A program made the position numbers and the translations under genes. This document shows positions 1 through 64,000 of a DNA stretch of 64,000 bases, piece after piece. Each line of letters opens with the position of its first letter. The stretch's first letter is position 1. Location: assembly GCF_037949285.1 (NCBI RefSeq), contig NZ_CP149926.1, positions 661,501-725,500 of the forward strand, written 5' to 3'. The notes under the pieces are model-generated. The model worked only from the letters and a program-made list of their open reading frames with translations. It was not told where the DNA came from and searched no databases. This DNA is from Thioclava sp. GXIMD4216 (lineage in GTDB: Bacteria > Pseudomonadota > Alphaproteobacteria > Rhodobacterales > Rhodobacteraceae).

Positions 1-1089
1 ATGCTACTCATGATCGGGTATTTGACCACCCCCACGACGTCCACTGGTGTCTCTCTGAGCGAATTTTGGGCGTGGGTAAGATACCTATCGGCAATCACGC
101 CGGATCCGGACCTCAGGCTCACTGGCAGCTTCTCCGAACTTGATGCCCACCAGAAGACAATCTTGAGCGACGATTTTGGTATGGGGGCTCCCCTCCTATG
201 GTTGAGCGAACGCTTTGACTTGGATCGTATTGTGGATGGTCGATATTTCGTCGAATACTTGGCACCGAGATTGGGGGCTACACAACGAAGAACGGCCAAG
301 CGCGGCCCGAATAAAACTCCAGATTTTGTGGCCCGGGATGTAAGTGGTGTATGGCATGTTATCGAGTGTAAAGGAACGCAATCAGGCTCGGAATACAGCG
401 CCCGACAGTTGGGGCATGTAGGCCCTCCGCCAACTGGAGGTGTTGCGCAAAAACGTTCTATCGTCTTCCCCTCCGGATACAGCGGACAGCGCCTAGTCAG
501 TGGACTTCAGATTGGTGTCCCTCACGGAGAGCCTAGCCGCCTCACCATCATCGACCCGGAAGCAGAGAAGCCATTTCAGATCTTAGAGACTGAGATGGCG
601 ATGGCGGATGACGCGGCAACCAGATGTGTCGTTTCAAAATCCTTGCGGCAAGCGGGCTATGAAGTCGCGGCAGAGGCGATTTCCATGCCGTATGATGATG
701 TTTTCTTTATGGAACGCCGCGCAACCGCAGGGCTCTCGGATGATGAGGGCACAGCTGGCCTACGCGATGAACGCGCCCGAGAAGAGTTGGGGAGTCGAGA
801 GCGGACTGTCCAGTTCGCAGAAAAATATGTCGGGCGTGAAAGGCAGTTTATGCTGCCGAGACCCGTGTTCGTTAATGATAAGCCCGTCTATCGCGTGATC
901 TTGAGGCAAGGGATGCATAAGGAGGCCCTCGACGAAATGCAGTCGGATCCGAGCATAGTGGGCCCTTTGTCAGCATCCAGCGCCGATTGGGTGGCTGGTC
1001 TAGGGAAGAGTGTAAGCAAAGGCAGAGAAGGCTTCGCATCAATGACGATTGGTAACATTTTTCGTTCAGAGATAATTCTGGAAGAATAG
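1..1089 (+). CDS. PD-(D/E)XK nuclease-like protein, possibly 5'-truncated
   Basis: The reading frame is open from the first base of the window, so the 362-residue protein may begin further upstream. The clear motif is a PD-(D/E)XK nuclease core: Pro107-Asp108 followed by Glu122-Cys-Lys124 (seen as PDF, then HVIECKG), with a predicted strand around each. This fold is shared by restriction endonucleases, Holliday-junction resolvases and many defence nucleases, and it needs the Asp, Glu and Lys to bind metal. I do not recognise the flanking regions, residues 1-100 and 150-362, and see no methyltransferase or specificity partner in the window. The gene lies in an accessory region with a tyrosine recombinase and a SIR2-HerA module, which suggests a DNA-targeting defence or mobile-element role. 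That role is inference; the nuclease motif is what is seen. Confidence 0.6.
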   Translation: MLLMIGYLTTPTTSTGVSLSEFWAWVRYLSAITPDPDLRLTGSFSELDAHQKTILSDDFGMGAPLLWLSERFDLDRIVDGRYFVEYLAPRLGATQRRTAKRGPNKTPDFVARDVSGVWHVIECKGTQSGSEYSARQLGHVGPPPTGGVAQKRSIVFPSGYSGQRLVSGLQIGVPHGEPSRLTIIDPEAEKPFQILETEMAMADDAATRCVVSKSLRQAGYEVAAEAISMPYDDVFFMERRATAGLSDDEGTAGLRDERAREELGSRERTVQFAEKYVGRERQFMLPRPVFVNDKPVYRVILRQGMHKEALDEMQSDPSIVGPLSASSADWVAGLGKSVSKGREGFASMTIGNIFRSEIILEE

Positions 1090-1433
1090 CTGATTGGGTC
1101 GATGCTTTGAAGACCTGGCTGGCAAATGCGTTGCTTGGCGGTCCGAACCCATAGGTGGGTCTGCAAAGGCCGGGATGGCACGGAAACCCGCCTTTGGTGT
1201 TGGCGTTTAGCGTCTTGCGTGGATGTTGCAGAAGGGCCGCCGACGGCCCTAGCCGTGCCTCGCCTTGAATGCGGCACTGAGGAATACATCCAAAGGAATC
1301 CGCTTTCCTCATTTCGACGAAAATGCGAGCGTCACCACAACGCTCGAGCCACTCTTTACACTTCGTGTGTTTTGTTAAGAGTTGATCAAGGCCAACCCTT
1401 GCTCGGCAGAGACTTGTGAGAGGCACCAGAACC
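1090..1433. other. intergenic gap with a hairpin, no gene recognised
   Basis: No convincing coding frame is seen here; the open frames lack a ribosome binding site and resemble nothing known to me. A perfect 7-bp stem (AGGGCCG/CGGCCCT) occupies 1233-1250 with a 4-base loop but has no T-run after it. A shorter inverted repeat (GAGCG/CGCTC) lies near 1329-1346. The gap separates the nuclease-like gene from the recombinase gene. Confidence 0.4.
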
Positions 1434-2021
1434 ATGCCCACCCGGCGAAGTGTCAAGAGTGACGATGACCGCGCGACCCATGCCCATATCCGGAGCCGGG
1501 ACTACCTTGGTCAGCCGGATATTGACCGGCTTCTCGCTGCCGCCAAGAAGAGCCGCCACGGGGTTCGCGATCGCCTCTTGATCCTGATGATGTTCCGGCA
1601 CGGCCTGCGCGTCTCCGAAGTGATCGCGCTTCGACGGCGAGATGTGGATCTCGCGCAGTCGCGGATCTGGATCACACGGCTGAAGAACGGGCTCAGTGTC
1701 GAGCAGCCAGTCGCTGGCGACGAGCTGCGGGCTATCAAGCGCTGGCTCGCGCGCAGGGACGATGCACTGCCCTGGCTCTTCGTCTCCGAGCGTAAGCTGC
1801 CGCTCACACGGCAGGCCGTGAACTACATTGTCGGGACCGCCGGCACCCGTGCCGGACTCGAGCGCGTCCATCCACATATGCTACGCCATTCCTGCGGTTT
1901 CGCGCTAGCCAACAAGGGCCGCGATCTGCGAGTCATTCAGGACTACCTCGGCCACCGAGATCCCCGACACACAGCGCATTACACGCGGACGGCGGCGCAC
2001 CGGTTCGACGACCTCTGGTAG
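1434..2021 (+). CDS. small single-domain tyrosine recombinase (FimB/phage-integrase type)
   Basis: This 195-residue protein is a site-specific recombinase that would cut and rejoin DNA through a covalent phosphotyrosine. With the ATG at 1434 as residue 1, the catalytic set is complete: Arg59 in HGLRVSE, Lys84, His148 and Arg151 in HPHMLRH, His174 in YLGH and the nucleophile Tyr183 in AHYT. The protein lacks the N-terminal SAM-like core-binding domain of full-length integrases, so it resembles the short FimB/FimE-type recombinases that invert small DNA segments. An in-frame GTG at 1416 is an alternative start; the ATG has GAGAGG about 10 bases upstream. It is the only recombinase in the accessory region. 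It may have mobilised the island, or act on a local invertible element that I could not find. Confidence 0.85.
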   Translation: MPTRRSVKSDDDRATHAHIRSRDYLGQPDIDRLLAAAKKSRHGVRDRLLILMMFRHGLRVSEVIALRRRDVDLAQSRIWITRLKNGLSVEQPVAGDELRAIKRWLARRDDALPWLFVSERKLPLTRQAVNYIVGTAGTRAGLERVHPHMLRHSCGFALANKGRDLRVIQDYLGHRDPRHTAHYTRTAAHRFDDLW

Positions 2022-2393
2022 CCGGAAGCTGCAGTGCCTGAGAAGAGGAGGAAGGGCGGAGAGCCGACCTTCGCCGCAGGCTAGCAAGAAACATCTAGCC
2101 ACGGAGAAAGCCGACCTTCGTAGTAGACCAGAACGACGGCATGCCTCTGTACAGCCTTACATAAGAACGAAGAGGTTCTGCTGGCGATCGCCCCCTTACG
2201 CTTAAGCGGTTTCAACAGCGAACCGCATTACCCTTCGTGATTGCAATTCTTAGCGGAATAGCTGCTATGGAATGCGGATGAAGCGAGTGCGAAATCAGGC
2301 TAGGGTTGCGCCAGCGCCTGCTGCAAACGGCAGAAACCGGAAATCACAATCGAAATATATTTCTTCTTATAAAATCACAGTGGTGTGGAGAAC
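2022..2393. other. intergenic gap with a short direct repeat
   Basis: No gene is recognised in this gap. A 12-base direct repeat, AGCCGACCTTCG, occurs at 2062-2073 and 2109-2120. The last 40 bases before the next gene are AT-rich and presumably hold its promoter. Confidence 0.4.
2062..2120. repeat. pair of 12-base direct repeats
   Basis: AGCCGACCTTCG is found at 2062-2073 and again at 2109-2120, just downstream of the recombinase gene. A related inverted version, GAATGTCGGCTT, lies at 7826-7837. These look like decayed copies of a dispersed intergenic element; no function is visible. Confidence 0.45.
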
Positions 2394-3464
2394 ATGAGCT
2401 TGAAAACGATCGGAATAATAGATCCTGATAGACTTCAGAACATTCCAAAAAAGCACTGGGCAGAGCACGAGTTTTGCTTTCACCTGCATGACCTTATGGC
2501 GCGACTGCTTGTGCAAATGGAAATTCAAAAAGCAGGACATATTCAGTTTGAGATCGAGTCCGAAGCTGATCGCCATCTGTTGGCTAGCGGAATTAACATT
2601 TTGGATTTTCTTGATAAATCCGGACGCGGGGACTTAGAACGGCGGGCGGCAGTAAATCACGTCTGCAATGCGCTATTTTCAGACATGCTCCACTTCATCT
2701 ATGAAGCTCTACGGGCATTGGAAAAGCGAAAATTCACTGTCGCTTTTTCGCTCCTACGCAAGCCCCTGAAAGAAGGCATGTTGATCGTTGCTCAAATGTG
2801 CGCGGACGAGGGGGCATTCTTTGATAAGCTGAAATCTGACGCAAAGAACCTGCTCAACCGGAAAGACTTGGATGAAGCAGGTATTAAAGCCTTACTAGCC
2901 TCGGCGATGAAAGAGAGCCAAGGGTGTAGCTTCACAAATGCTGATGCAGTGTATGATACACTTTTCAACTTTCAAAATGACCTTGGCTTTGCAGGCCTTT
3001 TTGATAAGGCAACACATCTGGTGACGGAGTTTAGAAGAAACCAGACGGAAGATTACAATCTGAATTTCATCTTCAAAAATCCCATGGATGACGACATCTA
3101 TGCCGGTGGGACATATAGCCAACTCGCAATGTTAATGCTCTTTCTCCATGTCATGCAGATTGAACTGTATGGTCGAATGAGAAAGCCCAGCAAGAAATAT
3201 CAGAATTGGATGCTGTTCACATCGCTAGGCTCATATGAAGCGCTCTTTACGAGGGGGCGCTCCCGACTGACTAATTTTGTGAACTCGAACTTCGCCGAGC
3301 TTATGCGGTGTCCGGTGTGCGAAGCGCGGATTCGTATTAAAAAAGTAGATGCTCCGCGTCTATTTATCGGAGAACGCCTAAACTGCGACCAATGCTTCAC
3401 CGACCAACATTTTCCCTTTGGTTGGCTACTCAATCAATTCGATTTAGACCTTTTCAATGAGTAA
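2394..3464 (+). CDS. uncharacterised helical protein with C-terminal zinc ribbon
   Basis: I do not recognise this 356-residue protein. The ATG at 2394 is preferred over an in-frame GTG at 2385 because GTGGAG then serves as a ribosome binding site 3-8 bases upstream. Most of the chain looks alpha-helical and soluble, with a conserved-looking stretch around residues 105-130 (charged helix ending in LLRKPLKE). The C-terminus has a four-cysteine zinc ribbon, Cys306-X2-Cys309-X21-Cys331-X2-Cys334. Such ribbons usually bind nucleic acid or stabilise a small domain. The gene stands alone in its orientation, in AT-richer sequence than the chromosome core. A defence role is suggested only by the company of the SIR2-HerA genes 1.5 kb downstream. 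Confidence 0.6.
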   Translation: MSLKTIGIIDPDRLQNIPKKHWAEHEFCFHLHDLMARLLVQMEIQKAGHIQFEIESEADRHLLASGINILDFLDKSGRGDLERRAAVNHVCNALFSDMLHFIYEALRALEKRKFTVAFSLLRKPLKEGMLIVAQMCADEGAFFDKLKSDAKNLLNRKDLDEAGIKALLASAMKESQGCSFTNADAVYDTLFNFQNDLGFAGLFDKATHLVTEFRRNQTEDYNLNFIFKNPMDDDIYAGGTYSQLAMLMLFLHVMQIELYGRMRKPSKKYQNWMLFTSLGSYEALFTRGRSRLTNFVNSNFAELMRCPVCEARIRIKKVDAPRLFIGERLNCDQCFTDQHFPFGWLLNQFDLDLFNE

Positions 3465-3711
3465 GATGCCCACGTTTGCGTCGCGTTTTTTGCACATGGA
3501 ACAGCATCTGGAACTCTGAACTTAGAGCAGGCACTAGCCGCGCCTTCAACGGGTGTTATGTCGCCTACTGCGGGCCCTCATTATCTAAACTTTCGGCGTG
3601 ATGTCACGAATGGCGGCTTCGGAGAAGCCGCGCTGCAGCAGAACAGAACCTGGCGAATGACCGCAGAGGGTCGTCACACTAGGTACAACCAGTTGGACAG
3701 GTGATTTCTGG
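3465..3711. other. convergent intergenic gap with hairpin
   Basis: This gap lies between two convergent unknown genes. It contains a perfect 8-bp stem (GCGGCTTC/GAAGCCGC, 3613-3631, 3-base loop) and the motif GCGAATGACCG at 3653-3663, which recurs with one change at 7871-7881. There is no T-run, so the hairpin is not a typical intrinsic terminator. Confidence 0.4.
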
Positions 3712-4416
3712 CTAGTGTGGTGATTTGCAGAAAGCCACGAAGCGATGACCAGCTGCCGTCAATCGGTCGCCAAGGAGGTCGAGCCCTTGCGAGGCTGTCA
3801 TCGTATGGAATATTGACTTGTCTGTGTTGAGGAAGCCAAGCTGGTAAAGGTCTCCGAATGCACCTTTGATCGACTCAATGCCCACGCCTGGAAGGGCAAC
3901 TGGCATGAAAGAAGACAAGCCTCCGCGGAGCTGCCCTTCGGGTATTTCATACGCGAACAAATATGTCTTCGGATCAGATAAAAAAGCCAAGATTCTCAAA
4001 TGCAATGCAGACAGCCTTTCAACCAAGTTGAGGTAATATTCCCGTTCATCCGAACTGACCTTCGATCCAACCGCCGAGTTTATCAGAATACCTCGGAACG
4101 CCTGCAACTTCTCCATTTGGTAATTTTCTGCCGCTCCGCGGAAACATCTCTCCAAAACGAAAGCAAACTCATCTGTCCGAATTGTTTTTTCGTCTATGCG
4201 GTTTTCAAGCGCTTGCAGGTCGCACGCAATTCCTTGGACGAAGTCTTTTAGGCGCTTTTCCTTCATAGATGGGATGTAGTCTGTCATTAGAGATGCGATG
4301 CCTCCACCGAACGGCGCCGTCGACAGAGCGGCTTTGACGATGTGAAGAAGGTGCTCCCTTGGCCTCATCTGGCTGTCAATTTCTTGGATAGGTGAGTGCT
4401 GCTCTTTGTCGTTCAT
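3712..4416 (-). CDS. uncharacterised helical protein with glycine-rich hydrophobic segment
   Basis: This 234-residue protein is not one I can name. Residues 25-50 contain a hydrophobic glycine-rich stretch (TAPFGGGIASLMTDYIP) followed by a basic patch, then long helices rich in Leu and charged residues through about residue 150 (LENRIDEK, ENYQMEKLQAF). The C-terminal 70 residues look like a small mixed domain. Proteins with this layout, a short hydrophobic loop next to EKRL and then a helical bundle, are common as orphan genes in variable regions. A membrane-associated effector is possible, but nothing shows it directly. It is transcribed away from the SIR2 gene, 498 bases distant, so the two are divergent. 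No signal peptide is visible. Confidence 0.55.
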   Translation of the reverse strand: MNDKEQHSPIQEIDSQMRPREHLLHIVKAALSTAPFGGGIASLMTDYIPSMKEKRLKDFVQGIACDLQALENRIDEKTIRTDEFAFVLERCFRGAAENYQMEKLQAFRGILINSAVGSKVSSDEREYYLNLVERLSALHLRILAFLSDPKTYLFAYEIPEGQLRGGLSSFMPVALPGVGIESIKGAFGDLYQLGFLNTDKSIFHTMTASQGLDLLGDRLTAAGHRFVAFCKSPH

Positions 4417-4914
4417 GTGCTCTACCTTCTTTTGGCTGCCCCAAGTAATCTAGCGCAAAGCTCAGCATCTCCGGAACAAACTATTTCTTACGCAATCTAA
4501 GATAGGTCGATCCTAGGTCGCTGCAGTGCGGCTCTCAATTGTGCTCTCAACGGCCGCTTTGGGCCGGGTGCATTGGTCATCTCGTCGTCGTTGCGAGGGG
4601 CGGGAAGTTGCCGTTCGCTGCTCTTGCAAACTTGATCGCGACTCTAAACCCAAGGGACTTCGGTGACCGGATGTCTCCACATTCTTGCTGCACAAGGTTG
4701 CGGCGAGTGCTAGCTTCGAGAAAAACATAGGAAATCTCGATTTGAGCAGTGAGATCGCAAGCCAGGGCAGCCTTTTTACTTCCGACTTTTTGACCGATTC
4801 CATTCAGGACGTTTCGGAGTGGAACACGCTTGGCGATGCTGATCCTGAAAAGTTTGGTGACAGCATTCGCTGCCATTCTGACAGCTTCCCAAACCGCGAC
4901 GCGGAGATCAAGTT
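4417..4914. other. divergent gap upstream of SIR2-HerA, no gene assigned
   Basis: Almost 500 bases separate two divergent genes. I see no recognisable gene. A short frame, 4685-4918, ends in an ATGA overlap with the SIR2 start, but it has no convincing ribosome binding site or familiar sequence. A GGCC-GCTTTG-GGCC hairpin lies at 4551-4564. The promoter of sir2-herA should be here, but I cannot point to clear -35 and -10 boxes. Confidence 0.35.
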
Positions 4915-5952
4915 ATGAGTGTAGAAGAGAAGGTCGTTGAAAGGATTGCAACCGTAGCCCAAAGTTGCATCCAGCGACATCCGGTCCTCATTTTGGGAAG
5001 TGGGGCATCGGTCGTTCACGGTCTAAGAGGCATGGGTGAGTTGGCCCAGTATCTTCGAGATCACATGCAACCTGACGAAGGCGAGGAGACCGATGCTTGG
5101 CTGCTAGTTAGAACGGCTTTGGCGAAAGGTGATGGCCTTGAGGAAGCTCTGTTAAAAACTGCTGCACCGCTCAGTCTCGTCGAGAAGATTGTAGCACTTA
5201 CCTGGCAAGCCATTGCAGAGGATGACCTTGCCTTGATGGCGAGGGCAGCACGAGGGCAGGAGCATTTTAGCCTGTCTGACTTGCTTCAAGGAATGTTTAA
5301 GACCACTCACATGGTCACAAATATTGTGACACCAAATTATGACCGTGTGGCTGAGTATGCGACTGACATAGCGGGGTACATTCACGTTACAGGTTTTGCG
5401 CCAGGGATCATTCGAAGCCGTGAGGGCAGCGATCTAGTGTCAATTCGACGTGGAGCGCATGCGGCAAGGACGGTCAGAATCTGGAAGGTTCATGGTTCGC
5501 TCGATTGGTTCGTGGATAACACCGGTCGCGTCGTATCCTTGCCGATTCCAGAACGGTTACCAGAGGATTTTAGTCCGCTAATCGTGACACCAGGTGTCAG
5601 CAAGTATGAGCGAACGCATGACGAACCTTTTCGGTCTGCCATCCAAGGAGCAGACAGAGCGTTGGATCAAGCGGCTTCCTTTCTCTGTGTCGGCTACGGC
5701 TTTCGTGATCGGCACATTCAGCCGAAAATCGTCGATAGGTGCAGGCAACGGAATGTTCCAATCGTGATATTGGCGCGCACACTCACAGATGAAGCTAAAC
5801 GGTTCCTCGCCGATAGCGCAGGGCAAGCATATATGGCGCTTGAGAAGGACGGCGAAGCAACTCGTGTGTTTCTACCAGAGCATCCCGAAGGAATGAGCAT
5901 CCCTCTGCCCGATCTCTGGTCGTTCGATAATTTTAATAAGATGGCTTTGTGA
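4915..5952 (+). CDS. SIR2-family NADase subunit of a SIR2-HerA defence system
   Basis: This 345-residue protein has the SIR2-like Rossmann fold used by phage-defence proteins to hydrolyse NAD+. Visible motifs are the nucleotide-binding GSGAS (residues 28-32), TPNYDR (139-144, with Asn141), KVHGS (191-195, with the likely catalytic His193) and GYGFRDRHI (260-268). No second domain such as a TPR or Argonaute-like part is fused to it. The HerA gene starts 8 bases after its stop, so the two are co-transcribed. In characterised SIR2-HerA systems the two proteins form a large complex, and infection triggers NAD+ loss or nucleic-acid cleavage. Family and pairing are strongly supported by sequence; anti-phage activity in this host is inference. 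Confidence 0.9.
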   Translation: MSVEEKVVERIATVAQSCIQRHPVLILGSGASVVHGLRGMGELAQYLRDHMQPDEGEETDAWLLVRTALAKGDGLEEALLKTAAPLSLVEKIVALTWQAIAEDDLALMARAARGQEHFSLSDLLQGMFKTTHMVTNIVTPNYDRVAEYATDIAGYIHVTGFAPGIIRSREGSDLVSIRRGAHAARTVRIWKVHGSLDWFVDNTGRVVSLPIPERLPEDFSPLIVTPGVSKYERTHDEPFRSAIQGADRALDQAASFLCVGYGFRDRHIQPKIVDRCRQRNVPIVILARTLTDEAKRFLADSAGQAYMALEKDGEATRVFLPEHPEGMSIPLPDLWSFDNFNKMAL

Positions 5953-5960
5953 GGTTTTAG

Positions 5961-7712
5961 ATGGCAATTTTTGACTACGATGATGGTGAAGCGTTAGGGA
6001 AGATTATAGCCGTTGATACGGCAGTAGTCGTTGTGAGAGTTGATGAACTTGAGCGCCTAAAGCGAGTGCAGGTCAATCGACTGGTCGCACTTCAGAGCAG
6101 TAAGGCAGGGCAACATTTGGTTGGTGTTGTTTCACGGATCACACGTAGAGCGCCCGAAGTTACGCCAGACGAGTCGGAGGCTGATCCAGATGAAGTCACT
6201 GAGTTGCCAGAGAATAACTTGGTGCGAGTTTCGTTGATTGGCACTTTGATCGACAAACAGGGTATGCTCAAAAATATTTTCAGAAGAACACTTGAAACCG
6301 TACCTGAAATTGATGCCAATTGCTTTGCTCTTGAAGGCAAGCGTCTGACAGACTTCATGCAAGTAATCTCGAACGTAACAGGTGACGGCCCGCAGTTAGA
6401 GCTTGGAAAATATACCCTTGATGAAAATGCCACCGCGTTTCTCAACGGGAACAGGCTATTTCAGCGCCATGCGGTGATTGTAGGCAGCACCGGTTCAGGT
6501 AAATCATATACGACAGCGCGTATGTTAGACCAAGTTGCCGCTTTAGATCAGGCCAACGCCATCTTGTTCGATATACACGGTGAATATAAGACGCTTGACG
6601 GTGAAGAGTTTCGACATTTGCGCGTAGCTGGCCCAGGTGATTTGGAGCACGATCAAGGGCTTGATGATGGCGTCCTCTATCTACCATATTGGCTTCTCGG
6701 TTATGAAGCTATGGTTTCGCTATTTGTTGATCGCTCTGATCAAAACGCCCCAAACCAAGCAATGGTCATGGCCAACAGCATTACCGATGCAAAGCGTAAG
6801 TATCTTCAGGACGGTAAACATGCAGAGGTTTTGGCGAATTTTACCGTTGATAGCCCTGTACCATTTCCACTTCAGGCTGTGCTTGAACGTCTAAGTTTTC
6901 TCGATACTGAACGCGTCCCCGGCGCGAAGGCCAACACTGACAAAGCGGGCGACTTCAACGGAAAGTTAAGTCGTTTGATTGCCCGCTTTGAGGCTAAGCA
7001 CATGGATCGCCGCTTAGGTTTTCTTTTTCAGCCTCATTCGGAATGTATGGAAATGGACTGGTTGCCAAGGTTGGCGCACGCGCTGACAGCAAGCAGAGGG
7101 ACGCAACAAGACAAGAAAGGCGGCATAAAGATCATTGATTTCTCGGAAGTCCCATCCGACATACTGCCTTTGATGGTCAGCCTACTTGCGAGATTGGTTT
7201 TCAACATCACTCAGTGGACTCCAGTGGAGAAGCGCCACCCCATTGCCTTGTTTTGCGACGAGGCGCACCTTTATATTCCCGAGCGAGCGGGGCGTGATGG
7301 GGTCGATGACATATCCGTAGGCATCTTTGAACGTCTGGCCAAAGAAGGCCGGAAATATGGTGTTGGGCTCGTGGTCATTAGCCAGCGTCCTGCGGAGGTG
7401 AACAGGACAGTTCTAAGTCAGTGCAATAATGTGATCGCCATGCGCCTGACGAATGGCGACGATCAGAGTGTTGTCCGAAGGCTTTTGCCAGATAGCCTTG
7501 GCGGGTTTGGAGATCTGTTACCCGTTCTCGATGTTGGGGAAGCGTTGGTAGTTGGTGACGCGAGTCTTTTGCCGACCAGAGTTCGCGTAGGAGAGCCGAG
7601 ATACAAACCAAACAGCGCAACCATCGACTTCTGGGATCGTTGGGCGGGTGAGACGCCGGAATCTGATATTACGGGGGCAGTGTTGTCTTGGAGGCGTCAA
7701 AGCGCGAGATAG
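5961..7712 (+). CDS. HerA-type DNA-translocase ATPase of a SIR2-HerA defence system
   Basis: This 583-residue protein is a HerA/FtsK-superfamily ATPase that would assemble as a hexameric ring around DNA. The N-terminal 100 or so residues form the small beta-barrel (HAS-barrel) region. Walker A is GSTGSGKS at 175-182, followed by an LFDIHGEY segment typical of HerA. Walker B ends in DEAH at 433-436, and a conserved sensor segment reads SQRPAEVNRTVLSQC. The start has AGGT overlapping the upstream SIR2 stop region (TGAGGTTTTAGATG), so translation is probably coupled. Genomic HerA partners NurA in archaea; here the partner is SIR2, which defines the defence arrangement. The length is normal for the family and no catalytic motif is missing. 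Confidence 0.9.
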   Translation: MAIFDYDDGEALGKIIAVDTAVVVVRVDELERLKRVQVNRLVALQSSKAGQHLVGVVSRITRRAPEVTPDESEADPDEVTELPENNLVRVSLIGTLIDKQGMLKNIFRRTLETVPEIDANCFALEGKRLTDFMQVISNVTGDGPQLELGKYTLDENATAFLNGNRLFQRHAVIVGSTGSGKSYTTARMLDQVAALDQANAILFDIHGEYKTLDGEEFRHLRVAGPGDLEHDQGLDDGVLYLPYWLLGYEAMVSLFVDRSDQNAPNQAMVMANSITDAKRKYLQDGKHAEVLANFTVDSPVPFPLQAVLERLSFLDTERVPGAKANTDKAGDFNGKLSRLIARFEAKHMDRRLGFLFQPHSECMEMDWLPRLAHALTASRGTQQDKKGGIKIIDFSEVPSDILPLMVSLLARLVFNITQWTPVEKRHPIALFCDEAHLYIPERAGRDGVDDISVGIFERLAKEGRKYGVGLVVISQRPAEVNRTVLSQCNNVIAMRLTNGDDQSVVRRLLPDSLGGFGDLLPVLDVGEALVVGDASLLPTRVRVGEPRYKPNSATIDFWDRWAGETPESDITGAVLSWRRQSAR

Positions 7713-7973
7713 TGACGCGAGGAATGCGTGCATAGATCAAGACTTATGCACACCCGCACTGCGTTAGCGTTTTCAATCGCTTCGAGCGTGCAAAATTCAC
7801 GGTCGGAATTTTGTTTGCAACGCATGAATGTCGGCTTGGCAGGCTGCAACAACAGCAAGTTGGCTGGTCGGCGAATGTCCGGTTAGGGCCGTCGGCTTCA
7901 GGTAGTAGGAGGCAGGAGGGAGCTGCGCGGTTTGTCCGCTCCAGTAGGTTCTCCGTCCATCTGGAGAAGCCGG
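7713..7973. other. island edge: gap with hairpin and decayed motifs
   Basis: After the HerA stop there is a perfect 7-bp inverted repeat (GTGCATA/TATGCAC, 7728-7734 and 7745-7751) with no T-run. GAATGTCGGCTT at 7826-7837 and GCGAATGTCCG at 7871-7881 resemble motifs in the other gaps of the accessory region. Base composition and codon use become core-like in the next gene, so the right edge of the island probably falls here. Confidence 0.4.
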
Positions 7974-8513
7974 TCAGAGCGCTAGTTGCGCAGAGACAAA
8001 ATCAGCGCGTGATGCGATGTCGGTGCACGGCAGTTCCGTGATCTCATATCCGAGCGCGGTGTAGGTCTCCCGCATGACGGCGCAGGTCGCTTCGGCCTCG
8101 GTGCGGGTCTGCGTGCGTTCGGTGTCCTGTGTGAAGATCTCGTCCCAGTAGGGCGTCAGGAAGACGCGGGCGTTGTAACGGACTGCCTTGGCCGTAGCGG
8201 CGACGTGGGGCGCCACGGGGAGGCCGCAGAGGGTCAGGTAGCCCATTATGTCGGGAATGCCCCGGTCGAAGATCACGGGGCCTGAGAGTGCCTGTGCGTC
8301 CTCGTAGGCGCGGAGGTCGCGCTCAAGCATCCGTTCGGCATAGGCCATGCGGTCCGCCCAGGGGAGGGCGTCTCCGCCGCTCTGCATTTCCTCGCGAATG
8401 ACCGCGCGACCGGATTCGGGGATCGTATGAAAGCCGCGGCGGGAGAGCTCGGTGATCAGGCTGGTCTTGCCCGCACCAGGGCCGCCCGTCACGACGAAGA
8501 AATGGTCGCTCAT
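7974..8513 (-). CDS. AAA_28-type P-loop NTPase
   Basis: This is a 179-residue predicted ATPase or small-molecule kinase of the AAA_28 type. It starts with MSDHFF and carries Walker A GGPGAGKT at residues 10-17, then PESGRAVIREE and a FDRGIPD segment that resembles the acceptor region of nucleotide or sugar kinases. The ATG at 8513 is preceded by GAGGATGG. The protein is a single compact P-loop domain with no fused module. Members of this family are annotated only as predicted ATPases, and the substrate is unknown. It sits between the accessory region and the tRNA-Ala gene, and its GC-rich codon use matches the chromosome core, so I treat it as a core gene. Confidence 0.8.
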   Translation of the reverse strand: MSDHFFVVTGGPGAGKTSLITELSRRGFHTIPESGRAVIREEMQSGGDALPWADRMAYAERMLERDLRAYEDAQALSGPVIFDRGIPDIMGYLTLCGLPVAPHVAATAKAVRYNARVFLTPYWDEIFTQDTERTQTRTEAEATCAVMRETYTALGYEITELPCTDIASRADFVSAQLAL

Positions 8514-8683
8514 GGGCCATCCTCGGGTTTGACAGGGGAAGGGCTGCGCAGCGATCGACGCGCCGAAAGGTGCGGATCAAGGCAGCATGGATTTTCGTAG
8601 GGAAAACAGCACCGGTCTGCGCGGCAGAGGCAAATCCTCTGACAAGAAAGGCAGAACTATCTGGTGCTTTTCACAATGATATT

Positions 8684-8759
<76 letters not shown>

Positions 8760-9181
8760 GTCAGCAAATTGCTTTGCTTGAGCATCTCTTAGGGGGGAAT
8801 TCCGGTAGGAGCAAGAGAAAAAGATCGTCGATCTGCTTTTTAAATTGTACACAATGTACGACTGATTCTGCCTCTCGCAAAACTGCTCCCTGTAACTGAG
8901 AGTCTGCGTCAGTTCTGAAGGAGCAAATGTATGCAAAAAATCCGCATCACCTAGGTGCGGAGGATGTCTGTCGCGAACCGTAGCGCATTTGCGCGGCGCG
9001 CCTTGGCACTTTTCCATGTGACTGACGTGGAAGTCGCCCACGCATATGAGATACGGCGCTGTCCGTTCTTCTCTGATGAGCATCCTAAAGCTTGTGGTGG
9101 AAAACAATTCCCACTAAGTTCAAGGAACTTCCTCACACAGTGTAGCCGATCTTCACATAATTCCGAATTAGATCATATATT
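8760..9181. other. 422-base gap beside tRNA-Ala with operator-like inverted repeats
   Basis: No gene is seen. Two short perfect inverted repeats are present: GATCG-T-CGATC at 8823-8833 and GTACA-CAA-TGTAC at 8847-8859; the second resembles a small dimeric-repressor operator. The sequence is AT-richer than its neighbours. The tRNA-Ala promoter should lie in the left part, and the 3' end of the flagellar transcript in the right part. Confidence 0.4.
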
Positions 9182-9994
9182 TTAGAATCGCGCGGAAAAA
9201 CTCGATGCATTTTGAAGCAGTGTTAAGGCTATGGAACTTGAGCTTGTAGCGGTACTGCCATTCATTACTTGCTCTCGTAACAGGTAGTATTTTATGAGTT
9301 TTTCGACATTTTCACTGTCTGTGAACTGAGATACATCGTCAGAACCAAAAACCTGCTGCGCTTTCTGTTTATAAACGGTCAACTGTTGATCAACATCGAG
9401 AGAAGCAACGCTTTCTGGTAAACCCAAACCAGTCCGGACGACAGTTGCGAGAGCTTCATTGCCAATAATTGTGTACCATTTCGTATTCTCAGATCCGTCT
9501 TCTGCGGCTAACTCTGGGAGTTCACGCTGTACATTGAGAGCAAATCGATAAGTCTCATCACTATCGCCAACCGCCAACTCAAACTGGCGGTCCTCGTATT
9601 GCGTTAGGATTTCATCCGAGAAGCTACTCAGGGCTGTATTCGGAGGCGTAAAATCAAATCCGAATGCGCTTGCAAGGTCGGAATAGCGACTATCCGTTAG
9701 CTTATTGGCAAAAGCATCCTCGCTAATTGTGCCTTCTTCGAGAACTTTCTTGATAAAGAACTTGTTCTGAATATCATCATCAAGACCGAAAGCGCCAAGA
9801 GCAACCTTCAATAGCTTGTAGTCAGACACCAATTCTTCTGCGGAAGAAATATTTCCGATGTTTTCTCGGAAATATTCTTCATCACTTTGAACCGTCGCAG
9901 AGGCAGTAAAAGCTGCCTTCTGCGTCTCCATTGTCCGCGTCAAGACTTTCCAGCCTGCATAACCGCTTAATGGGACAATGGGTTGATAGGTCAT
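9182..9994 (-). CDS. DUF1217 family protein of the flagellar cluster
   Basis: This 270-residue protein belongs to the DUF1217 family, which in Rhodobacterales is repeatedly encoded next to flagellin regulators. The N-terminus reads MTYQPIVPLSGYAGWKVL; after it the chain is mainly helical, with a repeated pattern of short helices and acidic turns (residues 40-240). No signal peptide or membrane segment is visible. Its start overlaps the flbT stop by 4 bases (ATGA), so the two are translationally coupled and it is the last gene of the leftward flagellar operon. Its exact role is not established. Context suggests a part in flagellar assembly or export. Confidence 0.8.
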   Translation of the reverse strand: MTYQPIVPLSGYAGWKVLTRTMETQKAAFTASATVQSDEEYFRENIGNISSAEELVSDYKLLKVALGAFGLDDDIQNKFFIKKVLEEGTISEDAFANKLTDSRYSDLASAFGFDFTPPNTALSSFSDEILTQYEDRQFELAVGDSDETYRFALNVQRELPELAAEDGSENTKWYTIIGNEALATVVRTGLGLPESVASLDVDQQLTVYKQKAQQVFGSDDVSQFTDSENVEKLIKYYLLREQVMNGSTATSSSSIALTLLQNASSFSARF

Positions 9995-10395
9995 TGGCGT
10001 GCGGCGGCCAGAAGCCGCTCCTCCCTTGGAAGCAAGCTACGCAGCGCTTTAAGCGCTTGATAATGCTGTTCTTCAAGAACAGATTTCGTAGCGATTGCAA
10101 GTTGCGTACGACTGTCGTGATCCGTGAGGACCTGACTCAGTTGCTCAATACCTCGCAGAAGTTGCATTCTTGTTTCTTCCGGATTGTTATCTCCGGAGAG
10201 CACGAGCTGGGCAACATAGCACACACGCCGCACAGGCGTATTTGCCTCTTCGGGATGGATGGCATCGCGCAGGCGCAAAATGTTTGCATTGGGCGTCATA
10301 ATAGCCAGACGAGACCGTCGGTCACCATTTTCGATCACGGCACCGTTGATGAGGACACGCTCTTTGGGAGCGAGTTTTAGAACCAAACCACTCAC
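9991..10395 (-). CDS. flbT: FlbT, flagellin mRNA regulator
   Basis: This 134-residue protein matches FlbT, an alphaproteobacterial post-transcriptional regulator. In Caulobacter FlbT binds the 5' leader of flagellin mRNA and promotes its decay until the hook is complete. The family pattern is clear: the LVLKLAPKERVLINGAVIENG start, then the RLRDAIHPEEANTPVRR segment and a helical C-terminus. The start is a GTG at 10395 with GGAGG 8 bases upstream; it overlaps the flaF stop as GTGA, and flbT in turn overlaps the DUF1217 gene. Synthesis of the FlaF and FlbT pair is therefore coupled. Regulation of the flagellin gene just upstream is expected but not shown here. Confidence 0.93.
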   Translation of the reverse strand: MSGLVLKLAPKERVLINGAVIENGDRRSRLAIMTPNANILRLRDAIHPEEANTPVRRVCYVAQLVLSGDNNPEETRMQLLRGIEQLSQVLTDHDSRTQLAIATKSVLEEQHYQALKALRSLLPREERLLAAARQ

Positions 10396-10769
10396 TTAGC
10401 GCCTCCAGTCGGTCGAAGGCCACGCATGATGGCAGTGTTTATTTCGATGAGAGGGGCAACCGACGCCTTGCGCGCCAGAACCTTCGAGCTATGCGCATCG
10501 GTGAATTTTTGGAGGAAAAGAATCCGTGCACGCAGCAGGTCAGGCAAACCATTTCCTGAAGTTGCAACGTCTTCCGCAAGAATTTTCCAGAGCTTGCGGT
10601 TGCGATTAACCGCGTCAGCGAGATCCGGGAATTTTTCGAGCTCTTTGCCCAACACGCCGCGAAGACGGCTTGTTATGCGCGCGATGGCTTCGTATTCGAT
10701 ATCTCGGTCGGTACGAATAGCCTGATTTGGAGTGGAATAGGCCGTTTTGGCCTGAGCATAAGCGTTCAC
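10392..10769 (-). CDS. flaF: FlaF, flagellin biosynthesis regulator
   Basis: This 125-residue helical protein is FlaF, the partner of FlbT in alphaproteobacterial flagellin control; in Caulobacter it is needed for flagellin secretion and acts opposite to FlbT. I place the start at a GTG (10769), giving VNAYAQAKTAYST, because the family begins at this motif and AGGAAGG lies about 9 bases upstream; the open frame extends 22 codons further without such support. The motif DIEYEAIARITSRL is typical. It lies 89 bases downstream of the flagellin gene, after a stable stem-loop, and overlaps flbT. Confidence 0.92.
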   Translation of the reverse strand: MNAYAQAKTAYSTPNQAIRTDRDIEYEAIARITSRLRGVLGKELEKFPDLADAVNRNRKLWKILAEDVATSGNGLPDLLRARILFLQKFTDAHSSKVLARKASVAPLIEINTAIMRGLRPTGGAK

Positions 10770-10824
10770 GAGAAGCCCTTCCTGTGGCTGCAAGTTTAAA
10801 ACCCCGGCATTTTGCCAGGTGGTT

Positions 10825-10849
10825 GAGGGGCGCATATGCTGCGCCCCTC
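10825..10849 (-). other. stem-loop between flagellin and flaF
   Basis: A perfect 10-bp stem (GAGGGGCGCA/TGCGCCCCTC) with a 5-base loop lies just after the flagellin stop. No T-run follows it on the minus strand, so it more likely protects or processes the flagellin mRNA end than terminates it. Confidence 0.6.
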
Positions 10850-10858
10850 AGATGCTCA

Positions 10859-11746
10859 TTAACGGAACAGCGACAGGAGCTGTTGGGGCGCCTGATTGGC
10901 AATCGACAGAGCTTGCGTGCCCAGCTGCTGCTGAACCTGCAGAGCCTGCAGACGCGCAGAGGTCTCTTCCATATCGGCGTCGACGAGCGAACCGATCCCC
11001 GAGGTCACCGAGTCAGACAGCTTCGAGATGAAGTCTTTCTGATCGGTAATACGGGCAGACGATGCACCCAACTTAGCGGCTTCGGCCGTTGCGGTGTCGA
11101 TAAATGCCTCGATCATCGCCAACGACTCATCAGCTTTGGCCGAAGTCGTCACATCAATGTTAGCCAGCGTCACACCGGTAGCCGTGCCGACGGTAATACC
11201 ACTGGTCGTGAATTTATCGGTGAAATCCGCGGCTGAGACACTGATATTCGATGCCGTCACTTTACCGGTATTGTCGCGATCAAGCGATGACAGGACGGTG
11301 ATACCGTTGGTAGCAGAAGTACCGGTAGTTACCGTCGAGCTGTCGAGCAGGTTCGCACCGTTGAACTGCGAAGCACCAATGATCGAGGTGATCTGACTCT
11401 TCAGTTCTTCGACTTCGCTCGAGATCTTGTCATTATCGACATTCTCGCCGGTTGCCGAAACAACCTTCTCTTTGATCTCTTTGAGCTTTTCGACAATCTG
11501 CTCTGCCCCGGTGGAGGCAACAGCAACGGTCGATTCGCCAAGAGACAGGGAGTCTTCGATTGCGTTGTAGCCGGCAACATCCGACTCCATCACTTTCGAA
11601 ATTGCCCAAACGGACGCGTTATCTTTTGCCGAGTTGATATCCTTACCGGTCGAGATGGCCGACTGGGTATCATTCAGCGAGGAGTTGATCGACTTCAGGG
11701 TTTGAAGTGCAACCATTGCGCCATTGTTGGTCAGAATGCTGGACAT
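10859..11746 (-). CDS. fliC: flagellin
   Basis: This 295-residue protein is the flagellar filament subunit, exported through the flagellar type III apparatus and polymerised at the tip. Both conserved coiled-coil ends are present: the N-terminal D0/D1 region with MSSILTNNGAMVALQTL and AISTGKDINSAKDNASVW, and the C-terminal region ending in IANQAPQQLLSLFR. The variable central part, about residues 130-210, is short and rich in Thr, Val and Ser, so the filament should have a small outer domain. GAGGACC precedes the ATG. Transcription probably starts in the 225-base gap upstream; flaF and flbT follow and probably control this mRNA. Confidence 0.96.
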   Translation of the reverse strand: MSSILTNNGAMVALQTLKSINSSLNDTQSAISTGKDINSAKDNASVWAISKVMESDVAGYNAIEDSLSLGESTVAVASTGAEQIVEKLKEIKEKVVSATGENVDNDKISSEVEELKSQITSIIGASQFNGANLLDSSTVTTGTSATNGITVLSSLDRDNTGKVTASNISVSAADFTDKFTTSGITVGTATGVTLANIDVTTSAKADESLAMIEAFIDTATAEAAKLGASSARITDQKDFISKLSDSVTSGIGSLVDADMEETSARLQALQVQQQLGTQALSIANQAPQQLLSLFR

Positions 11747-11907
11747 AGTTTTGGGTCCTCAGATATGTGCGCTTTTGCGCGAAGGTGTCTATAAACCGCC
11801 CGACATCTTGTCGGAGCGAGTGCACAGGTCCTTCTGACACATGCGTCCCGGTTCCCGGAGCGCGCCACCCATTCACTGGATGCAGGGGCATATTTGCACT
11901 ATCTCCC

Positions 11908-11922
11908 CTAACGAAATGCTAA
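11908..11922. promoter_or_regulatory. candidate CtrA-like box upstream of flagellin
   Basis: CTAA-N7-CTAA (read on the other strand TTAG-N7-TTAG) resembles the alphaproteobacterial CtrA box TTAA-N7-TTAA with one change in each half. It lies about 160 bases upstream of the flagellin ATG. This is pattern matching only; a degenerate site of this kind can arise by chance. Confidence 0.3.
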
Positions 11923-11942
11923 GGCCGGCACTGTGGCCGGCC
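11923..11942 (-). terminator. hairpin downstream of the flgN-like gene
   Basis: A 7-bp GC stem (GGCCGGC/GCCGGCC) with a 6-base loop lies 30 bases after the stop of the flgN-like gene. The bases after it on the minus strand are TTAGCATTTCG, a weak T-tract, so it could act as a terminator or attenuator in front of the flagellin promoter. Confidence 0.4.
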
Positions 11943-11971
11943 CTAGATAGATTGCATTTGATTAAAATGGT

Positions 11972-12316
11972 TTACGCGCGCTTCTCTATAGATCCCTGCG
12001 TGCCAACAATCCTCTGCGGACGACCAGATTTATCGTAGCTTCCGAAACTATGCGCCGCTTTCTGGATCGCCGAGAGACGAATCTGCGCGGCCCGTATCCC
12101 TTTCAGTGCCGCCGACAGCAGGCGCTGATTCTGCCGCGACATCTCATGTGCACGCCGCAGTTTTTGCGCTGGAATATCTTTCACCTGTAGCAGGAGCGAT
12201 TCTTTGCGCGCGGCGATATCCGCCATCGCATCAAATTCTGCCTTCCGGATTACGTCACGCTCGATTCGCAGAAGATCAATCAGCTCTTCAATCACGGCAT
12301 CATCTTTCTCAGCCAT
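11972..12316 (-). CDS. FlgN-like flagellar export chaperone
   Basis: This 114-residue, fully helical protein has the size and shape of FlgN, the chaperone that keeps hook-associated proteins unfolded for export. The first 85 residues form a heptad-rich coiled coil (IEELIDLLRIERDVI, then RRAHEMSRQNQRLL), and the tail has SFGSYDKSGRP, close to the YxxxG motif seen at the C-terminus of FlgN proteins. Its ATG overlaps the end of the FlgJ-like gene by 8 bases. The call rests on length, coiled coil, tail motif and flagellar context; sequence similarity in this family is low. Confidence 0.65.
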   Translation of the reverse strand: MAEKDDAVIEELIDLLRIERDVIRKAEFDAMADIAARKESLLLQVKDIPAQKLRRAHEMSRQNQRLLSAALKGIRAAQIRLSAIQKAAHSFGSYDKSGRPQRIVGTQGSIEKRA

Positions 12317-12614
12317 TCTGGGCCCTCTTCAGCATTGCATTGAAAATTGTTTCGGCAAGGCCGATTCCACCAGCCTTCGCCATCTCCTTGGCTTGTTCTT
12401 CCCGCAGGAAAGACGAGAATTGTTCTTCACCGACTCCCCCTGAAAATTCAGACTTATTTTCGCCCAGGCCGGTATATTTCAGCATTTCGGACAAAAAGCT
12501 CGCTTCCAGCGCCTGCGCCGTTTTGTGCATCTTCTCTTGTGTTTCAGCACTGACCGCACGGGGCGTCTGGGAACTCTCTATAGAGAGGGGCAATCCTGTC
12601 TGTGTGACTTGCAT
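12309..12614 (-). CDS. FlgJ-type rod-binding protein (N-terminal domain only)
   Basis: This 101-residue protein matches the rod-binding domain found at the N-terminus of FlgJ: LEASFLSEMLKYTGLGE, followed by a small Gly/Ser loop and FLREEQAKEMAKAGGIGLAETIF. It helps rod proteins assemble in the periplasm. The muramidase domain fused to it in enterobacteria is absent, as is normal in alphaproteobacteria. The ATG at 12614 has GCGGAG about 7 bases upstream; an in-frame GTG at 12639-12641 is an alternative that would add 9 residues. It is the first gene of the leftward flagellar arm, divergent from fliK. Confidence 0.8.
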   Translation of the reverse strand: MQVTQTGLPLSIESSQTPRAVSAETQEKMHKTAQALEASFLSEMLKYTGLGENKSEFSGGVGEEQFSSFLREEQAKEMAKAGGIGLAETIFNAMLKRAQNG

Positions 12615-12660
12615 GGGATTCTCCGCATCATTCGCATTCACCCCTTTTTGCCAGCTTGCG

Positions 12661-12676
12661 GTAAAGAAGCGGTAAC
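12661..12676. promoter_or_regulatory. candidate CtrA-like box in the divergent flgJ-fliK promoter
   Basis: GTAA-N7-GTAAC at 12661-12676 resembles the CtrA consensus TTAA-N7-TTAAC with the first base changed in each half. It lies between two divergent flagellar genes, where a CtrA site would be expected in this order. Support is by pattern and position only. Confidence 0.35.
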
Positions 12677-12724
12677 CTCATTGAGGCAATATGCAGATCA
12701 TCATAGGCAGAAGTCTTGAGGATC

Positions 12725-14752
12725 ATGACCAGTTTTGACTCATTAGCAGCGCAGTTCCCCTTTGCAGCAAAGGGACAAGCAGCTGGCACCGATTCGGCCC
12801 AGGCCGCAAAGACAGAAGGCGGCTCCGAGTTTTTCGCAGAATTTTCAGCATATGCCCAAGGTGGCGGTGCTCCGGCAGAGGCCGCAGGGGCGCGTGCAAA
12901 AGATATGACCACTCTAGCGCAAGGCAAAAGTCAAAGCGCGGATGGCACCGTGACTGCGGTCAGAACCGATGTCCAGCCAATGTTGCGCGATGCCTCCGAG
13001 CCTTCTGCGCAAGTGCTGCCCGAACCAAAGACAGAGATTGCAGAACCGGCCTCTTCTGCTCTTCCCGCTCAGGCGGAAGATGCGGCAGATACGGACGCTT
13101 TGGAAGCCGCGCCGTCCGGTGACGTGATTGCCCCCGCGCCCGTTCTGCAAGTCAAACAGGCGGCACCTTCCAAGACATTTAATGCGGAAAATGACCCTGA
13201 TCCAAAGGGGGCAGAGCCGCAGAAAGCCGCATCTCTGACCACGCAGAGTGATCTGGTCGCGTCCGAGCAAACGATGTCCATGCTGGGCTCAGTTTCAGGG
13301 GCGGACCAACAACCTGCCAATGCGTTTGGGGACGACGATAGGGCAGTCGCTCTGACGCAGCCAGAGAGCGCTCCGCTCCAGAATATGTCCGTTCCCCATC
13401 ACGAAAAGCAGGCGACGATTGCCGCGTCAGATAGCACTGATGTGCGCCAAGCTCCTGCGCAGAGTGCGAATGATCCTGCCTCTGGGGGGCGCGCGCGACT
13501 TTCGGACGTTAAAGCCGCGTCCGAGACCGTGCCCTTCGCTGCTATGCAAGGAGAGGATATGCAGGAAGCATCTCGAACCGCAGCCGCGTTCCCACGACAC
13601 GCGACCGAGGCTTCGCATATCTCGCAATCTGCAGCCTCTTTGTCTGTTATGTCGAGCCCGGCCCAGGCTACGTCGCAACTCGCTACGGCTCAAAATCCGC
13701 AGGACGGCAGCGTCGCCCTTCCCGATGGGATGACCCTTTTGGAGGTGCCGGAACGTATCGAGCTTGCGCAGGTGCCCTCGACAGGAACAGACCAGGCAGC
13801 ACCCGAGGGGGAGGTGAAGATCAAATCCGGTGCTCCGATGCGGACAGCCGGCCCCGCTACCGCGCCGCAGGTCGCGTTAGAGGCTGCGCAAGCGACGGGC
13901 GATTCGCAGGCGGTAGGCGATATCGATGCTCGCACGGCAGATCTGACGCCGCAGGCACAGGCCAGCACAGCCGCCGTTACGCAGCCGTCGCTTGCCATGC
14001 AAACCGCGGCTCACGTGCAGATGGGGGCCGAAAAATATGTTACGGCCCGGAAGGAGATCCGCGAGCAAACCCATGCCGACAGTGTGCAGACATCAATGAC
14101 GACCGGCGCGCCGGCAACCGTCAAACCTGAAACCGCCTTCGCGGTCACCAGCGCCTCGGCCGCCACGGCCGCGCCACCGGCAAGTCTGCAAAATGCAGCG
14201 GCAGAGATGCAGGTGATCTCGCCAGAGGGGGCTGAGGCGACGGAAGACGAGCAACTGCGCTTCACCCTGTCCGCCACCAGTACGCCCCATCTGGCGTCGG
14301 GTCCCGCAACCGCACAACCTGCATTACAGCAAGCCACGGCGCACAACATTTCGCAGCAACTCACCCGCGCATTGAGCAATAGTTCGGACGATTCGGTCGA
14401 GCTCACTCTTGCGCCTGAAGAGCTGGGGAAAGTACGCATGGTCCTGCATCATAGCGATCAGGGCATGTCCGTCATGATCTATGCAGACCGGCCCGAGACC
14501 CTCGATCTGATGCGACGCAATGCCGATATGCTCAGCCGCGACCTGCGGGAGCTTGGCTATACCGATGTAAATCTGAATTTTACCGATCAGGGGCAGGGTG
14601 GGAAAAACTCCCAAGAACTTGCCGAGCAAGTCGACCGTATCCGTGCTGAACGCGGGACACAGACAGCGTTCACGATGGGACCTGTTTCAAACGATCTTAA
14701 TCCCTCACGCACCTCCGGCTCGTTGCTGGGGGGGCTGGATCTCAGAATGTGA
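12725..14752 (+). CDS. fliK: FliK, flagellar hook-length control protein
   Basis: This 675-residue protein is the secreted molecular ruler that sets hook length and switches export from hook to filament subunits. The first 550 residues are low-complexity and rich in Ala, Gln, Glu, Ser and Thr, as expected of an unfolded ruler. The conserved C-terminal domain, about 550-640, carries ELTLAPEELGKVRMVLHH and RRNADMLSRDLRELGY, the FliK/YscP switch domain. The ATG at 12725 has TTGAGG 4-9 bases upstream and is preferred over an in-frame TTG at 12716. flgD follows after 13 bases in the same operon. The ruler is long compared with the roughly 400 residues of enteric FliK. Confidence 0.9.
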   Translation: MTSFDSLAAQFPFAAKGQAAGTDSAQAAKTEGGSEFFAEFSAYAQGGGAPAEAAGARAKDMTTLAQGKSQSADGTVTAVRTDVQPMLRDASEPSAQVLPEPKTEIAEPASSALPAQAEDAADTDALEAAPSGDVIAPAPVLQVKQAAPSKTFNAENDPDPKGAEPQKAASLTTQSDLVASEQTMSMLGSVSGADQQPANAFGDDDRAVALTQPESAPLQNMSVPHHEKQATIAASDSTDVRQAPAQSANDPASGGRARLSDVKAASETVPFAAMQGEDMQEASRTAAAFPRHATEASHISQSAASLSVMSSPAQATSQLATAQNPQDGSVALPDGMTLLEVPERIELAQVPSTGTDQAAPEGEVKIKSGAPMRTAGPATAPQVALEAAQATGDSQAVGDIDARTADLTPQAQASTAAVTQPSLAMQTAAHVQMGAEKYVTARKEIREQTHADSVQTSMTTGAPATVKPETAFAVTSASAATAAPPASLQNAAAEMQVISPEGAEATEDEQLRFTLSATSTPHLASGPATAQPALQQATAHNISQQLTRALSNSSDDSVELTLAPEELGKVRMVLHHSDQGMSVMIYADRPETLDLMRRNADMLSRDLRELGYTDVNLNFTDQGQGGKNSQELAEQVDRIRAERGTQTAFTMGPVSNDLNPSRTSGSLLGGLDLRM

Positions 14753-14765
14753 CAGAGGATTTTTC

Positions 14766-15434
14766 ATGACAACCGTAACAAGCGCGACGTCCTCGACAAC
14801 GTCGACAAGCAGTTCGACCACGGCGAGCGCGGATACATTTGCAAGCACGGACTATCAGACATTTCTTGAAATGCTCACGGTCCAGATGCAGAACCAAGAT
14901 CCGCTTAACCCGATGGACAGTACAGATTATGCTGTGCAACTCGCCACCTTCTCGGGGGTAGAGCAGCAGGTTCAGACCAATCAGTTGCTGGAAACGATTG
15001 CCGGTTCGATCGGACAGATGGGCATTTCCGAACTGGCCAATTGGGTGGGTATGGACGGCAAGACGGAAGAGCCTGTCTATTATTACGGCAACTCGGTGGT
15101 TGTCGAAACCGATCCGGCAAGCGGTGCGGATTCTGCGGTGCTGACGGTGAAAGACAGCTATGGAAACACCGTCTATAGCGGTGCCGTCGATATCACCAAT
15201 GACTTTGTAGAATGGGACGGCACGCAATCGGATGGCACAACGGCCGCATATGGCAATTATAGCTTCCAACTGAAAAGCTATTCCGGCAGCGATCTGATCG
15301 CGACCGAAACGGCTCCGGCTTATGGGCGGATTGTCGAGGCCCGCGTCACCGATAGCGGCACGGAACTGGTCATGGCCTCTGGCGCAACGGTTTCCAGTTC
15401 CGATATCACCGGCCTCCGGACGCCATCCAGCTGA
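14766..15434 (+). CDS. flgD: FlgD, hook-cap assembly protein
   Basis: This 222-residue protein is the scaffold that caps the growing hook and is discarded afterwards. The N-terminal 35 residues are a Ser/Thr-rich unfolded tail, followed by the hallmark TFLEMLTVQMQNQDPLNPMDSTDY motif region (about residues 38-60) and then FlgD Ig-like and tudor-like domains with DGTTAAYGNYSF. AGAGGA precedes the ATG. It is cotranscribed with fliK. Its TGA stop forms half of a TGATCA palindrome whose other half is the stop of the convergent ubiB gene, leaving no gap and no terminator between them. Confidence 0.92.
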   Translation: MTTVTSATSSTTSTSSSTTASADTFASTDYQTFLEMLTVQMQNQDPLNPMDSTDYAVQLATFSGVEQQVQTNQLLETIAGSIGQMGISELANWVGMDGKTEEPVYYYGNSVVVETDPASGADSAVLTVKDSYGNTVYSGAVDITNDFVEWDGTQSDGTTAAYGNYSFQLKSYSGSDLIATETAPAYGRIVEARVTDSGTELVMASGATVSSSDITGLRTPSS

Positions 15435-16964
15435 TCAGGCAATCAAGCCTATTGCCACCCCCCCGACAAAGACCGCCGCAACTATCCCTGCCCAAATGGC
15501 GGGGTGCAGCGGTTTATCGGCGGGGGCGGCATCCTGAGGTTCGGAATGCCGTTCGATCGAGGCTTTCAACATGTCGGGGAAGCGCGAGCTGTAGCGCGTA
15601 ATGACTTTTGCGGCCCGTTGTACATCCTGCAACGCAGCCTTGGGGCCAAGGTTTTCGCGGATATAGGTTTCGACTGCAGGCTTGGCCGCCTGCCACATAT
15701 TCAGCGACGGGTTGAGCGAGCGTGCCACCCCTTCCGCAACCACCATAGACCTCTGGAGCAAGATCAGTTCCGTCCGCGTCGGCATCCCGAAACGTTCTGT
15801 TACTTCAAATAGATAGGCCAGAAGTCGCGCCATAGAAATATGGCTCGCATCCATCCCGAAAATCGGCTCGCCCACCGCACGGAGTGCCAGTGCGAATTCG
15901 TTCACATCGCGATCTGCGGGCACGTATCCCGCTTCAAAATGTACCTCTGCCACACGACGGTAGTCGCGCTGGATAAACCCGATCAGGATCTCGGCATAGA
16001 CACGGCGGGTATATTCATCGATTTGCCCCATGATCCCGAAATCATAGGCGACGATATCACCGTTTGGCGCAACTTTCAGGTTGCCCTGATGCATATCGCC
16101 GTGGAAATACCCGTCGCGCAACGCGTGGCTTAGGAAAAGCTGCAAGATCCGTTCCGACAGACCCACCAGATCATGCCCTGCCGCCTTGATCGCTTCGGGG
16201 TCGCCCATCGGCACGCCTTCGGCCCAATCCAGCACCATCACACGACGGCTCGACATATCCCAAATGGGTTTGGGCACCGAAAAGCCTGCATCACCTGCCG
16301 TATTGGCGGCAAATTGCGACGCACGCGCGGCTTCCATACGTAGATCCAGCTCGCCCATCACGGTGCGTTCGAAATGCTTCACCACATCCGTCGGACGCAA
16401 ACGGCGCGACGCGCGCGAAAAACGTTCGATGAAATTTGCCACAAAATGAAACGCATCCAGATCACGGCGGAAAGCTTTTTCGATTCCGGGACGCAGGACT
16501 TTGACCGCCACTTTCTCGCCATTACGCAGCAACGTTGCCTGATGGACCTGCGCAATCGACGCGGCCGCTACCGGCTCGGAAAATTCTGCAAACATCTCGG
16601 AAATCGGGCGCTCGAACTCTTCCTCGATTGTCCGCTTTGCCAGCGCGGTCGAAAACGGCGGCAGACGGTCTTGCAACACACGCAGTTGGGCGGCCATTTC
16701 CGGCCCGACAACGTCGGCGCGTGTCGAAAGGATCTGGCCGAACTTGATATATGCGGGTCCAAGCGCCGTGATCGCCCGCGTGACCGGGGGGAGGTTTGGA
16801 TCCCCTTTATAACCAAGCCACGCAAAAGGAGCCGAAATCGCATAGGCCGCTGCCCGCAGACGTGGCGGCGCATCCATCGCCTCCAGCACGGTATGCATGG
16901 CGCGCGAGCGGATAAAGGTCGCACCCGTACGGATCAGGCGCCAGATATTGATCGGCCCCCGCAT
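15435..16964 (-). CDS. ubiB: UbiB, ubiquinone biosynthesis ABC1-family kinase
   Basis: This 509-residue protein is UbiB, an atypical membrane-linked kinase/ATPase needed for ubiquinone synthesis. ABC1 motifs are present: the KxGQ motif in AYIKFGQILSTRADV, SIAQVHQATL, VAVKVL, GDMHQGNL and AYDFGIMG (the DFG equivalent). The C-terminus has two hydrophobic segments ending in AAVFVGGVAIGLIA, a probable membrane anchor. The ATG at 16964 lies one base after the ubiE stop, so the pair is translationally coupled; the longer open frame into ubiE is rejected. It acts in the same pathway as ubiE here and ubiG near 35 kb. Confidence 0.93.
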   Translation of the reverse strand: MRGPINIWRLIRTGATFIRSRAMHTVLEAMDAPPRLRAAAYAISAPFAWLGYKGDPNLPPVTRAITALGPAYIKFGQILSTRADVVGPEMAAQLRVLQDRLPPFSTALAKRTIEEEFERPISEMFAEFSEPVAAASIAQVHQATLLRNGEKVAVKVLRPGIEKAFRRDLDAFHFVANFIERFSRASRRLRPTDVVKHFERTVMGELDLRMEAARASQFAANTAGDAGFSVPKPIWDMSSRRVMVLDWAEGVPMGDPEAIKAAGHDLVGLSERILQLFLSHALRDGYFHGDMHQGNLKVAPNGDIVAYDFGIMGQIDEYTRRVYAEILIGFIQRDYRRVAEVHFEAGYVPADRDVNEFALALRAVGEPIFGMDASHISMARLLAYLFEVTERFGMPTRTELILLQRSMVVAEGVARSLNPSLNMWQAAKPAVETYIRENLGPKAALQDVQRAAKVITRYSSRFPDMLKASIERHSEPQDAAPADKPLHPAIWAGIVAAVFVGGVAIGLIA

Positions 16965-16965
16965 C

Positions 16966-17718
16966 TCAGATCTTCCAGCCCGAATGCAGCGCCGCAATGC
17001 CCATAGTCAGGTTGCGATAGCTGGCCTGTTCGAAGCCCGCCTTGCGGATCATCGACAGGAAGGTGTCCTGATCGGGGAATTTGCGGATCGATTCGACCAG
17101 ATATTGATAGCTGTCGCGGTCATTGGCCACGATCTGCCCCATGACCGGAATGATGTTGAAGGAATAGAGATCATAGACCTTCTGCATCAGGTCATTGGGG
17201 ATCTGGCTGAATTCCAGCACCATCAGGCGACCGCCGGGTTTGAGGACGCGATAGGCTTCGTTCAGTGCCTCCTGAACGCGGGTCACATTGCGGATGCCAA
17301 AGGAAATCGTGTAGACATCAAAGGCGTTATCCTCGAAGGGCAGGGCCATCGCATCGCCCACGATCCAGTCCAGACGCTCGGCCATATCCTCGGCCTCGGC
17401 GCGTTTCTGGCCCTCGATCAGCATCGATTCGGTCATATCGCAGACGGTTGCCGTGGCCCCCGGCGCGCGGCCAAGGAAACGGAAGGCCACATCGCCGGTG
17501 CCGCCCGCCACATCCAACAGCTTCTGACCCGGGCGCGGCGCAAGCCAGTCCATCATCGCATCCTTCCAGATACGGTGGATGCCCATGCTCATCAGGTCGT
17601 TCATGATATCGTATTTCGACGCCACGCGCGAAAATACGCCATGCACCATTCCGGCCTTCTGGCTTTCATCCACGGTCTGAAAGCCGAAATGGGTCGTTTT
17701 GCTTTGCTCTGCGGTCAT
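16966..17718 (-). CDS. ubiE: UbiE, ubiquinone/menaquinone C-methyltransferase
   Basis: This 250-residue class I SAM-dependent methyltransferase adds the ring C-methyl group during ubiquinone synthesis. Motif [16 protein letters not shown] binds SAM; the family pattern [24 protein letters not shown] and the later FGIRNVTR and [14 protein letters not shown] segments are all present. Length is typical. It heads a two-gene operon with ubiB and is divergent from mutM, 86 bases away, so both promoters lie in that short space. No unusual feature is seen. Confidence 0.96.
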
Positions 17719-17804
17719 CTGTCCCGTGGCCCCTTGAGGTTCGTCTGATCTATCCCTTCTTATAGGGGCGGTTTCAGAAGTGACAATGCGCGAGGGGGAT
17801 CACA

Positions 17805-18650
17805 ATGCCCGAACTTCCCGAAGTAGAGACTGTCCGACGCGGACTTCTGCCTGCAATGGAAGGCCGCATAATTGAAAAGGCCGAGGTGAATCGTCCGGAT
17901 CTGCGCTGGCCGCTGCCCGAGAATATGGCCGCGCGGCTGACCGGCGCACGGGTGCTGCGGTTGCGTCGGCGGTCGAAATATATCCTTGCCGATCTGGACC
18001 GTGGCGAGACGCTGCTGATCCATCTCGGCATGTCGGGGCGGATGCTGGTCTCGGGCGTGGCTTTGGGTGACTTTGTCATCGACCACCCGACGCCCCAGAA
18101 ACACGACCATATCGTCTTCCATATGGAGGGCGGCGGGCGCGTCACCTTCAACGATGCACGGCGCTTCGGGGCGATGGATCTGTTTCCGACCGAGGCCGAG
18201 GATAGCTATTGGTTGCTGGAAAAACTGGGGCCGGAGCCCTTCAGCAACCAGCTGAGCGAGGATTACCTGACGACCAAGCTGCGCGGACGGGCCAGCCCGA
18301 TCAAGACGCTCTTGCTGGATCAGGCGATTGTCGCGGGGCTTGGCAATATCTATGTCTGCGAGGTTCTGTTCCGCGCAGGCATAGATCCGCGCCGTCAGGG
18401 GCGCCAGATTGCCGAGAAGCGGCTGCGGCCTCTTGTCGCAATCATCCGCGAGGTTCTGGCAGAGGCGATCGACGCGGGCGGCTCATCGCTGCGCGACCAC
18501 CGGCAGGCGGATGGGGAGCTTGGATATTTCCAACACCGGTTCAAGGTTTATGGCCGCGAGGGGCAGCCCTGCCGCAGTTGCGGGCAGCCTGTGCTCCGTA
18601 TCGTGCAATCGGGGCGATCCAGCTTTTATTGTGCGCATTGCCAGCGCTGA
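17805..18650 (+). CDS. mutM: formamidopyrimidine-DNA glycosylase (Fpg)
   Basis: This 281-residue DNA-repair enzyme removes 8-oxoguanine and other oxidised purines and nicks the abasic site. It starts [10 protein letters not shown], where Pro2 is the nucleophile and Glu3 the acid once Met is removed. The H2TH region ([20 protein letters not shown]) is present, and the C-terminal zinc finger has CRSC and CAHC separated by 16 residues. Length is standard. It is divergent from ubiE and followed after 85 bases by an enoyl-CoA hydratase gene. This mutM-ubiE-ubiB neighbourhood near dnaA is common in Rhodobacteraceae. Confidence 0.96.
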
Positions 18651-18735
18651 ACCCATCACGGGCGTGAGAGTTGACTTGATATATGGGCCGGTTTTGTTAG
18701 GACTTCGATCTGATGAAAAGGAAAGGCGCTGCCAC

Positions 18736-19512
18736 ATGGCCTACCAGACGCTGATCGTCGAGATCGAAGATAATGTTGCCCTCGTCCGGCTGAACCGACC
18801 GGAGGCGCTGAATGCGCTGAACTCCGTTCTGCTGGGGGAGCTGGGCGACGCGCTGTCGAGCCTTGACGCGAATGACAAGGTCCGCGCCATTGTCATCACC
18901 GGCTCCGAGAAGGCCTTTGCCGCCGGTGCCGATATCAAAGAAATGTCCGAGAAGGGCTTCGTCGGCATGTTCAAGGCCGATTTCTTCGGCGATACGACCG
19001 AGGATTTCCTGCGCACCCGCAAGCCGGTGATTGCGGCCGTGTCCGGCTATGCCTTGGGCGGCGGCTGCGAATTGGCCATGATGTGCGACTTCATTATCTG
19101 TGCCGATAATGCGAAATTCGGTCAGCCCGAGATCAATCTCGGCATTTGCGCCGGTATCGGCGGCACCCAGCGTCTGACCCGTTTCGTCGGCAAATCCAAA
19201 GCGATGGACATGCATCTGACGGGGCGCTTCATGGATGCCGAAGAAGCCGAGCGTTCAGGGCTGGTCAGCCGCGTGGTGCCTGCCGCCAAACTGGTTTCCG
19301 AAGCGATGGCCGCCGCAGCCAAGATCGCCGAAAAATCCCAGATTTCCGCAATGGTTGTCAAAGAGGCGGTCAACCGCTCTTACGAAACCACGCTGCGTGA
19401 AGGGCTTCTGTTCGAAAAACGCATGTTCCACGCGCTCTTTGCAACGGAAGACCAGAAAGAGGGCATGGCGGCCTTCCTTGAAAAGCGCGAGCCGCAATTC
19501 CGCGACAAATAA
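18736..19512 (+). CDS. enoyl-CoA hydratase
   Basis: This 258-residue crotonase-family enzyme hydrates trans-2-enoyl-CoA to 3-hydroxyacyl-CoA in beta-oxidation or butanoate metabolism. The oxyanion-hole glycine region [11 protein letters not shown] and both catalytic glutamates, Glu112 and Glu132 (FGQPEINLG), are present, which favours a true hydratase over an isomerase. I place the start at the ATG 18736 ([12 protein letters not shown]); the open frame runs further left into mutM without support. It is probably a single-gene unit ending in a hairpin terminator at 19532. The family has many paralogues, so the physiological substrate is not fixed. Confidence 0.92.
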
Positions 19513-19531
19513 GAGCGGCCATTCGTTCCTG

Positions 19532-19556
19532 AAGCCGGGCCTCTGGGTCCGGCTTT
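19532..19556 (+). terminator. terminator after enoyl-CoA hydratase gene
   Basis: AAGCCGG and CCGGCTT pair across a 10-base loop, followed by TTTGCATTTGG. The stem is good and the T-tract short. Confidence 0.6.
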
Positions 19557-19708
19557 GCATTTGGGGCTTCCCAAGCGGACAGAATTGCCTTATAGGCAGC
19601 CTTCACATGCGCGTGGAGCCCGCTTAGGCTAGAATCGACCGGTTCACTGGTGTGCCCGGGTTTTGTCGTGCAACAGATATTGTAACAAACCCGAAAGTGG
19701 AAACACAC

Positions 19709-19975
19709 ATGGCAAATACGCTCCAGTCCAAAAAGCGCGCACGTCAGAACGAGCGTCGCAACGACATCAACAAAGCCCGTCGTTCGCGCATCCGTACCTT
19801 CATCCGTAAAGTCGAGGAAGCTATTGCTTCGGGCGACTACGCAGCGGCTCAGGAAGCTCTGAAAGTGGCGCAACCGGAACTGATGCGTGGCGTTGTCAAA
19901 GGCGTGGTTCACAAGAACACCGCCTCGCGTAAAGTGTCCCGTCTGGCGGCACGCGTGAAGGCCCTGAACGCCTAA
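19709..19975 (+). CDS. rpsT: 30S ribosomal protein S20
   Basis: This 88-residue basic protein is ribosomal protein S20, which binds 16S rRNA. It starts [17 protein letters not shown] and is helical throughout, matching the family in sequence and length. The ATG at 19709 follows GTGGAAACACAC, a weak ribosome binding site. The gene stands alone between two terminators, and its end borders the region upstream of dnaA, as in many Rhodobacteraceae. The 196-base space before it may carry its promoter and leader. Confidence 0.97.
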
Positions 19976-20002
19976 GCGATTCCCTTTTCAAGACAAGATA
20001 AA

Positions 20003-20031
20003 AAGGCGCCATTTCTGGCGCCTTTTTTGTT
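20003..20031 (+). terminator. intrinsic terminator of rpsT
   Basis: AAGGCGCC and GGCGCCTT form an 8-bp stem around ATTTCT, followed directly by TTTTGTTTTT. This is a textbook rho-independent terminator. Confidence 0.93.
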
Positions 20032-20453
20032 TTTCATAATGTTTTCAAGGTCATGATATGTCCGAAATGCAACATGACATCTTTATGGAAGATTCGATTC
20101 ACGCAATCAGGAGTCAAGCGTGAAGTTCTGTTGCGACTCGTTAGCGGGGCGGGGTAGTTTCACTGAGCGATCAACGTCGCCTCGGGGGACTGACGCATCT
20201 TAACCTAGCCGGACCGGACAATAACGTCTGCCACGACAAGGATAACAACCGGACGATACAGGCTGGAAAGATGCGATTCCGATGCTGGAGGACTGCCACC
20301 TCCCACATTTCGACTCTGTCGAAGTCTGCGTTAGCGGGCCGGGTAGCTTTGTCCTAAGTGCAGAAAATGCACCACGCGCCAAAATGTGTTTGGCGTGTTG
20401 GGTCGTATTTTCCGAGAGAGGTTGGTCTAATGGTGTGATAAAAATGGGCAAGA
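20032..20453. promoter_or_regulatory. dnaA upstream region, candidate origin/cell-cycle control region
   Basis: No gene is seen in this stretch before dnaA. Six GANTC sites, the target of the cell-cycle methylase CcrM, occur within 226 bases: 20091, 20096, 20111, 20135, 20275 and 20312. A TTAACC half-site like that of CtrA is at 20200. A 21-base imperfect direct repeat lies at 20140 and 20330. I found no clear match to the DnaA box TTATCCACA, so I call this a control region and only a possible oriC. Confidence 0.55.
20140..20350. repeat. imperfect 21-base direct repeat upstream of dnaA
   Basis: GTTAGCGGGGCGGGGTAG followed by TTT at 20140-20160 and GTTAGCGGGCCGGGTAGC followed by TTT at 20330-20350 align with one substitution and one base inserted and one removed. 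They lie 190 bases apart within the GANTC-rich region. Function is unknown. Confidence 0.5.
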
Positions 20454-21854
20454 ATGATGACCGAAGATACTTGGGGGCGGGTCTGTGATGAACTCCAGAA
20501 AAGCGTTGGGAAGAACAACTTCCTCACCTGGATTGCACCGCTAAAGGTCATTGAAGTCGAAGACGGCATCGCTGCCTTTGAAGCACCGACGAAATTCATG
20601 CGTGACTGGGTCCAGCGGAACTTTTCCGAAGCGATCCAGAACGAGCTGCGCAAATTCGGGATCATTGTCGAACGTATCGATCTGCGCGTGTCCACGGCAC
20701 CGATGATCCGTCCGGCCAATTCCGCCAATCCTGTTGCGCAGGCCACCACTGTCAGCAATTCGCCCCGTATTGCCTCGATCAAGCCGCGTCTTGCCCAGAC
20801 GCAGGACGATGATCTTCCCGGTGCACCGCTGGATCAGCGCTTTACCTTCGACACATTCGTGGTCGGCAAGCCGAACGAGCTGGCCCATGCCGCGGCCCGT
20901 CGTGTGGCCGAAGGCGGCGTGGTGACCTTCAACCCGCTGTTCCTTTACGGTGGCGTCGGTCTTGGTAAGACGCACCTGATGCATGCCATCGCCCATGAGC
21001 TCCAGACCAAGCGCCCCGATCTGCGCGTGCTCTATCTCTCGGCCGAGCAATTCATGTATCGTTTCGTGCAGGCCCTGCGCGAGCGTCAGATCATGGATTT
21101 CAAGGAGATGTTCCGCTCGGTCGATGTGCTGATGGTGGATGACGTGCAATTCATCGCGGGCAAGGATTCGACCCAGGAAGAATTCTTCCACACGTTCAAC
21201 GCGCTGGTCGATCAGGGCAAGCAGATCGTGATTTCCGCCGACCGCGCGCCGGGCGAGATCAAGGAACTGGAAGAGCGGATCAAATCGCGCCTGCAATGCG
21301 GCCTTGTGGTTGACCTGCACCCGACCGATTACGAACTCCGCCTTGGTATCCTGCAGACCAAGACCGAAAACTACCGCCTGCAATATCCGGGCCTGATGAT
21401 TGCCGATGGCGTGCTGGAATTCCTCGCGCATCGCATCTCGACCAACGTGCGCGTGCTGGAAGGCGCACTGACCCGTCTGTTCGCCTTCGCCTCGCTGGTG
21501 GGCCGCGAGATCACGCTGGATCTGGCTCAGGAATGTCTGACCGATATCCTGCGCACCTCGGACCGCAAGGTCACCATCGAAGAGATCCAGCGCAAAGTGG
21601 CCGAACATTATAACGTCCGCTTGGCCGATATGATCGGGCCGAAGCGCGTGCGCACCATCGCACGTCCGCGTCAGGTGGCGATGTATCTGTCCAAGCAGCT
21701 GACCACCCGCTCGCTGCCCGATATCGGGCGTCGGTTCGGTGGCCGTGATCACACGACCATCATGCATGGTATCCGCAAGATCGAAGAGCTGAAGGGCGAT
21801 GACCGCCAGCTGGCCGAGGATATCGATCTTCTGCGCCGTCTTCTGGAAAACTAA
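20454..21854 (+). CDS. dnaA: DnaA, chromosomal replication initiator
   Basis: This 466-residue protein is the AAA+ initiator that binds the origin and opens the duplex. The N-terminal helicase-loading domain spans about 1-80, followed by a short linker. The ATPase domain has Walker A GGVGLGKT at 166-173 and Walker B MVDDVQF. The C-terminal helix-turn-helix domain contains the DnaA signature with IGRRFGGRDHTT. Two adjacent ATGs (20454 and 20457) are possible starts and neither has a strong Shine-Dalgarno sequence. Control by CcrM methylation is suggested by GANTC sites upstream. dnaN follows after 127 bases. Confidence 0.97.
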   Translation: MMTEDTWGRVCDELQKSVGKNNFLTWIAPLKVIEVEDGIAAFEAPTKFMRDWVQRNFSEAIQNELRKFGIIVERIDLRVSTAPMIRPANSANPVAQATTVSNSPRIASIKPRLAQTQDDDLPGAPLDQRFTFDTFVVGKPNELAHAAARRVAEGGVVTFNPLFLYGGVGLGKTHLMHAIAHELQTKRPDLRVLYLSAEQFMYRFVQALRERQIMDFKEMFRSVDVLMVDDVQFIAGKDSTQEEFFHTFNALVDQGKQIVISADRAPGEIKELEERIKSRLQCGLVVDLHPTDYELRLGILQTKTENYRLQYPGLMIADGVLEFLAHRISTNVRVLEGALTRLFAFASLVGREITLDLAQECLTDILRTSDRKVTIEEIQRKVAEHYNVRLADMIGPKRVRTIARPRQVAMYLSKQLTTRSLPDIGRRFGGRDHTTIMHGIRKIEELKGDDRQLAEDIDLLRRLLEN

Positions 21855-21981
21855 GCAAAATCTGCGGGAAAACGGGCGGGTCTCTTGACCTGTCGGGCTT
21901 TGCGAGTGATTGTCGCAAAAAATCTTGTGTCCGGTGTCTTAGATGGTAACGTCACGGTCCGGACAGCCGTGAGGGATTGAA

Positions 21982-23100
21982 ATGAAGATCAGCATCGAAC
22001 GCGCAGAGCTGTTGAAAGCCGTCGCGCAAGCGCAATCGGTTGTCGAGCGCCGTAACACGATCCCGATTCTGGCCAATGTGCTGATCGAGGCCGAGGGAAG
22101 CACGATCTCTTTCCGTGCGACCGATCTCGATATCGAGGTGGTTGACCGTGCTCCCGCGCAGGTCGAAAAGGCGGGTGCTACGACCGTTTCTGCCGTGATG
22201 CTGCATGAAATCGTGCGCAAACTTCCCGATGGGGCGCTGGTGACCTTGATGGATGATCCGGCGTCTGGGCGTCTGGTGATCGAGGCGGGCCGGTCGAGTT
22301 TCACGCTGGCGACGCTGCCGCGCGAGGATTTCCCCGTGATGGCCAGCTCGGATTACACCGCGAATTTCACCGCCAAGGCGGGCGAGCTGAAGCGCCTGTT
22401 CGAGAAGTCGCGTTTCGCGATCTCCACCGAAGAGACCCGCTATTATCTGAACGGCGTCTATCTGCATGTGGCCACCGCCGAAGAAGGCCAGATGCTGCGC
22501 GCCGTGGCGACCGATGGTCACCGTCTTGCCCGTATCGATGCGCCGCTTCCTGCGGGTGCCGAGGGCATGCCGGGGGTGATCGTGCCGCGTAAGACCGTGG
22601 GCGAACTGCGCAAATTGCTGGATGATGAAGAGACCCCGATCGAGGTGTCTGTCTCGGAAACCAAGGTGCGTTTCGCCACGCCGCGCATCACGCTGACCTC
22701 CAAGGTCATCGATGGCACCTTCCCCGATTACACGCGCGTCATCCCGATGGGCAATACCCGCCGTCTAGAAGTGGATGCGAGCGAATTCGCCAAGGCGGTG
22801 GACCGTGTGGCGACTGTGTCGTCGGAACGTTCGCGTGCGGTGAAGCTGACGCTGGATGCCGATAAGCTGGTGCTGTCGGTCAATGCCCCCGATGCCGGTG
22901 CCGCCGAGGAAGAGCTGGTCGTGGCCTATGCCGACGAGCGTCTGGAAATCGGGTTCAACGCGAAATACCTGCTGGAAATCGCCAATCAGGTCGACCGCGA
23001 GAATGCCGTCTTCCTGTTCAATTCCTCGGGCGACCCGACCCTGATGCGCGAAGGTGGCGATACATCGGCGGTCTATGTCGTCATGCCGATGCGTGTGTAA
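21982..23100 (+). CDS. dnaN: DNA polymerase III beta sliding clamp
   Basis: This 372-residue protein is the ring-shaped processivity clamp of the replicative polymerase. It begins MKISIERAELLKAVAQAQSVV and shows the three repeated clamp domains, with the typical RHRLARIDA-like segment (seen as ATDGHRLARIDAPL) and a C-terminal VYVVMPMRV that ends at the usual place. GAGGGATTGAA precedes the ATG. It lies between dnaA and recF in the conserved order and is probably partly cotranscribed with them. Confidence 0.97.
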   Translation: MKISIERAELLKAVAQAQSVVERRNTIPILANVLIEAEGSTISFRATDLDIEVVDRAPAQVEKAGATTVSAVMLHEIVRKLPDGALVTLMDDPASGRLVIEAGRSSFTLATLPREDFPVMASSDYTANFTAKAGELKRLFEKSRFAISTEETRYYLNGVYLHVATAEEGQMLRAVATDGHRLARIDAPLPAGAEGMPGVIVPRKTVGELRKLLDDEETPIEVSVSETKVRFATPRITLTSKVIDGTFPDYTRVIPMGNTRRLEVDASEFAKAVDRVATVSSERSRAVKLTLDADKLVLSVNAPDAGAAEEELVVAYADERLEIGFNAKYLLEIANQVDRENAVFLFNSSGDPTLMREGGDTSAVYVVMPMRV

Positions 23101-23127
23101 GATCCGCGTTTTTCAAGAATTCCCGCG

Positions 23128-24183
23128 ATGCTATCGGACCTGAGCCTCTATCAGTTCCGGTCGCATCGTCGTGCCGTTCTGACCCCTGATACACGCCCTG
23201 TCGCGATTTTCGGGGCCAACGGGGCGGGCAAGACCAATATTCTCGAGGCCATTTCTCTGCTGTCTCCGGGCCGTGGGCTGCGCCGTGCGCAGGCCCCTGA
23301 CCTGATGCGCCGCGCAGAGGCTGTCGGCTGGAAGGTCACCGCGCAGCTTTCCGGTCACGATATCCTGACAGAAGCCGCCCCCGCCCAGCCGCGTCAGGTG
23401 CGGGTGGATGGGAAACTTGTGCCGCAGACGGCCTTGGGGCGGCTTGTGCGTATCCAGTGGCTGGTGCCCGCGATGGACCGTCTGTGGATCGAGGCCCCCG
23501 AAGGACGGCGTCGTTTTCTGGACCGGATCACCCTGTCGTTCTTTCCCGATCATGCCGAAGCCAGTCTGGCCTATGAAAAGGCCATGCGCGAACGCAATCG
23601 TCTGTTGAAAGACGGGGCAGGGGATGCCCATTGGTATCAGGTGCTTGAGGCCCGTATGGCCGAGGCCGCAGCCGATATCCGTGGCGCGCGGACCGCCGCG
23701 CTGGCTCGTATCGCGCAGGCCCAGGACGCGGCGCAAACGGCCTTTCCTGCCGCCGATCTGTCGATTACTGGCGATGATGTCGGGGATCTTCCGGCTTACT
23801 GGGCCGAAACCCGCCGCCGCGATATGGCTGCCGGACGCACGCTGGAAGGCCCGCATCGCGCCGATCTTCAGGCGATCTATAGCGCCAAATCCATGCCAGC
23901 CGATCAGGTCTCGACGGGCGAGCAGAAGGCGCTTTTGCTGTCTTTGGTGCTGGCCAATGCCCGTGCCATCGAGGGAGCGACGGCCATCGTTTTGCTGGAT
24001 GAGGTCTCGGCCCATCTGGACCCTGCCCGCCGTGCGGCGCTTTACGATGAAATCTGTGCGCTGAAGGCGCAGGTCTTCATGACGGGCACCGAGCGCGCGC
24101 TGTTTGACGCTTTGGGCCCGCGTGGGCAGTATTTGCAGGTCTCGGAGGATGCCGCGACCTCGATTCTGGAGGAAGTGCCATGA
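23128..24183 (+). CDS. recF: RecF, DNA replication and repair protein
   Basis: This 351-residue SMC-like ATPase helps load RecA at single-stranded gaps. Walker A is GANGAGKT at 29-36, the ABC-type signature STGEQKALLLSLVLA is near the C-terminus, and the Walker B segment reads IVLLDEVSAHLD. There is no long coiled coil, as expected for RecF. The start is 27 bases after dnaN. Its stop overlaps the next gene as ATGA, so a small VOC protein is translationally coupled to it. Confidence 0.95.
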   Translation: MLSDLSLYQFRSHRRAVLTPDTRPVAIFGANGAGKTNILEAISLLSPGRGLRRAQAPDLMRRAEAVGWKVTAQLSGHDILTEAAPAQPRQVRVDGKLVPQTALGRLVRIQWLVPAMDRLWIEAPEGRRRFLDRITLSFFPDHAEASLAYEKAMRERNRLLKDGAGDAHWYQVLEARMAEAAADIRGARTAALARIAQAQDAAQTAFPAADLSITGDDVGDLPAYWAETRRRDMAAGRTLEGPHRADLQAIYSAKSMPADQVSTGEQKALLLSLVLANARAIEGATAIVLLDEVSAHLDPARRAALYDEICALKAQVFMTGTERALFDALGPRGQYLQVSEDAATSILEEVP

Positions 24184-24611
24184 CCTACCCCCTGCAGCGC
24201 GTCACGCTGATCACCTTGGGCGTGGCAGACCTTGCCGCGTCCTGCGCCTTTTACGCGCGTCTTGGCTGGGTGCCTGCCGCGCAGCAGGAGGGCGTGGCCT
24301 TCTATCAGATGCATGGTCAGGGGCTTGCACTCTTCGGGCGCGATGATCTGGCCAAGGATCAGGGCCGCGAGGGCGCCTCCTTGGGCACGGGCGCGGTCAC
24401 TTTGGCCCAGAATTTCGACACAGAGGCGGATGTGGATGCGGCCTTCGCCGCCGCTTTGGCCGCAGGTGCGACCGCCCTCAAACACCCCGAAAAGGTCTTC
24501 TGGGGCGGCTATTCCGGCTATTGGGCCGACCCCGATGGCCATGTCTGGGAAATCGCGATGAATCCCTTCTGGCCGCTTGAGGCCGATGGCAGCCTGAGAC
24601 TGCCTGCATGA
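24180..24611 (+). CDS. VOC-family (glyoxalase/bleomycin-resistance-like) protein
   Basis: This 143-residue protein has a single vicinal-oxygen-chelate domain built from two beta-alpha-beta-beta-beta units: VTLITLGVADLAASCAFYARLGW at the start and YFADPDGHVWEIAMNP-like at the end (seen as YWADPDGHVWEI). The WEI glutamate is a usual metal ligand. The domain is used by glyoxalases, dioxygenases and drug-binding proteins, and the substrate cannot be told from sequence. It overlaps recF and the LysE-type gene by ATGA on both sides, so all three are coupled. Confidence 0.88.
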   Translation: MTYPLQRVTLITLGVADLAASCAFYARLGWVPAAQQEGVAFYQMHGQGLALFGRDDLAKDQGREGASLGTGAVTLAQNFDTEADVDAAFAAALAAGATALKHPEKVFWGGYSGYWADPDGHVWEIAMNPFWPLEADGSLRLPA

Positions 24612-25228
24612 GCATCACCCTGCAACAGGCCCTGTTCTATTCGGGGGCGCTTCTGGTGGTCTTCCTGACGCCCGGCCCCGTCTGGCTGGCCATGCTGGCG
24701 CGCACGGTTTCGGGCGGGTTTGCCGCCGCATGGCCGCTGGCGCTGGGTGTGGCGTTGGGCGACGCCTTCTGGTCCATCCTTGCCCTTGTCGGCATGAGTT
24801 GGGTGGTGGGCCATGTCACCGGCTTTCTCGACATCCTGCGCTGGGTGGCGGTGGGGATGTTTGGCGTTATGGGCTGCCTGATGATCCGCCATGCCAAGGC
24901 AGGCATCTCGAAAAACAGTACTCTCACCCGACCCGGCCGCTGGGCGGGCTTCCTTGTGGGGATCGTCGCCATTCTGGGCAACCCGAAAGCGATCCTGTTC
25001 TATATGGGCGTCGTGCCGGGCTTTTTTACGCTTGATGCGCTTACGGCGCTGGATGTGGCCGCCATCGCGCTGTTATCGGCCCTTGTTCCCATGATCGGCA
25101 ATCTGATCCTCGCGGCCTGTGTCGGGCAGGTGCGCAGGCTGCTTTCGAGCCCTCGGGCAATGGCCCGCCTGAACCGCATTGCCGGCAGCCTGATGATTGT
25201 CGTCGCCATCGTGATCGCCTTTCTCTGA
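24608..25228 (+). CDS. LysE-family amino-acid exporter
   Basis: This 206-residue membrane protein has six predicted hydrophobic segments and belongs to the LysE/RhtB exporter family. The family hallmark near the N-terminus is present as FLTPGPVWLAMLARTVSGGF, and the segment GNPKAILFYMGVVPGF is typical of the fourth and fifth helices. It would export an amino acid or related solute across the inner membrane; the substrate cannot be assigned. It is the last gene of the recF operon, its ATG overlapping the VOC stop. About 100 bases then separate it from gyrB. Confidence 0.9.
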   Translation: MSITLQQALFYSGALLVVFLTPGPVWLAMLARTVSGGFAAAWPLALGVALGDAFWSILALVGMSWVVGHVTGFLDILRWVAVGMFGVMGCLMIRHAKAGISKNSTLTRPGRWAGFLVGIVAILGNPKAILFYMGVVPGFFTLDALTALDVAAIALLSALVPMIGNLILAACVGQVRRLLSSPRAMARLNRIAGSLMIVVAIVIAFL

Positions 25229-25320
25229 AGCCCCTGCATCCCCCGTAAGAAAGCCCCGAAACTTGAGGCTAAGGCGTGACATTGTGGCCCGAAACTTCTA
25301 TAAATCATGCACGTAAATAA

Positions 25321-27783
<2,463 letters not shown>

Positions 27784-27787
27784 ATAA

Positions 27788-27814
27788 AAAGCGGCCTCTC
27801 GGGGCCGCTTTTTT
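27788..27814 (+). terminator. intrinsic terminator of gyrB
   Basis: AAAGCGGCC pairs with GGCCGCTTT around a 6-base loop, followed by further T residues, starting 5 bases after the gyrB stop. Confidence 0.92.
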
Positions 27815-27829
27815 GGTGTTCTCAAAGGG

Positions 27830-27852
27830 AAGGGCCGGAAGATCCGGCCCTT
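27830..27852. terminator. second hairpin between gyrB and valS
   Basis: A 10-bp stem (AAGGGCCGGA/TCCGGCCCTT) with a 3-base loop ends 4 bases before the valS stop. It is the only hairpin available to the leftward valS transcript besides the gyrB terminator. Confidence 0.6.
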
Positions 27853-27856
27853 TGTT

Positions 27857-30800
27857 TTACCCCAGTTCAGCCAAGCGTTTGACGGCTGCGGCAATCTTAT
27901 CCGCTTCTTCCTGACGGAGCGCCAGATTGCCGCGGGTTTCCTCGATCACCTCGGCATCGGCTTTCTCGAGGAATTTCGGGTTCTTCAGGCGACCCTCCAT
28001 CCCGCCGATCTCTTTCTGGATCTTGGCCAAGGCTTTCTCCAGACGGGCTTTCTCGGCCTTGACGTCGATCACCCCTTCCAGCGGCAGACCAAAGAGCGCG
28101 CCATGCGCAGGGATCGAGATCGCACCTTTGCCGATCGGCCCTTCGGTGATGCTGTCGATACGCGCCAGCTTGAGGATCAGCGCCTCGTTATTGGCCAGCG
28201 CCGCACGGGCAGGGGCGTCGGCCTCGGCCAGAATCATCGGTAGTTTCAGCCCGACCGGCACGCCCATTTGTGCCCGCGACGAGCGGATTTCCTCGATCAG
28301 CGCGATCACCCAGTTCATCTCGGCATCGGCTGCCGGATCGACCAGATCTGCCGCCGTGTAGGTCGGCCAATCGGCATGGGCCAGAAGCTTCGCGCGCTCG
28401 CCGGTCAGCTCCCACAGCTCTTCGGTGATGAAGGGCATGATCGGGTGCAGCATGACATAGGCCTGATCCAGAACCCAGCGCATGGTCTCGCGGGTTTCCT
28501 GCGCATGCTCGCCGTCAAACAGGGGCTTGGCGAATTCGACATACCAGTCGCAGACCTTGCCCCAGACAAAGCCGTAAAGCGCATTGGCCGCATCGTTGAA
28601 GCGATAGGTGTCAAAGGCCGCATCGACCTCTTCGCGGACCTTGGCGACCTCGCCCACGATCCAGCGGTTCACCGTATGGGTGGGCGCGGGCATCGCCACC
28701 GGCGCACCCTCGAAGACGCCATTCATCTCGGCAAAGCGGGTGGCGTTCCAGATCTTGGTGCCGAAGTTGCGATAGCCTGCGATACGGTCTTTCGAGAGCT
28801 TCAGCACGCCACCCAGAGCCGCCATGGACGCATTGGTAAAGCGCAGCGCATCGGCGCCGAATTCGTCAATGATTTCCAGCGGGTCGATGACATTGCCCGT
28901 GGTCTTCGACATCTTCTTGCCCTTCTCGTCACGGACAAGCTGGTGCAGGTAGACGGTGTGGAAGGGCACCTGATCAACCACGGCCAGCTGCATCATCATC
29001 ATGCGCGCGACCCAGAAGAACAGGATGTCAAAACCGGTGACCAGAACATCGGTCGGGAAGTATTTCGAGGTGCTCTCGTCCCAATTCGGCCAGCCCAGCG
29101 TGCCGATCGGCCAGAGACCCGAGGAAAACCACGTATCCAGCACATCGCCATCGCGCCAGACCGGATAGACCAGATGGGTCGGGTCCTGAGAGACGTTATA
29201 TTCGGCCAAGGATACCGCCAGCGTCTCCATCGCCGCCTTACGGTCGGCGACTTCAACGACACGCGCCGCCGACAGAGGCACGGGCAGATCGGCATTGGCA
29301 TCGCGGAAGAGTTCGGTCACCGCATCGAAATCGGCGGCGCAATGGTGGATGTCGCCACGGTGCAGCATGCCGCCTTCATTCAGCAGGCGCCCCAGTTCGA
29401 CCTCGTCCAGATCGCCATCGCCCTCGTCATCACGGAATTCCGGCGCCGAGAGGTCAAGCCCGTACCACACGGGGATCTGGTGACCCCACCAGAGCTGACG
29501 CGAGATGCACCACGGCTCGATGTTTTCCAGCCAGTGGAAATAGGTCTTCTCGCCCGACTCGGGCATGATCTTGGTGCGGCCATCGCGCACGGCGTCCAGC
29601 GCCTTGCCCACGATCTTTTCGGCATCGACGAACCATTGGTCGGTCAGCATCGGCTCGATCACCACCTTCGAGCGGTCGCCGAAGGGCTGCATGATCGGCT
29701 TGTCCTCGACATAGGGCACCCAGACGGCGGCTTCATTGCCCTCGTCATCGGTGATGATCTTCTCGATGGTCACCGCCAGACCTGCGGCGTTGATATCGTC
29801 GATCACCGCCTTGCGGGCCTCGAACCGGTCCATGCCACGGTATTTCTCGGGCACGAGGTTGAGGCTGTCGATCTCCATCTCGGAGGCCGTGGCCCCTGCC
29901 GCAATCTCGCGGGCGCGGGCTACGCAGTCGTCATAGGACAGGCCATCGGCCCGCATCGCACCCTGCATATCCATCAGGCGATACATCGGCAGATTGCAGC
30001 GTTTGGCGACCTGATAATCGTTGAAATCATGGGCGCCGGTGATCTTCACCGCCCCCGAGCCGAAGTCCATATCGGGATATTCATCGGCCACGATCGGGAT
30101 CAGACGGTCACAGAGCGGCAGATGCACCATCTTGCCGACGATGGGCGCATAGCGCTCGTCCTTCGGGTTCACGGCCACGGCGCCATCGCCCAGCATGGTC
30201 TCGGGGCGGGTGGTCGCAATGGAGATGTAGTCGCGGACCTCCTCGAAGGTGACGTTCCCGTCTTCGTCCTTTTCGCGGTAGGTATAGGTCTCGCCGCCTG
30301 CCAGCTTGTATTTGAAGTGCCACATATGGCCCGCGACTTCGATATTCTCGACCTCGAGGTCCGAGATCGCGGTTTCAAAATGGGGGTCCCAGTTGACCAG
30401 ACGCTTGCCGCGATAGATCATGCCCTTGTTATACATATCCACGAAGACCTTGATCACGGCGTCGTGGAAATTGGGGCTGTTCTCATGGCCGGTGCGCGGG
30501 TCCCCCGGTGCGCCTGCCATGGTGAAAGCATTGCGCGACCAGTCGCAGGACGAGCCAAGGCGCTGCAGCTGGCCCACGATGGTCGAGCCGTATTTGCCCT
30601 TCCAGTCCCAGACCTTCTCGAGGAATTTCTCGCGGCCCAGTTCGCGGCGGCCCGGTTGGCCGGTCTTGGCCAGTTCTTTCTCCACCATCAGCTGGGTGGC
30701 GATGCCCGCATGGTCCTGACCCGGCTGCCAGAGCGTGTCAAAGCCGCGCATCCGGTGCCAGCGCACCAGAATATCCTGAATGGTATTGTTGAACGCATGG

Positions 30801-30961
30801 CCCACATGCAGCGCGCCGGTGACATTCGGCGGCGGGATCATGATGGTGAAGGTTTCGGGGCGCGAGGCATTGGCGCCTGCTTTGAAGGCGCCTGCCTCTT
30901 CCCATTTGGCGGAGATGCGGGGTTCTGCTTCGGCGGCGTTGAAATTCTTTTCCATCGGCAT
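27857..30961 (-). CDS. valS: valyl-tRNA synthetase
   Basis: This 1034-residue class Ia synthetase charges tRNA-Val. The ATP-binding HIGH motif appears as [13 protein letters not shown] and the KMSKS motif as [14 protein letters not shown]. The editing domain lies between them and the anticodon-binding and C-terminal coiled-coil arm ([22 protein letters not shown]) close the protein. It is longer than the roughly 950 residues of E. coli ValS, mainly from insertions in the catalytic half. The ATG at 30961 has AAGGA 8 bases upstream; a second ATG lies 2 codons later. It converges on gyrB. Confidence 0.97.
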
Positions 30962-31040
30962 GGGTCTGATCCTTTTAAGGCTTGGCCCTCTTTAACGTGG
31001 GGCAGGCGCGAGGAAAAGCCTTTGACGCAGGGCAAATGTG

Positions 31041-33002
31041 TCAGAGCGTGATGCGATAAAGCGCAAATCCCCCCTCGGCCTCGCCCGCATACGCGATCTG
31101 CACGCCTTTTACCGCCTCCATGAACGCGCGCCCTGCCGGACCGGAGGCAAAGGTGACTGTGGTGTCAGCCATCGGCGCAAAGCCCCAGTTGCTATCGGCC
31201 GAGGGGTTGATCGTGCCTTCCTTCTGGATAAAGCGCAGAAGGATGTCGCGGTTGGTATCCGGCCCCTCGAAGATGATTTTCGAGGGTTCGATGCCCGGAA
31301 AATTTCCGCCGCCGCCTGCACGATAGTTGTTCGAGGCCACGATAAACTCCTGGTCAGGGTCGATGGGTTTGCCGTTGAACATAAGGTCTTTGATGCGCCC
31401 ACCCTCGCTGATCTGCTTGCCGTCGCTGTCGAATTTCGAGGGCTTCGAGAGGTCAATCCTATAGCTCACCCCATCCATCACGTCGAAATTATAGCTGGGG
31501 AAATCAGGATTCAGCAGCGCTGCGTCCTGAGCGCCCGCCGTGATCTGGTTGAAGGCCCCAGCCGAACGCTCCAGCCAGTCGGCCACAGTGGCCCCCGTGA
31601 CCTTCAGCGCGCGGAAAGTATTGGGATAAAGATAGAGGTCCGCCACATTCTTGATGGCCACGGGGCCTTTGGCGACATTGGTATAGTAGTCCGGCCCGCC
31701 GCGCCCGCCGCATTTGAAAGGCGCTGCCGCCGAGAGGATCGGCAGATCCTTATAGGCGGTTTCCTTCAGCATATCCCTAGCATACCAGCTTTGCGCCTGT
31801 GACACGATCTGCACCGAAGGATCATCGGCCACCTGCGCGAAATAGCTGTAAAGCGGTGCCGAGGTCTTCCCCACGGGCGCGCGGATATAGGCCAGCGTCG
31901 ATTCATGGTCGGCCTCGACCGCATCAAGGATGATCGGCAGGCTCCCGACAAGCGCCACCGCCTTGCGGTCTTCGCGCTTGTAGATCGGGCGCGCTTCCGA
32001 GGTATGGCTCACGATCTGCCATTTGTCGCCCTGCTTTTCGAGCATCAGATCAATCAGCCCCATATGCGAGCCCCAGAACCCTGCCATCACGGCAGGCTTT
32101 CCGGCCAAGGTGCCTTTCTGGGCGTCCACCCCTTCGATGCCCTCGTAATCGGGGCCGGGCAGGACGCGGTGCTGATGTCCGGTCAGGACGACATCAATGC
32201 CCTCGATCTCGGCCACATACAGCGCGGCGTTTTCCATGCCTGCGGTATAGCCGCCGCCCTCGATGCCGGTATGGGCCAGCGCGATCACCAGATCGCAGCC
32301 TTCGTCCTGCCTGAGCTTGGGCACCCATGCCCGAGCCGCCGCAACAATGTCTCGTACCGACACGCGGCCTTTCAGATTGGCCTCGTCCCATTGCAGGATC
32401 TGGGGCGGCACAAAACCGATGACCCCGATCTTGACCTCATGCACCTCGCCCGCCCCGTCCACAAGTCCGCGATCCATGACGTAATAGGGCGGAAAGAGGG
32501 TCTCGTCCTGCGTCGGGATCTGCCCCAGTTCGGGGCCGACCACCACATTGGCGCATACGAAGGGAAAGGCGGCATCGGCCAAAGAGGCCTGCAGGAACTC
32601 CAGCCCGTAATTGAATTCATGATTGCCCAGGGTCGCGCAATCATAGCCCAGAATATTCATCGCTTTGATCATCGGGTGCACGTCATCGCCCACCCCTTTC
32701 CGATGCGCGATGTAATCCCCCAGCGGATTGCCCTGCAAAAGGTCGCCATTATCCAGCAGCAGGGTGTTCTCGGCCTCGTCCCTGAGGCTTTCGATCAGGG
32801 TCGCCGTGCGCGCCAGCCCCTGCGTGTCATCGGGCTTGTCCCCGTAATAGTCATAGGGGTCGATGGCCACATGGATATCGGTCGTTTCGATGAGCCGCAG
32901 ATGGATCTGTCCGGCGGCGGCTTCGGCCTTGAACGGGTGGACCAGATAGGCTCCGGTTGCGGCGCTTGCCGCCAGAAAATAACGGCGAGAAATTCCGGTC
33001 AT
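31041..33002 (-). CDS. cpdB: 2',3'-cyclic-nucleotide 2'-phosphodiesterase/3'-nucleotidase
   Basis: This 653-residue periplasmic enzyme scavenges nucleotides by opening 2',3'-cyclic NMPs and removing the 3'-phosphate. A signal sequence with a twin-arginine pattern (SRRYFLAAS) is followed by a hydrophobic stretch ending in AEAAA. The metallophosphatase core has ETTDIH, LLDNGDLLQGNPLGD and GNHEFNYG metal-ligand motifs, then GHQH. The C-terminal 5'-nucleotidase domain carries VASNNYRAGGGGNFPG. AAAGGA precedes the ATG. The Tat-type signal is unusual against the Sec signal of E. coli CpdB and suggests export in a folded state. Confidence 0.9.
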   Translation of the reverse strand: MTGISRRYFLAASAATGAYLVHPFKAEAAAGQIHLRLIETTDIHVAIDPYDYYGDKPDDTQGLARTATLIESLRDEAENTLLLDNGDLLQGNPLGDYIAHRKGVGDDVHPMIKAMNILGYDCATLGNHEFNYGLEFLQASLADAAFPFVCANVVVGPELGQIPTQDETLFPPYYVMDRGLVDGAGEVHEVKIGVIGFVPPQILQWDEANLKGRVSVRDIVAAARAWVPKLRQDEGCDLVIALAHTGIEGGGYTAGMENAALYVAEIEGIDVVLTGHQHRVLPGPDYEGIEGVDAQKGTLAGKPAVMAGFWGSHMGLIDLMLEKQGDKWQIVSHTSEARPIYKREDRKAVALVGSLPIILDAVEADHESTLAYIRAPVGKTSAPLYSYFAQVADDPSVQIVSQAQSWYARDMLKETAYKDLPILSAAAPFKCGGRGGPDYYTNVAKGPVAIKNVADLYLYPNTFRALKVTGATVADWLERSAGAFNQITAGAQDAALLNPDFPSYNFDVMDGVSYRIDLSKPSKFDSDGKQISEGGRIKDLMFNGKPIDPDQEFIVASNNYRAGGGGNFPGIEPSKIIFEGPDTNRDILLRFIQKEGTINPSADSNWGFAPMADTTVTFASGPAGRAFMEAVKGVQIAYAGEAEGGFALYRITL

Positions 33003-33116
33003 GGCGGGTCCTTTCGTGATCTTGCCCTTAAACTGGCGCAGTTTCCCTGCGGTTTCACGACAAATGCGCGCTGCACGTGGCGTCAGCGGGCGCGCGCCCG
33101 TCGCGATGCGCGAAAA

Positions 33117-33548
33117 TTAGACCGCCCGATCCAGCTTTGTGGTCAGATGGATCAGGCTTTCCGAATTGAGCACGCCCGGAATCTCGCCGATCAGGTCCAG
33201 CACACGGTCAAGCTGCATTGTGGTATCGGCGGCGATCTGTGCCATCAGGTCGATCCGGCCCGAACAGGTCACGATGCGCTCGATCTCGGGGATGGCTTTG
33301 AGGCGTCCCAGAATGGCCTGTTGGACCTTCAGATCAATCTCCAGCAGGGCGGTGGCGCGCAGGCGCTGGCTGCGGGCGGCTTCCCCCAGTTTGACGGTGT
33401 AGCCCACGATCACCTTCTCGGATTCCAGCCGCTCGAGCCGCGCCTGCACGGTCGAGCGCGCCACCTTCAGCCGCCGCGCCACGGTCGAGAGGGAAAGCCG
33501 CGCATCCCCCGAAAGAAGCCCCAGAAGGGCACGATCCAGCTCATCCAT
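33117..33548 (-). CDS. Lrp/AsnC-family transcriptional regulator
   Basis: This 143-residue regulator has an N-terminal helix-turn-helix (LSLSTVARRLKVARSTVQARLERLE, about residues 18-42) and a C-terminal RAM/AsnC ligand domain. Such proteins form octamers or dimers and respond to an amino acid. It is transcribed divergently from an ornithine-decarboxylase-type gene 233 bases away, which is a common layout for a local regulator and its target. On that basis it may sense ornithine, lysine or a related compound, but this is inference from position. The ATG at 33548 has an AGG upstream. Confidence 0.92.
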   Translation of the reverse strand: MDELDRALLGLLSGDARLSLSTVARRLKVARSTVQARLERLESEKVIVGYTVKLGEAARSQRLRATALLEIDLKVQQAILGRLKAIPEIERIVTCSGRIDLMAQIAADTTMQLDRVLDLIGEIPGVLNSESLIHLTTKLDRAV

Positions 33549-33781
33549 CGCATGCCTGCCAATTTTGTCGTGAAAGCCGTCAGTTTAACGAAGATAGGCT
33601 ACAGATTTGGTCTTTCCATGACAAGGTTTTGGCCCCATATGGCGCGACACAGAGGCAGGCGGAGCCTTGCGAGAGGCCCGTCTGGTTGGATAAACCGCGT
33701 AAGCGCTTTCCCAACCCATGCGGGGCCAAAGGCCGCGCGCAGGGCAAGAGGTGGCTGCCACTCATTGTGCGAGGAAAGCCG

Positions 33782-34924
33782 ATGGGCGTGTCGAAGACAA
33801 TCTGGAGCAATCCGTCCGAAATCATCCGTGTGAACAAGCCCGATCATCCGGTCTTGGTGTTTTCGCCCGCCATGTTGCAGCAGACGGCGGTGCGTTTCAT
33901 CCGCGGCTTTCCGGGGCTTGTGACCTATGACGTGAAATCCAACCCTGCCGAGATGGTGATTGAAAACCTCGCCGCAGCGGGGCTGCGTGGATTTGATGTG
34001 GCCGCGCCCGACGAGATCGACCTGATCCGCCGTCTCGCGCCCAACTGTGCGTTGCATTACCACAATCCCGTGCGGGGCCGCGCCGAGATCGCCCATGCCG
34101 TTGCGGCGGGCGTCAGGGCGTGGTCGGTCGATAGCCGGAGCGAATTGACCAAGCTGGTCGCGCTGGTGCCCTATGAGAATTGCGAGATCTCGGTGCGGTT
34201 CAAACTGGCCGATGAGGCTGGCAATTACAACCCGACCGCCAAGTTTGGCGCGACGCAGGAACTGGCGGTTGATCTGCTGCGCGAGGTGGAGGCGGCGGGG
34301 TTCAGGCCCTCGCTGACCTTCCAGCCCGGCTCGCAGGTGACCGACCCGATGGTCTGGGACCGCTTCATCCGCGCGGCGGCCGCTATCGCGGGGCAGGCGG
34401 GCGTGCGGCTCTACCGGCTGAATGTGGGGGGCGGCTTCCCGAACCACCGCAAGGCCGGCCCGGCCCCCAATCTCGAGGCGATCTTCACCACGATCGGGCA
34501 GGCGACGGGCGAGGCTTTCGGCGAGAGCCGCCCCGCGCTGGTCTGCGAGCCGGGCAGGGGGCTGGTGGGCGATGCTTTCACCCATATCACCCGCGTGAAA
34601 GCCCTGCGCGATGGCGGCGATGTGTTCCTGAATGACGGGATTTACGGTGGCCTTGCCGAATTGCCTCTGGTGGGCAATATCGAGCGTCTGGCCGTCTATG
34701 ATCCAGAGGGCCGCAAGCGTGAGGGCGCACCTTTGCCGCGGATGATTTTCGGTCCGACCTGCGACCCTGTGGACCGCCTGCCGGGCAAGCTGGCACTGCC
34801 CGACGATCTGGCCGAGGAAGACTTTATCGTCTTCCACGGCATGGGGGCCTATAGCGCCGTGACCAACACCCATTTCAGCGGCTTCGGCAAAATGGAGATC
34901 GTCACGGCCCTGAGCTTGGTGTGA
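33782..34924 (+). CDS. type III PLP-dependent decarboxylase (ornithine/lysine decarboxylase family)
   Basis: This 380-residue enzyme belongs to the eukaryotic-type ornithine decarboxylase fold, converting ornithine to putrescine or lysine to cadaverine. The PLP lysine is Lys52 in TYDVKSNP. Later motifs are the glycine-rich phosphate loop GGGFP, CEPGR, and the cross-subunit cysteine in GPTCDP, followed by HGMGAYS. The ATG at 33782 has AGGAAAG upstream; the longer open frame to 33629 lacks support. It abuts ubiG tail to tail, sharing TGATCA. Whether ornithine or lysine is preferred cannot be read from sequence here. Product putrescine would feed the catabolic genes near 55-62 kb. Confidence 0.88.
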   Translation: MGVSKTIWSNPSEIIRVNKPDHPVLVFSPAMLQQTAVRFIRGFPGLVTYDVKSNPAEMVIENLAAAGLRGFDVAAPDEIDLIRRLAPNCALHYHNPVRGRAEIAHAVAAGVRAWSVDSRSELTKLVALVPYENCEISVRFKLADEAGNYNPTAKFGATQELAVDLLREVEAAGFRPSLTFQPGSQVTDPMVWDRFIRAAAAIAGQAGVRLYRLNVGGGFPNHRKAGPAPNLEAIFTTIGQATGEAFGESRPALVCEPGRGLVGDAFTHITRVKALRDGGDVFLNDGIYGGLAELPLVGNIERLAVYDPEGRKREGAPLPRMIFGPTCDPVDRLPGKLALPDDLAEEDFIVFHGMGAYSAVTNTHFSGFGKMEIVTALSLV

Positions 34925-35668
34925 TCAGGCTTTCAGGCTGGTGGTGACGTAATTCACCGACAGATCCCGTGCCGAGGTGGACCAGCGCCATGTGATCGGG
35001 TTCAGCACCATGCCCTTGCGGTCGACCATATCCAGCTGCGCGTTCAGGACCATATCCTCCAGCTCGTCGGGCGTGATGAACTTGGCCCAGTCATGCGTGC
35101 CATTGGGCAGCCATTTCAGGATCCGCTCCGCGCCGACAATGGCGAACATATAGCTTTTGGCATTGCGGTTGAGGGTCGAGACAAACATCATCCCGCCCGA
35201 TTTTACCAGCGCCGCACAGGTGTCGATGAACTCCTGCGGCACGGCCACATGTTCGACGATCTCCATCGCCAGAACCACGTCGAACGCTTCGCCCTCGGCG
35301 GCCAGCGCCTCGGCGGTGCCGTGACGATAGTCGATCTCCAGCCCCGACTGCTCGGCATGCAGACGCGCCACGGGCAGGTTGCCCTCGGCGGCATCCACCC
35401 CCACTACCGTGGCACCCAGCCGTGCCATCGGTTCCGACAGGAGCCCGCCGCCGCAGCCGATATCGAGGATGCGCAGCCCTTCAAAAGGGCGTGCATCGCG
35501 CAGGTTGCGGCCGAATTGCGTGGCGATCTGCGTGGTCAGATAGTCCAACCGGCAGGGGTTCATCTGGTGCAGCGGGCGGAATTTGCCGTTTGGATCCCAC
35601 CATTCGGCGGCCATAGCCTCGAATTTGGCAACTTCGTCAGGGTTGATGGTCGATTTCACGTCTGACAT
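34925..35668 (-). CDS. ubiG: UbiG, ubiquinone O-methyltransferase
   Basis: This 247-residue SAM-dependent enzyme carries out both O-methylations of ubiquinone synthesis. Motif I is [19 protein letters not shown] with the acidic VVGVDAAE after it, and [13 protein letters not shown] and FVSTLNRN are typical of UbiG. The ATG at 35668 has GAGGTAAG upstream. Its stop codon is the mirror half of the upstream decarboxylase stop. It completes, with ubiB and ubiE at 15.4-17.7 kb, three ubiquinone genes in the window, though not in one operon. Confidence 0.95.
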
Positions 35669-35734
35669 GGCTTACCTCGAAATATCTGCCTCTGCCCCGT
35701 GGTGGAGCACCGTTTTGCGCTATATAGTCTGATC

Positions 35735-36706
35735 ATGGATAGAACTGCAGGTCAAAAACGCCAACCGACGTCTTATCTTTACCCGCCGATCGAGCCTTTC
35801 GACCGGCGTATGCTGGACGTCGGCGATGGTCATCAGCTGTATATCGAGCAATCGGGCAATCCGCATGGGGTGCCCGTGGTGGTGTTTCACGGCGGGCCAG
35901 GGGGCGGATGCAGCCCTGCGATGCGGCGGTTCTTTGACCCCGCGCATTACCGGATCGTGTTGTTTGACCAACGCGGCTGCGGGCTGTCCAAGCCGCAGGC
36001 GTCGGTCGAGAATAACACGACATGGCATCTGGTCGCCGATATCGAGGCGATTCGGCAGGTTCTGGGTATTGAACGCTGGATCGTTTTCGGCGGTAGCTGG
36101 GGGGCGACTCTGGCGCTGATCTATGCCGAGACGCATCCCGACCATGTGCGCGCACTCGTGCTGCGCGGAGTGTTTCTGGCGATGGCGCGCGAGATCGACT
36201 GGTTCTATGGCGGGGGAGCGGGGCAGTTCTTCCCCGATCTGTGGAAACGGTTTTGCGAGCCGATCCCCGAAGAGGAGCGGGGCGATATGGTGGCCGCCTA
36301 TCACAAGCGGCTCTTCAGTGGCGATTATGTGACCGAGGCCCGCCATGCCCGTATCTGGACGATGTGGGAGAACGCGCTGGCCTCGGTGGATACCGACGGC
36401 CATATGGGCGAGGCCCCTGCCGATTACGCTCGTGCTTTTGCGCGGCTGGAAAACCATTATTTTTCCAATCAGGCGTTCCTTGAGGAAGATGGCCAGATCC
36501 TGCGCGACCGTCACAAGATCGAGCATATCCCGACGATGATCGTGCAGGGCCGTATGGATATGATCTGCCCGCCCTATTCGGCATGGCGTCTGGCGCAGAA
36601 CTGGCCGCTGGCCGAGTTGCAGATGGTGTCCGCCTCGGGACATGCGTTGTCGGAGCCGCGGATTACCCAAAGCCTTGTGGGGATCATGGACAGGCTGCGG
36701 CGCTGA
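35735..36706 (+). CDS. pip: proline iminopeptidase
   Basis: This 323-residue alpha/beta-hydrolase removes N-terminal proline from peptides. The oxyanion motif HGGPGGG lies at 52-58 and the nucleophile Ser121 in [10 protein letters not shown]. The C-terminal part holds the acid and His, with SASGHALSE near the end. The start at the ATG 35735 ([10 protein letters not shown]) gives the family length; an in-frame GTG at 35699 would add 12 residues, and neither has a good ribosome binding site. It is divergent from ubiG and precedes the rimP leader. Confidence 0.93.
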
Positions 36707-36891
36707 GCGTGACGATTGTAAGGCGTATGTGCGGGGGCTTGCGCGAAACGCTTGCAAACAAGCCCGCGATGGGTTATAGACTTGCCCAACAGCGGCGTGT
36801 CGGGCTTGGCTCGGCATCCACCGAACCTATGCAACGGGCCGCTTGGCCCGTTTTTCTGTTTTCGGGTCAAGGCTTTCAACGAAGGACGGAC
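36707..36891 (+). promoter_or_regulatory. structured leader upstream of rimP with terminator-like hairpin
   Basis: This region can fold a GC stem (GCGGGGGCTTG at 36731 against CAAGCCCGC at 36759). Further on, AACGGGCC/GGCCCGTT at 36833-36852 with a 4-base loop ends in TTTTT, an intrinsic terminator 40 bases before the rimP start. The hairpin may end pip or act as an attenuator of the rimP-nusA-infB operon. Confidence 0.55.
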
Positions 36892-37485
36892 ATGACCGAC
36901 CTCATCGCAAAGACCGCCATCGACCGGCGTCTGGCAGATATTGTTCAGCCCACCATCGAGGGGCTGGGTTTCGAGTTGATTCGTATCCGCCTGCAGGGCG
37001 GCAAGACGGCAACGCTCCAGATCATGGCAGATCGCCCCGAGGGTGGCATCATCGTGGATGATTGCGCCAAGATCTCGACGGCTGTCAGTGCTGTGCTGGA
37101 TGTGGAAGACCCGATCGAGGATAATTACCACCTCGAAGTGTCTTCCCCCGGTATTGACCGCCCACTGACACGTCTGAAGGATTTCGATGTCTGGGAAGGC
37201 TATGAGGCCAAGGTCGAGACGTCGGAGATGATCGACGGGCGTCGCCGCTTCAAGGGCTTCATCCGCGGGACGGAAGGGGAAGAGGTTCTGCTCGAGATCG
37301 AAGAGCAGGGCGAGCCGGTGACCATCGGCTTGCAATTCGACTGGCTGTCGGATGCGAAACTTGTGCTGACCGACGAGTTGATTGACGAGATGCTGCGCCA
37401 GAAAAAGGCCTCTGGCGCAATTGATGAGACCGAATTCGACGAGATCGAAACGGATACGGATGCTTCCGACGAGGAGAAAGAGTGA
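36892..37485 (+). CDS. rimP: ribosome maturation factor RimP
   Basis: This 197-residue protein helps assemble the 30S ribosomal subunit. The N-terminal domain ([19 protein letters not shown]) and the conserved [18 protein letters not shown] segment are clear, and the tail is acidic. The ATG at 36892 has GAAGGACGG upstream, and the open frame extending left is rejected. Its TGA overlaps the nusA ATG by one base (TGATG), so translation is coupled. The order rimP-nusA-ylxR-infB is conserved across bacteria. Confidence 0.95.
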
Positions 37486-39107
37486 TGGCAATCACCTCTG
37501 CCAACCAGCTTGAACTGCTGCAGACCGCCGAGGCCGTGGCCCGCGAAAAGATGATCGACCCCGATCTGGTGATCGAGGCGATGGAAGATTCGCTGGCCCG
37601 TGCGGCAAAGTCCCGTTACGGCTCGGAAATGGACATTCGCGTCCATATCGACCGCAAGACCGGTCGTGCGACCTTCACCCGTGTGCGCACCGTTGTGGCG
37701 GATGAGGAGCTTGAGAACTATCAGGCAGAGCTGACCGTCAAGCAGGCCAAGCAATATAAGGCCGAGCCCGAGATCGGGGACGAGATCATCGACGAGGTTC
37801 CCCCTGTCGATCTGGGCCGTATCGCCGCGCAATCCGCCAAGCAGGTCATCCTGCAGCGCGTGCGCGAAGCCGAGCGTGACCGCCAGTATGAGGAATTCAA
37901 GGATCGCAAGGGCACCATCATCAACGGTGTGGTCAAGCGCGAGGAATATGGCAATATCATCGTCGATATCGGTCGTGGCGAGGGCATCCTGCGCCGCAAC
38001 GAGAAGATCGGCCGTGAATCCTACCGCCCGAGCGACCGTATCCGCTGCTATGTAAAAGACGTGCGCCGCGAGACCCGTGGCCCGCAGATCTTCCTGTCGC
38101 GTACCGATCCGCAATTCATGGCGGAACTGTTCAAGATGGAAGTGCCGGAAATCTATGACGGCATCATCGAGATCAAGGCCGTGGCCCGTGATCCGGGATC
38201 GCGCGCGAAAATCGCCGTGATTTCCTATGATAACTCGATCGACCCCGTCGGCGCTTGCGTCGGTATGCGCGGGAGCCGTGTGCAGGCCGTCGTGGGCGAG
38301 CTACAGGGCGAGAAGATCGACATCATTCCGTGGAACGAAGACACCGCGACTTTCCTTGTGAATGCGCTGCAACCGGCAGAAGTGTCGAAAGTGGTGTTCG
38401 ACGAGGAAGCCCAGAAGATCGAAGTGGTTGTGCCCGACGAACAGCTGTCGCTGGCCATCGGTCGCCGTGGTCAGAACGTGCGTCTGGCCTCGCAGCTGAC
38501 CGGTCTCGATATCGACATCATGACCGAGGCCGAGGAATCGAGCCGCCGTCAGGCCGAATTTGCAGAGCGCACCAAGCTGTTCGTGGATGCACTTGATATC
38601 GACGAGTTCTTCGCCCAGCTTCTGGTCGCGGAAGGTTTTGCGAACCTCGAAGAAGTGGCTTATGTCGAAAGCGACGAGCTGCTGTCGATCGAGGGGATCG
38701 ACGAAGGCACCGCCGAGGAACTTCAGGCCCGCGCGCGTGACTATATCGAAGAGCTCAATCGCAAGGCCATCGAGAGCGCCCGCGCGCTTGGTGCCGAGGA
38801 CAGCCTGTTCGAGGTCGAGGGCCTGACCGCACCGATGGTCGAGGCACTGGCGAAAGACGGCGTGAAGACGCTGGAAGATTTCGCGACCTGCGCCGACTGG
38901 GAGCTGGCCGGTGGCTGGACCACCGTCGATGGCAAGCGCCAGAAGGATGACGGCCTGCTGGAATCCTTCGATGTGTCGCTGGAAGATGCGCAGAATATGG
39001 TGATGACCGCACGTGTGCAGCTGGGCTGGGTTGACCCGACCGAGCTGGAAGCACAGGCGGATGCCGCAGAAGAAGATGCGGCCGAGGGCGAAGAGCCCAA
39101 GGCCTAA
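37485..39107 (+). CDS. nusA: transcription elongation factor NusA
   Basis: This 540-residue factor binds RNA polymerase and RNA and modulates pausing, termination and antitermination. The N-terminal RNAP-binding domain is followed by an S1 domain (about 130-200, with [21 protein letters not shown] sequence), two KH domains ([21 protein letters not shown] and [15 protein letters not shown]) and C-terminal helix-hairpin-helix repeats in an acidic tail. It starts one base into the rimP stop codon. The extra C-terminal repeats are usual in proteobacteria. Confidence 0.96.
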
Positions 39108-39128
39108 GAGAAGGGGATCAGACCGATC

Positions 39129-39761
39129 ATGAGCCGTGGTGGGCGAGACAAAGTAAATGACGAGCCGGAACGGCGCTGCATCGTCACGCAAGACGTGCAG
39201 CCCAAGGCCGGGCTTGTGCGTTTCGTGCTGGGGCCGGACGGTCTGATCTATCCCGATGTGGCAGAAAAGCTGCCAGGTCGGGGTATCTGGGTGACCTCGG
39301 ATCGCGAGGTGATCGAGAAAGCTGCAACCAAGGGATTGTTCTCCCGCGGGGCAAAGGCCAAGGCGGAGGTGCCGGATAATCTGGCAGATCTTGTCGAAGA
39401 GGCCCTTGCACATCGCGTGGTTGAGCTTATCTCCTTGGTCAGGAAATCTGGCAAAGCCGTTTGTGGCTTTGAAAAGGTCAAGGGCTGGCTCGCGGAAGGT
39501 CGGGCAAAAGTGCTCTTCCAGGCCTCCGATGGATCGGAGCGCGGGAAGGGTAAGCTCTGGACCCCCGAGGGCGGCCGATGGTTCGGCTGTCTGACCAGCG
39601 CGGAATTGGGTTTGGCTTTTGGGCGCGATCGTGCAATACACGGCGCGCTTGGTTCTGGTGGACTCACTCCGCGTGTCATAACAGAAGCGGCAAGGCTTGC
39701 GGGGATGCGCAGGCAGGACGGCGGCAAAGCGGCAGCCAGTAAGGATACGAAGACGGCATGA
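39129..39761 (+). CDS. YlxR/DUF448 RNA-binding protein fused to an L7Ae-like domain
   Basis: This 210-residue protein has an N-terminal YlxR domain ([25 protein letters not shown], then LPGRGIWV) and a C-terminal L7Ae/L30e-like domain ([21 protein letters not shown]). Both halves bind RNA. The fusion is standard in alphaproteobacteria, whereas Firmicutes encode the two parts as separate genes (ylxR and ylxQ). It lies between nusA and infB, overlapping infB by ATGA, so it is made with them and probably acts on the ribosome. Its exact job is not established. Confidence 0.9.
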
Positions 39762-42286
39762 GCGATACGGACGGCAAAAAAACCCTCGGTCTTGGTGGCG
39801 CACGCCCCGGTTCGGTGAAGCAAAGCTTCAGCCACGGGCGCACCAAGAGCGTGGTGGTGGAAACCAAGACCAAGAAACGGGTCGTGAACAAGCCTGCGGC
39901 CGCGGCGGCCGGTGGCAAGCCCTCCGGCTCGCGCCCGAATCTGGGCGACCCTAAAAAACGCCCTGCAGGCATCTCGGATGCCGAGATGGAGCGCCGCCTG
40001 AAGGCGCTGCAGGCTGCAAAAGCACGTGAGGCCGAAGAGGCCGCTGCCCGCGAAGCCGAGGAAAAGGCCCGCGAGGAAGAGCGCGAGCGTCGCCGTGCCG
40101 AGCAGGAAGCGAAAGAGAAAGAAGAGCGTGAGCGTGAAGAAGCGCTGCGCCTGAAAGCGGAAGAGGACGAGCGTAAAGCACGCGAGGCCGAACTGCGCGC
40201 CAAGAAAAAAGAAGAGGTCCGCAAGGCACCGAAGGCCGACGCACCTGCCGCGCCGCAAGACCGCGCTGCGGCCGAAGCAGCCGCAGCCCGTGCCGAGACC
40301 AAGGGCGTTTCGGCCTCGGGTCCGCGCAAGACCGACCGCGAGCGTGATCGCAACGAGCGGGATGCACGCGGCAAGGCGGCCAAGGATAACAGCCGCCGTG
40401 CAGGCAAGCTGTCGCTGAACGAAGCGCTTTCGGGCACCGAGGGGCGTCAGCGCTCGCTCGCGTCGATGAAGCGCAAGCAGGAACGTCAGCGCCAGAAGGG
40501 CATGGGCACGCAGCGCGCCGAGAAACAGGCGCGTGATGTCCAGCTGCCGGAAACCATTCTGGTGGGCGAACTGGCCAACCGTATGGCCGAGCGCACCGCG
40601 GATGTTGTCAAATCGCTCATGAAAATGGGCATGATGGTGACCGCGAACCAACCGCTGGATGCCGACACCGCAGAGCTGGTGATCGAAGAGTTCGGCCACC
40701 GCGCCGTCCGCGTGTCGGATTCGGATGTGGAACAGGTGATCGACACGGTTCAGGACAAGCCGGAAGACCTTCAGCCGCGTCCGCCGATCGTGACCATCAT
40801 GGGCCACGTTGACCACGGCAAGACCTCGCTTCTGGATGCGATCCGCAATGCGAATGTCGTTTCGGGCGAAGCGGGCGGGATCACGCAGCATATCGGTGCC
40901 TATCAGGTGACCACCGAGCGCGGGTCGGTTCTGACCTTCCTTGACACCCCCGGCCACGCGGCGTTCACGTCGATGCGGGCGCGCGGTGCGAATGTGACCG
41001 ACGTGGTCATTCTGGTCGTGGCGGCGGATGACTCGGTCATGCCGCAGACCATCGAGGCGATCAACCACGCGAAAGCGGCGAATGTGCCGATGATCGTGGC
41101 GATCAACAAGATCGACAAGCACGAGGCCAATGCGCAGCGTGTGCGCACCGAGCTTCTGCAGCATAACGTTGTTGTCGAAGAGATGGGCGGCGACGTGCAG
41201 ACGGTTGAAGTGTCGGCCAAGACCGGTAAGGGGCTTGATACCCTGCTGGAGGCCATCGCGCTTCAGGCCGAAATTCTGGAACTGCAAGCCAACCCGAACC
41301 GTCAGGCGCAGGGTGCGGTGATCGAGGCCAAGCTCGATGTGGGCCGTGGTCCGGTCGCGACCGTTCTGGTGCAGCATGGTACTCTCAAACGCGGCGATAT
41401 CTTCGTTGTGGGCGAGCAATGGGGTAAGGTCCGCGCGCTGATCAACGACCGCGGCGACCGTGTTGATGAAGCCGGCCCTTCGGTTCCGGTCGAGGTGCTT
41501 GGCCTTAACGGAACGCCGGAAGCAGGCGACGTGCTCAACGTGGTTGAAACCGAGGCACAGGCCCGCGAGATCGCGGATTACCGTATCTCGGCGGCCAAGG
41601 ACAAACGTGCCGCAGCCGGTGCCGCCACCACGCTGGAACAGCTGATGGCGAAAGCCAAGGCCGATGAAAGCGTTTCGGAACTGGCCGTTGTGGTCAAGGC
41701 CGATGTGCAGGGCTCGACCGAGGCTATCGTTCAGGCGCTTGAAAAGATCGGCAATGACGAAGTGCGCGTGCGTGTCATCCATTCGGGTGTGGGCGCGATC
41801 ACCGAATCCGACATCGGTCTGGCCGAAGCAAGTCAGGCACCGGTCATCGGCTTCAACGTCCGTGCAAATGCGCCGGCACGCAGCTCGGCCAACCAGAAGG
41901 GTGTCGAGATCCGTTATTACTCGATCATCTATGATCTGGTGGATGACATCAAAGCGGCCGCATCGGGCCTTCTGTCGGCAGAGATCCGCGAGAACTTCAT
42001 CGGCTATGCCGAGATCAAGGAAGTCTTCAAGGTCACCGGCGTCGGCAAGGTCGCAGGCTGCTTGGTCACCGAAGGCGTTGCCCGCCGTTCGGCTGGCGTG
42101 CGTCTGCTGCGCGACAACGTGGTGATCCACGAAGGCACGCTGAAGACGCTCAAGCGCTTCAAGGACGAGGTCAAGGAAGTCATTTCCGGTCAGGAATGCG
42201 GTATGGCGTTCGAACGCTACGAAGATATCCGCCCCGGCGATGTGATCGAGATCTTCGAGCGCGAAGAGATCGAACGCTCGCTCTGA
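39758..42286 (+). CDS. infB: translation initiation factor IF-2
   Basis: This 842-residue GTPase brings initiator tRNA to the ribosome. The first 270 residues are a highly charged, coiled-coil-rich N-terminal extension of Glu, Arg, Ala and Lys. The G domain begins with [15 protein letters not shown], then DTPGHAAF and NKIDK; domains II to IV follow, ending with [23 protein letters not shown] overlaps the upstream ylxR gene. An intrinsic terminator follows after 24 bases. Antisense frames over this gene are composition artefacts. Confidence 0.97.
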
Positions 42287-42310
42287 TCGGCGGTCTGACA
42301 TCCAAAAGAA

Positions 42311-42337
42311 AAAGGCGGCCCGCGTGGCCGCCTTTTT
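42311..42337 (+). terminator. intrinsic terminator of the rimP-nusA-infB operon
   Basis: AAAGGCGGCC pairs with GGCCGCCTTT around CGCGT, followed by more T residues, 24 bases after the infB stop. Confidence 0.93.
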
Positions 42338-42512
42338 TATGCGCGTGGATCCGGTGGCAAAGGCCGTTGCGAGGCCCCGTCTGTTGCTCAGGGGCGGGGC
42401 AGGCCCGATGCCCGCCAGCCCGAAGAGTACCTATCGGGAAGCGGATGCGAAACGGGCCTGCTTTGGGTCTCACCATGCGGCAGATTGGCCCGCCTTGCGG
42501 TTCGCGCGGGGC

Positions 42513-43319
42513 TTAAAGCCCCAGCACATCCATCATGTCATATTGACCGGGGTCTTTGTCCTGCCCCCAGAGCGCGGCCTTCACCGCGCCACGGGCAAAG
42601 ATGCCGCGGTCGGTGGCGATATGGCGCAGCACGATCCGTTCGCCCATGCCGGCAAACAGCACGTCATGTTCGCCCACGATATCGCCGCCACGAATGGCCG
42701 AAAACCCGATGGCGCCTTTCTCGCGCGCACCTGTAATGCCGTCGCGCCCCGATTCCTTATGGTCGGCAAGCGTGATGCCACGGCCTTCGGCGGCGGCCTC
42801 ACCCAACATCAGCGCAGTGCCCGAGGGTGCATCGACCTTGCGGTTATGGTGGGCTTCGATCACCTCGATATCCCAATCCTCATCCAGCGCCTGAGCAACC
42901 TTTTTCGTCAACTGGGTCAGCAGGTTGACCCCAAGGCTCATATTGCCTGCGCGCACCTGCACGGCGTGGAAGGCGGCAGGCTTCAGCGCCTCGAGCTGGG
43001 CGTCGGTAAAGCCCGTGGTGCCGATCACATGGGTCGCGCGGGCCTGGGCTGCCAGTTCGGCAAATTCCAGCGTGGCTTCGGGCGTGGTGAAATCGATCAC
43101 CGCCTGCGCCTTGGCAAAGGCCTTAAGCGCATCGTCGGTCACCACGACGCCGTGGCCCACGCCCATCAGCGCGCCCAGATCGCGGCCGGCCCAGTCATGG
43201 CCCGCCCGCACGACCGCGCCCACAAGGCGCGCCTTATCCGACGCCACGACGCTGCGGATCAGCATTTGCCCCATACGGCCCGACGCGCCGGTGATGACGA
43301 TGCCCGGAAGTTCACCCAT
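42513..43319 (-). CDS. dapB: 4-hydroxy-tetrahydrodipicolinate reductase
   Basis: This 268-residue enzyme uses NAD(P)H to reduce the cyclic intermediate of lysine and diaminopimelate synthesis. The nucleotide loop is [10 protein letters not shown], and the active-site region is [16 protein letters not shown], with the catalytic His pair and Lys. I take the ATG at 43319 ([13 protein letters not shown]); an open frame runs 55 codons further, but GAGAGAACC lies just before this ATG. It lies on the opposite strand between infB and rbfA, breaking the translation cluster. Confidence 0.95.
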
Positions 43320-43464
43320 GGTTCTCTCTTTCGTTATTGGCCTTTCAGTTGGGCTCTTGCTTATCCTGCGGGCAGGGGCTTGGCAAAGCCTCATGCGACC
43401 TTGCGCCGCGCACAGGGGCCACGCGGCCATTGCACGAGACGCGGCAAATGAGTATGTGCGGAGT

Positions 43465-43890
43465 ATGGCAAAGAACCGCTTCACTTCGGCCGAAGGGCCC
43501 TCTCAACGGCAGCTCCGCGTGGGCGAGCTGATCCGTCGTGCATTGTCTGACATCCTGCTGCGCGGCGATGTGCATGATCCCGACCTGTCCGGCGTGTCCG
43601 TGACGGTGGGGGAGGTGCGCTGTTCGCCCGATCTCAAAGTCGCGACCGCCTATGTTACCCCTCTGGGCGGCAAGGGCGAGGAGGGCCTGATCAAGGCGCT
43701 GGCCCGCAACAAGGGCGAGATCCGCCATATGGTGGGCAAGAGCCTGACCCTGAAATTCACCCCCGATCTGCGGTTCCGTCTGGACGAGACCTATGACCGC
43801 ATGGATGAAACCCGCCGTTTGTTCTCGGATGAGAAGGTGCAGCGCGATGTGGCCCGTCACGATGACGAAGATGACGAAGATCTGGACTGA
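43465..43890 (+). CDS. rbfA: ribosome-binding factor A
   Basis: This 141-residue KH-like protein helps mature the 30S subunit and aids cold growth. It has the family pattern [42 protein letters not shown] and [17 protein letters not shown]. The acidic tail DDEDDEDLD ends the protein. The ATG at 43465 follows GTGCGGAGT. The next gene starts within its last 29 bases in another frame. Confidence 0.94.
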
Positions 43891-44644
43891 ACTCGCCTTT
43901 CTGGGAGTTCTGGCAATGGGGGCGGGGCCGGTTCTGGCGGCCTCCGATGACCCGTGCCATCGGGTCGAGTTCGACTCGGCCGTCTTTACCGTCTGCGAGG
44001 CGGAGGCTGGCGATGATCTGCGGCTGTGGTGGAATGATCCGCAGGGCGCGCTGATCGGCACGCCCGACCGCCTGACCGAGCAGCTCAAGCCGGACGAGGT
44101 TCTGGCCTTTGCGATGAATGCGGGCATGTATCATGCGGATCGCCGCCCCGTGGGACTGTTCGTGGAGCAGGGGCGGGAAGAACGTCCGATTGTGACCTCC
44201 GAGGGGCCGGGCAATTTCGGCCTGCTGCCGAACGGGGTTTTCTGCATCGGCGAGGACCGGCTGCAGGTTATCGAATCGCGCAGCTATCGCGACAATCCGC
44301 CCGCGTGCAAATACGCGACGCAATCGGGGCCGATGCTGGTGATCGACGGGGCTCTGCATCCGAAGTTTCTGCCCGACAGTGATAGTCTGAACATCCGTAA
44401 CGGGGTGGGTGTGTCTGCCGATGGCCAGCACGCGTGGTTCGCCATTTCCGAAACGCCGGTGAACTTCCACCTGTTCGCGCGCCTGTTCCGCGACAAGCTG
44501 GGCGCACGCAATGCGCTTTATTTCGATGGCAAGATCTCGCGGTTGGTCGATCCGTCGGAAAACCGCGCCGATTTCGGTGTGCCGATGGGGCCGATTGTCG
44601 GGCTGGTGCGCGCGGCCAAGCCTGCTGCATCACAGTCTGAATAA
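43862..44644 (+). CDS. secreted phosphodiester glycosidase-like (DUF2233) protein
   Basis: This 260-residue protein belongs to the DUF2233 family, related to the enzyme that removes terminal N-acetylglucosamine phosphodiesters. It begins with a probable signal peptide ([15 protein letters not shown], cleavage after VLAA). The core shows FAMNAGMY, KYATQSGPMLVIDG, IRNGVGVSADGQ and NALYFDGKISRLV, as expected of the fold. The substrate is unknown; a cell-wall or lipid-linked glycan is plausible. It overlaps rbfA by 29 bases (20 if the second ATG is used) and lies between rbfA and truB, so it is read with translation genes although it works outside the cytoplasm. Confidence 0.85.
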   Translation: MTKMTKIWTELAFLGVLAMGAGPVLAASDDPCHRVEFDSAVFTVCEAEAGDDLRLWWNDPQGALIGTPDRLTEQLKPDEVLAFAMNAGMYHADRRPVGLFVEQGREERPIVTSEGPGNFGLLPNGVFCIGEDRLQVIESRSYRDNPPACKYATQSGPMLVIDGALHPKFLPDSDSLNIRNGVGVSADGQHAWFAISETPVNFHLFARLFRDKLGARNALYFDGKISRLVDPSENRADFGVPMGPIVGLVRAAKPAASQSE

Positions 44645-44732
44645 GGGCCGGATAGGGGCCGGTTGACCATCCGTCCCCCTTCGGCTAGCAGGACGCCTTG
44701 CAAACGGGCGCAAGCGAAGGGCGGACAAGGCA

Positions 44733-45635
44733 ATGGCACGTAAAAAAGGTCGCGATGTTTCGGGCTGGCTGATCATCGACAAGCCTGCGGGGATGACCTC
44801 GACATCCGTTGTCAACAAGGTGCGTTGGGCGCTTGGCGCGAAGAAGGCGGGCCATGCGGGCACGCTGGACCCTGCGGCAACGGGGGTTCTGGCCGTGGCT
44901 CTGGGCGAGGCCACGAAGACTGTGCCCTATATTACCGATGCCGATAAATGCTACCGTTTTCAGGTGCGTCTTGGGGCGGCCACGAATACCGATGATGCCG
45001 AGGGCGAGGTGATCGAGACCTCCGAGACGCGCCCGAGCGATGACGAGATCCGTGCCGCTCTGCCGCAATTCACCGGCGATATCATGCAGGTGCCGCCGCA
45101 GTTTTCCGCCGTGAAGGTGGATGGCGAGCGTGCCTATGCCTTGGCCCGTAAGGGCGAGGAGATGGAGCTGGCAGCGCGCCCCCTCTGGGTCGAGAGCCTC
45201 GAACTGGTCTCGCGCGTGGATGCCGATACGATCGAGCTTGAGATGGTCTGTGGCAAGGGCGGTTATGTGCGCTCGATCGCCCGCGATCTGGGGCAAGTGC
45301 TGGGGTGCTTGGGCCATGTGCTCTGGCTCCGGCGCGAATGGTCCGGCCCGTTCGAGGCGGCGCAGGGGGTCAGCCTTGACGAGGTTGACCAGCTTGCCAA
45401 GACGCCCGAGCTTGATGCCAAGGTCCTGCCGCTGGAGATCGGTCTGGCCGACCTGCCCGAGCTGAAATGCACCCCCGATGGCGCGGTCCGTCTGCGCAAT
45501 GGCAATCCGGGCATGGTTCTGGCCTCGGCCTGCGAATATGGCGACGAGGCTTGGGTGTCCTATGAGGGCGTGCCCTTGGCCGTGGGGGTCTACAAGGCGG
45601 GCGAATTGCACCCGAGCCGCGTGTTCAACCTGTAA
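44733..45635 (+). CDS. truB: tRNA pseudouridine-55 synthase
   Basis: This 300-residue enzyme makes pseudouridine 55 in the T loop of tRNA. The catalytic Asp46 lies in [14 protein letters not shown], and [12 protein letters not shown] and [19 protein letters not shown] are standard motifs. A PUA-like RNA-binding tail follows, with [15 protein letters not shown]. The open frame starts at the ATG 44733. In the conserved order, truB follows rbfA and precedes rpsO; here extra genes lie on both sides. Confidence 0.96.
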
Positions 45636-45688
45636 CCTGACGGGCCGGTGGATCTCCTCCGGCCTTTTCCTTGGCGAGAGGATGCCCC

Positions 45689-46207
45689 ATGATCACGCGT
45701 GAATTCCTGAAAGGCGATGCGGCCTCGGTGGCGGTCTATTCCGACGACGAGCAGTATCGTTATCTTCTCACCCGTGTCTGGGACCCCGAGGGGCCGAGGG
45801 CGCTGTTTGTCATGCTCAACCCCTCGACCGCGACCGAGGTGCAGAACGACCCGACCGTCGAACGCTGCGAGAGGCGCGCGCGGGTTCTGGGCTTTGGTGC
45901 CTTTCGGGTGACCAATATCTTCGCCTATCGCGCGACCGATCCCAAGGTGATGCGCGCCCAGCCCGACCCTGTCGGCCCCGAAAACGACCGTGCCATTCTG
46001 GAGAGCCTCGACTGGGTGTCCGGCCCGCAGGACCGTGTGATCTGCGCATGGGGGGCGCATGGGGCGCATCTGGGGCGCGGAGCGGCGGTGGAGGCGCTGC
46101 TGCGCGGGGCGGATCGGGCGCTCTATCATCTTGGGTTGACGCAGGCCGGTGCGCCGAAACATCCGCTCTATATCGGTTATGCGCAGCAGCCGGTGCTCTG
46201 GGCCTGA
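45689..46207 (+). CDS. DUF1643 domain protein
   Basis: This 172-residue protein has a DUF1643 domain with no assigned activity. The pattern LFVMLNPSTATEVQNDPTVERCERRA, then FRVTNIFAYRATDP and VICAWGAHG, is characteristic. It is soluble and compact. The ATG at 45689 has GAGAGG upstream. It follows truB after 53 bases and may be cotranscribed, but nothing ties it to tRNA modification. Families of this type are found across bacteria and in phages. Confidence 0.88.
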   Translation: MITREFLKGDAASVAVYSDDEQYRYLLTRVWDPEGPRALFVMLNPSTATEVQNDPTVERCERRARVLGFGAFRVTNIFAYRATDPKVMRAQPDPVGPENDRAILESLDWVSGPQDRVICAWGAHGAHLGRGAAVEALLRGADRALYHLGLTQAGAPKHPLYIGYAQQPVLWA

Positions 46208-46312
46208 CTTAACCATCCGTGTATTTTTCATCACCACCGCTTATTTTGCCCTTAGGGAATCCGCGGGTGTTGCTGTAATGTTCTCGCGCGCAGGTGCCGC
46301 GAGGAGAATGGG

Positions 46313-47257
46313 ATGTTGTTCTTTACAGGGTTGGTCGGTCTGTTGATGGCCGGTGCAGGGGCGGCTTTTGTGGGCAGTCACCGTTCGGAGGACACGGAGG
46401 AGGACCATCTTGCCGCTCCCGAAGCGGACGAGGCTCTGGCCGATGCGGTGGCCGAAGACCAGATCCTGTCCGGCAGTGCGGAGGATGACCATGTCAGCGG
46501 GGCCGGGGGCGATGACCAGATCAACGGCTATGGCGGGAATGACAGCCTGTATGGCGGTGCGGGCGACGACCAGCTTTGGGGCAGCGAGGGCGATGACGCC
46601 CTTTGGGGCGAGGCGGGAGAGGACACTCTGTCGGGAGAGCGTGGCGATGACAGCCTGCGGGGCGCGGACGGGGCGGATCTTCTGCGTGGCGGGCCGGGGC
46701 AGGACACGCTGTCGGGTGAGGCGGGCGAGGATTGTCTGCAGGGCGGCGAAGGCGATGATCTCCTTTCGGGGGGCGCGGGCGATGATGTCCTGCAAGGCGG
46801 GGCGGGGCAGGATACGCTGCATGGCGGGGCCGGTGCGAACGAGCTGGATGGCAATGGCGGCGATGATCTTCTGATCGGTGCGTCCGATCCCGAGGAGGAT
46901 CAGGATGGCGCGGATTATCTGAATGGCGGCACGGGGGCCGACACGCTTGTGGCGGGCAGCGGCGACAGCCTCTCTGGCGGGGAAGATGCGGACAGTTTTG
47001 CACTCGGGTCCTGGATTTCAGCCGATCGCCCTGCCGTGATTTCCGATTTCGATGCGCAAGAGGACCGTCTCCTTGTGGTCTATGATCCGGCGCAGTCGCT
47101 TTCGCCCAGCCTGACACTGGAAGAGGATGCACAGGGCACATGGGTGACGCTTGACGGCCAGCGCGTGGCGCAGGTGCAGGGGGCAGAGGGGCTCTCGCTG
47201 GAAGATCTGCAACTGGTTACCCGCGCTGTTTTCGAACAGCAGACCGGCTTTGGCTGA
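46313..47257 (+). CDS. RTX-type calcium-binding repeat protein with N-terminal membrane anchor
   Basis: This 314-residue protein has an N-terminal hydrophobic helix (residues 1-20), a short acidic linker and about 15 tandem nine-residue RTX units between roughly 53 and 187, of the form GGxGxDxLx, which bind calcium and fold as a parallel beta-roll. The last 100 residues are a mixed domain with DSFALGSW and DFDAQEDRLLVVYD, as in the tails of many RTX proteins. GAGGAG precedes the ATG. No secretion ABC transporter is nearby, and the N-terminal hydrophobic segment is unusual for type I-secreted RTX proteins. It lies directly before rpsO. Confidence 0.88.
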   Translation: MLFFTGLVGLLMAGAGAAFVGSHRSEDTEEDHLAAPEADEALADAVAEDQILSGSAEDDHVSGAGGDDQINGYGGNDSLYGGAGDDQLWGSEGDDALWGEAGEDTLSGERGDDSLRGADGADLLRGGPGQDTLSGEAGEDCLQGGEGDDLLSGGAGDDVLQGGAGQDTLHGGAGANELDGNGGDDLLIGASDPEEDQDGADYLNGGTGADTLVAGSGDSLSGGEDADSFALGSWISADRPAVISDFDAQEDRLLVVYDPAQSLSPSLTLEEDAQGTWVTLDGQRVAQVQGAEGLSLEDLQLVTRAVFEQQTGFG

Positions 47258-47383
47258 TTGCCCCTTTATTTTTGAGCGGATTCGGTGTAAAGGCGCCCAT
47301 CGCTTTTGCAAGAGAGCGTGTTTTATGGACCCTGCTGGACGACATCCCGGCTTGTGCCCCCACCCTTAACCAAGGAGATTCCG

Positions 47384-47653
47384 ATGTCGATCACCGTCGA
47401 AGACAAGAACGCCCTGATCAAAGAATATGCAACCAAAGAAGGCGACACCGGTTCGCCCGAAGTGCAAGTTGCAATCCTGACCAAGCGTATTGCCAACCTG
47501 ACCGAGCACTTCAAAACCCACAAGAAGGACAACCACTCGCGTCGTGGCCTTCTGATGCTGGTTGCTCAGCGCCGTAAGCTGCTGGACTACCTGAAGGGCA
47601 AAGAAGAAGCACGTTACCAATCGCTCATCGAGCGTCTGGGTATCCGTCGCTAA
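47384..47653 (+). CDS. rpsO: 30S ribosomal protein S15
   Basis: This 89-residue primary 16S-binding ribosomal protein matches S15 throughout, with [20 protein letters not shown] and [33 protein letters not shown] precedes the ATG at 47384. A 126-base leader separates it from the RTX gene. It ends in an intrinsic terminator. In most bacteria pnp comes next; here putP is between them. Confidence 0.97.
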
Positions 47654-47682
47654 GCGCCTCGCGCTGGTCTGTAAGGATCGGG

Positions 47683-47712
47683 ACGCCCGCTGGTTTCAGC
47701 GGGCGTTTTCTT
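47683..47712 (+). terminator. intrinsic terminator of rpsO
   Basis: ACGCCCGCT pairs with AGCGGGCGT around a 6-base loop, then TTTCTTTTT, 30 bases after the rpsO stop. Confidence 0.9.
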
Positions 47713-47942
47713 TTTGCGCGGTCTGGCGAATCATTATGCAAAGATATGCTGAAAATTTTGGCATTTTGACAAAAGTGCAAATCGACCAAATCAGCCCAAT
47801 ATCTGATCATAATGACCAATATGGATGTGTCATCTGGTCTATTTGACTTATTTGCATGATCTGGCTGTGTGTTATGTCTTTTTTCTTCGTTTTTTGGCTG
47901 GTCCGTGCAAGAGACCCGTAACGAAAAACAGAGGGGGAATTG
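47713..47942 (+). promoter_or_regulatory. AT-rich putP upstream region with inverted repeat
   Basis: About 230 AT-rich bases precede putP. A perfect TTTTG-A-CAAAA inverted repeat lies at 47764-47774, with longer imperfect pairing (GCA/TGC) around it. Such sites upstream of putP often bind a proline-responsive regulator, but no regulator gene is here, so this is inference. Confidence 0.4.
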
Positions 47943-49391
47943 ATGAGTATCGGTATCTGGATCAGTCTCATCGCCTATTTTGCATTGATGCTGGGCATCG
48001 GCGTTTACGCATGGCGTAAATCCACATCGAATTCCGAAGAGTATATGCTGGGTGGCCGTGATCTGCCGCCGTCGGTTGCAGCCCTGTCGGCGGGCGCTTC
48101 GGATATGAGCGGCTGGCTCCTGCTGGGGTTGCCGGGCGCACTTTACGCATCGGGTCTGGTCGAAGCCTGGATCGGCATCGGCCTGTTCATCGGGGCGCTG
48201 TTCAACTGGATCATCGTGGCACCGCGCCTGCGCGAGCAGACCGAGCGCTATTCCAACAGCCTGACCATTCCGGCTTTCCTTGCCAACCGCTTCCCGACCC
48301 ATGCCACCGCGCTGCGCATGGTGTCCGCGATCATCATCGTGGTGTTCTTTGCGGTCTATACGGCGTCGGGCCTTGTCGGCGGCGGCAAGCTTTATGCCAG
48401 CGCCTTCGGCGGTGACTATATGGTGGGCGTGTGCATCACGCTGGGCATCGTTCTGGTCTATACGGTCATCGGTGGCTTCCTTGCGGTGTCGCTGACCGAC
48501 TTCGTGCAGGGCTTCATCATGATGCTCGCGCTGATCATCATGCCTGCCGTGATCCTGTATATGGGGCAGGGCAATGGTGTCGATCAGGCTGCGGCACGCC
48601 TGTCGGATATGCAGGAGGGCTATCTGTCGATGACGCATGGCCTGACCGCGATTGGCTGGCTCTCGGCGATGGCATGGGGGCTGGGCTATTTCGGCCAGCC
48701 GCATATCATCGTGCGGTTCATGGCTGTGCGCTCGGTCGCGGATGTACCGAAGGCCCGTAATATCGGCATGGGCTGGATGGCAATCTCGCTGCTGGGGGCG
48801 ATCGGCGTGGGGATTTTCGGCCGCGCCTATGTAGAGCGTAACGGCATCACTGTTGATGACCCCGAGACCATCTTCATCCTGCTGTCGAACCTGCTGTTCC
48901 ATCCGCTGGTCACCGGCTTCCTCTACGCAGCCCTTCTGGCGGCGATCATGTCGACCGTGTCCTCGCAGCTTCTGGTTTCGGCCTCGTCGATCTCGGAAGA
49001 TTTCTACCGCATCGTGCTCAATCGTACCGCCTCCGACCGCGCTCTGGTGAATGTCGGGCGTCTGGCGACGGTTCTTGTCGGCGCGGTCGCGATCTGGATC
49101 GCCCGTGATCCGGGCTCCGAAGTGCTGGGGCTTGTGTCCAATGCCTGGGCCGGTTTCGGTGCGGCCTTCGGCCCGCTGGTGATCCTTGCGCTGACTTGGC
49201 CGCGCATGAACGGGGCAGGCGCGCTGGCCGGTCTGGTTGTCGGTGCCGGAACGGTGATCTTCTGGATCTATTCGGGTCTGGCGGCGTCGACCGGTCTTTA
49301 CGAGATCATTCCGGGGTTTGTGGCGGCTTTCGTTGCTATTGTCGTGGTGACGCTGATCACACGGGATGCCGGCGAATACCGCGCAAAATAA
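47943..49391 (+). CDS. putP: PutP, sodium/proline symporter
   Basis: This 482-residue integral membrane protein of the sodium-solute symporter family takes up proline with Na+. About 12 to 13 hydrophobic helices are visible, starting with SIGIWISLIAYFALMLGIGV. YMLGGRDLPPSVAALSAGASDMSGWLLLGLPGALYASG-type sequence near residues 35-70 is the family signature region. The ATG at 47943 has GAGGGGG upstream; a TTG one codon earlier is less likely. It has its own upstream region and a terminator, so it is an independent unit inserted between rpsO and pnp. Confidence 0.94.
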   Translation: MSIGIWISLIAYFALMLGIGVYAWRKSTSNSEEYMLGGRDLPPSVAALSAGASDMSGWLLLGLPGALYASGLVEAWIGIGLFIGALFNWIIVAPRLREQTERYSNSLTIPAFLANRFPTHATALRMVSAIIIVVFFAVYTASGLVGGGKLYASAFGGDYMVGVCITLGIVLVYTVIGGFLAVSLTDFVQGFIMMLALIIMPAVILYMGQGNGVDQAAARLSDMQEGYLSMTHGLTAIGWLSAMAWGLGYFGQPHIIVRFMAVRSVADVPKARNIGMGWMAISLLGAIGVGIFGRAYVERNGITVDDPETIFILLSNLLFHPLVTGFLYAALLAAIMSTVSSQLLVSASSISEDFYRIVLNRTASDRALVNVGRLATVLVGAVAIWIARDPGSEVLGLVSNAWAGFGAAFGPLVILALTWPRMNGAGALAGLVVGAGTVIFWIYSGLAASTGLYEIIPGFVAAFVAIVVVTLITRDAGEYRAK

Positions 49392-49410
49392 GGCGCGACG
49401 CAGAAAAAGG

Positions 49411-49441
49411 AAAAGGCCGCGGCATTTGCTGCGGCTTTTTT
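49411..49441 (+). terminator. intrinsic terminator of putP
   Basis: AAAAGGCCGCGGC pairs with GCTGCGGCTTTTT (with one or two G-U pairs) around ATTT, followed by T residues, 20 bases after the putP stop. Confidence 0.85.
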
Positions 49442-49601
49442 CATTGGGGCAATGTTTCACGGGGAACGTTGGCAGCCGCCTTTCCCGAAGAGCGGCAGAG
49501 GGCATGCAAGGATTGCTTTTCATAAGCCGCATTTTCCTGTATGAGGCGAGGCATCTGAGACGTGACGCCCGAGCCCCCGGGGCACATGCACAGGATAGAG
49601 G

Positions 49602-49622
49602 GGCGGCGGCAATGGGGCCGCC
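49602..49622 (+). promoter_or_regulatory. stem-loop in the pnp leader
   Basis: GGCGGC (49602-49607) pairs with GCCGCC (49617-49622) 57 bases before the pnp start. In E. coli a leader stem-loop cut by RNase III mediates pnp autoregulation; whether this hairpin plays such a part is unknown. Confidence 0.35.
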
Positions 49623-49678
49623 ATGCAAACGGGAGCCCACGGGATACGCCTGTGAGGTTTCCAGACAGGATACGCTGA

Positions 49679-51823
49679 ATGTTCAACGTTACGAAAAAAT
49701 CCATCCAGTGGGGCGAAGAGACCCTGACGCTGGAAACCGGCAAGGTGGCACGTCAGGCCGATGGGACCGTGATCGCCACGCTGGGCGAAACCTCGGTCAT
49801 GGCCAACGTGACCTTCGCCAAGGCACCGAAGCCGGGTCAAGATTTCTTCCCGCTTACGGTTCACTACCAAGAGAAATATTACGCAGCCGGTAAGATCCCG
49901 GGTGGCTTCTTCAAACGCGAAGCACGCCCGACGGAAAAAGAGACGCTGACCGCGCGTCTGATCGACCGTCCCTGCCGCCCGCTGTTCGTTCCGGGCTTCA
50001 AGCATGAAGTGCTGGTCATGTGCACCGTGCTCAGCCACGATCTGGTCAACGAGCCCGATATCGTCGCGATGATCGCGGCCTCGGCGGCTCTGACCATCTC
50101 GGGCGTGCCCTTCATGGGCCCGATCGCGGCAGCGCGTGTTGGCTTCGTGGATGGGGAATATATCCTCAACCCCGAATGCGAGGACATGACCCAACTGCGC
50201 AACAACCCCGAGCAGCGCCTCGATCTGGTTGTCGCAGGCACCAAAGACGCCGTTATGATGGTGGAATCCGAAGCTTACGAGCTGTCGGAAGAAGAAATGC
50301 TCGGCGCGGTCAAATTCGGCCATGACGCGATGCAGCCGGTTCTGGACCTGATCATCGATCTGGCCGAAGCCTGCGCGAAAGAGCCCTTCGACTTCGTTCC
50401 GCCGAACTATGACGAGCTCTATGGCAAGGTCAAAGCGGCTGGCGAGACCCAGATGCGCGCCGCCTTCGCGATCAAGGACAAGCAAGAGCGTTCGAATGCG
50501 ATCTCTGCTGCCGTGACCGCAATTAAAGAAGCGCTGTCGGAAGAAGATCGCGAAGACGCGAATCTCGGTTCGGCGATCAAGAAGCTGGAATCGGGCATCC
50601 TGCGCGGTGACATCATCAATGGTGGCGCCCGTATCGACGGTCGTGACAAAACCACCGTGCGTCCGATCACCTCGGAAGTGGGCATCCTGCCGCGTACCCA
50701 CGGTTCGGCTCTGTTCACCCGTGGCGAGACCCAAGGTCTGGTCGTGACCACGCTGGGCACCGGCGATGACGAGCAGATCATCGACGCGCTGGAAGGCAAC
50801 TACCGCTCGAACTTCCTGCTGCACTATAACTTCCCTCCCTATTCGGTGGGCGAAGTTGGCCGCGTGGGTTCGCCGGGCCGTCGTGAAATCGGTCACGGCA
50901 AGCTGGCATGGCGCGCGCTGCAAGCGGTGCTGCCGGCAGCAACCGACTTCCCCTACACCATCCGCGTTGTCTCCGAGATCACCGAATCGAATGGTTCGTC
51001 CTCGATGGCTTCGGTCTGCGGCGGCTCGCTGTCGATGATGGATGCGGGCGTTCCGCTGAAAGCTCCGGTGGCAGGCGTTGCGATGGGCCTGATCCTTGAA
51101 GACGACGGTCGCTATGCGGTCCTCACCGACATCTTGGGTGACGAAGACCACCTTGGCGATATGGACTTCAAAGTGGCGGGTACCGAAAACGGCATCACCT
51201 CGCTGCAGATGGACATCAAGGTTGCAGGCATCACCCCCGCGATCATGGAGCAGGCTCTGGCGCAGGCCAAAGACGGCCGCATGACCATTCTGGGCGAGAT
51301 GAACAAGGCGCTGTCCGCGGGCCGCACCGAGTTCTCCGAGCACGCACCGCGCATCGAGACGATGCAGATCCCGACCGACAAGATCCGTGAAGTGATCGGC
51401 TCGGGCGGTAAGGTCATCCGCGAGATCGTGGAAACCTCGGGCGCGAAAGTGGACATCAATGACGACGGCATCATCAAGATCGCCTCGGCCAATGGTGAAG
51501 CCATCAAGAAGGCCTATGACATGATCTATTCGATCGTGGCAGAGCCGGAAGAAGGCAAGATCTACACCGGTAAGGTCGTGAAGCTCGTCGATTTCGGCGC
51601 CTTCGTGAACTTCTTCGGCAAGCGTGACGGCCTCGTCCACGTGTCGCAGATCGCCAACAAGCGCCTGAACCACCCCTCGGATATCCTCAAAGAGGGTCAA
51701 GAGGTGAAGGTCAAACTGCTGGGCTTCGACGATCGCGGCAAGGTGCGCCTTGGCATGAAGATGGTCGACCAAGAAACCGGCGAAGAAATCGCGCCGGAGA
51801 AAAAAGAAGAAAAAGCAGACTGA
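49679..51823 (+). CDS. pnp: polynucleotide phosphorylase
   Basis: This 714-residue trimeric enzyme degrades RNA 3' to 5' with phosphate. It has two RNase PH domains ([37 protein letters not shown] N-terminal region, and [10 protein letters not shown] with [14 protein letters not shown] in the second), an all-helical linker, a KH domain ([17 protein letters not shown]) and a C-terminal S1 domain ([19 protein letters not shown]). The ATG at 49679 follows a structured leader. The gene is full length with no odd feature; it is displaced from rpsO by putP. Confidence 0.96.
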
Positions 51824-51928
51824 TCTGCGCTTTTCGATGATTGTGAGGGGCGTGGTTCATGCCCCTCATTTACTATTTCAGGCCCTTTGCCCCGCGCGCT
51901 TTCGTGCAATGGCCTGTGGAGCAGGACA

Positions 51929-53053
51929 GTGACGCAGACATCCTATTTGCCGCCCAAGAAAACCCCCTCGGAAAAATTTGTTCGTGAAATAAAACGGCTC
52001 GGGCGTCAGATTTATTTCAAGTTCATGCCCTATTGGGGGCATGTGACGCGCATGATCTGTGATTTGCAGCGCAGTCGTAAGGTCCATGTGATCGAAGGGC
52101 AGCAGGTCGCAACGCAGGATGTGGTCGTTTTGCTGGTCTATCAGCCTAAAGGCATTCTGGCGTCGACCTATTGGCAACTCGACTGGCTGGCCAAGCAGGG
52201 GCTGTCGGTGGTTCTGGTCTCGAATACCAAGATCTCCGATGCCGATAAGGCAAAGCTTTCCCCGCTGACCCGTCTCATCGTGGAGCGCCCGAATATCGGC
52301 TATGATTTCGGTGGCTATCGCGAGGGCGTCTTGCAGGTTCTCGACCGCAAGATGGCCCCGCGCAACCTCTATGTCATGAATGACAGTATGTGGTTCCCGC
52401 TTTCGGAAGACTCCGATGTGATCGACCAAAGCCGTGCTGCGCCCGAAGATGTCTGGGGGTTGTTTGTCGATCTGGACTGGCGGCACCGGAAGGCGGGAAA
52501 CCATCACCGGACCCATGTGCAGTCCTATTTCTTCCGCTTCTCGCAGAAGGTTGTGCAGGACCCGCGATTTGACCGGTATTGGCGCAAGATGTCGATCGTT
52601 AATGACAAGCGCCTTGTGATCAAGATGCGCGAGTTGAAACTTGCCAACCATTTTGCGGATCTCGGTTTCAGCGTTGGCGGGTTGCATAGCTGGGCAGAGG
52701 TGCGCGATTTCCTGATCAATCTCGACGATGAAGAGATGATGGACGCGATTTTGCGCCTGCAATGCAGCGTGAAGCGCCATGATGCGCGGATTATCCAGCC
52801 GCTTCTCGAGCGGGGGGATATGACCGCGCTTCAGATCCGTGATGCGCTGAGCGACAAGATCGAGGCAACCAATCTTTTTGTCTTTTCTACGGCGCTGCAT
52901 CCCTATGTGATGCGGTCTCTGGGCTTTCCTTTCCTGAAAAAACAGCGGGTGGCTGAAATGATCGGGGCACGGGCCAAGATCCTTGAACTGGGGCTGGAAG
53001 CCGAGTTTCCGCCCGCAATCCGCGATGAGGTCGCGGTCTGGGACAAGAACTGA
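51929..53053 (+). CDS. RgpF-like rhamnan-synthesis family glycosyltransferase
   Basis: This 374-residue protein matches the RgpF/rhamnan synthesis F family, which builds rhamnose-rich or related surface polysaccharides. The signature region reads ERPNIGYDFGGYREGV, followed by LYVMNDSMWFPL. The start is taken as a GTG at 51929 (MTQTSYLPPKK) because GGAGCAGGACA precedes it; the frame opens further left. Two more glycosyltransferase genes follow at once, so the three form a small glycan operon downstream of pnp. The sugar and acceptor cannot be read from sequence. Confidence 0.8.
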   Translation: MTQTSYLPPKKTPSEKFVREIKRLGRQIYFKFMPYWGHVTRMICDLQRSRKVHVIEGQQVATQDVVVLLVYQPKGILASTYWQLDWLAKQGLSVVLVSNTKISDADKAKLSPLTRLIVERPNIGYDFGGYREGVLQVLDRKMAPRNLYVMNDSMWFPLSEDSDVIDQSRAAPEDVWGLFVDLDWRHRKAGNHHRTHVQSYFFRFSQKVVQDPRFDRYWRKMSIVNDKRLVIKMRELKLANHFADLGFSVGGLHSWAEVRDFLINLDDEEMMDAILRLQCSVKRHDARIIQPLLERGDMTALQIRDALSDKIEATNLFVFSTALHPYVMRSLGFPFLKKQRVAEMIGARAKILELGLEAEFPPAIRDEVAVWDKN

Positions 53054-53072
53054 AATCTCTAGGGAGAGCGGG

Positions 53073-53858
53073 ATGACCGATCCGGTGCTGATCCTCACCA
53101 TGAAATGGGGCACGCTCTATGGTCCCGAATATGTCAACCGGCTGGCGGCGGGGGTGCGGCAGCATCTGGGCCGCCCGCACCGGTTCATCTGCTTTACCGA
53201 TGATGCCTCGGGGCTGGACAGCCGGATCGAGGCGTTGCCTTTGCCCGAGTTGGGCTTGGCGAAGGGCAAGACCGACACCCGTTGGCGCAAGCTGGCGCTG
53301 TTTCGCGAGGATCTGGCAGGGCTATCGGGGACGGCGCTGTTTCTCGACCTTGATCAGGTGATCGTGGGGCCGCTCGATGCGTTTTTCGAGCTGGACGGCC
53401 CCTTCCGCATCATCCGCGACGATGATCTTTTCCGGCACAAGCCCCTGCGCAAGGTGAATGCCGAACGCGATGCCTTCCTGCATTCGGTCGGCAACAGCTC
53501 GGTCTTCCGTTACGAAATCGGCGCGCATAGCTATATCCTTGACGCCTATCTGGCCGATCCCGAGGCCGCGACCCGTGATTACGAGATCAGCCAGCAGTTC
53601 CAGTCGGCGCAACTGGCAAAGCATGGTCATCTGGCCTATTGGCCCAAGGGCTGGTGCGTGAGTTTCAAGAATGATTGCGTGCCGCGCGGGCTGAAAAGCT
53701 ATCTGGCCGATCCCACGCTGCCGGAGGGCGCCAAGATCGTCTGTTTCGCGGGCAATCCCAAAATGACCGATGCGCTGAACGGGCGGGGCGGAAAATGGTA
53801 TCGCCGGATCGGGGATGTCTCTTGGCTGAAACAGGCATGGGAGGCCCCGAATGGCTGA
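53073..53858 (+). CDS. glycosyltransferase-like protein
   Basis: This 261-residue protein has a nucleotide-sugar binding fold: MTDPVLILTMKWGTLYG start, a DxD-type LFLDLDQVIVGPLD motif in the middle, and a C-terminal AKIVCFAGNPKMTDAL. Proteins of this type add a hexose to surface polysaccharide. GGGAGAGCGGG precedes the ATG at 53073. It starts 19 bases after the RgpF-like gene and its stop overlaps the next gene by 8 bases. The donor sugar is unknown. Confidence 0.78.
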   Translation: MTDPVLILTMKWGTLYGPEYVNRLAAGVRQHLGRPHRFICFTDDASGLDSRIEALPLPELGLAKGKTDTRWRKLALFREDLAGLSGTALFLDLDQVIVGPLDAFFELDGPFRIIRDDDLFRHKPLRKVNAERDAFLHSVGNSSVFRYEIGAHSYILDAYLADPEAATRDYEISQQFQSAQLAKHGHLAYWPKGWCVSFKNDCVPRGLKSYLADPTLPEGAKIVCFAGNPKMTDALNGRGGKWYRRIGDVSWLKQAWEAPNG

Positions 53859-54687
53859 GCCGAACTGGTTTCGCTATCTGAAATGGCGCAGGCGCGTGGC
53901 CAAGGCACGGCGCGAGGTTCTGTCTCGCAAGGGGCAGGGCAGGCCGCATGGGCTGGCGGGGCGCCTGATCGTGTCGCTGACCAGCTATCCGCCACGTTTC
54001 GGCTCGCTGGAGATCACGCTGCGCTCGATCCTGACGCAGAGCGTTGCTCCTGACGAGGTTATCTTGTGGCTGGAACCCGGCCATGAAGAACAACTGCCGC
54101 CTGCTATCCGTGCCTTGCCGGGACTAAGTATCCGCAGCCACGAGTTCCTGCGCTCGTATATGAAGATCATCCCGACGCTTCTGGCCTATCCGGAGGCGAC
54201 CATCGTGACCTTCGATGACGATGTCTATTACCCTCGCGACTGGCTGGAGCGGCTGGTCGAGGCCGCCAAGGCGTCTCCGCGCCAGATCATGGTGCACCGC
54301 GCCCATCGGTTTACGGTTAGGGACGGGCAGCCTCTGCCCTATGGCGCGTGGCAAAAGAATATCTCGGAAACGGAAAGCGCCGCGGATGTGTTTCTGACGG
54401 GGGTGCATGGGGTGCTTTACCCGCCCCATAGCCTGTATAAGGATGTGACGCGCAAAGAGCTGTTCATGACGCTCGCGCCGATGGCCGATGATGTCTGGCT
54501 TTACTGGATGGCACGGATGCAGGGCACGCTGATCCGGCATGTCGGGGGGCGGACGCGGATCATCGAATGGCCGGGCTCGCAGGAGGTCAGCCTGAAGTCC
54601 TTCAATATCAACGAAGAGACGCGGGGCAATGATCAGGCAATCGCGGGCATGATGGGCCATTACGGCCTGCCCGAGCCGCGCAGTTGA
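53851..54687 (+). CDS. glycosyltransferase family A/2-like protein
   Basis: This 278-residue protein begins with a basic N-terminus and then RLIVSLTSYPPRFGSLEITLRSILTQSVAPDEVILWL, a GT-A start. The metal-binding DDD motif is in VTFDDDVYYPRDWL, and the C-terminal region has DDVWLYWMARMQG. It overlaps the preceding gene by 8 bases and ends the three-gene cluster, which is closed by an intrinsic terminator. It is probably a cytoplasmic or membrane-associated transferase for an exopolysaccharide or lipopolysaccharide. The linkage made is not known. Confidence 0.8.
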   Translation: MAEPNWFRYLKWRRRVAKARREVLSRKGQGRPHGLAGRLIVSLTSYPPRFGSLEITLRSILTQSVAPDEVILWLEPGHEEQLPPAIRALPGLSIRSHEFLRSYMKIIPTLLAYPEATIVTFDDDVYYPRDWLERLVEAAKASPRQIMVHRAHRFTVRDGQPLPYGAWQKNISETESAADVFLTGVHGVLYPPHSLYKDVTRKELFMTLAPMADDVWLYWMARMQGTLIRHVGGRTRIIEWPGSQEVSLKSFNINEETRGNDQAIAGMMGHYGLPEPRS

Positions 54688-54700
54688 GCCAAGCCCATAA

Positions 54701-54730
54701 AAAAAGCCCGCATATCGATGCGGGCTTTTT
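54701..54730. terminator. intrinsic terminator between glycosyltransferase and peroxiredoxin genes
   Basis: AAAAAGCCCGCAT pairs with ATGCGGGCTTTTT around a 4-base loop. It lies between convergent genes and its A- and T-flanks allow it to work in both directions. Confidence 0.92.
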
Positions 54731-54748
54731 CAAACCATGTGCCGTGTT

Positions 54749-55405
54749 TCAGTTCTGCTGTTTTGCGAAACGCAGATAAGGCAGCTTGATATCCAGATCG
54801 CCGTATTTCGCTTTGGCATCGTCATCCGACACCGAAAGCGCCACGATCACGTCCTGCCCCGGCACCCAGTTTGCGGGGGTGGCAAACGGCACGCCATCGG
54901 TTGCCCGAACGGCATCCAGCGCGCGCAGGATCTCGGCGAAGTTGCGGCCCACCGACATCGGGTAGGTCATCGTCAGGCGGACCTTCTTGTCCGGCCCGAT
55001 GATATAGACGGTACGCACGGTCGCGGTATTGGCGGGGGTGCGGTTGGCTTCGGGCAGATAGAAATCTGCGGGCAGCATGTCATAGGCTTTCGACACGGTT
55101 AGCGAGGTGTCGTCGATGATCGGGAAACCGGCTTTCGCGCCCGAGAAGGACTCGATGTCGTTTTTCCATTTCACATGCTCTTCGACCGTGTCCACCGACA
55201 CACCGATAACCTTGGTGTTCCGCTTGGCCCATTCATCGGCCAACTGTGCGACAGCGCCGAATTCGGTGGTGCAAACAGGGGTGAAGTCACGCGGATGCGA
55301 GAACAGCACGACATAGCCATCGCCGATGTAATCGTGAAACTTGATCTCGCCTTCGGTCGAAGGCGCGGTGAAATCGGGGGCGATATCGTTGATGCGCAGT
55401 CCCAT
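54749..55405 (-). CDS. 1-Cys peroxiredoxin (Prx6 type)
   Basis: This 218-residue peroxidase reduces hydrogen peroxide and organic peroxides. The peroxidatic cysteine is Cys45 in HPRDFTPVCTTEFG, and the long C-terminal dimerisation part (SVGRNFAEILRALDAVRATD, then PANWVPGQDVIV) is the Prx6 hallmark. The ATG at 55405 has GGAGGACT upstream; the longer open frame is rejected. It is a single-gene unit. A dedicated reductant is not encoded nearby. Confidence 0.94.
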   Translation of the reverse strand: MGLRINDIAPDFTAPSTEGEIKFHDYIGDGYVVLFSHPRDFTPVCTTEFGAVAQLADEWAKRNTKVIGVSVDTVEEHVKWKNDIESFSGAKAGFPIIDDTSLTVSKAYDMLPADFYLPEANRTPANTATVRTVYIIGPDKKVRLTMTYPMSVGRNFAEILRALDAVRATDGVPFATPANWVPGQDVIVALSVSDDDAKAKYGDLDIKLPYLRFAKQQN

Positions 55406-55589
55406 AGAGTCCTCCATCTGAAATCTCTGCCCCAGATATAGGCGCAGCCTCCGGCTTTGCCCAGCCTGTGCCATTGAATTGCGCAAATTTGCACGGCTCT
55501 ATTCCCGCTTTGCATGGCGGAATGCGCTTTCGGTCCCTTGCGTCTCTGGCCGCTTTCAGACAGGCTGCGCGCGAAATAGGAGTCTGCTC

Positions 55590-57029
55590 ATGATCGAGAA
55601 ACGTCAGTTTTACATCAATGGTGAATGGGTTGCGCCGCTGGCCCCGCGCGACCACGACGTCATTGATCCGTCCACCGAAGAAGCCTGCGCCATTATCAGC
55701 CTTGGCACCAGTGCCGATGTCGATGTCGCCGTCAAGGCCGCCAAGGACGCGCTGCCTGCATGGCGCGCGACGCCCCCCGCCGAGCGTATCGCCTATGTCG
55801 AGCGTCTGCTCGAGGTCTATAAGGCCCGCCAGCAGGAGATGGCCGAGGCGATCAGCCTTGAAATGGGCGCGCCGATCGATCTGGCCTTCGCCGCGCAGGC
55901 CGGAGCCGGTATCAGCCATATCACCAACTGCCTGACGGCGGCGAAATCCTTCGAGTGGCTGCACCCGCTGGGCGATGGCACGCCGGGCGCGATGATCGGC
56001 TATCAGCCGATTGGCGTTGTGGGTCTGATCACCCCGTGGAACTGGCCGATGAATCAGGTCACGCTGAAGGTGGCTCCGGCGCTTGTGGCGGGCTGCACCA
56101 TGGTGCTGAAGCCTTCGGAAGAGGCGCCGCTCAGCTCGATGCTCTTCGCCGAATTCGTGCATGAGGCAGGCATCCCCGCAGGCGTGTTCAACCTTGTGAA
56201 CGGCGATGGCATGGGCGTGGGCACCGCGCTTTCGGGCCATGTGGATATCGAGATGATCTCCTTTACCGGTTCCACCCGCGCAGGCCGTGCGATCTCGAAA
56301 AATGCCGCCGAGACGCTGAAGCGCGTCGCGCTTGAGCTGGGTGGCAAGGGCGCGAACCTTGTGTTTGCCGATGCCGATGATGCGGCTGTGGAACGTGGCG
56401 TGAAGCATATGTTCAACAACTCCGGCCAAAGCTGCAATGCGCCCTCCCGTATGCTGGTCGAGCGCGCGATCTATCCGCAAGCGCTGGAAATCGCGAAGAA
56501 AGTGGCCGAGGAAACCAAGGTCGGCAATCCGCGCGAGCATGGCAAACATATCGGTCCGGTGATCAACAAGTCGCAATACGACAAGATCCAGGGGTTGATC
56601 GAGAAGGGCATTGCCGAGGGCGCGACCCTTCTGGCCGGTGGTCCGGGTCTGCCCGAGGGTGTGAACCGTGGCTATTACGTCCGCCCGACGGTCTTTGCCG
56701 ATTGTACGCCGGATATGAGCATCATGAACGAAGAGATCTTCGGACCGGTGCTGTCGATCATGCCCTTCGATACGGAAGAAGAGGCTGTGAAAGTGGCCAA
56801 TGACACCGAATACGGGCTGACCAACTATGCGCAGACCCAAGACCCTGAGCGTCTGCGCCGCATGGCCATGCAGCTTCAGGCGGGCATGATCGAGCTGAAC
56901 GGTCAATCGCGCGGGGCGGGTTCGCCCTTCGGCGGGATCAAGGCCTCGGGTCGTGCGCGCGAAGGCGGGCGCTGGGGCATCGAAGAGTTCTGCGATGTGA
57001 TCGCGATCTCGGGCTATGCTGCCGAATAA
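55590..57029 (+). CDS. NAD(P)-dependent aldehyde dehydrogenase
   Basis: This 479-residue enzyme oxidises an aldehyde to the acid. The catalytic Cys282 lies in NNSGQSCNAPSRM and Glu249 in LELGGKGANLVF; the cofactor loop FTGSTRAG and N-terminal FYINGEWV are typical. The ATG at 55590 has AGGAGTCTGCTC upstream. It neighbours polyamine-catabolic genes, so gamma-glutamyl-aminobutyraldehyde or a related aldehyde is a plausible substrate, but a broad-range class is equally compatible. It converges on the DegT gene, sharing an intrinsic terminator. Confidence 0.9.
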   Translation: MIEKRQFYINGEWVAPLAPRDHDVIDPSTEEACAIISLGTSADVDVAVKAAKDALPAWRATPPAERIAYVERLLEVYKARQQEMAEAISLEMGAPIDLAFAAQAGAGISHITNCLTAAKSFEWLHPLGDGTPGAMIGYQPIGVVGLITPWNWPMNQVTLKVAPALVAGCTMVLKPSEEAPLSSMLFAEFVHEAGIPAGVFNLVNGDGMGVGTALSGHVDIEMISFTGSTRAGRAISKNAAETLKRVALELGGKGANLVFADADDAAVERGVKHMFNNSGQSCNAPSRMLVERAIYPQALEIAKKVAEETKVGNPREHGKHIGPVINKSQYDKIQGLIEKGIAEGATLLAGGPGLPEGVNRGYYVRPTVFADCTPDMSIMNEEIFGPVLSIMPFDTEEEAVKVANDTEYGLTNYAQTQDPERLRRMAMQLQAGMIELNGQSRGAGSPFGGIKASGRAREGGRWGIEEFCDVIAISGYAAE

Positions 57030-57060
57030 TCCGGCCGGATATCTGGTCTGAAAAAGTGGA

Positions 57061-57090
57061 AAGCCGGAGCCTCATGCTCCGGCTTTTTCT
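57061..57090. terminator. terminator between aldehyde dehydrogenase and DegT genes
   Basis: AAGCCGGAGC pairs perfectly with GCTCCGGCTT around CTCAT, followed by TTTCTTC, in the 61 bases between two convergent genes. Confidence 0.92.
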
Positions 57091-58275
57091 TCAGGCGGGT
57101 TTGACTTGGGCGACGGCCTCTAGCAGAGCCTCCGAGATGAACTCCAGATCGGGCTGCGTCAGCCGCGCCGGCAGGCGGATGTCACAGGCGCGCATCAGCA
57201 TGGCGCGGGTCTTGGGCAGCTCGGGCAGCTCGCCCAAAAACTGCCAGTTCCAGAAGGCGCGGGCATTATCGGTCGATAGCCCGAAGACCGAAACCGACAC
57301 CCCCCGTGCTTTTGCCTCGGCCTGAAAGGCGCGGGCCTCGTCGTCGCTCCATTCCCCAGCCAGCAGGAATTGCAGCGAATCCGGTGCGCGGGTTTCAGGC
57401 GGCAGGGCAGGCGGCACCTTCAGCCAGCGGCTTTCCCCCAGACGGGCGGCCACATGGTCATGGTTGCGCAGCCCATCGCGCGCGCGGCGGGTGATCTCGC
57501 CGATCTGCGGCAGCAGGATCGCCGCCGACAGGTTCTGCATCCGGCAGTTATAGAGCGGCAGTTTGTTCTGCCACGCCTCGCAGCGCGTCATCAGGCCCGA
57601 GTGCTTTTTCCAGTTATGCTCATAGGCGCCTGACATGATGATGGCGCGTGCGGCCAGATCGGGGTCATCGGTGATCATCACCCCGCCTTCACCCGCGTTC
57701 AGAAGCTTGTAGCTTTGGAAGGAGAAACAGCCGATGCGCCCGATCGTGCCGATCTTGCGGTTGTGCCAGCGGGTGCCAAGACTATGGGCGGCATCCTCGA
57801 TCACCGGCAGGCCATGCGCCTCGGCCTGTTCCATGATGGCATCCATATCCGAGGTATGGCCCCGCATATGGCTGATCAGCACGGCATCGGCGCTGGCGAT
57901 CTTGGCGGCGAAATCCTCAAGGTCGATGCGGAAATCCTCGCCCACCTCGACCAGAACCGGCACGCCGCCCGCATGAATGATAGCCGAGGGCACGGCGGCA
58001 AAGGTAAAGGCCGGCACCAGAACCCGCGCGCCCAAAGGCAGATCCAGCGCCTTCATCGCCAGAAACAGCGCCTGCGAACAGCTGGACACAGCCACCGCAT
58101 AGCGGACCCCCATATGGGCGGCGAAGGCCTCTTCGAGCCGCGCGACAGGCGAACCTTCGGAGGTATAGCGGAACAGGTCTCCCGTGGTCAGCAGGCGGTC
58201 GATCTCGGCGCGGGCGGCTTCGGGGATCGGCTCGGCGTCATAGCAGTTGGGGGCGATCTGTGCATCGCGTGGCAT
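57091..58275 (-). CDS. DegT/DnrJ/EryC1/StrS aminotransferase-family protein
   Basis: This 394-residue PLP-dependent enzyme belongs to the sugar-aminotransferase family. The PLP-binding lysine is Lys190 in FSFQSYKLLNAGEGG, with the Asp in VIEDAAHSLG. Members transaminate nucleotide keto-sugars for surface glycans or antibiotics, and some act on small metabolites. The ATG at 58275 has AGGAGA upstream. It lies between an aldehyde dehydrogenase and the gamma-glutamyl-polyamine genes, without other sugar-nucleotide genes close by, so its substrate is uncertain. Confidence 0.88.
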   Translation of the reverse strand: MPRDAQIAPNCYDAEPIPEAARAEIDRLLTTGDLFRYTSEGSPVARLEEAFAAHMGVRYAVAVSSCSQALFLAMKALDLPLGARVLVPAFTFAAVPSAIIHAGGVPVLVEVGEDFRIDLEDFAAKIASADAVLISHMRGHTSDMDAIMEQAEAHGLPVIEDAAHSLGTRWHNRKIGTIGRIGCFSFQSYKLLNAGEGGVMITDDPDLAARAIIMSGAYEHNWKKHSGLMTRCEAWQNKLPLYNCRMQNLSAAILLPQIGEITRRARDGLRNHDHVAARLGESRWLKVPPALPPETRAPDSLQFLLAGEWSDDEARAFQAEAKARGVSVSVFGLSTDNARAFWNWQFLGELPELPKTRAMLMRACDIRLPARLTQPDLEFISEALLEAVAQVKPA

Positions 58276-58418
58276 GAGGGTCTCCTGACACAATTTGCAG
58301 CTTCATTGCCCGAGCAGTATGCTAAGGCCAAGTGAAACTAATGTGTCAACCCGTGTGTAGGCTTACAAGAGCCGCAGCAAATTCCCCTACTGGCCGGGGG
58401 GCGTTTCTGGTGGGGCCG

Positions 58419-59723
58419 TTACAGGCCCAGCCGGTCGCGCATCGCATACCATGTCATCGCGGCTGCCAGAAGCGGACTGCGCAGCATCGCGCCACCGGGG
58501 AATTTCGGAACATTCAGGGATGCGAAGATGTCGAATTTCTCGGCCTGACCGCTGATCGCTTCGGCCATGATCCGCCCCGCCAGCACCCCCATTGCGACCC
58601 CATGCCCCGAAAACCCCGAGGCCGACAGGATGTTATCGCCTGCAGGGCGGATGAAGGCGGGCATGCGGTTCATGGTAATTGCCAAAGTCCCGCCCCACGC
58701 ATAGTCGATCCGGATATCCTTGAGGCCGGGATAGACCTCAAGCATCGGTTTGCGCACGGTTTTCACGATGTCGGGAAAACGGTAGCCATAGCTTTCGCCG
58801 CCCCCGAACAGCAGCCGGTTATCTTCCGAAAGCCGCCAGTAATTGACCACGAATTTCGTATCGGCCACGGCGACATGCTCGCGCAGCACCTCCGAAGCCC
58901 GCGCGCCCAATGGCTCGGTCGCGACGATGAAATTGTTGATCGGCATGACGCGGGCCGCGACCTTGGGCTTGAGATCGCCCAGATAGCCGTTGCAGGCCAG
59001 CACCAGATACTCCGCCCGCAGCACGCCGTCATCGGTGGTGATGGTGACCTCTGGCCCCGTTTCCACCGATTGAACATGGCTTTCCTCGTAAAGCACCGCC
59101 CCCGCCTTTTCGGCGGCAAGGGCAATCCCTTGGGCAAAGTTCAACGGATGTAGATGTCCGGCACCGCGGTCGATATCGCCGCCTTTATAGCGGTCGGAGG
59201 GCAGGATTTCCTGCAACTCGCTCTTGGTCAGCGGTTCGACCAGATCATAGCCGTAATCGCGGGAGAGTTTCTCGGCCATATGGTGGGAATGGCGGACCTC
59301 GTGCTTGTGCAGGCAGGCATGCACGATGCCCTCGTGGAAGGTCACCGGAATATCATGCGCGGCAATCAGGCATTTGACCAAGCCTTTGGCTTCCTGACCG
59401 AATTCCCACAGCCGATGCGCCATCTCGCGGCCATAGGCGGCCTCGAGATCGTCCTGTTCCAGCCGCTGACCGGAGCCGACCTGCCCGCCATTGCGCCCCG
59501 AGGCTCCGAAGCCCACCCGATGCGCCTCGACAAGGCGCACCGAATAGCCGCGTTCGGCCAGATGCAGGGCCGCCGACAGCCCCGTGAACCCGCCACCGAT
59601 GATCGCGACATCCGCTTTTTCCGCACCGCGCAGCTTGGGGCGGCGTTTGTCGGAAAAAGCGGTGGCGGCGTAATAGCTGGGCGCATGTTCGCCCGTGGTA
59701 TCATTGGCAAAAAGCAGGTTCAT
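58419..59723 (-). CDS. FAD-dependent oxidoreductase, likely gamma-glutamylputrescine oxidase
   Basis: This 434-residue DAO-family oxidase has an N-terminal FAD motif IIGGGFTGLSAALHLAERG (about 41-59) and the family segment GFGASGRNGGQVGSG. PuuB, which oxidises gamma-glutamylputrescine, is in this family. It starts 11 bases after the glutamine-synthetase-like gene, which supports that substrate. The ATG at 59723 has AAGG upstream; an open frame extends 15 codons further without support. Glycine, sarcosine or other amine oxidases share the fold, so the call rests partly on neighbours. Confidence 0.82.
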   Translation of the reverse strand: MNLLFANDTTGEHAPSYYAATAFSDKRRPKLRGAEKADVAIIGGGFTGLSAALHLAERGYSVRLVEAHRVGFGASGRNGGQVGSGQRLEQDDLEAAYGREMAHRLWEFGQEAKGLVKCLIAAHDIPVTFHEGIVHACLHKHEVRHSHHMAEKLSRDYGYDLVEPLTKSELQEILPSDRYKGGDIDRGAGHLHPLNFAQGIALAAEKAGAVLYEESHVQSVETGPEVTITTDDGVLRAEYLVLACNGYLGDLKPKVAARVMPINNFIVATEPLGARASEVLREHVAVADTKFVVNYWRLSEDNRLLFGGGESYGYRFPDIVKTVRKPMLEVYPGLKDIRIDYAWGGTLAITMNRMPAFIRPAGDNILSASGFSGHGVAMGVLAGRIMAEAISGQAEKFDIFASLNVPKFPGGAMLRSPLLAAAMTWYAMRDRLGL

Positions 59724-59734
59724 CGGGGGCCTTG

Positions 59735-61087
59735 TCAGACGTTCAGCAGCAGGTGTTCGCGTTCCCACGGGCTGATGACCTGAAGGAACTCTTTGTATTC
59801 ATTGCGTTTGACGGCCTCGTAGACAATGCAGAACTCTTCGCCCAGCACATCGCGGATCGGGTCGTGACCGGCCAGAAGATCCAGCGCATCGCCGAGGTTG
59901 GCAGGCAGCTCGTCGGTGCCGGAATAGGCGTCCCCCAGATATTCGGGGCGGGGCAGCTGTTTTTCCTTCATGCCCAGATAGGCGCAGGCCAGCGTCGCCG
60001 CGAGCCCCAGATAGGGGTTGCAATCCATCCCTGCCAGCCGGTTCTCGATCCGCCGTGCAGCGGGGCTGGAGATCGGTACGCGCAGGCCCGTGGTGCGGTT
60101 GTCGCGGCCCCATTCAAGGTTGATGGGGGCGGCGAAATCCGGAATGTAGCGGCGGTAGCTGTTCACATAGGGCGCCAGCAACCCGATGACCGCAGGCAGG
60201 TGGCGTTGCAGCCCGCCGATGCAATGCAGGAAGGTTTCCGTCTCGTTGCCCTTCTCGTCCGAGAAGATGTTGTTGCCATTGGTGTCGATCACCGACTGGT
60301 GGATATGCATGGCCGACCCCGGCTCGCCCTCGATGGGCTTGGCCATGAAGGTGGCGAAACAGTCGTGACGCAGCGCCGCCTCGCGGATCATCCGTTTGAA
60401 GAAGAAGATCTGGTCGGCCAGCTCGATCGGGTCGCCATGGGCGAGGTTGATCTCGATCTGGCCCGCGCCGCCTTCCTGCAGGATGCCGTCAATCTCGAAC
60501 CCCTGCATCTCGGCAAAGTCATAGATATCGTCGATCACCTTGCCATATTCATCCACCGCCGACATCGAATAGGCCTGTTTGGCCGCAGCGCGCCGCCCCG
60601 TGCGGCCCATCGGCGGGATGATCGGCTGGTTGGGGTCAGTATTGCGCGCCACAAGGAAGAATTCCATCTCGGGCGCGACAATCGGCGTCCAGCCTTCGGC
60701 CTTATACAGATCGACCACCCGTTTGAGCACATTGCGCGGCGCGATGGGCACCAGATTACCGGCCTGATCCTTCACGTCATGGATCACCTGCAGCGTCCAG
60801 TCGGCGGTCCAGGGCGCGGCCGTGGCGGTCGAGAAGTCGGGTTCCAGGATCATATCCGGTTCGGTAAAGGCCCCCGAGGGGTTATCCGTCCACTCGCCGG
60901 TGATGGTTTGCAGGAAGATCGAGTTCGGCAGGTAGAAATGTTTCTGATGCGCGAATTTCGAGGCAGGCATCGCCTTGCCGCGCGCAACCCCCGCGATGTC
61001 GGGGACGATACATTCGACCTCGTCCAGCCGCCGGCCTTCCAGATAGTCCTGCGCGGCCTGCGGGCATTTCTTGATCCAGTCGCTCAT
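59735..61087 (-). CDS. glutamine-synthetase-family enzyme, likely gamma-glutamylpolyamine synthetase
   Basis: This 450-residue GS-fold ligase would join glutamate to an amine using ATP. Metal and substrate motifs are present: PEMEFFLV, EGGAGQIEINLAHGDP, GSAMHIHQS and NRLAGMDCNPYLGL. The N-terminal part lacks the exact GS-I signature, which fits the PuuA-like group that acts on putrescine. It overlaps the upstream amidotransferase gene by ATGA and is followed by an FAD oxidase, the arrangement of gamma-glutamylated putrescine breakdown. Substrate choice among putrescine, spermidine and ethanolamine is inference. Confidence 0.85.
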   Translation of the reverse strand: MSDWIKKCPQAAQDYLEGRRLDEVECIVPDIAGVARGKAMPASKFAHQKHFYLPNSIFLQTITGEWTDNPSGAFTEPDMILEPDFSTATAAPWTADWTLQVIHDVKDQAGNLVPIAPRNVLKRVVDLYKAEGWTPIVAPEMEFFLVARNTDPNQPIIPPMGRTGRRAAAKQAYSMSAVDEYGKVIDDIYDFAEMQGFEIDGILQEGGAGQIEINLAHGDPIELADQIFFFKRMIREAALRHDCFATFMAKPIEGEPGSAMHIHQSVIDTNGNNIFSDEKGNETETFLHCIGGLQRHLPAVIGLLAPYVNSYRRYIPDFAAPINLEWGRDNRTTGLRVPISSPAARRIENRLAGMDCNPYLGLAATLACAYLGMKEKQLPRPEYLGDAYSGTDELPANLGDALDLLAGHDPIRDVLGEEFCIVYEAVKRNEYKEFLQVISPWEREHLLLNV

Positions 61088-61794
61088 GCGGTTTTCCTTT
61101 TTTCTGCGGCAAGGAACATCTGTGCGATGCGGTCGGCGATGGCCGACGAATTCTTGCTTTCGTCCAGTTTTGTTTCGGCGGCGTCAATCAGCGCATTCGG
61201 GATCGGTCCGTCGCGGCGGGTGGCCAGCATATCGCCGATCAGCGCATCGTCGAATTCGGGATGCGGCTGGATGGTGAAAATCTGGTTGCCCTTGACCATT
61301 GCGGCATAGCGGCAGAAGTCATTGCTGCCCACACAGTCGAAGCCTTCCGGCATCTGCGTCACCTGATCCTGATGCCATGCGTTCAGCGTGACGGGGGTGC
61401 CGTCGATCAGGTAATGCTGTGCGCCCACGGCCCAGCCGCCTGCAAATTTCTCGACCTTGCCTCCCAGTGCCTGTGCGATGATCTGGTGCCCGAAGCAGAT
61501 CCCCGCCATCGGCACGCCCGAGGCCGCGACCTTGCGGATGAACGCTTCGAGCGGCGGGATAAAGGCGTGGTCTTCATAGGCACCGTATTTCGAGCCGCTG
61601 AGAATCCAGCCATCGCATTCATCGGGACGGGCGGGCAGTTCGCCTTTTTCGTCCACATCATAGATGCGATAGGTGAAATCGTAGCGGGAGAAGAGGCGCT
61701 GGAACATGTCAGAATACTGGCCATGTTTTTCGCGAAGCGGCTCGGCCATAGGCCCGAGCTTGAGAATGCCGATCAGCATGTAGAAACCATTCAT
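61084..61794 (-). CDS. class I glutamine amidotransferase, likely polyamine-catabolic
   Basis: This 236-residue protein has a class I glutamine amidotransferase domain. The nucleophile Cys100 lies in AGICFGHQII, and the His is in IQPHPEFDD. It acts alone, without a synthetase domain. In the Puu pathway the hydrolase PuuD frees glutamate from gamma-glutamyl-GABA; this protein could serve a similar step, but it is closer to GMP-synthase-like amidotransferases than to PuuD. It is the first gene of the three-gene operon, coupled to the GS-like gene by ATGA. The start is uncertain: an ATG at 61779 is also possible. Confidence 0.78.
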   Translation of the reverse strand: MNGFYMLIGILKLGPMAEPLREKHGQYSDMFQRLFSRYDFTYRIYDVDEKGELPARPDECDGWILSGSKYGAYEDHAFIPPLEAFIRKVAASGVPMAGICFGHQIIAQALGGKVEKFAGGWAVGAQHYLIDGTPVTLNAWHQDQVTQMPEGFDCVGSNDFCRYAAMVKGNQIFTIQPHPEFDDALIGDMLATRRDGPIPNALIDAAETKLDESKNSSAIADRIAQMFLAAEKRKTA

Positions 61795-61975
61795 TGAGGC
61801 GATATCGCCGGTATCCCGAGCCTAGTGCTGCAAGACGGTGGCGGCAAGGGCTGTCGCGGGGGGCGTGTCTCGGGCATCGTTCTGATAATTGGCGGGGCAG
61901 GTGATCCGCCCGCGATATCCGCAGTTTTCGCGGCTTGGGCCTTTCTATTGCCGTCAGGCGCGTTACCTTCGCGCC

Positions 61976-62398
61976 ATGTTGAGAATCACCGATACGATTT
62001 CGATTGCCGACTGGGAGATCACCGAAAGCTTCACCCGTTCCCAAGGGCCGGGCGGGCAGAATGTGAACAAGGTCTCGACGGCGGTCGAATTGCGCTTCGA
62101 GGCGGAGCGCTCGCCGCACCTGCCCGCGATGGTGAAGGCGCGGCTGAAAACGCTTGCAGGGCGGCGCTGGACACAGGACGGGGCGGTGCTGATCCGCTGC
62201 GAGGAAACCCGCTCGCAGGCGCGCAACCGCGAATTGGCGCGCGAACGGCTGGCCGAGCTGGTGCTGGCGGCCACCCATCGTCCGAAGCGCCGCATCGCAA
62301 CCAAGCCCACCAAGGGCAGTCAGCGGCGGCGGCTGAAGGCCAAAACGATCCGTGGCGAGGTGAAGGCCCTACGAGGAAAGGTGGGTGGCGATGAGTGA
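61976..62398 (+). CDS. arfB: alternative ribosome-rescue factor ArfB
   Basis: This 140-residue protein is a peptidyl-tRNA hydrolase that frees ribosomes stalled at mRNA ends. The catalytic GGQ motif is residues 26-28 in SQGPGGQNVNKVS, and the basic C-terminal tail (RPKRRIATKPTKGSQRRRLKAKT) reaches into the empty mRNA channel. The ATG at 61976 is chosen because the family starts here. It overlaps the next gene by 8 bases. It complements the tmRNA pathway, which is not in this window. Confidence 0.92.
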   Translation: MLRITDTISIADWEITESFTRSQGPGGQNVNKVSTAVELRFEAERSPHLPAMVKARLKTLAGRRWTQDGAVLIRCEETRSQARNRELARERLAELVLAATHRPKRRIATKPTKGSQRRRLKAKTIRGEVKALRGKVGGDE

Positions 62399-62819
62399 GG
62401 TGGTCTCTCTGATCCGGCGTGATGGCCCTTGGGGCTGGGATGCGGCGCAGACCCGTTATCTCTGTTGTGACGGGCTTTATGGTGAGGAGCTGGACCGTAA
62501 GGGGGACGGGGCGGTTGCGGTGGACCCGCAGGTTCTGGCCTTTCTGGCCGTCCGGCTGGCGGCGCTGCCGTTTCGGGGGATCACGATTGACCCTGCACCG
62601 GCAGAGATCGGCCTTGTTTTCGCACCGCCGGACGGGGCGGAGAAGGCCCGACAGCTGCGGGCAGGCTTGCTGGAACACCTGTTGGTGCTGCCTGTACCGG
62701 AGGGGGTGCGGCTGTCCTTGCGCCCCAGCGCGGGGTTTTCCCTGCAGAATGCGGCGTTGCTGGTCGAGATGATCTCCGAGGTGCTGCTGGACATCGCGCC
62801 TGCGGGGGCCGCATGGTAG
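62391..62819 (+). CDS. small conserved-type protein of unknown function
   Basis: I do not recognise this 142-residue protein. It is soluble, with an N-terminal GPWGWDAAQTRYLCCDGLYGEE region holding two adjacent cysteines, a middle part rich in Leu and Ala, and a helical C-terminus. Its ATG at 62391 overlaps the arfB stop by 8 bases, with AGGAAAGG further upstream, so it is translated with arfB. The NUDIX gene follows after 43 bases. The codon use matches core genes. Confidence 0.65.
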   Translation: MSEVVSLIRRDGPWGWDAAQTRYLCCDGLYGEELDRKGDGAVAVDPQVLAFLAVRLAALPFRGITIDPAPAEIGLVFAPPDGAEKARQLRAGLLEHLLVLPVPEGVRLSLRPSAGFSLQNAALLVEMISEVLLDIAPAGAAW

Positions 62820-62862
62820 GGCGGCTCTGGCAGGAACCGACGCAAGCGGAAAGGGAAAAGTC

Positions 62863-63324
62863 ATGATCCGCCGCCTGATGGATGTGCTGGGTAGCCTTCT
62901 GGGCCGTCGCCCTGCCGCCTTGCAGGTGGCGGCGCTGTGCACGCGCGGGCGCGGCGAAAAAACCGAAGTCCTGTTGATTACCTCGCGCGGGACGGGGCGC
63001 TGGGTGACCCCGAAAGGGTGGCCGATGCGTGGCCGGTCGCTTTCGGGGGCGGCGGCACAGGAGGCATGGGAAGAGGCAGGGGCCCGCGGGCGCATCACCG
63101 AGCGGGCGGTTGGCCATTTCACCTATGACAAGGGGCTGGATAGCGGGCTGGATATTGCTGTGGAGGTGGCCGTGTTCCATCTGTCGCAGGCAGAACTGTC
63201 GCCGGATTTCCCCGAAGCCGGAGAGCGCGAACGGCGCTGGTTTGCACCGGAAGCAGCGGCACAGGCCGTTGCCGAAGAGGGGCTGTCTGACATAATTCTG
63301 TCATTGACCAGTATCAAACGTTGA
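62863..63324 (+). CDS. NUDIX hydrolase with non-canonical box
   Basis: This 153-residue protein has a NUDIX fold related to diphosphoinositol-polyphosphate and dinucleoside-polyphosphate hydrolases. The box is altered: in GWPMRGRSLSGAAAQEAWEEAG the second half (EAWEEAG) keeps the catalytic glutamates, but the first Glu is Arg and the Arg before the pair is Gln. TPKGW before the box and WFAPEAAAQAV after are family-like. It forms a short operon with arfB and the small unknown gene. The substrate is unknown. Confidence 0.85.
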   Translation: MIRRLMDVLGSLLGRRPAALQVAALCTRGRGEKTEVLLITSRGTGRWVTPKGWPMRGRSLSGAAAQEAWEEAGARGRITERAVGHFTYDKGLDSGLDIAVEVAVFHLSQAELSPDFPEAGERERRWFAPEAAAQAVAEEGLSDIILSLTSIKR

Positions 63325-63383
63325 TTTCTAGCCGCGTCCCTTTTATGGCCCGCCCCTGAATGTAACAGTTTTGTGGCGGATTC

Positions 63384-64000
63384 ATGTCTTTGAACGAACA
63401 AGACGGCAAGGGTGTAAACCAGTGGAAGACGCTTGACCGCGATTTGAAGCGGCTCGGGCGTCTTGAGCATGGCGCACAGCATGTGTCGCGCAGTCTGGTT
63501 GCACCGGGAATTGCGCTGGCCTTTATCGGTCTGGCGGGGCTTGTAGCCGCGCTGCTGATGGGGGCCGGGCCGGGGCAGGGGGTTGTGGTCGTCGGGGCCG
63601 CGATCGGTGCTTATATGGCGCTGAATATCGGGGCCAATGACGTTGCCAACAACATGGGGCCGGCGGTCGGTTCCAAAGCATTGCCGATGCTGGGCGCGCT
63701 GGTGATTGCCGCCGTGTTCGAGACCAGCGGGGCGCTTCTGGCGGGCGGCGATGTGGTGAAAACCGTGGCCACAGGCATTGTGGACCCGCTCGCGCTGCAA
63801 GATCCCACAAAATATATCTGGGTGATGATGGCCGCGTCGCTGGCAGCGGCGCTGTGGCTGAACCTTGCGACATGGATCGGGGCTCCGGTCTCGACCACCC
63901 ACTCGATCGTGGGCGGTGTCGTCGGGGCAGGGGCGATGGCGGCAGGGTTCCATGCGATCGACTGGACGATGATCTTCCGGATCGCGGCCAGCTGGGTGAT
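63384..64000 (+). CDS. PiT-family inorganic phosphate transporter (3'-truncated by window)
   Basis: The frame starts at the ATG 63384 and runs off the right edge after about 205 codons. It encodes a membrane protein with several hydrophobic segments and the PiT hallmark ALNIGANDVANNMGPAVGSKAL in the first repeat, plus STTHSIVGGVVGAG. These proteins import phosphate with a proton or cation. The N-terminus has an unusual 45-residue charged extension before the first membrane segment. The gene follows the NUDIX hydrolase by 59 bases; no PhoU-like gene is seen within the window. Confidence 0.9.
   Translation, partial: MSLNEQDGKGVNQWKTLDRDLKRLGRLEHGAQHVSRSLVAPGIALAFIGLAGLVAALLMGAGPGQGVVVVGAAIGAYMALNIGANDVANNMGPAVGSKALPMLGALVIAAVFETSGALLAGGDVVKTVATGIVDPLALQDPTKYIWVMMAASLAAALWLNLATWIGAPVSTTHSIVGGVVGAGAMAAGFHAIDWTMIFRIAASWV

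Follow-up and report, generated by a model that had tools for sequence, protein, structure and literature searches.

A Thioclava SIR2-HerA gene pair that probably descends from a restriction-modification operon

In the window analysed here, a stretch of 64,000 nucleotides from Thioclava sp. GXIMD4216, two adjacent genes code for a SIR2-family protein and a HerA ATPase. An earlier note on this DNA took them for a complete SIR2-HerA (Nezha-type) anti-phage module, and suggested that a divergent gene and a long promoter gap upstream of them might add a local component to the standard two-gene system. The locus raises the question of what precedes the two genes, and whether they once belonged to a larger unit. 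Very probably, they are a SIR2-HerA pair of a distinct clade whose ancestors stood second and third in an operon with the order restriction-modification (R-M) gene, SIR2 and HerA, most of the R-M gene having since been lost by an in-frame deletion.

The SIR2-HerA pair and its genomic island

Both open reading frames were found intact and on the same strand, separated by 8 bases (5953-5960; Table 1), and they carry all the motifs that the earlier note had listed: GSGAS (residues 28-32), TPNYDR (139-144), KVHGS (191-195) and GYGFRDRHI (260-268) in SIR2, and the Walker A motif GSTGSGKS (175-182) and DEAH (433-436) in HerA. Residues N141 and H193 of SIR2, which line up with NYD and HGS of 8w9l, were unchanged in 13 of 13 aligned SIR2s, and K181 and D433/E434 of HerA, with both motifs, in 12 of 12 aligned HerAs. 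The PADLOC check proposed in the note gave matches over the whole length of both proteins (SIR2, model PDLC04087, E=1.4e-126; HerA, model PDLC04105, E=9e-239), so that the pairing is not a matter of chance, and its assignment to the established Nezha type of defence was borne out. Pfam families SIR2_2, for SIR2, and DUF87 and HerA_C, for HerA, scored above cut-off. The NCBIfam anti-phage equivalogs NF042942, NF042943 and NF042944 all recognised their targets at 23, 159 and 288 bits, far under the curated cut-offs of 500, 800 and 850; the window pair thus lies outside these equivalogs, which are narrow.

HerA came directly after SIR2 in 13 of 13 SIR2 relatives (one HerA being ended by a contig edge), and the window HerA was the one match in its own genome at E<=0.001. 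By itself, HerA proves little, since chromosomal relatives of about 28-33% identity had a SIR2 match beside them in none of 26 loci, with at most about 1.5 kb of flank covered per side. Matches to HerA were present in 5 of 50,697 phage records, the best aligning over 90% of the query with 31% identity, and in 4 loci (31-32% identity) of a viral-contig scan. The two identities that would have spoken against a defence pair were ruled out: archaeal HerA of the HerA-NurA type (4d2i) scored 86 bits, while the best chain reached 229, and the partner gene is SIR2; structure comparison placed the SIR2 fold closest to the sirtuins of solved SIR2-HerA complexes and not to metabolic sirtuins. The predicted structure of HerA was a poor model (mean pLDDT 54).

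Both proteins are identical in a second Thioclava genome. Comparison with a Rhodobacteraceae metagenome-assembled genome (MAG; L003) gave dN/dS values of 0.144 for SIR2 and 0.078 for HerA, which also span divergence preceding the deletion described below; the pair is under purifying selection. In the same comparison dS was uneven inside the operon (0.34 for SIR2, 0.13 for HerA), which suggests past recombination between both genes. Nezha systems are marked by a 12:6 complex of SIR2 and HerA that depletes NAD+ and defends against phages. By analogy, HerA would most likely be a hexameric ATPase scaffolding and activating SIR2, which would hydrolyse NAD+, and infection would lead the complex to deplete NAD+ so that phage growth stops; we infer a SIR2-HerA complex, NADase activity and phage defence at the window locus on that basis.

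In the same island, about 12-19 kb left of the pair, lie a Gabija system (GajA scoring 607 bits and GajB 628 bits) and a gene for a PDC-S06 protein. The island also contains genes of a Tn7-like element (L015:14101-18039 and L015:1032-2609), namely TniQ and TniB, with a TnsA-like match that is weak and below cut-off. By reading of the sequence, a transposase-like gene is apparently split into pieces about 14 kb apart, with a short shared overlap at the junction and with Gabija and PDC-S06 between them. A stretch of 811 bp that contains an AAA_28 NTPase gene ends at the 3' end of tRNA-Ala, and a copy of 85% identity lies across the defence cargo (L015:13129-13935; C1:654629-655435 in the window's own genome). 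Among 16 genomes from the genus, 5 have this stretch, in 1-3 copies that often lie 15-24 kb from one another; it may be a module bordering an island hotspot at tRNA-Ala. Positions 1-8750 of the window are 99.2-99.9% identical to Thioclava sp. SK-1 (L002), which has about 120 extra bases near position 4600; the match ends at or within the tRNA-Ala gene, and both are probably the same island beside different DNA. Three further island genes are given in Table 1.

Table 1. Features of the window and genes found downstream of relatives of the IIG-like gene
Locus	Feature	Coordinates	Strand	Basis or remark
Window	Island gene without known family, 362 aa	1-1089
Window	FimB-like tyrosine recombinase, 201 aa	1416-2021		91% identical copy in L134, also a genome of this genus
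Window	Island gene without known family, 359 aa	2385-3464
Window	Divergent gene	3712-4416	-	ORF; left of 498-base gap 4417-4914
Window	5' flank left from lost R-M gene; probably the operon's promoter and Shine-Dalgarno sequence	4614-4741	+	DNA match to L003
Window	58-codon scar ORF, TTG start, TGA stop	4742-4918	+	Match to both ends of L003 R-M gene
Window	SIR2-family predicted NADase, 345 aa	4915-5952	+	N141, H193 catalytic; PADLOC, Pfam
Window	HerA ATPase, 583 aa	5961-7712	+	Walker A K181, Walker B D433/E434; PADLOC, Pfam
Window	Stretch with AAA_28 NTPase gene	7873-8678
Window	tRNA-Ala	8684-8759
L146	HATPase-like protein downstream, 4-base overlap			Pfam just under cut-off
L163	HATPase-like protein downstream, similar to that of L146			By reading
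L148	PLD-like protein downstream			Just under cut-off
L149	PLD-like protein and TIR-TPR protein downstream
L158	ATPase-like gene and second gene downstream			By reading
L160	Two genes downstream without family assignment			By reading
L145, L147, L159, L161, L164	No close downstream gene

A restriction-modification scar and its counterparts in relatives

The divergent gene and the long gap are both present, but the gap is more than a promoter region: it holds the scar of an R-M gene. The divergent gene itself was rejected as a component of the system; among 160 loci it was found only in two (L002 and L018), both from Thioclava sp. SK-1, and its match to Abi_alpha reached 15.6 bits against a cut-off of 29. 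Positions 4614-4892 of the window matched positions 3721-4000 of L003 at 85% DNA identity, and the 3' part of the scar matched L003 positions 7984-8086 at 79%. The matched segments are both ends of an R-M gene (L003:3850-8004), and the approximately 4 kb between them are absent from the window. The first 50 residues of the scar ORF are 88% identical to the N-terminus of the 1384-aa R-M protein, the scar consisting of the 50 initial codons of a type IIG-like R-M gene fused in frame to its final codons. Its TGA overlaps the ATG of SIR2 (ATGA, 4915-4918), and the Shine-Dalgarno sequence AGGA, ending 9 bases before the TTG start, is retained. Since Thioclava sp. SK-1 has the same scar, it is not an artefact of a single assembly. 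No relative of the IIG-like gene was found in the window's own genome at E<=1e-100; where a three-gene operon would have an intact R-M gene directly upstream of SIR2, the window has the 58-codon scar only.

Uninterrupted versions of this gene lie directly upstream of SIR2, with a 4-base overlap, in L003 (SIR2 90% identical; 1,384 codons) and in Roseibium marinum (L005; 78-79%; 1,359 codons). In both, an Eco57I methylase scored above the Pfam cut-off of 25 bits (70 and 66 bits), and no nuclease domain was found apart from it. The best PADLOC model was DrmMI, which matched partially (277 and 282 bits), followed by REase_MTase_IIG (214 and 237 bits) and by further IIG models; in PLSDB, IIG-like relatives are annotated as restriction endonuclease or Eco57I R-M methylase. 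As judged from these profiles, the upstream gene is a type IIG-like R-M gene. Two other relatives carry it in broken form upstream of SIR2 and HerA genes with full-length matches. In a Leisingera thetidis plasmid (L068) a 149-aa ORF joins R-M residues 1-31 to residues 1265-1384 by an internal deletion that is in frame and has breakpoints unlike those of the window. In a Tabrizicola piscis plasmid (L086) an IS5 element splits the gene near codon 80; the remaining 1,280 codons end in a 4-base overlap with SIR2, and this copy was counted as broken.

Other R-M genes were found at the same position: an MmeI with all domains in L006 and L009, a C5-methylase plus endonuclease in L008, and an MvaI/BcnI endonuclease in L014, whose methylase lies outside the stretch covered and whose neighbour appears Vsr-like from reading of the sequence. 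The gene upstream overlaps SIR2 by 4 bases in L003, L005, L086 and L008, and lies 25-83 bases from it in L006, L009 and L014. Three related loci have no R-M gene: L007, L013 and L004, in which the pair follows a ribonucleotide reductase gene and an 82-aa leader ORF, also overlapping SIR2, showed no R-M similarity.

SIR2-HerA loci were gathered from genomes and plasmids (50 loci), and 42 of them were used for a tree of SIR2 plus HerA. The eight left out were duplicates (L112, L113 and L116, of L014, L008 and L069), a near-copy of L087 (L088), and loci that were short, truncated or without SIR2 (L114, L115, L119 and L091). The region upstream of L124 (366 bases) was counted as unreadable, and upstream genes of L086-L091 were taken partly from record annotation. 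All R-M-linked copies fell into a single clade of 12 loci (UFBoot 100): six with an uninterrupted R-M gene directly upstream, three with a broken IIG-like gene (window/L002 and L068 by deletion, L086 by IS5) and three with none, so that three of the five IIG-linked loci lack an intact R-M gene. In none of the 29 readable loci outside the clade does an R-M gene end 100 bases or less upstream of the pair. Four of these had another close upstream gene: in L073 a gene without family assignment within a DUF499/DUF1156 operon, in L080 a DrmD-like helicase, in L081 an SbcC-like ATPase and in L126 a Schlafen AlbA_2 protein. R-M genes farther away or otherwise oriented included a divergent methylase plus helicase in L071 and a downstream type III methylase in L080. 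Six loci outside the tree (L139-L144; L144 is the L117 locus) had no same-strand ORF of at least 80 aa ending within 100 bases upstream, L140 having only 261 bases there. Fisher tests of this linkage gave p of about 6e-7 (9/12 versus 0/29) and, counting uninterrupted genes only (6/12), 2e-4, values that are not true probabilities because the loci are related. Two distant pairs lie within larger operons: DUF499 / SIR2 / HerA / DUF1156 / SNF2 on a Klebsiella plasmid (L073), and DrmD-like helicase / SIR2 / HerA / type III methylase on a planctomycete plasmid (L080).

In the tree, L068 groups with the intact L005 (support 99) and L002 with L003 and L004 (support 90). Since L068 and L002 are on different branches and their breakpoints differ, the R-M gene was deleted twice independently, and the IS5 insertion is a third loss. 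That both deletions are in frame could be coincidence, the probability being about 1 in 9.

Loss of the R-M gene and probable autonomy of the pair

The ancestral operon would have had the order R-M / SIR2 / HerA, and in the window lineage an in-frame deletion would have taken most of the IIG-like gene. Because this deletion left in place the start codon with its ribosome-binding site, the frame, the stop codon and the 4 bases shared with SIR2, the operon leader could still bring translation into SIR2-HerA. That the pair is instead a decaying, inactive remnant of a broken operon is very unlikely: the first gene is gone and the neighbourhood has an apparently split transposase-like gene, but SIR2 and HerA are full-length ORFs that keep every catalytic residue, have dN/dS values of 0.08-0.14 and occur as identical proteins in the second Thioclava genome. 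SIR2-HerA stays intact and under purifying selection in lineages that together show three separate breaks of the R-M gene, and both deletions retain the start, frame, stop and overlap. This argues for an autonomous pair that does not require the R-M enzyme as an antitoxin. We infer that the pair works, or at least is kept, without its R-M partner, which may still modulate it.

The gene neighbourhoods of both partners bear on how far R-M and SIR2-HerA ever acted together. A search for relatives of the IIG-like gene matched 336 plasmid records, five of which were examined besides L086, and eight of 394 genomes of the family; from these genomes seven downstream stretches were examined, the eighth being a plasmid already examined. 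Neither SIR2 nor HerA was found in these 12 stretches (Table 1), in one of which (L162) the match to the IIG-like gene was weak over the part fetched. The IIG-like gene thus also takes varied downstream partners, as some of its relatives precede HATPase-like, PLD, TIR or other genes.

One explanation, for and against which the evidence is about evenly balanced, is that R-M and SIR2-HerA are independent systems sharing a promoter through island shuffling or operon convenience, so that R-M loss costs SIR2-HerA nothing. This would agree with the three disruptions (two deletions and one IS5) and three R-M-free members within the same clade, with the lack of a directly upstream R-M gene in all 29 readable relatives outside it, and with the several homologous IIG genes that have no close downstream partner. 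It accounts less well for a linkage gathered in one clade (9/12 with broken copies), for R-M genes that are always upstream and in the same direction, with the 4-nt overlap in 4 of 7 loci whose 3' gene is whole or IS-split, and for four R-M types substituting for each other upstream of SIR2-HerA. These last swaps upstream of a constant SIR2-HerA, together with exchanges of effector-like genes behind an unchanging IIG-like gene, would fit SIR2-HerA as a back-up effector that acts once the linked R-M enzyme is inhibited or overwhelmed, as the anticodon nuclease PrrC does with the PrrI R-M system, the window copy then being an orphan that is autonomous or heading to decay. Passages of PMC3506569 proposed immunity-suicide coupling, including PrrC-PrrI and Sir2 linked to Type I R-M, in 2012. 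We nevertheless regard this explanation as rather doubtful: were the R-M enzyme a needed inhibitor its loss would be lethal, yet all three IIG-broken loci keep conserved SIR2-HerA. Similarly tentative is the wider idea of a modular operon in which an exchangeable R-M gene comes first and an exchangeable abortive effector (SIR2-HerA, TIR, PLD or HATPase) behind it, often with a 4-base overlap, as a back-up when restriction fails, the R-M enzyme not being an obligate antitoxin.

Taken at the level of gene order, the SIR2-HerA of this clade appears as a module that lies behind exchangeable R-M genes and persists past their loss, in keeping with the preferred origin of the window pair from an R-M / SIR2 / HerA operon. 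The clade offers natural comparisons, with one SIR2-HerA beside four R-M types, one R-M type beside several downstream modules, and three independently R-M-broken derivatives. Such comparisons allow a direct test of whether the predicted NADase depends on its R-M partner, senses it or acts regardless of it.

Comparison with known systems

The closest known systems are Nezha/SIR2-HerA of E. coli, PsSIR2-HerA (8w9l/8wld) and that of Vibrio cholerae; the window SIR2 shares just 14-18% identity with theirs in structural alignments and is shorter (345 aa), and its clade has an R-M gene upstream, of which the window keeps the scar. According to passages of PMC11559045, mutations of the SIR2 active site abolish immunity in V. 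cholerae, deletion of herA raised plaquing of three named phages, and the classical island likewise carries Gabija and Nezha. A second known partner of HerA is DUF4297 (8XAU-8XAY; 8XAU as identified in part of PMC11291478), described in an excerpt of PMC12198126 as a Cap4-like nuclease, whereas the partner in the window is SIR2. The DUF4297-paired HerA 8xau scored 211 bits against the window HerA, above the SIR2-paired 8wiv (158) and E. coli 8j4u (105); a DUF4297 type was nevertheless dropped, as these PDB scores favour it but tblastn with the window HerA (195 bits for an E. coli SIR2-paired HerA, 192 for a DUF4297-paired one) does not separate the two.

Regarding R-M partners, the sections of PMC3506569 on linked suicide effectors, which put forward the coupling of immunity with suicide as a last-resort response in general form in 2012, share with the present clade an R-M gene and a putative NAD-depleting effector in one operon, with partners swapped. 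Sir2 is named there together with R-M of Types I and III, and Sir2 enzymes of HerA-FtsK systems appear only in passing. In Streptococcus thermophilus, a defence island has SIR2/HerA (Gao_19) either between R/M systems or downstream of them, as reported in part of PMC11514479; that is an island position, and an overlapping operon or in-frame R-M loss is absent from that part. The main text of a BREX survey (PMC12839542) lists nuclease back-up effectors, with no word starting in sir2, sirtuin or NADase, and a term search of the YprA/ARMADA preprint (PMC12458937) returned neither HerA nor Sir2. In searches of open-access literature, which leaves aside most subscription journals, no description of an overlapping R-M/SIR2/HerA operon or of its in-frame loss was found. 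SIR2-HerA, R-M genes near SIR2/HerA and the coupling idea are thus already known, and what appears new is the overlapping R-M/SIR2/HerA operon and its in-frame R-M loss. Unlike the cases in the sections of PMC3506569 cited above, the clade described here combines IIG-like, MmeI and classical type II enzymes with SIR2-HerA as a pair, and has secondarily lost the R-M gene.
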